Part shown: one piece after another, positions 1-20,778 of the stretch
Position numbering within the stretch: position 1 is the first letter of the stretch
Layout of the letters: each line of letters starts with the position of its first letter
Source: a virus
Direction: 5' to 3' (one strand)
Length of the DNA stretch: 20,778 nt
Virus record (IMG/VR): IMGVR_UViG_3300047369_000989
Location: 1 to 20,778 of that record
Translations under genes and position numbers: made by a program
Notes under the pieces: generated by a model
Seen by the model: only the letters and a program-made list of their open reading frames with translations
What the model was told of the DNA's origin: nothing
Database searches by the model: none

Positions 1-388
1 TAACTTTCTTTTTATACAATGGTCCCCATGATATCCCCATTCTAATAGACATAATTTGATCTTTTATTTTAATTGGATTTTTAGCTAAATCTTTTTGTAT
101 TTCAACACCTGCTAAAATAGCTTTATACAATGAATCTGATCCATCCCATCCAAGCATATAACTATCGCCTATTGTTTTTATTATATCACCTCCATTTTTT
201 GGAACTATCTTTTCCATTCTTTTTTCATGCTCTGCTAATGCATCAAACATTCCGTCTTTGTGTAAATTCCATAGTTTAGAACTAGACTTTACATCTGTAA
301 ATAATATAGCTTGGTCTTTTTGTTGTAGTTTATCTAAATCAGATACGCTTTCAAATAATTCAAACTGAGTAATTAGGCTATTATACAT
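1..388 (-). CDS. Class III adenylyl/guanylyl cyclase-like protein, partial (C-terminus beyond window edge)
   Basis: The ORF begins at ATG 388-386 and stays open for 129 codons to the window edge, where it is cut. Residues 28-40 read ILFTDVKSSSKLW, the metal-binding strand of class III nucleotide cyclases (F-x-D-[IV]-x-x-S-[ST]-x-L), with D32 as the first metal aspartate. Residues 66-78 read GGDIIKTIGDSYM, holding the second metal aspartate D75 and K71 at the place where adenylyl cyclases carry the adenine-selecting lysine; guanylyl cyclases have Glu there. Residues 116-122 (RMGISWG) match the RxGIxxG strand. These enzymes make cyclic NMPs from NTPs as dimers. No signal peptide or membrane segment precedes the domain, so it should be cytosolic. 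K71 favours ATP as substrate, but CTP/UTP cyclases of Pycsar type share the fold. The gene has its own late-promoter-like box. The fold assignment is secure; product and role are inference. Confidence 0.85.
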   Translation of the reverse strand, partial: MYNSLITQFELFESVSDLDKLQQKDQAILFTDVKSSSKLWNLHKDGMFDALAEHEKRMEKIVPKNGGDIIKTIGDSYMLGWDGSDSLYKAILAGVEIQKDLAKNPIKIKDQIMSIRMGISWGPLYKKKV

Positions 389-406
389 ATAGAATATAAT
401 TTATAT

Positions 407-414
407 TATTTATA
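407..414 (-). promoter_or_regulatory. T4-late-type promoter box TATAAATA before the cyclase gene
   Basis: On the minus strand this is an exact TATAAATA, the T4 late -10 consensus, 19-26 nt upstream of the cyclase ATG. It sits in the 62-nt gap after the exported-protein gene. The same box type recurs before other genes in the window. There is no Shine-Dalgarno sequence between box and start. Confidence 0.5.
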
Positions 415-450
415 AAAATACTTTTATAGTAATATGGTACTAAAGATATA

Positions 451-1518
451 TTATTTTAAGTACTCTCTAGAAAAAGTACCATCTTTATATAGTATTATTA
501 CTATTCCAGAAAAATAACTAGGGTTTATTTCTTGCCCGCTAATGTTTAAGTACCTAACCACTTCTTTTTCTCTTTGTCTATTATCTACATATATTGGACC
601 GAATATTTCAAAGTTACCGTCCCAATCTCTTTGAATTAGTCTGTAATAGTTTATTTCATGAAGTGGATTTATTTGAACACATGAATAATACTGTTGTGTA
701 TTTGAATTACCCGCGGCCATTTGTGAATCTATTGAATTCCATTCATATGCATCTATACTCCATTCTACATCAAATGCATCGCTGTTAGATTCAGACGCAG
801 TCGACCAACTTAAAATATTATAATCATTTTTTTGTTCACCTCTAAAATATATTAATTCAACCGGTAAGGGATTGTTAACTGATCCTAATAGATATATGTC
901 GTCTATCCACCATTCTTCACCTGGCCTATCTACCAATGATAAAATATCAACAGCAACTTGAGTAGTTCCAAAAGGTAGAATTAATTCTAAAACAGAATAT
1001 CCATCCCCTGTTAGTGTTCTGTTTCCTCCTCCAGCCGGTGTAAATATATCTAAATTTCCATCTACGTTTACTGAAGCTATTTGTGAATTATAATCCCAAT
1101 ACGCATTGTTAAAACCAGTGACTCTTAGTTCAGAAGAATAGTTAGAACCTCCATCAGTAGATATTTGTACTTCTACATAATCGCTAGCATCTACGCCAGA
1201 CGATCCTCCTGTTGATGTAAACCTATATGCTCCTAAATTAATTTGTATTTTATATTCCTTAAATGGATCCAACCCTGTTATGTTTGGTAAAGAATACCAA
1301 TCATATTCGTCTGCCCCACCGCCTGTTCCATAGATAACAGCTGATGTAGGTGCTGATTTTGAAGCGTTTGTAAAAAATCCAGTAGTCGGTTCTGAAAAGT
1401 ACCAATTTCCAGTCCAATCAAAATCTTCCATACAATCAAATTTAACAGTATCAATATATGATTGGGAATAAAAAAATTGAGATAGTGATAAGGTTAAAAG
1501 TAAAACTAACTTATTCAT
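451..1518 (-). CDS. Secreted Bacteroidetes-type protein with T9SS-like C-terminal tail
   Basis: A 355-residue protein. Residues 1-19 form a signal peptide (MNKLVLLLTLSLSQFFYSQS), so it should leave the cytoplasm via Sec. Residues 21-212 look like a beta-sandwich or jelly-roll module rich in Gly, Ser, Tyr and Trp, ending EEWWIDDIYLLG as in many carbohydrate-binding-like domains. Residues 218-313 begin LPVELIYF and contain LSWSTASESNSDAFDVEWS and YYRLIQRDWDG, the module that in Bacteroidetes surface proteins precedes the type IX secretion tail. Residues 319-355 (VVRYLNISGQEINP, then GIVIILYKDGTF) resemble the last part of a T9SS sorting domain, without the usual PNP start. It is host-like in style yet lies between phage genes with its own promoter box. 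It could be a surface-altering moron or a virion adhesin; function is unknown. Confidence 0.8.
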   Translation of the reverse strand: MNKLVLLLTLSLSQFFYSQSYIDTVKFDCMEDFDWTGNWYFSEPTTGFFTNASKSAPTSAVIYGTGGGADEYDWYSLPNITGLDPFKEYKIQINLGAYRFTSTGGSSGVDASDYVEVQISTDGGSNYSSELRVTGFNNAYWDYNSQIASVNVDGNLDIFTPAGGGNRTLTGDGYSVLELILPFGTTQVAVDILSLVDRPGEEWWIDDIYLLGSVNNPLPVELIYFRGEQKNDYNILSWSTASESNSDAFDVEWSIDAYEWNSIDSQMAAGNSNTQQYYSCVQINPLHEINYYRLIQRDWDGNFEIFGPIYVDNRQREKEVVRYLNISGQEINPSYFSGIVIILYKDGTFSREYLK

Positions 1519-1530
1519 AATATATTAAAA

Positions 1531-1544
1531 GTTTATTTTATATA
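1531..1544 (-). promoter_or_regulatory. Late-promoter-like box before the exported-protein gene
   Basis: The minus strand reads TATATAAAATAAAC, 13-26 nt upstream of the ATG at 1518, inside the 26-nt gap after the preceding gene. It closely matches the boxes before the acidic core-like gene (6151-6168) and the gene at 8398-9525. Confidence 0.45.
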
Positions 1545-1976
1545 TTACGCTAGCTTTTCTAGTTTTATTATCAGATTAGGGGTAACTGTTTTTTCTATAC
1601 TAAAATTAGTATCAATGTTTGAATTTACTATAGAAGATTGACTTTTTGAATTCATCCACCCGTCTACTATTTTTCCATCTATGCTTGGTTTTACATGAGA
1701 TGCTAAATCAGAATTTTTTTTAATAGTAATATTTTTAGTGTATCTTATTTCTATTTCATTAGAGCCCTTCTCGTGAATTACTTTAGTTTTACCAAAGTTC
1801 CAATTATTATTAATTATAAGATTGAATAGACGTTTCCCTAGGGCACCTCTAAATAATATTTCATCAGGTATTTCTTTATATTCTACATATAAAGAATTAA
1901 TCTTAGATAAAATAAACTTTTTGATTTGAGTGTTAAAAAACTCATCATCTACAATAGGTACTTTTATAATTTGCAC
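1545..1976 (-). CDS. Hypothetical phage protein, 143 aa
   Basis: No family recognised. The start is GTG at 1976-1974, one base after the upstream stop, which fits the tight packing of this gene run; no ATG near the N-terminus serves better. The N-terminal half (IIKVPIVDDEFFNTQIKKFILSKINSLYVEYKEIP) looks like helices and strands around an acidic turn. The second half has alternating charged and hydrophobic residues (EIEIRYTKNITIKK), suggesting beta strands. There is no signal peptide, membrane segment or Cys cluster. It is the last of a run of small genes read from 3064 downward and is probably co-transcribed with them. The ORF is supported by length and context only. Confidence 0.65.
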   Translation of the reverse strand: MQIIKVPIVDDEFFNTQIKKFILSKINSLYVEYKEIPDEILFRGALGKRLFNLIINNNWNFGKTKVIHEKGSNEIEIRYTKNITIKKNSDLASHVKPSIDGKIVDGWMNSKSQSSIVNSNIDTNFSIEKTVTPNLIIKLEKLA

Positions 1977-1977
1977 T

Positions 1978-2301
1978 TTATTCTTTTAAGATATAATTTA
2001 TTAAATTGTTTGCTTTATTCTTAAGTGCTGTAAATTGTAAGAAAGCATCCATTGAAGTACCGTCCTTGCATTTAAATTGAAGAACTTCATTTTCAGATAT
2101 GATAAAACTCCACTCCACATTAGATGATTTGCACATTTTAAGTTTATACTTCTTTATGTTATGTGAAACTACAGAATGATGATATACGAAAGCCTCTTTT
2201 TCATAGTGATTAGATGAACATTCTATCAACCTATTCAGAACATCATATATAGCCTCTGACTTAGAAGCTTTTATTTTACTATTAGCTATCTTTCCAAGCA
2301 T
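1978..2301 (-). CDS. Hypothetical phage protein, about 107 aa
   Basis: Unrecognised small protein. The frame is open from an ATG at 2328, but the ATG at 2301 (MLGKIANSKIKASKSEAIYDVL) is preferred because it reduces the overlap with the upstream gene from 47 to 20 nt. The protein begins basic and helical (IYDVLNRLIECSS), has a central strand-rich stretch (YKLKMCKSSNVEWSFIISENEVLQFKCKDG) and ends in a helix (ALKNKANNLINYIL). It contains three Cys (two in the central part) and no obvious metal site. It sits second to last in the run of overlapping small genes 1545-3064. Function unknown. Confidence 0.6.
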   Translation of the reverse strand: MLGKIANSKIKASKSEAIYDVLNRLIECSSNHYEKEAFVYHHSVVSHNIKKYKLKMCKSSNVEWSFIISENEVLQFKCKDGTSMDAFLQFTALKNKANNLINYILKE

Positions 2302-2584
2302 CGGTTTCTTCTTTACTAGCGTACCCAATAGGTGTATTACATATTTTACACACTCTTCTTAGACCTCCCGAATGTAATTTTGAATTACTTATTAACTTTA
2401 TATCATAACCGTTTTGATGATTACACTTGGAAATCACTTCGTCAAGTTCTTTTAAAAGCTCTTGTATTTTATTTCTTATTTCAGAAACTTTTTTTGAAAT
2501 TACTTCTGTATCCGCCAATTCTTCTTGATTATTTAAATCAATATCATTTTTATTTATATCAGTATTGCTTATAAAATGCTGCAT
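2282..2584 (-). CDS. Small zinc-finger-like protein with N-terminal coiled coil
   Basis: A 100-residue protein whose ATG shares one base with the upstream TAA (TAATG), a typical translational coupling. Residues 26-52 form a likely amphipathic helix or coiled coil (VSEIRNKIQELLKELDEVISK). The second half carries C54-x-H56 and C79-x-x-C82 (KCNHQNG and RRVCKICNTPIGYAS), a plausible zinc-binding set and similar to the 'C.H...CxxC' tail of many small phage proteins. It may bind nucleic acid or a partner protein. The metal site is inferred from residue spacing; no named family is claimed. Confidence 0.7.
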   Translation of the reverse strand: MQHFISNTDINKNDIDLNNQEELADTEVISKKVSEIRNKIQELLKELDEVISKCNHQNGYDIKLISNSKLHSGGLRRVCKICNTPIGYASKEETDAWKDS

Positions 2585-2784
2585 TACTCCACTATCCCCA
2601 TTATTTTAGATTCAGACACACCTGATACGGAAAACTCTGACATTCCTTCTCCGAATTTAGAATTTAATTTTTCCTCTACTTCAGTTACCGATTCAGCTGA
2701 AACTAGATATTCCTCTTTAGTTGTTTGTACTTTACCGTTGTTATCGTTAATCGATTCAAATTTAACTTTTGCTACCCAATACAT
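2584..2784 (-). CDS. DUF4494-like small protein
   Basis: A 66-residue protein. Its N-terminus (YWVAKVKFES, then GKVQTTKEEYLVSAESVTEVEEKL) follows the pattern of DUF4494, a Bacteroidetes family that starts MW..KV+Y and continues K..E.YLVDA.S.TEAE. Here only the first half of the usual roughly 150-residue family length is present. Function of the family is unknown to me. The start overlaps the upstream stop by 23 nt and its stop overlaps the next ATG by one base. The match is one of the clues to a Bacteroidetes host. Confidence 0.65.
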   Translation of the reverse strand: MYWVAKVKFESINDNNGKVQTTKEEYLVSAESVTEVEEKLNSKFGEGMSEFSVSGVSESKIMGIVE

Positions 2785-3064
2785 AATTTATATTTTTTTT
2801 TAGTTTATATTTTAAGTTACTTATTACTCCTTTTATACCAAGTTCTCTAAATCTATATATGAACTGATTTATTTCGTATATTCCAAATTTATACACTTTT
2901 CCCCTATACATTACCCAATTTATAAAATATGAATTAGTATAGTTGCCTGTAAAAAAAGCATCATATTTACTATATTTTTTAACAAATTTTTCATGACCTA
3001 TATTTAGATACTCCTTTTTTAGGTAGTTTCTTTCTACAGGTATCATTTTTTTATTAAAGCTCAT
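2762..3064 (-). CDS. Hypothetical basic phage protein, about 100 aa
   Basis: The frame is open from 3109, but the ATG at 3064 (MSFNKKMIPVERNYLKKEYL) is chosen because it overlaps the dehydrogenase stop by only 11 nt; MIPVER six residues later is an alternative. The protein is rich in Lys, Tyr and Phe, with NIGHEKFVKKYSKYDAFF in the first half and a basic C-terminus (VISNLKYKLKKNINYVLG). No signal peptide and no recognised domain. The length, charge and tight overlaps suit a small phage protein of unknown role. Confidence 0.6.
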   Translation of the reverse strand: MSFNKKMIPVERNYLKKEYLNIGHEKFVKKYSKYDAFFTGNYTNSYFINWVMYRGKVYKFGIYEINQFIYRFRELGIKGVISNLKYKLKKNINYVLGSKS

Positions 3065-4040
3065 TTTCAAACATTTCTTTTGTGTTCTCGAAATCCTGAT
3101 TTGTGCCATGGAATTGAACTTCTTCGTGTTCGGAAACCGCTCGACCTTTCATTTCTTCCCAATCTTTATTTTTTCTAACTATTGAATTAGTAGTAGATGC
3201 ACCAAGGAGAGTAGGAACAGTTGTTTTCAAAGAATCAGCTATATTCAGTATAGCAGCCATATCTTTAGGAAAACAATGCCCTCCATATCCAAAGTCTCCA
3301 TCGGGTCCGGGAACCATAGTATGTGTTTTTCCTATTCTAGGGTCCAATAAAGTTGCTGAAACAACTGAATCAAAATCTATATCATGAGAAACTGTTTTAT
3401 CTTTGTTTATTGAATTTGACAATTTATACATATCATTAAAAAAACTAACCTTAGTAGCTAAGAATAAATTTGTCATATATTTAGTTAACTCTGCTTCTAC
3501 CGTGTTTAGAACGGCTAATGTTGCATCTGGAAAAGCAGTTTTGAATAAAGTTGTTATAGGCTTAATATGCTCTGCCCAATCTATACCTAAAATTATTCTA
3601 TTTTGATTTTTAAAATCTTCAATTGAATTAGCCTCAGTTAAAAATTCTGGACTAAAGCTAATACCTATTCTACGATATGTTTTATTAAAAGATTCAGTAG
3701 TTCCAGGAGGAATTGTAGATTTAATTATAACTATAGTATTTTTATCTAGGCCTATGCTTGCATTATTTATTTGATCTATAACATTATCAACTATACTAAC
3801 ATCGCATTTTCCGCTTTTAAACATAGGCGTTGGTACACATACAAAAACGATGTCACATTTTTCTACTATACTAGGTATGTTTAAATCTGTTTTAGTATAC
3901 TGATCTTTATTGAATACTCCACATTTAGATTTATCCAGATCATATGCATATACAGTATTTGTATATTTAAATTTTTCCCTAACAGCCTTTCCAACAAATC
4001 CTTGACCTACTATTCCTACATTCATGTTTTTTAATTCCAT
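3054..4040 (-). CDS. UDP-glucose/GDP-mannose dehydrogenase family protein lacking the C-terminal domain
   Basis: A 328-residue NAD-dependent nucleotide-sugar 6-dehydrogenase. The Rossmann motif GIVGQGFVGKA lies at 9-19 and the first-domain signature CDIVFVCVPTP at 62-72. K107 in IIKST and E132 in SPEFLTE match substrate-site residues. The central domain has EAELTKYMTNLFLATKVSF (183-200) with the conserved Lys and Asn. The catalytic cysteine is C256 in GYGGHCFPKD. Such enzymes oxidise a sugar-nucleotide C6 hydroxyl to a carboxylate. Family members normally run to about 400-450 residues with a third domain that helps bind the UDP moiety; here the protein ends about 70 residues after the active site with an acidic tail. 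That makes it a short phage form. It may feed sugar metabolism or virion and host glycans. An internal start at M6 is possible. Confidence 0.9.
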   Translation of the reverse strand: MELKNMNVGIVGQGFVGKAVREKFKYTNTVYAYDLDKSKCGVFNKDQYTKTDLNIPSIVEKCDIVFVCVPTPMFKSGKCDVSIVDNVIDQINNASIGLDKNTIVIIKSTIPPGTTESFNKTYRRIGISFSPEFLTEANSIEDFKNQNRIILGIDWAEHIKPITTLFKTAFPDATLAVLNTVEAELTKYMTNLFLATKVSFFNDMYKLSNSINKDKTVSHDIDFDSVVSATLLDPRIGKTHTMVPGPDGDFGYGGHCFPKDMAAILNIADSLKTTVPTLLGASTTNSIVRKNKDWEEMKGRAVSEHEEVQFHGTNQDFENTKEMFENEL

Positions 4041-4062
4041 TTCAATAAATATTTTGTAATAT

Positions 4063-4075
4063 AGTCTTATTATAC
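4063..4075 (-). promoter_or_regulatory. Possible promoter box before the dehydrogenase gene
   Basis: The minus strand has GGTATAATAAGAC about 23-35 nt before the ATG at 4040. It resembles the GTATAATAAAAA box before the gene at 6202-6708. It is weaker than the others, and placing it directly after the terminator at 4111-4140 is the main support. Confidence 0.35.
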
Positions 4076-4110
4076 CGGGATTTAATCAACGGTTTTAAAA
4101 TAATGTAAAT

Positions 4111-4140
4111 AAAAAAAGGGAATTCTAAAATTCCCTTTTT
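4111..4140 (-). terminator. Rho-independent terminator after the Hsp20 gene
   Basis: A 12-bp stem AAAAAGGGAATT / AATTCCCTTTTT with a 4-nt CTAA loop, flanked by A and T tracts. On the minus strand it follows the Hsp20 stop by about 23 nt and ends in a run of T, so it should end that transcript. The symmetric tracts would also let it work on the plus strand, although no plus-strand gene precedes it. Confidence 0.85.
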
Positions 4141-4163
4141 GATAATATATATGTTAGTGGTAA

Positions 4164-4523
4164 CTAGTCTATGCTAACACTTCGCTTTTTAGCCTTAGCT
4201 TTATTTGGAATTTTAATTGTAAGTATTCCATTTTCTAATTTAGCATTTATATTTTTACTATCTAGATTTTCAGATAATTTAAAGGCTCTTTTTAATGGAA
4301 TTTTCCATTTACTTTCTTTGAAGTTTTCATTGGTTTCAACTAATAAATTTTCACTATCGGAAGTAATACTTAATTCTTCTCTAGTATATCCAGGAAGAAT
4401 CATTTCAACTTCAATAGAATCTTCTAGTTTAGTTGTTTCATAAAAAAACGAAGGCATGTTATTATTATAAAATGCTTCATCAGCAATTGAAAAGAAATTT
4501 TTTAAAAGGTTTGATTGTTTCAT
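4164..4523 (-). CDS. Small heat shock protein, Hsp20/alpha-crystallin family
   Basis: A 119-residue ATP-independent holdase chaperone. The alpha-crystallin domain spans about 30-109: SIEVEMILPGYTREELSI at 36-53 is the first conserved strand pair, and INAKLENGILTIKIP at 92-106 is the hallmark A-x-x-x-NGxLTxxxP motif. The C-terminal RSVSID carries the V-x-I oligomer-linking motif. The N-terminal arm is short (about 28 residues). Flanked by a promoter-like box upstream and a strong terminator downstream, so it can be its own transcription unit. Hsp20 genes are known in T4-like cyanophages and other large marine phages, where a role in capsid or tail assembly or host-protein protection has been proposed. 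Confidence 0.93.
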   Translation of the reverse strand: MKQSNLLKNFFSIADEAFYNNNMPSFFYETTKLEDSIEVEMILPGYTREELSITSDSENLLVETNENFKESKWKIPLKRAFKLSENLDSKNINAKLENGILTIKIPNKAKAKKRSVSID

Positions 4524-4525
4524 GT

Positions 4526-4546
4526 GTTTATTTTATTTTTATTATA
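4526..4546 (-). promoter_or_regulatory. Late-promoter-like box before the Hsp20 gene
   Basis: The minus strand reads TATAATAAAAATAAAAT followed by AAAC, ending 3 nt before the ATG at 4523. Nearly the same 17 bases occur before the gene at 6202-6708. The transcript leader would be very short. The remaining gap up to 4629 is AT-rich and holds no gene. Confidence 0.45.
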
Positions 4547-4586
4547 GACTCTGCAAAAAATGTGCCATTCAATAGAATTATAAATT

Positions 4587-4626
4587 ATGTCATATAATTT
4601 TCAAATTAATTGCACATATGTCATAT
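4587..4626. repeat. Pair of 9-bp direct repeats ATGTCATAT, 31 bp apart
   Basis: ATGTCATAT occurs at 4587-4595 and at 4618-4626, three helical turns apart, in the gap between the LETM1-like gene and Hsp20. The spacing would suit two bound copies of one regulator upstream of Hsp20. In AT-rich DNA such a short repeat may be chance. Confidence 0.3.
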
Positions 4627-4629
4627 TAA

Positions 4630-5106
4630 CTACTTAATCCTATCGTTAGATGTAGACAAAACGTCATTAAAGGAATCAGGTAATAAATTTATTTTACCAT
4701 TAGATTTCTTTTTAAGAAAATAAGCAAAAATAGTATACATAGTAGAAGAACCCGGTATAGGAGTAGTTAACATTACTAAGACAAATGGTAAGAGTTTTGG
4801 AATATCCTTTAATTGATTCAAGGCTTCATCTAGTTCCTGTTTAGTAGGCATATCCTTTCTACTTTTTAGATTTAGTTTTTTTCGTAATTGTCTATTAAAA
4901 ACACTCAACATGTCACTCGTTTCAGAACCCTCTTTTTTAAAAGCGCCTATTACATTTTTAGATATGTCTTTTACTTTAGAAGCTTTATTTACAACAAAGG
5001 ATTTAAAAGTTTTGTATTTAGATTGATTTGAATATTCCTCTAATAAAGCACTATAATAATCTTTTTTATGATTAAAAAGTTTTATATGTTTATTCTTCTT
5101 CTTCAT
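4630..5106 (-). CDS. LETM1-like small membrane protein
   Basis: A 158-residue protein with a strongly basic N-terminal half (MKKKNKHIKLFNHKKDYYSALLEEY; KSFVVNKASKVKDISKNVIG). Next comes an amphipathic helix KQELDEALNQLKDIPK (89-104) and a hydrophobic stretch at about 104-131 with PFVLVMLTTPIPGSSTMYTI. The order 'helix, QL, PF, TPIPGSS, hydrophobic, LP' recalls the LETM1 ribosome-binding-like domain seen in some bacterial and phage proteins, but the match is by eye. It probably sits in the inner membrane with the basic part in the cytoplasm. Its N-terminus overlaps the zinc-ribbon gene by 17 nt, so the two are co-expressed. Confidence 0.6.
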   Translation of the reverse strand: MKKKNKHIKLFNHKKDYYSALLEEYSNQSKYKTFKSFVVNKASKVKDISKNVIGAFKKEGSETSDMLSVFNRQLRKKLNLKSRKDMPTKQELDEALNQLKDIPKLLPFVLVMLTTPIPGSSTMYTIFAYFLKKKSNGKINLLPDSFNDVLSTSNDRIK

Positions 5107-5287
5107 TGTATTCAGTGGAATCGCTATGTTTTTCTAGGTCTTCTTCACACATAGATATTGGCATTCCTCTTAATTGGTCGTTTACACATTTCCAACAAGT
5201 AACAGCAGTTGCTTCTATCCCAACATTCTTTACAGTCTCATTGCATATTTTACAATTTAAGTCTTTTCTAGTATACGATTTTTTCAT
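5090..5287 (-). CDS. Small zinc-ribbon protein with acidic tail
   Basis: A 65-residue protein with two CxxC knuckles, C12-C15 (NCKICNETV) and C31-C34 (TCWKCVND), a typical four-cysteine zinc ribbon. The C-terminus is acidic (STEYNEEEE). The ATG overlaps the stop of the DUF192 gene by 4 nt. Such mini-ribbons often bind nucleic acid or RNA polymerase; the target is unknown here. Confidence 0.75.
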   Translation of the reverse strand: MKKSYTRKDLNCKICNETVKNVGIEATAVTCWKCVNDQLRGMPISMCEEDLEKHSDSTEYNEEEE

Positions 5288-5703
5288 ATTGAAAGTTTAA
5301 TATCTTTATTTCCATGTTTATCATACCATCCTGCTTTAGTTTCAATTACATATTGAGCGGGATATTTACATGTGAAAACTTGTGGATAACTATCCTTTGG
5401 CATAGTCATTGACTCTACTAATTCTTTATTTGAATTAAAGAATAATATGTCTAATGGAAAATTTACATTCTTCATCCAAAAGGATACTTTAGGAATTTCT
5501 GAAGGGTACACAAATAATATACCTTCATTATCTGAAGGTTCTTTTTCATTTTGGTATCCTTTAAGTTGAGTTTCGGGAGTAGACGCTATCTTTAGTTTCA
5601 TAGGACAATTGCCTAAATTACAATCAATTATCTTATTATCTACCGTATTTTGTTTACAGTAGTTTTCAAATAAGGGAATTGATCTTTTAGAATTAGAGTC
5701 CAT
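5284..5703 (-). CDS. DUF192 family protein
   Basis: A 139-residue protein. The DUF192 signature is clear from about 35 on: MKLKIASTPETQLKGYQ, then EGILFVYPSE (60-69), SFWMKNVNFPLDILFFN (74-90) and PAQYVIETKAGWYDKHG (115-131). The family is about 100-120 residues and its biochemical role is unsettled. Many bacterial members are exported, but this one has no signal peptide. Its first 25 residues (KRSIPLFENYCKQN) faintly recall the capsid-targeting-like leaders of nearby genes, though the (L/I)xE site is absent. It lies after a long hairpin (5717-5762) and is the first gene of the set running down to the zinc ribbon and the LETM1-like protein. Confidence 0.88.
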   Translation of the reverse strand: MDSNSKRSIPLFENYCKQNTVDNKIIDCNLGNCPMKLKIASTPETQLKGYQNEKEPSDNEGILFVYPSEIPKVSFWMKNVNFPLDILFFNSNKELVESMTMPKDSYPQVFTCKYPAQYVIETKAGWYDKHGNKDIKLSI

Positions 5704-5716
5704 TTAGAAGCTAAAT

Positions 5717-5762
5717 AAGCATAAATAGCTAAACCTATTATAGATAATAGCTACTTATGCTT
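5717..5762 (-). terminator. Long hairpin, possible terminator after the acidic core-like gene
   Basis: Fifteen-base arms AAGCATAAATAGCTA (5717-5731) and TAGCTACTTATGCTT (5748-5762) pair with one G-T wobble. The loop region also holds the palindrome CTATTATAGATAATAG, giving a competing fold. No clear T tract follows on the minus strand, so it could instead be an RNA-processing or protein-binding site. Confidence 0.45.
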
Positions 5763-5793
5763 TAATATTTTTATTAAGAATTAATTGAAAGGT

Positions 5794-6141
5794 TTAGATT
5801 TCTTCTTCCTCTTCCTCTTCTTCCTCTTCTTCGTCTTCTTCTTCCTCTTCTTCGTCTCCTTCTTCTTCCTCTTCTTCATCTTCTTCGTCTCCACCTTCTA
5901 GTGCAGATAGTCGATCTTCAAGGTCGTCAACGATAGCTTTAAGGTCTTCCATAGTAAGCTCTTCTTCGTCTCCTTCTTCTTCCATGTCTAGATCTGGATC
6001 ATCTTCCATATCATCTTCCATATCTTCTTCAGGAGCTTCTGCGTATGCATCCATGCCCATAGCGAATTGGTTATCTGTCTCTTCCATTTCATTAAGTCTA
6101 TTCTTCATGAAGGAATTAAAATTAGCAATTTTTCTTTTCAT
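5794..6141 (-). CDS. Very acidic candidate prohead core/scaffold protein (T4 gp67-like) with capsid-targeting-like leader
   Basis: A 115-residue protein. The leader MKRKIANFNSFMKNRLNE|ME resembles the T4 internal-protein leader and has an LxE site at about residue 18. Residues 31-61 and 83-115 are mostly Asp/Glu, ending in a run of Glu. Between them TMEDLKAIVDDLEDRLSALEGG (63-84) is one predicted helix. T4 gp67 (Pip), a prohead core protein of similar size, also ends in a Glu/Asp tail and is degraded to internal peptides by gp21. The match is in composition, size and leader, not in alignable sequence. The GAAGAG-rich coding DNA could be prone to slippage. A TATAAATA late-type box lies just upstream. 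Confidence 0.6.
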   Translation of the reverse strand: MKRKIANFNSFMKNRLNEMEETDNQFAMGMDAYAEAPEEDMEDDMEDDPDLDMEEEGDEEELTMEDLKAIVDDLEDRLSALEGGDEEDEEEEEEGDEEEEEEDEEEEEEEEEEEI

Positions 6142-6150
6142 TTTACTGAT

Positions 6151-6168
6151 GTTTATTTTATTTATATA
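6151..6168 (-). promoter_or_regulatory. Late-promoter box with exact TATAAATA
   Basis: The minus strand reads TATATAAATAAAATAAAC, 10-27 nt before the ATG at 6141. It contains the exact T4 late consensus TATAAATA. This is the clearest of the boxes in the window, and it precedes a predicted structural (late) gene. Confidence 0.6.
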
Positions 6169-6201
6169 TCTGCCTTAAACAATACAAAACTAAAAAAAAA
6201 G

Positions 6202-6708
6202 TTATTTAGAATCCTTTGCTTTTTTTTCTAATTCAGATATTTGACTATCTACCATTTGTAATTGTTGTATTCCGTTTTGTAAAGTAAGAAACATAGACAA
6301 CTGAGTTTGAGCAGAGTGAGAGTTTTTACCACTTATAGATCCTATAAATACACTCATTGCTTCTATGGCATCATTCCTAACGCTTACTTTTTGAGTCTCT
6401 GTTGACTTACTATCAAGAGTGGATAAAGATGCTTCTAAGTTGAGCATTAATATACTTAACAGATATGCTTGATTAGGACCGGACCAAGGAGTATCATTCT
6501 TAAAAGTATTTCTAATTCTTTTAAATACATCATATGTTGCATCTAAAGTAACACTTCCATTTTTTCTGAATTCCTTTAATTGAGTTAATCTTTCTTCATC
6601 CGTTAGTTCCTTTTCAGGTACATCCGGTGTTTCGGTTATTGTTTCTTCAGCGGTATTTTTTCCCTCTTCTACCGTTTCAGTTTGTTGATTTGAATTTGAT
6701 TCCATCAT
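6202..6708 (-). CDS. Hypothetical helical protein, 168 aa
   Basis: The N-terminal 45 residues are disordered and rich in Glu and Thr (QQTETVEEGKNTAEETITETPDVPEK). Residues 40-168 look all-helical, with LTDEERLTQLKEFRKNGSV, TYDVFKRIRNTF, YLLSILMLNLEASLSTL and a closing helix QMVDSQISELEKKAKDS. No family recognised. The ATG pair at 6708 and 6705 gives two possible starts. It has its own promoter-like box and lies between two predicted structural genes, so a virion or assembly role is plausible but not shown. Confidence 0.65.
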   Translation of the reverse strand: MMESNSNQQTETVEEGKNTAEETITETPDVPEKELTDEERLTQLKEFRKNGSVTLDATYDVFKRIRNTFKNDTPWSGPNQAYLLSILMLNLEASLSTLDSKSTETQKVSVRNDAIEAMSVFIGSISGKNSHSAQTQLSMFLTLQNGIQQLQMVDSQISELEKKAKDSK

Positions 6709-6715
6709 AGCTATA

Positions 6716-6732
6716 ATTTTATTTTTATTATA
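6716..6732 (-). promoter_or_regulatory. Late-promoter-like box before the 168-aa protein gene
   Basis: The minus strand reads TATAATAAAAATAAAAT, 8-24 nt before the ATG at 6708, identical over 17 bases to the box before Hsp20. Confidence 0.45.
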
Positions 6733-6760
6733 CCTATTACTTAATATGGGTTTTAATAAA

Positions 6761-8377
6761 TTACTTTTTTGCTGCTGCTAATTTTTGCTTAACTATTGAA
6801 ACATAAGGTCCTGTACCAGTCATAGCTGCCCAGTAACACCCTACTATTTGCTCCATGTCTGATTCTAATTCACTTGAAATAACATCTTCATAGAAATTAC
6901 TTCCAGCATATGCTGATTCATACTCCTTTTTAACATCAATAGCTGTTTGTTTATCCATACTAAGTATCATTAAAGCTATAGCCAATTCATCTGAGTTATC
7001 CGTCCAACCGTCCATTGCTTCATATAACATAGCGGCTAGCTCAGCTGCAGCTAATTGTTTGTACTGTCTCATAGCTTTTGCAGGGTCTGCTGTAGTTTGA
7101 TCATAGTATCCCATTAATTCAGCTGGATTGTATGGATTGAACATATCATCCATTTGTTCATCTGATCCAGTTACTCCTTCTAAGTTTCCTGTTTCACCTT
7201 TACTAATTACTCCTGTAAGACCTGCGGCCGTTGATAATTTAGTGGCCATTTCCATTGTCATACCTCCAGGTTTACCTGCTTGAGATAACAATGTTTCTAA
7301 ACCTGCTGTAAAACCGCCGGCTGATTTTGTTCCTCCAGTTCCTATATTTTGAATTTTTACTAGATATTTACCTGCGGAATTTTTAACATATCCAGTTATC
7401 TTAACTGTTGATGTTTTACCTGCTTTAGATATCCATTTAATTTCTTTACCAACTGGCATCAATGTTTTTGTATATCTAAGCTTGGCGGCAGCTGACATTG
7501 TTTTCCATCCATTTAACATGGGTTTAGTTATTCTACTAAATGTTTTACCTGCCTTTAAAGCTTTACCTGCAGCCTTTGCTGTATTAGCGGCTTTAGCTAA
7601 TTTTTTAGATTTGCTCACTGCTTTTCCTATTTTAGCAGCTGCTTTTCCTCCAGCAACGGCTGCTCGACCTACAGATGTAGCAGCGAGAGAAGCTCCAAGA
7701 GTAGGGATAGCAAGTATTAAAAGTCCTACATCAGTAAATACTGTTCCCCAACTAATACCTCTAATAATAGACTTAGGTATAGGTCTTCTAGCAATAGCCA
7801 TTGCACATGCTTCTGCTCTTCCATCAAAATCTCCATCAATCCATTCATCTAACGTGTATCCTTCGTATTTAGTTCCAAATCCGTCTGAGTTAAATATATC
7901 AAATACTCTCTGTACACCTCTCTCTGAAACATTTCTTTGTGATAAATCCATATGAATAGCTGATAAAGCAGACGCATACTTAGATTCATCTGTTCCCATT
8001 CCATCCATTGATTTATATACATAACCTGCTATAGTAGTAAGATTTAAATCTCCAACTAAAGTACTATCATTTTCTAATGATAAAGTTATTCTAGGGGATC
8101 CTGAGTCAGATCTATCTATTATTAAAGACATCTCGTCTCCAGGTTTTACTTTAAATTTAGAACTGTTTAGTTCAATATACGCTTCTGATACTCTACCATC
8201 CGCTACCTTTTGATACGCATCATTTATTTCTTCTAATAGATTTTCATTTGAATCTAAGTATTGTTTTAATCTCTCGTTTGCGTCTTCTGAAAAAACAGCC
8301 ACGGTTGTGTTTTGCTCAACTACACGTTTTCCGTAGTTGGCATACCATGTTGGAAGTGAATTATTTCTATTTAACAT
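6761..8377 (-). CDS. Large protein with two annexin-like repeats around a hydrophobic Ala/Gly/Lys core
   Basis: A 538-residue protein. Residues 446-515 follow the annexin repeat closely: LAAMLYEAMDGWTDNSDELAIALMILS, then QTAIDVKKEYESAY, then EDVISSELESDMEQIVG, matching the AxxLYxAMKGxGTDE...IL...Q...Y...LxSELSGDxE plan. Residues 115-195 hold a second, looser copy with YKSMDGMGTDESKYASAL. Between them are a hydrophobic segment (210-237, ILAIPTLGASLAATSV) and a long Ala/Lys/Gly helix (236-280). A small beta region follows (KTSTVKITGYVKNSAGKYLVKIQN). It lies 20 nt after the 375-aa gene and probably shares its transcript. It may be a virion protein that meets membrane during DNA entry. The annexin reading is by eye; calcium binding is not implied. 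Confidence 0.75.
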   Translation of the reverse strand: MLNRNNSLPTWYANYGKRVVEQNTTVAVFSEDANERLKQYLDSNENLLEEINDAYQKVADGRVSEAYIELNSSKFKVKPGDEMSLIIDRSDSGSPRITLSLENDSTLVGDLNLTTIAGYVYKSMDGMGTDESKYASALSAIHMDLSQRNVSERGVQRVFDIFNSDGFGTKYEGYTLDEWIDGDFDGRAEACAMAIARRPIPKSIIRGISWGTVFTDVGLLILAIPTLGASLAATSVGRAAVAGGKAAAKIGKAVSKSKKLAKAANTAKAAGKALKAGKTFSRITKPMLNGWKTMSAAAKLRYTKTLMPVGKEIKWISKAGKTSTVKITGYVKNSAGKYLVKIQNIGTGGTKSAGGFTAGLETLLSQAGKPGGMTMEMATKLSTAAGLTGVISKGETGNLEGVTGSDEQMDDMFNPYNPAELMGYYDQTTADPAKAMRQYKQLAAAELAAMLYEAMDGWTDNSDELAIALMILSMDKQTAIDVKKEYESAYAGSNFYEDVISSELESDMEQIVGCYWAAMTGTGPYVSIVKQKLAAAKK

Positions 8378-8397
8378 TTTAACTAGCTTTTATTTTT

Positions 8398-9525
8398 TTA
8401 AATTTTAACCGCTGGAGGGACGATTGTTTCAGTTGAATCTTCTTCAGGTTCTGCGTATATTTGATTACCATCAGTGTAATATAATATATCTTTTACAGTC
8501 CAATTGACTCCATTAGGATATTTAGCTTCAAAAGCAGCAATTAATTCTTTAAGATATTCAGTATCAGTGTATATACGTTTAAAGAATTCTATATCCTTAG
8601 CGTTTGTTATAGCAGACGTGCTGCCATCTCTATTAATCCAGAAGGGTTCTCCATCTTTTAAAGCTACCCAGCCTTCGTTTGATCCATCTCTACTTACTGC
8701 CCAGAACTTTAATTCTTTATTTTCTCCTTCATCAATGGTAATAGTATAAACTAGACCATCGGCTCCGCTTTGATATTCAAATTGTTTACCTATTAAACTA
8801 TCGTCTGTCACAGGGATATCGTCAGTTTCATCTGATTCAATATCCTTTTCTTCATCACTTATTTCTTCTTCTTCGTCTTGACTATCATCAGGCGTATCTA
8901 TTGTTTCTTCATCTTCAACATTAATGATAGTATTTGAAAGTGCTTGTTGGTTTTTAGCCAATTGAGCATCTATAGCCATTATAGCTTTTATATTTATGTA
9001 ATTTACTCCATCTATTGAAACTAACTCAGATCCATCAGCGGATCCTGCATCTTGTTTTTGCATTAGTTCTGATCTATCTAATATAGTAAACTGAATTTTT
9101 TGTCTTCTATCATTGTCTATTCTAACCGAATATGCTATAATATTTTTTTGAAAAAATGCGGGATCTAATTTTCCATATTGATTTACAAATGAATTTTCAC
9201 CGTTTAAAAATTGAGTTAAAGCAGTTTGTCCATCTATAGTTAGGTTTGAATTTGCATCTAACCAATTATAATCATTTACCAGTTTTACTATGAAATTTGA
9301 AGTATCTTGGGCTTTCCATACAACTTTATGTTTTACACCGGTTGCATCTCTATATACTTCCTTTCCTCTTACTCCTCTTATTTTATCATCGCCTTGGCCT
9401 AAATCAGAACTAGCCTGTTTCATAGCTTTCTTTTCTCTTCTTTTTTCCCTGGCTTTTTTAAACAGTTGTTCGTCTACGTGATCAGTTGATTTATCAAAAT
9501 CACTAAAGCTTTTAATAGTCTTCAT
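8398..9525 (-). CDS. Probable virion/head-associated protein with capsid-targeting-like leader
   Basis: A 375-residue protein. It starts MKTIKSFSDFDKSTDHVDE, close to the leader seen in the plus-strand genes, with a VxE at about residue 19. A very basic helix follows (LFKKAREKRREKKAMKQ, 21-37). Residues 55-200 form a mixed domain (KVVWKAQDTSNFIVKLVNDYNWLD; LTIDGQTALTQFLNGENSF; YSVRIDNDRRQKIQFTIL). An Asp/Glu linker spans about 203-242. The C-terminal domain (243-360) has repeated turns (FEYQSGADGLVYTITI; WVALKDGEPFWINRDGST). No named family recognised. Leader, linker and late-type promoter point to a structural or packaged protein. Confidence 0.7.
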   Translation of the reverse strand: MKTIKSFSDFDKSTDHVDEQLFKKAREKRREKKAMKQASSDLGQGDDKIRGVRGKEVYRDATGVKHKVVWKAQDTSNFIVKLVNDYNWLDANSNLTIDGQTALTQFLNGENSFVNQYGKLDPAFFQKNIIAYSVRIDNDRRQKIQFTILDRSELMQKQDAGSADGSELVSIDGVNYINIKAIMAIDAQLAKNQQALSNTIINVEDEETIDTPDDSQDEEEEISDEEKDIESDETDDIPVTDDSLIGKQFEYQSGADGLVYTITIDEGENKELKFWAVSRDGSNEGWVALKDGEPFWINRDGSTSAITNAKDIEFFKRIYTDTEYLKELIAAFEAKYPNGVNWTVKDILYYTDGNQIYAEPEEDSTETIVPPAVKI

Positions 9526-9536
9526 GTAGTGAAATG

Positions 9537-9555
9537 TATTTTATTTTATATATAT
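9537..9555 (-). promoter_or_regulatory. Late-promoter-like box, minus-strand side of the divergent region
   Basis: The minus strand has TATATATAAAATAAAATA, 12-30 nt before the ATG at 9525. It would drive the 8398-9525 and 6761-8377 gene pair. Confidence 0.5.
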
Positions 9556-9558
9556 GAC

Positions 9559-9576
9559 AAATAAATAAAAAAAATA
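9559..9576 (+). promoter_or_regulatory. Late-promoter-like box, plus-strand side of the divergent region
   Basis: AAATAAATAAAAAAAATA lies 16-33 nt before the ATG at 9592, almost touching the opposing box at 9537-9555. It is the only candidate start point for the plus-strand operon 9592-13666. No SD is seen before the ATG. Confidence 0.4.
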
Positions 9577-9591
9577 GCCTTTACTTGAAAA

Positions 9592-10359
9592 ATGAATATT
9601 AGATCATTTAACGAATACGAAAAATATACAAACGGAAATGAAGAGGATATAATTAATAAAATACACATATTAACGGAACAGGATAATATTGAAAACATAC
9701 CTTTTGTAAAAATAAATTCAATTAGCGAAGCTATTGATGCTCCGGTTTTAATATGTGGTGATTTTAAAATATCTAATTTAAATGAATCTAATATGTGTAA
9801 AGTATATAATTCATTTAATTTTAAAAAAGGATATAATTATATAAACAAACACATAGGTGAATCTTTTATTCCAAAGACAGTTAATAATAGAAATAATGTT
9901 AAGAGGTTAAAATTCCCTATAGTAGCTTCTGGTAAAAACGGAACTACTACATATAATTCTTTATATAAATTTAATAAATCTGAAAATGATTACAATACCT
10001 TTCAAGAAAAAGTAATACCAAAAACTAAATACGAAGTATTAATGTTTAATAACGATGTAGTGTCGGTTCATGAAAAGATAAATGGAGAGTTATTTGAAAA
10101 GAATATTTCTAAAAATATCAATAACGTTATTAATAATATTACAAAGAAAATATCTGAAAGTCATAGTTTCAATGCATATTATCTTACCATATATGAGTCA
10201 AGTAATGGTAAATATTATTTGAATAAAATAAAAAAATGTAAGTCTTTTAATGAAAAGCAATCATATCAATTATATGTAAAAATATATGAAGATCATTATG
10301 GGTATAGTATACCAACATGGTTTAAGAATAAAATAAAAGATATAAATGCTAATAATTAA
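9592..10359 (+). CDS. ATP-grasp-like protein with capsid-targeting-like leader
   Basis: A 255-residue protein beginning MNIRSFNEYEKY, with later sites such as ILTE|Q and ISE|A that fit a gp21-type cleavage pattern. Residues 105-127 (LKFPIVASGKNGTTTYNSLYKF) resemble the ATP-grasp strand FPxVxKxxxGxxGxGxxx. Residues 147-160 (YEVLMFNNDVVSVH) match the next strand pair. YYLTIYESSNGKYYLNKI (196-213) is like the late ATP-grasp strands, but the usual acidic metal ligands (E-x-N) are replaced by NKI. The end (YEDHYGYSIPTWFKNKI) is a conserved-looking tail. If this is an ATP-grasp protein it may be inactive. It heads the plus-strand operon and overlaps bS21 by 14 nt. Confidence 0.55.
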   Translation: MNIRSFNEYEKYTNGNEEDIINKIHILTEQDNIENIPFVKINSISEAIDAPVLICGDFKISNLNESNMCKVYNSFNFKKGYNYINKHIGESFIPKTVNNRNNVKRLKFPIVASGKNGTTTYNSLYKFNKSENDYNTFQEKVIPKTKYEVLMFNNDVVSVHEKINGELFEKNISKNINNVINNITKKISESHSFNAYYLTIYESSNGKYYLNKIKKCKSFNEKQSYQLYVKIYEDHYGYSIPTWFKNKIKDINANN

Positions 10360-10525
10360 AGTTTTAAATAACAAAATAGAATATGCTTTAAAGGAGTACA
10401 AGAAAAAGAATAAAGATACCAAATTATTAAAGCAGCTTCGTGAAAGAATGACATATACTAAACCATCTATGAAAAAGAGAATGGTTAAAAATAAGGCAAT
10501 AAGAAAAAACAATTATGAAAAATAG
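10346..10525 (+). CDS. rpsU: Phage-encoded ribosomal protein bS21
   Basis: A 59-codon ORF that overlaps the upstream stop by 14 nt and the downstream ATG by 11 nt. The protein starts MLIIKVLNNKIEYALKEYKK and continues TKLLKQLRERMTYTKPSMKK, ending in a basic KNKAIRKNNYEK. This is the bS21 plan: (M)(L/I)I(I/V)xV, then ALKRYKRKxxKTxxLKELRxRxxYxKPSxxKR. Length fits the 55-70 residues of the family. bS21 sits at the 30S platform beside the 3' end of 16S rRNA, where mRNA leaders dock. In Bacteroidetes it helps hide the anti-Shine-Dalgarno sequence. Phage bS21 genes are known from metagenomic phages. No SD lies before the start, unlike the SD-bearing rpsU reported in Flavobacterium, so it may escape host autoregulation. 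Confidence 0.9.
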   Translation: MLIIKVLNNKIEYALKEYKKKNKDTKLLKQLRERMTYTKPSMKKRMVKNKAIRKNNYEK

Positions 10526-11096
10526 AATTAAATCTTTTAGTGAATATATTGGAAAAAATAAAGTTTCTGAAAACCTAGAGTATCATATAGATAATTCAAT
10601 ATCTATAGTTGAAACAGTATTTAGACCAGGTAGTGAATCCCATATAAATTTACTTAATGAAGCAAGACAACTTTATAAATTAGGTGATTTAAAATTAAGT
10701 AACGATGATGCTATTCTGTTTGATACAACTGACATTGGTAAAACTGGGATATATGAAGGGATTGAGGTTCCTTTAGATCTACCTCTAGAAGATTTTATAC
10801 TTAATGAAGCTAAATATAAAGGTAGAGAAGTTAAACTTAATTATCCAACTAGAGGAGGATCTAAGAAATTTAAAGTATACGTTAAAAATCCTAAAACTGG
10901 AAATGTTAAAATGCTACAAATAGGCGATACAACAGGGTTAAAAGCTAAAGTAAGCGATCCTAAAGCTAGAAAAAGCTTTGCTGCTCGTCATAAATGTAGT
11001 ACTAAGAAAGATAGAACAACTGCAGGATATTGGTCTTGTAGAATTAACAAATATGCCCATCTTTGGGGAGGAAAAACATATCCAGGATATTGGTAA
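10515..11096 (+). CDS. DUF5872-like phage protein with capsid-targeting-like leader and internal LNE|A sites
   Basis: A 193-residue protein. The leader is MKNRIKSFSEYIGKNKVSE|N. Two further sites read LLNE|A (47-50) and ILNE|A (95-99), both perfect for the T4 gp21 rule (L/I)xE|A. Residues 62-92 (SNDDAILFDTTDIGKTGIYEGIEVPLDLPL) resemble a segment common in marine T4-like phage proteins. The C-terminal domain (115-193) reads KKFKVYVKNPKTGNVKMLQIGD, then RKSFAARHKC, then YWSCRINKYAHLWGGK, the pattern I associate with DUF5872 and its possible metal-binding Cys/His. Cleavage at 99 would free this domain alone. The function of the domain is not known to me. Confidence 0.75.
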   Translation: MKNRIKSFSEYIGKNKVSENLEYHIDNSISIVETVFRPGSESHINLLNEARQLYKLGDLKLSNDDAILFDTTDIGKTGIYEGIEVPLDLPLEDFILNEAKYKGREVKLNYPTRGGSKKFKVYVKNPKTGNVKMLQIGDTTGLKAKVSDPKARKSFAARHKCSTKKDRTTAGYWSCRINKYAHLWGGKTYPGYW

Positions 11097-11112
11097 AAAA
11101 TAATTAATAGTT

Positions 11113-11562
11113 ATGAGAAGAAAAGTTTTTAACTTTAAACAATATGTACTAAACGAAAATAACCTAGATAAAACATGTCCATTACCAACTAGGAATATTA
11201 AAAAAAATACTAAAAATAGAGATTTAGCTATAAAGTCTGAAACTATAAACTACGGACCTATGAACCTAACAGATGAACAATATTGGATTGATTTAGCTGA
11301 TCATTGGAGTAATGAGAGTAGAAAAACCACGCCTGAAGTAGCTAAGGAAAGTAAGTGTAAGAATTGCGCCGCTTTTGATATTTCAGAACGAATGAAAAAA
11401 TGCATGCCAGGAGAAATAGACAAAGATGGATATCTTGGATATTGCTGGATGCATAAATTTAAATGTCATAGCGAAAGAACATGTTATACATGGGCAGCAG
11501 GTGGACCTATTGATACTGATGAAACAAGTTTAGATTGGGAATCTCGTAATAAAGAATCATAA
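11113..11562 (+). CDS. Cys-rich phage protein with capsid-targeting-like leader
   Basis: A 149-residue protein beginning MRRKVFNFKQYVLNE|NN, an LxE leader. The C-terminal part carries C82-x2-C85, C97, C111, C118 and C124 with H114 (CKNCAAFDISERMKKC, then GYCWMHKFKCHSERTCYTWAAGGP). This Cys pattern, with the closing CYTWAAGGP, recurs in my memory of marine T4-like phage proteins. It suggests a zinc or iron-sulfur site. A further Cys, C22, is separate. Its stop lies 5 nt before the next ATG. The substrate or partner is unknown. Confidence 0.7.
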   Translation: MRRKVFNFKQYVLNENNLDKTCPLPTRNIKKNTKNRDLAIKSETINYGPMNLTDEQYWIDLADHWSNESRKTTPEVAKESKCKNCAAFDISERMKKCMPGEIDKDGYLGYCWMHKFKCHSERTCYTWAAGGPIDTDETSLDWESRNKES

Positions 11563-11567
11563 GAATT

Positions 11568-11834
11568 ATGGAACCTTATACTGAACATAAAATAAATAAT
11601 AATATAGTTATCAGAACATTTAAAGAATCTACTGATTCAGAAGATTTTATGTGGCATAGGGATTTAGAAGATAGGGTAATAGAGTCTCTTAATCAAAACG
11701 ATTGGCAAATTCAATTAGAGAATGAATTACCAAAAGGTGTAAGTTCTGGAGAAACTATAGTTATTCCAAAAGGAATCTGGCATAGGGTTATAAAAGGAAC
11801 CGGATATGCAATATATAAAATAAAGAAAAATTAA
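11568..11834 (+). CDS. Small cupin-like protein
   Basis: An 88-residue protein. Residues 28-35 (MWHRDLED) offer H30, D32 and E34/D35, and IPKGIWHRVIKG (66-77) supplies H72, as in the two motifs of a single-domain cupin. NDWQIQLENELP lies between them, and a Gly turn (VSSGETIVIPKG) precedes the second motif. Metal-binding is plausible. Similar short proteins with WHRDxEDR and IPxxxxHRVIKG occur in T4-like cyanophages as far as I recall. It has no capsid-targeting-like leader, and its stop is one base before the next ATG. Confidence 0.65.
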   Translation: MEPYTEHKINNNIVIRTFKESTDSEDFMWHRDLEDRVIESLNQNDWQIQLENELPKGVSSGETIVIPKGIWHRVIKGTGYAIYKIKKN

Positions 11835-11835
11835 A

Positions 11836-12393
11836 ATGGGAAATCATAAACAAGAAAACTATATGTTCTTTAAAAACCTAGAACAAATCATGAGACAAGC
11901 AACTATGCTGTATCAAATGGATCATAGCATGTTAGATCAGATCTTACAACAACATGACTGGGCAGATGATCATGTATCTGTAGCTAAAGAAAATATGGAT
12001 CAGGTGTTTGATTTTATAATGAATAAAACAAAAGAAGTTCCTGTACCTAATAATGATATGCAAACTGATAGTATTTCAAACCATTTGGATTTTGATTTTA
12101 TGGCATCTGAAAGTGCAGTGGTCGGTTTTAACGACTTTATAAAGGTAAATGAGAAAAAAAAACTAGAATGGCATGACTCTGATGCGCCCGATGCTAATGG
12201 AAAATTTAAAAAATTAGGAATAAAAGCTTTAGCTGAATGGTTGATTAAAACACGAAAAGGTGACATGAGAAAAATAACAGGTAGTCTTAATCAACAAATA
12301 AACTTTAATAAAAAGTCAGATCCAGCATATGCTAAGAAGATGGAAAAAGTTAGAGATAAGGTTAAAAATTTATTAGAAAAAAACAAAGATTAG
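11836..12393 (+). CDS. Conserved two-domain phage protein with an internal leader-like motif
   Basis: A 185-residue protein. Residues 10-65 form a helical bundle-like domain (LEQIMRQATMLYQMDHSMLDQIL; VAKENMDQVFDFIMNK). After a linker, GFNDFIKVNE|KK (97-108) looks like the leader motif of its neighbours but in the middle of the protein. The C-terminal domain (109-180) reads LEWHDSDAPDANGKFKKLGIKALAEWLIKTRKGDMRKITGSLNQQINFN, a conserved-looking phage module rich in Lys. The internal motif could mark the join of two once-separate proteins, or an internal cleavage point. Function unknown. Confidence 0.65.
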   Translation: MGNHKQENYMFFKNLEQIMRQATMLYQMDHSMLDQILQQHDWADDHVSVAKENMDQVFDFIMNKTKEVPVPNNDMQTDSISNHLDFDFMASESAVVGFNDFIKVNEKKKLEWHDSDAPDANGKFKKLGIKALAEWLIKTRKGDMRKITGSLNQQINFNKKSDPAYAKKMEKVRDKVKNLLEKNKD

Positions 12394-12395
12394 AA

Positions 12396-13169
12396 ATGGG
12401 AGTTATTAAAAACTACAGTAATTATTTAAAAGAAGAACATCCTTCTGAATACAAAGCACCTAAAGGAAGTGCTAGGGATAAAAAACTAAAAAAAGCCCAG
12501 GAACTATTAAAAGGATCTGAAGCTGATAAGAAAAAAGCTTATAAACTTAGAGATGAGATGGAAGCTGAAGAGAGAACAAATGAAACGATAGACCCTAAAG
12601 TAGATTTAAAAGAATTCGCTGAAAAAAGAGGAGATGGAGCAAAAAGCACAGTAAGTAGCTCTAAAGAAAAAGGTGGTTTTTCCATGCTTTCATATGATCA
12701 TTTTAAAGTTAAAGTTCCATACTATGAAAAAGCAGCTAATGGAAAATTTGACATGTCAGATTTTAAAGATGAATACGATGAATTATTAAACGAACTAATA
12801 GAAGCTACTTCTAAAGAAGATATGAACATTACCCAAAAGAAATTTCAAGAAATAGTGGGTAAAATAGAAGTGCTTGGTGAACTTTGTATAAGAAATAAAG
12901 ACACTGAAGAACCTATTAATGAAGCTAAGAAAGCAAAGAAAAAGAAAACATTAAGTAAAGCTACTGAAGCAAAAATAAGAAAAGTTGCAAATAAAAAAGG
13001 ATATACATTTGGAAGCTTAAAAGCAGAATACATCAAGGGCCTTGGAGCATTTTACAGTTCAGGTTCCAGGCCAGGTATGACTGCTCATGGATGGGCAATG
13101 GCTAGGGTAAATAAAGCAACTCCGAGTAAACCTTGGGCTAATGTTAAAAAAAGTAAATCTAAGAAGTGA
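12396..13169 (+). CDS. DUF5824-like protein with capsid-targeting-like leader
   Basis: A 257-residue, strongly charged protein beginning MGVIKNYSNYLKE|E. Residues 17-65 are helical and Lys/Glu-rich. A middle domain (94-170, GFSMLSYDHFKVKVPYYEKAANG and DEYDELLNELIEA) follows, then INE|A (174-177), another possible cleavage point. The C-terminal domain (198-257) reads KKGYTFGSLKAEYIKGLGAFYSSGSRPGMTAHGWAMARVN, which I associate with DUF5824, a module shared by phages and giant viruses. The last residues are basic (KKSKSKK), suiting DNA contact inside a head. Its TGA overlaps the GTG start of the Nudix gene. Confidence 0.7.
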   Translation: MGVIKNYSNYLKEEHPSEYKAPKGSARDKKLKKAQELLKGSEADKKKAYKLRDEMEAEERTNETIDPKVDLKEFAEKRGDGAKSTVSSSKEKGGFSMLSYDHFKVKVPYYEKAANGKFDMSDFKDEYDELLNELIEATSKEDMNITQKKFQEIVGKIEVLGELCIRNKDTEEPINEAKKAKKKKTLSKATEAKIRKVANKKGYTFGSLKAEYIKGLGAFYSSGSRPGMTAHGWAMARVNKATPSKPWANVKKSKSKK

Positions 13170-13666
13170 AAACTTATAAAGACTTAAAATCTATATTAAA
13201 CGAGAGATGGGAAGACGTAGACGACTCTATTGATAAGAAAGTAGCAGGTGTTTGTATAATATACGATAATAAGATATTATTAGTTCATCCAACAAATGCA
13301 AGTTGGCAAAAAAGAACTTTAGGTATACCAAAAGGAAAAGTTGAAAAAGGAGAAGACGTTTTAACAGGTGCGATCAGAGAGCTTAAAGAAGAAACAGGTA
13401 TAGAATTAGATGCCTCTATTCTTTCTAAATCTGAGCCGTACGTATGCGACTTATATGATAAAAAAGGAAATGTTGAAAAACAATTAATTTATTTTCTACA
13501 TGAAATAAGCGATTTATCTGAAATAGGAATAAGTAGTTTAAGAATACCTAAAAGTCAGTTACAAGCTGAGGAAGTAGATTGGGCTGGTTTTTTAGATGCT
13601 AAAGAATCTTACCTTAAGATAAATGAATGGCAGTTATTAATATTAGATCGCCATTTAGATAAATAA
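13166..13666 (+). CDS. Nudix hydrolase with capsid-targeting-like leader
   Basis: A 166-residue Nudix protein. The Nudix box is complete: G-KVEKG-E-DVLTGAI-REL-KEETGI (GX5EX7REUXEEXGU), at about residues 57-79, with the catalytic metal-binding REL-EE set intact. The frame starts at GTG 13166 overlapping the upstream TGA. The N-terminus MKTYKDLKSILNE|R closely resembles T4 IPIII (MKTYQEFIAE). Nudix enzymes cut nucleoside diphosphates linked to another group (NTPs, caps, sugar-nucleotides, ADP-ribose); the substrate here cannot be read from the box. T4 NudE is a Nudix enzyme, but I know of no packaging leader on it. If the leader works, this enzyme would enter the host with the DNA. Confidence 0.9.
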   Translation: MKTYKDLKSILNERWEDVDDSIDKKVAGVCIIYDNKILLVHPTNASWQKRTLGIPKGKVEKGEDVLTGAIRELKEETGIELDASILSKSEPYVCDLYDKKGNVEKQLIYFLHEISDLSEIGISSLRIPKSQLQAEEVDWAGFLDAKESYLKINEWQLLILDRHLDK

Positions 13667-13672
13667 AAATAG
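13656..13672 (+). promoter_or_regulatory. Late-promoter-like box before the lysin gene
   Basis: TAGATAAATAAAAATAG lies 17-33 nt before the lysin ATG and overlaps the end of the Nudix gene. It shares the ATAAATAAAAA core of the other boxes. Confidence 0.4.
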
Positions 13673-13688
13673 AACAATACTTTATATT

Positions 13689-15743
13689 ATGAAATCCTTT
13701 AGAGAAATATTAAATGAAGCCGCAATAGAAGGAAAACCAGACCAAATGGCAGTTCCATATGCGGATACACTTGCTCAAAACGTAAATGTAAGAGAAATAC
13801 CTTCAGGATCTAATAGAGGTTCTGAAATAGATAGATATTTCGATTTAGTTGGATTGGATAACGAAGCTCATTATAACTCAATTAATCCAAAGACAAAGAG
13901 ACCCTTTCATAAAGGGTATCCATGGTGTGCTGCTTTTGTTTACGCTATGTTTCATGATTTTTGTAAAAAACTAGGATTAAAAAACCCTTTAGTTAGAACA
14001 GCAGGTGTTATGAAAAGCTGGAATAGAGCAGATGAGTCTTTAAAAATACCTATTTCTCAAGCTAGAGCTAATTTTAATTTAGTAAAACCTGGTCAAATAT
14101 TTATTCAAAAACGTAAAGGTGGAGGCCATACTGGAATAGTAACCGCTGTAAATACAAAAAATAAAACTTTTACTACTATAGAGGGGAATACAAATGATAA
14201 ATTGTCAGGGGAAGGACATAGAGTAGGAAGAAACACTAGAAAACTTTCACAAGGAAGTCTAGTAGGTTTTATAGATTATTTTAAAGGACATAGAAATAAT
14301 ACTTTTGAAAAAACAGTTGCTAAAGTAGTAGCCGAGGCCCCTACTGATTATTCTAGCGAAGAATATATCGAAGGACTTTCGAAAAATGATATTAAAAAAA
14401 TACAACTTGCATTATTAAAATTAGGATATGATTTAGGTAATTTTGGACCAAATAAAGACGGAGTGGATGGAGAAATAGGTACTAAAACAACCGATGCGGT
14501 TAATGATTGGAAATTAAAAAATAATATGAAATCTGATTCAGTAATAGATAAAGAGGTATATTCATTAATAACTAAAGATAACAAATTTGAAAAGACAAGC
14601 GGTGGTAATAAAAAACAAAAAAGCACAGGAGATATCAGTATTGACCCAAATGTAAATTATAAAAAGGTTACTAATTCTGTTCAAAAAATGGTTAATCAGA
14701 CTATTAAAGTAATAATGCCTAATCTATTTCCTAATAAATTAGTAACGGTAGATAGTACAAATATTTCAAATGACCCAGGTCTAGTAATAAAGAGAGCAAT
14801 TATAGAAAGCACTAAGTCAGTTAATAAATTTTCTGATTTAATCCTTGAAAAAAATTGGATTAATAGAATAAAAGATGCTAAAAAGTCAAGAGACACTAAG
14901 TTAGCAGATCAATATAGAGACGGAAGAGTTGAATCTAGCCCGATAGACGGAACTGGCGCTTTACAAAAAAGCGCAGCTAATGTTAAAGATATAATTAATT
15001 CAAAACCTGAAGTAGATATCATATACAACAAACAATTAAATGTTTTTTATATAAAACCCTACAACCAAAGTGCTATAAAGGCTTTAGGAACAGCGAACGT
15101 TATTAAAATGGAGCCTAAGGATTTTGAAGAGTTACAAATAGCGTTTAAAGATGTAACTTTAAGTACACAGCAAACAGATCCTAAACCTGAAACAAATAAT
15201 ACTGCTAATATCAATACAGTAAACTTAAAATCTACTTTATCAAATGTTAAACCTCTCCCATCAAACAGTAGTGAAACAACTATTAAGGGATCTACTATAG
15301 CTAATGATTTAGTAAAAGATTTAAATATTACTAAAGAAGTAGCTGCGGGCATAGTTGGAAATTTATGGGCTGAAAGCGGATTAGTACCTGACAGAATACA
15401 GGGATCAGGTATGAAGAGAGGAACTCTTCCTCAAGCTAAAAATGGAGGATATGGATGGGCACAATATACTCATCCTAGTTTAAAATCTGACTTAATAGCT
15501 TTCGCTAAGAAAAAAGGAGTAGACTTAAATAGTCAACCTATGAGTGATGAATTAAATTACGAATATTTAAAACACTGGGTATCTAAAAATAGTAATAAAT
15601 TTACAGAATTAAAATCACAAGGTGATGTTAAGAGTGCAACTAACTATTTTTTAACCAAATATGAAAGACCTGCTGATCAATCAGAAAGAGCTTTAAATAA
15701 AAGAGTTAATTTTGCAAACAGCGTATATTCAAGAATGGCTTAA
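13689..15743 (+). CDS. Modular lysin: CHAP, peptidoglycan-binding and lysozyme domains, with capsid-targeting-like leader
   Basis: A 684-residue protein. The leader MKSFREILNE|AAIEG matches the T4 IP leader and the gp21 site exactly in pattern. A CHAP amidase/endopeptidase domain spans about 40-200: catalytic C80 in GYPWCAAFVY, H147 in GGGHTGIVTAVN, and E165/N167 in IEGNTN. Residues 225-293 are a PG_binding_1 module (IKKIQLALLKLGYDLG; DGEIGTKTTDAVNDWK). The region 300-530 is a linker-like, Lys/Asn-rich domain. Residues about 535-684 match a phage tail lysozyme domain: AAGIVGNLWAESGL with E562, then GGYGWAQYTHPSL and FLTKYERPADQ. Two lytic activities in one chain suit cell-wall entry or lysis. 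No signal peptide, so release would need a holin or virion delivery. Confidence 0.93.
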   Translation: MKSFREILNEAAIEGKPDQMAVPYADTLAQNVNVREIPSGSNRGSEIDRYFDLVGLDNEAHYNSINPKTKRPFHKGYPWCAAFVYAMFHDFCKKLGLKNPLVRTAGVMKSWNRADESLKIPISQARANFNLVKPGQIFIQKRKGGGHTGIVTAVNTKNKTFTTIEGNTNDKLSGEGHRVGRNTRKLSQGSLVGFIDYFKGHRNNTFEKTVAKVVAEAPTDYSSEEYIEGLSKNDIKKIQLALLKLGYDLGNFGPNKDGVDGEIGTKTTDAVNDWKLKNNMKSDSVIDKEVYSLITKDNKFEKTSGGNKKQKSTGDISIDPNVNYKKVTNSVQKMVNQTIKVIMPNLFPNKLVTVDSTNISNDPGLVIKRAIIESTKSVNKFSDLILEKNWINRIKDAKKSRDTKLADQYRDGRVESSPIDGTGALQKSAANVKDIINSKPEVDIIYNKQLNVFYIKPYNQSAIKALGTANVIKMEPKDFEELQIAFKDVTLSTQQTDPKPETNNTANINTVNLKSTLSNVKPLPSNSSETTIKGSTIANDLVKDLNITKEVAAGIVGNLWAESGLVPDRIQGSGMKRGTLPQAKNGGYGWAQYTHPSLKSDLIAFAKKKGVDLNSQPMSDELNYEYLKHWVSKNSNKFTELKSQGDVKSATNYFLTKYERPADQSERALNKRVNFANSVYSRMA

Positions 15744-15773
15744 ATTGTACCTAATTTTTATATAGTTTAAAAA

Positions 15774-15790
15774 TATATAATAAAAAAATA
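15774..15790 (+). promoter_or_regulatory. Possible promoter box before the small basic protein gene
   Basis: TATATAATAAAAAAATA lies 10-26 nt before the ATG at 15800 in the 56-nt gap after the lysin gene. It resembles the other boxes but is in very AT-rich sequence. Confidence 0.35.
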
Positions 15791-15799
15791 TTATATAAA

Positions 15800-15934
15800 A
15801 TGGCTAAAGTTAAATCAACACTTTCTAAAGGAGAAGCTAAACTTAAAAGAAAAGGTGTTCATTCAAAGTGTAAAACTTCAAATAGTAAGAATTCTAAACA
15901 TTATAGAAAAAAATACAGAGGACAGGGTAGATAA
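15800..15934 (+). CDS. Small very basic protein, 44 aa
   Basis: A 44-codon ORF, ATG to TAA, starting MAKVKSTLSKGEAKLKRKG and ending HYRKKYRGQGR. Seventeen of 44 residues are Lys or Arg. It has no leader of the capsid-targeting type. A-rich sequence lies directly before the ATG, as at other starts here. Its size and charge suit nucleic-acid binding (for example DNA condensation in the head or ribosome contact), but no family is assigned with certainty. It ends the plus-strand block, 17 nt before a convergent gene. Confidence 0.7.
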   Translation: MAKVKSTLSKGEAKLKRKGVHSKCKTSNSKNSKHYRKKYRGQGR

Positions 15935-15950
15935 TTAAATATCTAAAATT

Positions 15951-17630
15951 TTATAAATTAAATGGCTTAATATATTTTAGTTTATTTGAATAAGAGATGC
16001 TTTCCAAAGCAGAAGAACCAGATCCTTGTATTCCCATTATTTCATTATACTTTTCATCTGATATTTGATGATTAGTGTATAATTCTTGCATTTCCTTTTC
16101 ATTTTCTTCTTTCGCTCTAGCATATACATATGCAGGAAAACTAGGAAGACCCATTCGTTGAGCGTTGTAATTTAAATGTTTTTGTAAATCGTACACTAAA
16201 TCGTCTTCTTTTAATTCAGTTTCAGGCCTATCCTTTAACTGTTGATCTATATAAGGTACGTCTATAACAGAGCCTTTTCTTTCTTTTTCATTGTTAGAAT
16301 GCTCTTCCATTCTATCATTTAGCTCTTGAGTAGATATAAGATCTTCCATTCCTTCTCTTTCAAAATCAGATAAAGCGTTAGCTGAAGATCCTAGTAATTT
16401 AACCACCTGTTTAGCTACGAAAGAACTGAATTTACCAAGAACAAGCCCTCTCATTATAATAACATCAGAATTCCTCTTTAGGAATTTTTTAGCCAGTCCT
16501 CCTCTTTTAGATATAAACGTGTAGTATGTAGCTAAATCATCTGAGTTTTTTAGAACGGACTTCATTGGCCCGTTTGGAAACTTTGCAGATATATTAGAAA
16601 ACGTAGATAAATCTGCTATTGGTATTTCTTTAATTACCTTTCCTCCTTTTTTAATAACTAGATTATCTCCTTTTTTAATTACTTTACCGCCTGTTTCTAG
16701 AGCTTCTTCCATTAGTTTGAAGTTCTTAGCTGCCTTTTTAGAAATAGCCTGAGCTATAGGTTTATCTACTTCTTTAGAGAATACTAATAAATTGTCGGCT
16801 ACTGTTTTTCCCATGTCAGCTATCTTAGTCAAAAACCTTCTAAGAGGCTTTCCTATAAATGGAACCCATCCAACGGCTTTACCTACTACATCTTTTAGTA
16901 AAAAAGAAATTACACTCGTGATACTTGCTGCGACTTTGGCTGCTGATTTTTTAATATACTCTAGGAACCTTTTACTTTTACCAAAGACTTTTCCTTCTTG
17001 TTTCATTAAAACTTCAGCTGATTCTTTTGCTATTGTTTTACCAGCACCTTTGGTAGCTAGTTTTGAAAAAGGTGCTGAAAATACATGAGCAACTCCTTTA
17101 AAACCTTTAGCGACATCTCCACCAAAAGGTATCATTGCAATCAAAGATATTAAGCCTAGTATCCACTTTCCTCTAAACATGTAGATAATACCATTTATTA
17201 AATCTGCAACTATTCCGAGAGGAATACCTACTACTAAAAAAGCATCTCCAACAAGACCTATAAAATCTAGAACTAGATGGAGTATTCCTATAGGGGATCC
17301 TCCTTCGGTTAAACTACTTAATAGATTCTTTAACATACCTAAGATTCCTCCGCTTGGAGTTGGAAGAACTCCGGCTCCACCTATTACATTATCGATAGCT
17401 GCCGCATCCGTACTAAGTACTGCGTCAGCCTGTTCATTTAACAAAATAGCTTCCCTTCTAAGAATAGGACTTTGAAAAAATTCTTTTTCTGTTAAGGATT
17501 GAATGTCTGGAATTAAATTGTTAAAATCTAGAGCCTGTTCTAGAATATGCATTTTATCCTTTAAGGCTTCTAATATAGCCTGACCTTCGCTAGATCTTAG
17601 TTCATTTTCATATTGTATTGATAAATCCAT
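15951..17630 (-). CDS. Large hydrophobic-core protein, possibly membrane-active
   Basis: A 559-residue protein. Residues 1-80 are helical with ILLNE|QA at about 62-68. Residues 113-170 hold two or three hydrophobic helices (GILHLVLDFIGLVGDAFLVVGIPLGIV; GLISLIAMIPFGGDVAKG), which resemble the pre-toxin-like 'VGD...Y..RGxW..A..S..AMIPFGGDxxKG' hairpin seen before toxin domains and in phage ejection proteins. A second hydrophobic stretch is at 233-263 (VAASITSVISFLLKDVVGKAVGWVPFIGKPL). The C-terminal 140 residues are charged and helical, including LPSFPAYVYARAKEENEKEM. It has the general build of the 6761-8377 protein (hydrophobic, Lys-rich middle) but no clear annexin repeat. A virion or ejected role is possible; no enzyme motif seen. 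Confidence 0.7.
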   Translation of the reverse strand: MDLSIQYENELRSSEGQAILEALKDKMHILEQALDFNNLIPDIQSLTEKEFFQSPILRREAILLNEQADAVLSTDAAAIDNVIGGAGVLPTPSGGILGMLKNLLSSLTEGGSPIGILHLVLDFIGLVGDAFLVVGIPLGIVADLINGIIYMFRGKWILGLISLIAMIPFGGDVAKGFKGVAHVFSAPFSKLATKGAGKTIAKESAEVLMKQEGKVFGKSKRFLEYIKKSAAKVAASITSVISFLLKDVVGKAVGWVPFIGKPLRRFLTKIADMGKTVADNLLVFSKEVDKPIAQAISKKAAKNFKLMEEALETGGKVIKKGDNLVIKKGGKVIKEIPIADLSTFSNISAKFPNGPMKSVLKNSDDLATYYTFISKRGGLAKKFLKRNSDVIIMRGLVLGKFSSFVAKQVVKLLGSSANALSDFEREGMEDLISTQELNDRMEEHSNNEKERKGSVIDVPYIDQQLKDRPETELKEDDLVYDLQKHLNYNAQRMGLPSFPAYVYARAKEENEKEMQELYTNHQISDEKYNEIMGIQGSGSSALESISYSNKLKYIKPFNL

Positions 17631-17643
17631 TATTTATAGACAT

Positions 17644-17662
17644 TTCTTTTTTTTATATATCT
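17644..17662 (-). promoter_or_regulatory. Possible late-promoter-like box before the 559-aa protein gene
   Basis: The minus strand reads GATATATAAAAAAAAGAA, 14-32 nt before the ATG at 17630. It shares the TATATAAA core. The upstream gene ends at 17688, so the box lies in a 57-nt gap. Confidence 0.4.
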
Positions 17663-17687
17663 ATAAAATATAGCACATGTTTGCACA

Positions 17688-18032
17688 CTAAAATGGTAAA
17701 TCTTGTCCCTCACCTGACATATCTATATTTGTTACAGTCGGTTCAACGTTTTCTTTTATTGAAAGAGCTTTTACATCATTTATATAAACTGTTTCATTCT
17801 CGGGGTTTATCCATTCTCTAGCTTTTACTTCATAAGATACAGTGATAGAGTCTCCTTCTGAAAAAGAGTCTATCATTGAGCAACTATCCATGATTAATGA
17901 AAATTTTAAATACTCACTAGATCCATTATAACTGGTAGAAGCTAGTTGAATTACAAACTCTCTCTTTTTAAATTTTTCAGTTAATTGTACTTCATCGTAT
18001 TTAACTTTAAGTATTCCATTTATCTTATTCAT
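17688..18032 (-). CDS. SSB-like OB-fold protein (DUF3127 type)
   Basis: A 114-residue protein. The order 'INGILKVKYDEVQLTEKFKKREFVIQLAST, then EYLKFSLIMDSCSMIDSF, then GDSITVSYEVKAREWINPENETVYINDVKALSI' fits the Bacteroidetes DUF3127 family, an OB-fold that resembles single-stranded DNA-binding proteins. The tail ends MSGEGQDLPF, the acidic tip with a final DLPF/DIPF that SSBs use to recruit partners. It probably coats ssDNA during phage replication. It lies 11 nt after the glucosyltransferase gene and is likely co-transcribed. The family is strongly tied to Bacteroidetes. Confidence 0.85.
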   Translation of the reverse strand: MNKINGILKVKYDEVQLTEKFKKREFVIQLASTSYNGSSEYLKFSLIMDSCSMIDSFSEGDSITVSYEVKAREWINPENETVYINDVKALSIKENVEPTVTNIDMSGEGQDLPF

Positions 18033-18043
18033 ATCTTCTGTTT

Positions 18044-19483
18044 TTATAAGTTTTTTAAATCGTTAAGTAATGAATCATAATCTGTACTATCCTTGTCTGT
18101 TTTTCCAAACGCTCCATATGTAGAGTTATTTAAAACCCTTTCAGCAGCATTTTGCATTTCTTCTTGAGTTGACTCATTCACCGTTTCCTCATTGCTAAAT
18201 AAGTTTAGTTGATTATCACCAGATGCGCTTGAGGCGCCTTTTGCTCCGTTTTCATTTACTATATCTTCTAAATTTTTAATAATCTCTAGAGTTGTCACGG
18301 ATGCATCTGAATGGTCTTTCCAATATGCAAATGACATCTCTCTCATCTCATCTCTCATTACCGGGTCATTAGATAATTTTTCCATTAAATCTGAGCATTC
18401 AACAAAATTAGTGTTATCGAGTCCTATAGTTCCACTATGTTTATCTTGACTTATAGGATTTCCAGTGGTTCTATGAATAACATTATCACAGAAGTGCTTA
18501 TGAAAAATAGGAATTGTTCCAGACGCTATTACTTCTGCATGACAATTTTCAATATTATTACCATACATATGAGCTTTTAAATGATATAAATCAGATCCAT
18601 ATGCACTTTTTGCCATACGTTTCATACAATCAACATTAGTGTAAGGAGGATATAAATATGCGCCTGCTCCTGGAACTTCTTTTCCATACAAGTCTTGTGT
18701 AAATTTAACTTCGTCTAGTTCTTTTCTAGGCCTAAAGTAATTAACTATTTCATTGTCTTTATATAGTGGAGTACCATTTTTACTATCTCCTTTTTCATAG
18801 AGAATACCTGCCCATCCTATGCTTGCTTCTAATCCCTCTAGTACAGTAATATAATCTTTATTCATAAGCTGGCTTGCGTGAAAATCCATCATTAAGTTAG
18901 GGCCTTTCCATCCAGACAGTCTTCCTATCCATCTAACTGTTTTATGATCTTGTTCTTCAATAGGTAACCAGTATTTTTTTCTATGGTCATCATATGTAAA
19001 ACCTAATGCCATTTTCTTAAATGGAGTAGTTACATTTTCTCTAGTTGCCCATCTAGTAAAATCAGATTCAAGAGAATGTGTCATCAGTACATCTACACTG
19101 CTGCATATTTCATCAAATTTACCATTTCTACTTAGCGATTGCATTTTATGATCTAACTGAACAATAGCTTTAGGTAAAGATATTCCTTGAACAAGTTTAA
19201 CAAAATTAGTTTGACAATCTTCAGGGTGTTTTTTAGAAGGAACAGAATATATAAGAGCCATGTCAAAGTTTTCATTAACTTCATTTAGTACCCTATTCAT
19301 TTCTTCTGAGTTTGCACAAGTGAACTCATCTTTGTCGAAAACCATGGTATCTCTACGAGCCCATTTTTTATCAAGAGTTGCAAATATTTTTGTATTAGGA
19401 GTTGCTTTTTGAAATTCTACTGCGCAGCGTGTTACTCCACAACCTTCTACGCCTCTTCCAAGTATTATAGCTATTTTTTTCAT
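18044..19483 (-). CDS. agt: T4 Agt-like DNA alpha-glucosyltransferase
   Basis: A 479-residue GT-B enzyme. From memory of T4 Agt (400 aa), blocks align in order: ILGRGVEGCGVTRCAVE (7-23) against ARGLEGCGVTKFSLE; VQLDHKMQSLSRN (108-120) against YQHDHSVLSLRRN; RWIGRLSGWKG (184-194) against RWIGRTTTWKG; VLEGLEASIGWAGILYEKG (214-232); MKRMAKSAYG (287-296); and GTIPIFHKHFCDN...HSGTIGLDNTNF against GTIPVFWKSTGEN...HDSGIIWFDENDM. The T4 catalytic D115 is kept as D111 and E22 as E23; T4 H114 is Leu here. T4 Agt moves glucose from UDP-glucose to 5-hydroxymethylcytosine in DNA. An Agt-only tail of about 70 acidic residues (410-479) is added. The base acted on, 5hmC or 5hmU, cannot be told from this gene. 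Confidence 0.88.
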   Translation of the reverse strand: MKKIAIILGRGVEGCGVTRCAVEFQKATPNTKIFATLDKKWARRDTMVFDKDEFTCANSEEMNRVLNEVNENFDMALIYSVPSKKHPEDCQTNFVKLVQGISLPKAIVQLDHKMQSLSRNGKFDEICSSVDVLMTHSLESDFTRWATRENVTTPFKKMALGFTYDDHRKKYWLPIEEQDHKTVRWIGRLSGWKGPNLMMDFHASQLMNKDYITVLEGLEASIGWAGILYEKGDSKNGTPLYKDNEIVNYFRPRKELDEVKFTQDLYGKEVPGAGAYLYPPYTNVDCMKRMAKSAYGSDLYHLKAHMYGNNIENCHAEVIASGTIPIFHKHFCDNVIHRTTGNPISQDKHSGTIGLDNTNFVECSDLMEKLSNDPVMRDEMREMSFAYWKDHSDASVTTLEIIKNLEDIVNENGAKGASSASGDNQLNLFSNEETVNESTQEEMQNAAERVLNNSTYGAFGKTDKDSTDYDSLLNDLKNL

Positions 19484-19485
19484 AT

Positions 19486-19962
19486 TTAATTATTATTTAA
19501 TGTATATTTTAAGTTTTCAAAATCTGCTTCTTGAGCGATATTTACTATTTCTTCTTTGCTGAATTCTTTGTTTACCTCATTTGCATTGAATGGTTTATTA
19601 GTAAAAACATCATACATTGAAAAAGAATCAGGTGTTTTTCCAGACATTACGTGTTTTACAAAAGATATTTTTCTTAAATGATTTAGGTACATTAATTCTT
19701 GTTTAACAGGCGTACCCTTCTTCTTTCTTAGTAAAAAAGGGTATTTAACCCATTTTCCATCAGGTTGAGTTACTATAAATTCCTGTTGTACAAAAAATTC
19801 ATTTTCTCTATGTTTTCTAACATTTAAAACATCACCATCTTCCATTAAATAGTTTGCTATAAGATATTGTATGTTATCTGGGTCTTTAATCTTTTTTAAT
19901 TCGTTAGAATTTAAAAGATTTAATTTACTTTCATCACTAAAAAATTCTTCTAGTTTAATCAT
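19486..19962 (-). CDS. Hypothetical phage protein, 158 aa
   Basis: No family recognised. Residues 1-45 are helical (MIKLEEFFSDESKLNLLNSNELKKIKDPDNIQYLIANYL). A beta-rich centre follows (VLNVRKHRENEFFVQQEFIVTQPDGKWVKYPFLLRKKKG, 45-84). The rest is helical, with YLNHLRKISFVKHVMSG and a closing acidic helix. The start overlaps the next gene's stop by 8 nt and its stop is 2 nt before the glucosyltransferase ATG, so it belongs to that operon. The function cannot be inferred. Confidence 0.65.
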   Translation of the reverse strand: MIKLEEFFSDESKLNLLNSNELKKIKDPDNIQYLIANYLMEDGDVLNVRKHRENEFFVQQEFIVTQPDGKWVKYPFLLRKKKGTPVKQELMYLNHLRKISFVKHVMSGKTPDSFSMYDVFTNKPFNANEVNKEFSKEEIVNIAQEADFENLKYTLNNN

Positions 19963-20155
19963 GTTTTTTCTTTTTATCTATGTTTATTTTTCTTATTATT
20001 TCCCATTTAAAAGGATTTCTATTTCTTCCGTACTGTTCTATTGAGAAGTCTATGTCCTCTGTTATGAATTCTACTAATTCCATACGTATCTCATCCTCAG
20101 ATGAATTAGTGTATGAAATAGCTACTTTATATTTATGTTTATTTTTTGTTTTCAT
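19955..20155 (-). CDS. Hypothetical phage protein, 66 aa
   Basis: A small charged protein (MKTKNKHKYKVAISYTNSSEDEIRMELVEFITEDIDFSIEQ, then NPFKWEIIRKINIDKKKK). The pattern looks like a beta-alpha-beta mini-domain with an acidic middle. It overlaps its upstream gene by 17 nt and the downstream gene by 8 nt, which supports it being translated. No family recognised. Confidence 0.6.
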   Translation of the reverse strand: MKTKNKHKYKVAISYTNSSEDEIRMELVEFITEDIDFSIEQYGRNRNPFKWEIIRKINIDKKKKHD

Positions 20156-20426
20156 TCATATAGTTTTCTAAACCTTGTATGTAAGCAGCTGCATCTAGTA
20201 AATTATCTTTCTTGTGATTGTAAGATTCTCTTGAAAACTTTAACGCTATCATTGCCATAAACATTTCTTTACCTGTTATATTTAACCCTGACATTCCATT
20301 AAAGATACCTGCTGCTCTATCCATTCCTTCGCTGAACGGTCCGTACATTCTTTCTTTTTCTTCGTCCCTATTATTGACTATATCATGGGCTTCTTCACAT
20401 ATAGACTTTTTTATTTTTTTATTCAT
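20139..20426 (-). CDS. DUF6378-like, MazG-like helical protein
   Basis: A 95-residue all-helical protein. KKSICEEAHDIVNNRDEEKERMYGPFSEGMDRAAGIFNGM and then GKEMFMAMIALKFSRESYNHKKDNLLDAAAYIQGL follow the DUF6378 pattern of a short phage family, (I.EEA...Y.....N......M...K..R.....DNL.DA.AY). The EEA, ES and DNLxD acids recall the metal-binding set of all-alpha NTP pyrophosphohydrolases (MazG type), so nucleotide metabolism is possible. It begins 7 nt before the stop of the 44-residue gene. Family placement is by eye. Confidence 0.7.
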   Translation of the reverse strand: MNKKIKKSICEEAHDIVNNRDEEKERMYGPFSEGMDRAAGIFNGMSGLNITGKEMFMAMIALKFSRESYNHKKDNLLDAAAYIQGLENYMNENKK

Positions 20427-20553
20427 GATTAGAGTTTTTAAATTCTTCTGGATATTTCTTTTGTAAAGTGTTATTCCACCAATCTGTCTTTCTACCGTTT
20501 ATGAATATCCACCCTATATTTAAGTCAATCCATTTTATTATACTATGTAACAT
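20419..20553 (-). CDS. Small hypothetical protein, 44 aa
   Basis: A 44-codon ORF read as MLHSIIKWIDLNIGWIFING, then KTDWWNNTLQKKYPEEF. It is rich in Trp and hydrophobic in its first half. Its stop overlaps the DUF6378-like start by 8 nt, so the two are coupled. An AT-rich inverted repeat lies just upstream. Real coding is likely from the overlap and composition, but the function is unknown. Confidence 0.55.
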   Translation of the reverse strand: MLHSIIKWIDLNIGWIFINGRKTDWWNNTLQKKYPEEFKNSNHE

Positions 20554-20562
20554 GATATGGGT

Positions 20563-20583
20563 TTATTATTAATTTAATAATAA
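20563..20583. repeat. Perfect AT inverted repeat
   Basis: TTATTATTAA and TTAATAATAA flank a single T. It lies 10-30 nt before the 44-residue gene, where a promoter or operator is expected, and after the stop of the partial gene at 20601. It may be an operator, or an AT-rich accident. Confidence 0.35.
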
Positions 20584-20600
20584 TATACTAAATTAATTAG

Positions 20601-20778
20601 TTAAGGTTTACCTAAATAAGATTTTTCTTTAATCTTCTTTTTAAGTTTTATGTTTGGTTTCTTAGATTTTTTATCTTTGATTTCAGAAAGTTCACCTGAT
20701 TTGTAAGATTTAGAAACTCCATTTATCATTACTTGATATTCATTTATGGCGGTGTTTACCCCTATTATAGTTCCTACT
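20601..20778 (-). CDS. C-terminal end of a hypothetical phage protein, partial (N-terminus beyond window edge)
   Basis: The frame enters from the window edge and ends at TAA 20601-20603, 58 full codons. It reads VGTIIGVNTAINEYQVMINGVSKSYKSGEL, then a highly basic tail (KDKKSKKPNIKLKKKIKEKSYLGKP). The front part looks like a small SH3/KOW-type beta barrel with an NG turn. The tail suggests nucleic-acid or ribosome contact. The rest of the protein lies outside the window. Confidence 0.6.
   Translation of the reverse strand, partial: VGTIIGVNTAINEYQVMINGVSKSYKSGELSEIKDKKSKKPNIKLKKKIKEKSYLGKP

Follow-up and report, generated by a model that had tools for sequence, protein, structure and literature searches.

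Unrelated proteins of a large phage lineage share an N-terminal leader resembling the T4 capsid-targeting sequence and the repeats of a protease-fused scaffold

The window analysed here spans an entire IMG/VR contig (20,778 bases), itself a piece of a larger virus. It had no isolate match in a DNA-level search, and its relatives are large IMG/VR contigs, including G2 (IMGVR_UViG_3300024346_000014, 125.6 kb) and G5 (3300020392_000008, 105 kb), that are collinear with it, their DNA being roughly 75-87% identical. These relatives carry portal, terminase, baseplate and head-closure genes of the T4 type. Portal, terminase and capsid proteins place the lineage closest to uncultured huge phages of 462-735 kb, Lak phages, PTm1, PAU and Chryseobacterium phage MA9V-2, and these relatives point to a host that probably belongs to the Bacteroidota.

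Genes on both strands of the window start with a short leader ending in a hydrophobic-x-E site (a slash marks the predicted cut). On the forward strand, the 684-residue protein encoded at 13689-15743, with CHAP, peptidoglycan-binding and phage-lysozyme domains, starts with MKSFREILNE/ (13689..13718), and its orthologs with MKSFKDILNE/D and MRSFREILSE/A. The Nudix hydrolase at 13166-13666 bears MKTYKDLKSILNE/ (13166..13204), with the Nudix match beginning at residue 27; its structure model is mediocre (mean pLDDT 62), the leader being the least confident part (pLDDT about 29). The DUF5824-like protein at 12396-13169 has the leader MGVIKNYSNYLKE/ (12396..12434), which reaches 15.7 bits with the scaffold-repeat matrix described below, and matches PF19141 at residues 188-240. 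An internal leader, VGFNDFIKVNE/K (12121..12153), was missed in the preliminary description; it lies inside the gene at 11836-12393, whose second half is a separate gene in G5 (85647-85925) that starts with its own leader, MKLLNFKNFVLNE/K. The Cys-rich protein at 11113-11562 carries, as read from its sequence, MRRKVFNFKQYVLNE/ (11113..11157). The 193-residue protein starting at 10515 carries MKNRIKSFSEYIGKNKVSE/ (10515..10571; 10.9 bits with the matrix), in which (V/I)SE/N is kept in G2 and G5 while the spacer varies; a second LxE site, DFILNE/A, immediately precedes its phrog_7595 domain (residues 97-176).

On the reverse strand, the gene at 8398-9525 encodes MKTIKSFSDFDKSTDHVDE/ (9469..9525) and has TATAAAATA, a near match to the late-promoter box, just upstream. 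The 538-residue protein at 6761-8377, previously overlooked, has the leader ...LPTWYANYGKRVVE/ (8315..8377), which ends in ...WYANYGKRVVE/Q, and its G5 ortholog ends in ...WYSNYGQILNE/Q (...LPTWYSNYGQILNE/Q). An acidic, Asp/Glu-rich protein of 115 residues (5794-6141) starts with MKRKIANFNSFMKNRLNE/ (6088..6141) and is preceded by TATAAATA. A probable leader, ...YYSALLEE (5035..5106), not reported before, opens the gene at 4630-5106, where LLEEY is kept in G2 and G5; the candidate leader MDSNSKRSIPLFE/N of 5284-5703 (5665..5703) is weak. The PLFE of this candidate also occurs at a putative cut site of the capsid protein, PLFE/Q. The sequence TATAAATA is a T4-like late promoter, found within 60 bases upstream of 19 of 151 leader genes and of 25 of 728 others (p=2.9e-5).

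The preliminary description had assigned the leader to the genes at 5794, 8398, 9592, 10515, 11113, 12396, 13166 and 13689. All eight are present at these coordinates with plausible starts and seven match the pattern defined below. The gene at 9592-10359 (forward strand) departs from it: its N-terminus, MNIRSFNEYEKYTNGNEED, has the aromatic part and no clear hydrophobic-x-E site, so that MNIRSFNEYEKYTNGNEE (9592..9645), lacking a clear (L/I/V)xE, is only a probable leader.

The domains that follow the leader are unrelated. In addition to the CHAP, peptidoglycan-binding and phage-lysozyme domains, the Nudix hydrolase, the DUF5824-like protein and many unknowns, they include an adenylate/guanylate cyclase, Hydrolase_2 (a cell-wall hydrolase), PG_binding_1 and a tail-type lysozyme. 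Several carriers adjoin one another, as might be expected if they were diverged duplicates whose leader is the remnant of an ancestral N-terminal domain. This common ancestry is very improbable: as had been proposed, the proteins have only the leader in common, with distinct Pfam folds after it and bodies that fall into separate families. Furthermore, the enzyme is kept among Nudix orthologs under a leader that has changed sequence within a constant pattern (for example MLIKKFSDFVNE/S in G12), the sole invariant residues being Met1, Lys5 and the Asn-Glu at the cut.

We defined the leader as [FYW]xx[FYWILV], then zero to seven residues, then [LIVMFY]xE, inside residues 2-23. In the window, 9 of 27 N-termini (proteins of at least 75 residues) match, against 8 of 215 internal segments (3.7%; p=9.4e-6); one match, at 17688, is an SSB homologue and probably spurious. 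The same N-terminal excess was found in G2 and G5 (p=5.5e-10) and in G10, G11, G12 and G21, four genomes that had no role in stating the pattern and had not been seen when it was proposed: 96 of their 604 N-termini match against 431 of 6389 internal segments (6.7%), with a p-value (2.5e-13) that overstates independence because these genomes hold orthologs of one another. The count of leader proteins suggested in the preliminary description thus gives an N-terminal excess in the window and in independent genomes. When proteins were grouped by their bodies alone (445 families), the N-terminal segment gave 67.0 against 33.0, 27.5 and 37.6 in later segments, and among 182 conserved families the leader stood at the N-terminus in 39, against 12 and 14 further along. 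A de novo search by EM yielded no motif that was clean, the likelihood barely exceeding that of the internal control; our conclusions therefore rest on the pattern first proposed together with its controls, and on the scaffold matrix as an independent line.

At 30% G+C, N-termini rich in Lys, Asn and Phe are expected, and the leader might be attributed to chance or to start-codon and composition bias in AT-rich N-termini. The controls refute this idea, to which we give hardly any credence. Shuffled N-termini of the window gave 1.3 matches on average and 5 at most in 200 shuffles, and those of the four genomes at most 51. Overall, the enrichment was seen in seven genomes and was absent from two control phages, PTm1 (p=0.20) and immuto (p=0.66). 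The Flavobacterium phage immuto has two cargo bodies in common with the lineage, without this leader. We also tried to model the lineage on PTm1; the scaffold-protease and the capsid of this phage were useful, yet it has few leader-like N-termini.

The preliminary description regarded the lack of any prohead protease as evidence against its reading. Such a protease, of the gp21 family (PF03420), exists in the lineage, outside the window. A search for PF03420 gave no match in the window's contig or in G001-G005. The window, G2 and G5, all without the protease, are fragments, and the contigs that bear it were reached through the portal protein. Of 23 related records, 11 have a match exceeding the family's curated cut-off, including every one of the 11 with a capsid gene, and the match sits in an ORF of 612-668 residues directly upstream of the major capsid gene; the only match in control genomes was bacterial and below the cut-off, so that this control says little. 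Contig G007, in which the genes for the protease and the major capsid protein are neighbours, shows 99.98% identity to G2 across the 13,072 bases compared. Since G2 has a cargo operon syntenic with the window (81-85%), one phage population has both. The capsid protein itself conserves an xxE near residue 50-65 (PLFE/Q, IINE/S), the actual cut being known in PAU alone.

In all 11 sequences, the protease is fused to a scaffold of tandem 14-residue repeats (..INYxEYIAE..) downstream of the protease domain. Most genomes have 9-11 units (for example LNKSINYQDYLKEN and LDKGIQYTEYVAEG) and the most divergent one has 6; the spacing is exactly 14 residues, or 28 where one unit drifted, and comparable arrays occur in phages of 462, 636 and 735 kb. 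AlphaFold draws the repeats as a long helix, which is unreliable (mean pLDDT 45 for the protease-scaffold). Every unit closes with a possible (L/I/V)xE site, so that cleavage by the fused protease could reduce the scaffold to 14-mers.

The repeats resemble the leaders. A matrix of seven columns, trained on 40 repeat units only and run on all other proteins, found 17.7 family-weighted N-termini against 4.4 expected; none of 300 column permutations reached this value (maximum 15.5) and the reversed matrix gave 2.7. The leader of T4 IPII and IPIII (YQEFIAE) scored 17.0 bits, exceeding every leader of the window, and that of IPI gave no score. The whole distributions of N-terminal and internal segments mostly did not differ significantly and only the high-scoring tail was enriched. 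As high scores are limited to a minority of leaders, the two motifs overlap and do not coincide: most leaders have the plan of the repeat unit in common, not its exact sequence.

These data bear on the idea that the leader is a mere substrate motif of the prohead protease, on proteins whose own domains bring them to the head or tail, where they are trimmed. The (L/I/V)xE site is indeed the most constant element and recurs in the capsid protein, the scaffold and the leaders. Yet the aromatic i/i+3 part is also common, the column-permuted matrices lose the signal, and in T4 a leader of the same kind is enough for packaging foreign proteins (PMC3012670). We thus regard cleavage as the sole role of the leader as unlikely.

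Phage PAU of Sphingomonas (Sphingobacterium) offers a parallel. It has some 20 genes with one leader, many of them around the protease and capsid genes; the leader sequence differs from that of the window's lineage (MKTLxxLYEAKLNE/A, on about 22 of 285 ORFs), and protease and scaffold are separate genes. Four of the five PAU proteins that the depositors annotated as 'internal capsid protein' bear this leader (p=1.3e-4), and the label was seemingly not based on the leader, given that 18 other carriers lack it. N-terminal sequencing showed that the PAU capsid protein is shortened from 585 to 520 residues, with about 65 lost at the N-terminus (PMC5646251), and we found the cut to lie within one residue of ALME/N. 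We found no paper describing the PAU leader set. In MA9V-2, the capsid propeptide WSEFINE/A resembles the phage's own cargo leaders FFSFINE/A and FTYFINE/A; such within-lineage likeness of leader and capsid propeptide, seen in few cases, is suggestive.

Several carriers are cell-wall hydrolases, which are often found in tails or act at lysis, and some leader proteins, such as the lysozymes, could be tail or lysis proteins instead of head cargo. The leader might then address the membrane, the baseplate or a host partner rather than the head. Nudix, cyclase and acidic proteins are nevertheless also among the carriers. In addition, the leader is similar both to the repeat unit of the scaffold and to the head leader of T4, and carriers in PAU have the annotation of internal capsid proteins, all of which makes another destination quite improbable.

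One of the closest known systems is that of the T4 internal proteins and gp21, which likewise combines a short N-terminal leader on otherwise unrelated proteins with an (L/I)xE site; the window's lineage also has an S77 (PF03420) protease and T4-type portal and terminase. In T4, the leader is the sole conserved part of the internal proteins (PMC3012670, PMC12373910). Contrary to the initial claim that IPI-III all start with MKTYQEFIAE/A, this holds for IPII and IPIII, and IPI starts with MKTFKEFTSTTTPVSTITEA, built as MKTFKEF-spacer-ITE/A with a spacer like that of the gene at 10515. The differences are substantial. Against three internal proteins in T4, the lineage has some 15-20 carriers per larger contig in excess of the internal rate, which amounts to an expansion to tens of cargoes; enzymes are among them, the leader is more variable and sometimes internal, and protease and repeat scaffold form one protein. 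The T4 scaffold gp22 lacks such repeats. The inner-body and ejection proteins of phiKZ and SPN3US likewise belong to the heads of giant phages and undergo trimming by a prohead protease, but at an A-X-E motif, mostly with long propeptides (111-254 residues) and without a single short common leader (PMC10052503). We considered a phiKZ-type inner-body class for the leader set and rejected it, as the leaders are 10-24 residues long with mostly L/I/V/F at P3.

With a probability of about 0.8, we read the leader as a T4-type capsid-targeting sequence trimmed at (L/I/V)xE, and infer packaging and cleavage from it. The original interpretation of a capsid-targeting-like leader is supported in part, by the likeness to the T4 leader (17 bits), the protease of the lineage and the annotated internal capsid proteins of PAU. 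The window itself holds no protease. A short amphipathic N-terminal segment, with a basic start, aromatic residues at i/i+3 and then the hydrophobic-x-E site, would draw unrelated proteins into the prohead core. Head entry would probably occur by joining the scaffold, whose 14-residue tandem repeats bear the same motif, and the scaffold-fused gp21-family (S77) protease would then cut repeats and leaders after (L/I/V)xE. The mature cargo would stay around the DNA, and its delivery into the next host is probable: we infer ejection with the DNA by analogy with T4 (PMC3012670, PMC12373910), the only phage in which injection of internal proteins is known (PMC12373910). More tentatively, the leader may be a detached scaffold unit that co-assembles with the repeats and changes with the scaffold or propeptide of each lineage, such that virion cargo could be read from sequence.

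The principle of a capsid-targeting sequence and a prohead protease is already known from T4. What is new in this analysis is a protease fused to a scaffold of about ten tandem leader-like repeats. In searches of open-access papers, among them a comparison and a review of jumbo phages, we found neither an expanded leader set nor leader-like scaffold repeats described for these phages. To our knowledge, there is no structural explanation for the recruitment of the T4 leader into the core, and a scaffold of tandem leader-like repeats offers a direct and testable one. Through the leader, dozens of jumbo- and huge-phage genes now labelled 'hypothetical' can be predicted to encode virion cargo. Such proteins, with anti-defence candidates, cell-wall enzymes and a nucleotidyl cyclase among them, would be likely to affect the host within the first minutes. 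Finally, the leader might serve as a tag by which proteins are loaded into large capsids.

The overlap of G2 (IMGVR_UViG_3300024346_000014) with G007 (IMGVR_UViG_3300027751_001479, L031), public contigs that each come from a different sample, is 99.98% identical, and the two are pieces of one phage. G2, like G5, another relative collinear with the window, encodes a nucleotidyl cyclase of class III (PF00211 match, E=1.4e-21; L010:4605-5312, i.e., G2 80605-81312; G5 96057-96764) that carries the leader, MYNSLITQFELFE|S (bars mark putative cut sites). Its gene adjoins a second leader gene, and the cyclase may be packaged.

Shared N-termini in the control Flavobacterium phage immuto (NC_055915, L170; genes at 103806, 117631 and 118632, also at 102294, 102880, 113188 and 123355) are possibly another leader class: MENFDLKKFLVENKLTxNSxLLKE is common to three genes, and several have an MKKSQLRxIIKEEL-like start.

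The window protein at 451-1518, kept in G2 (81437-82504), looks secreted, with a signal-peptide-like start, and gives the impression of resembling Bacteroidota surface proteins more than phage proteins. The 559-residue product of 15951-17630, for which a family search found no match, is hydrophobic over long stretches and contains ILLNE|Q internally, at about residue 70; it could be a membrane-active protein of the virion that undergoes cleavage.

Further leader-like sites lie inside proteins, each preceding a further module: DFILNE|A (window 10515-11096), GFNDFIKVNE|K (window 11836-12393) and FKFSDYIKLFE|D (L007:5675-7582, i.e., G2 24675-26582). Judging from these motifs, it looks as though some cargo proteins were polyproteins, cut to several products.
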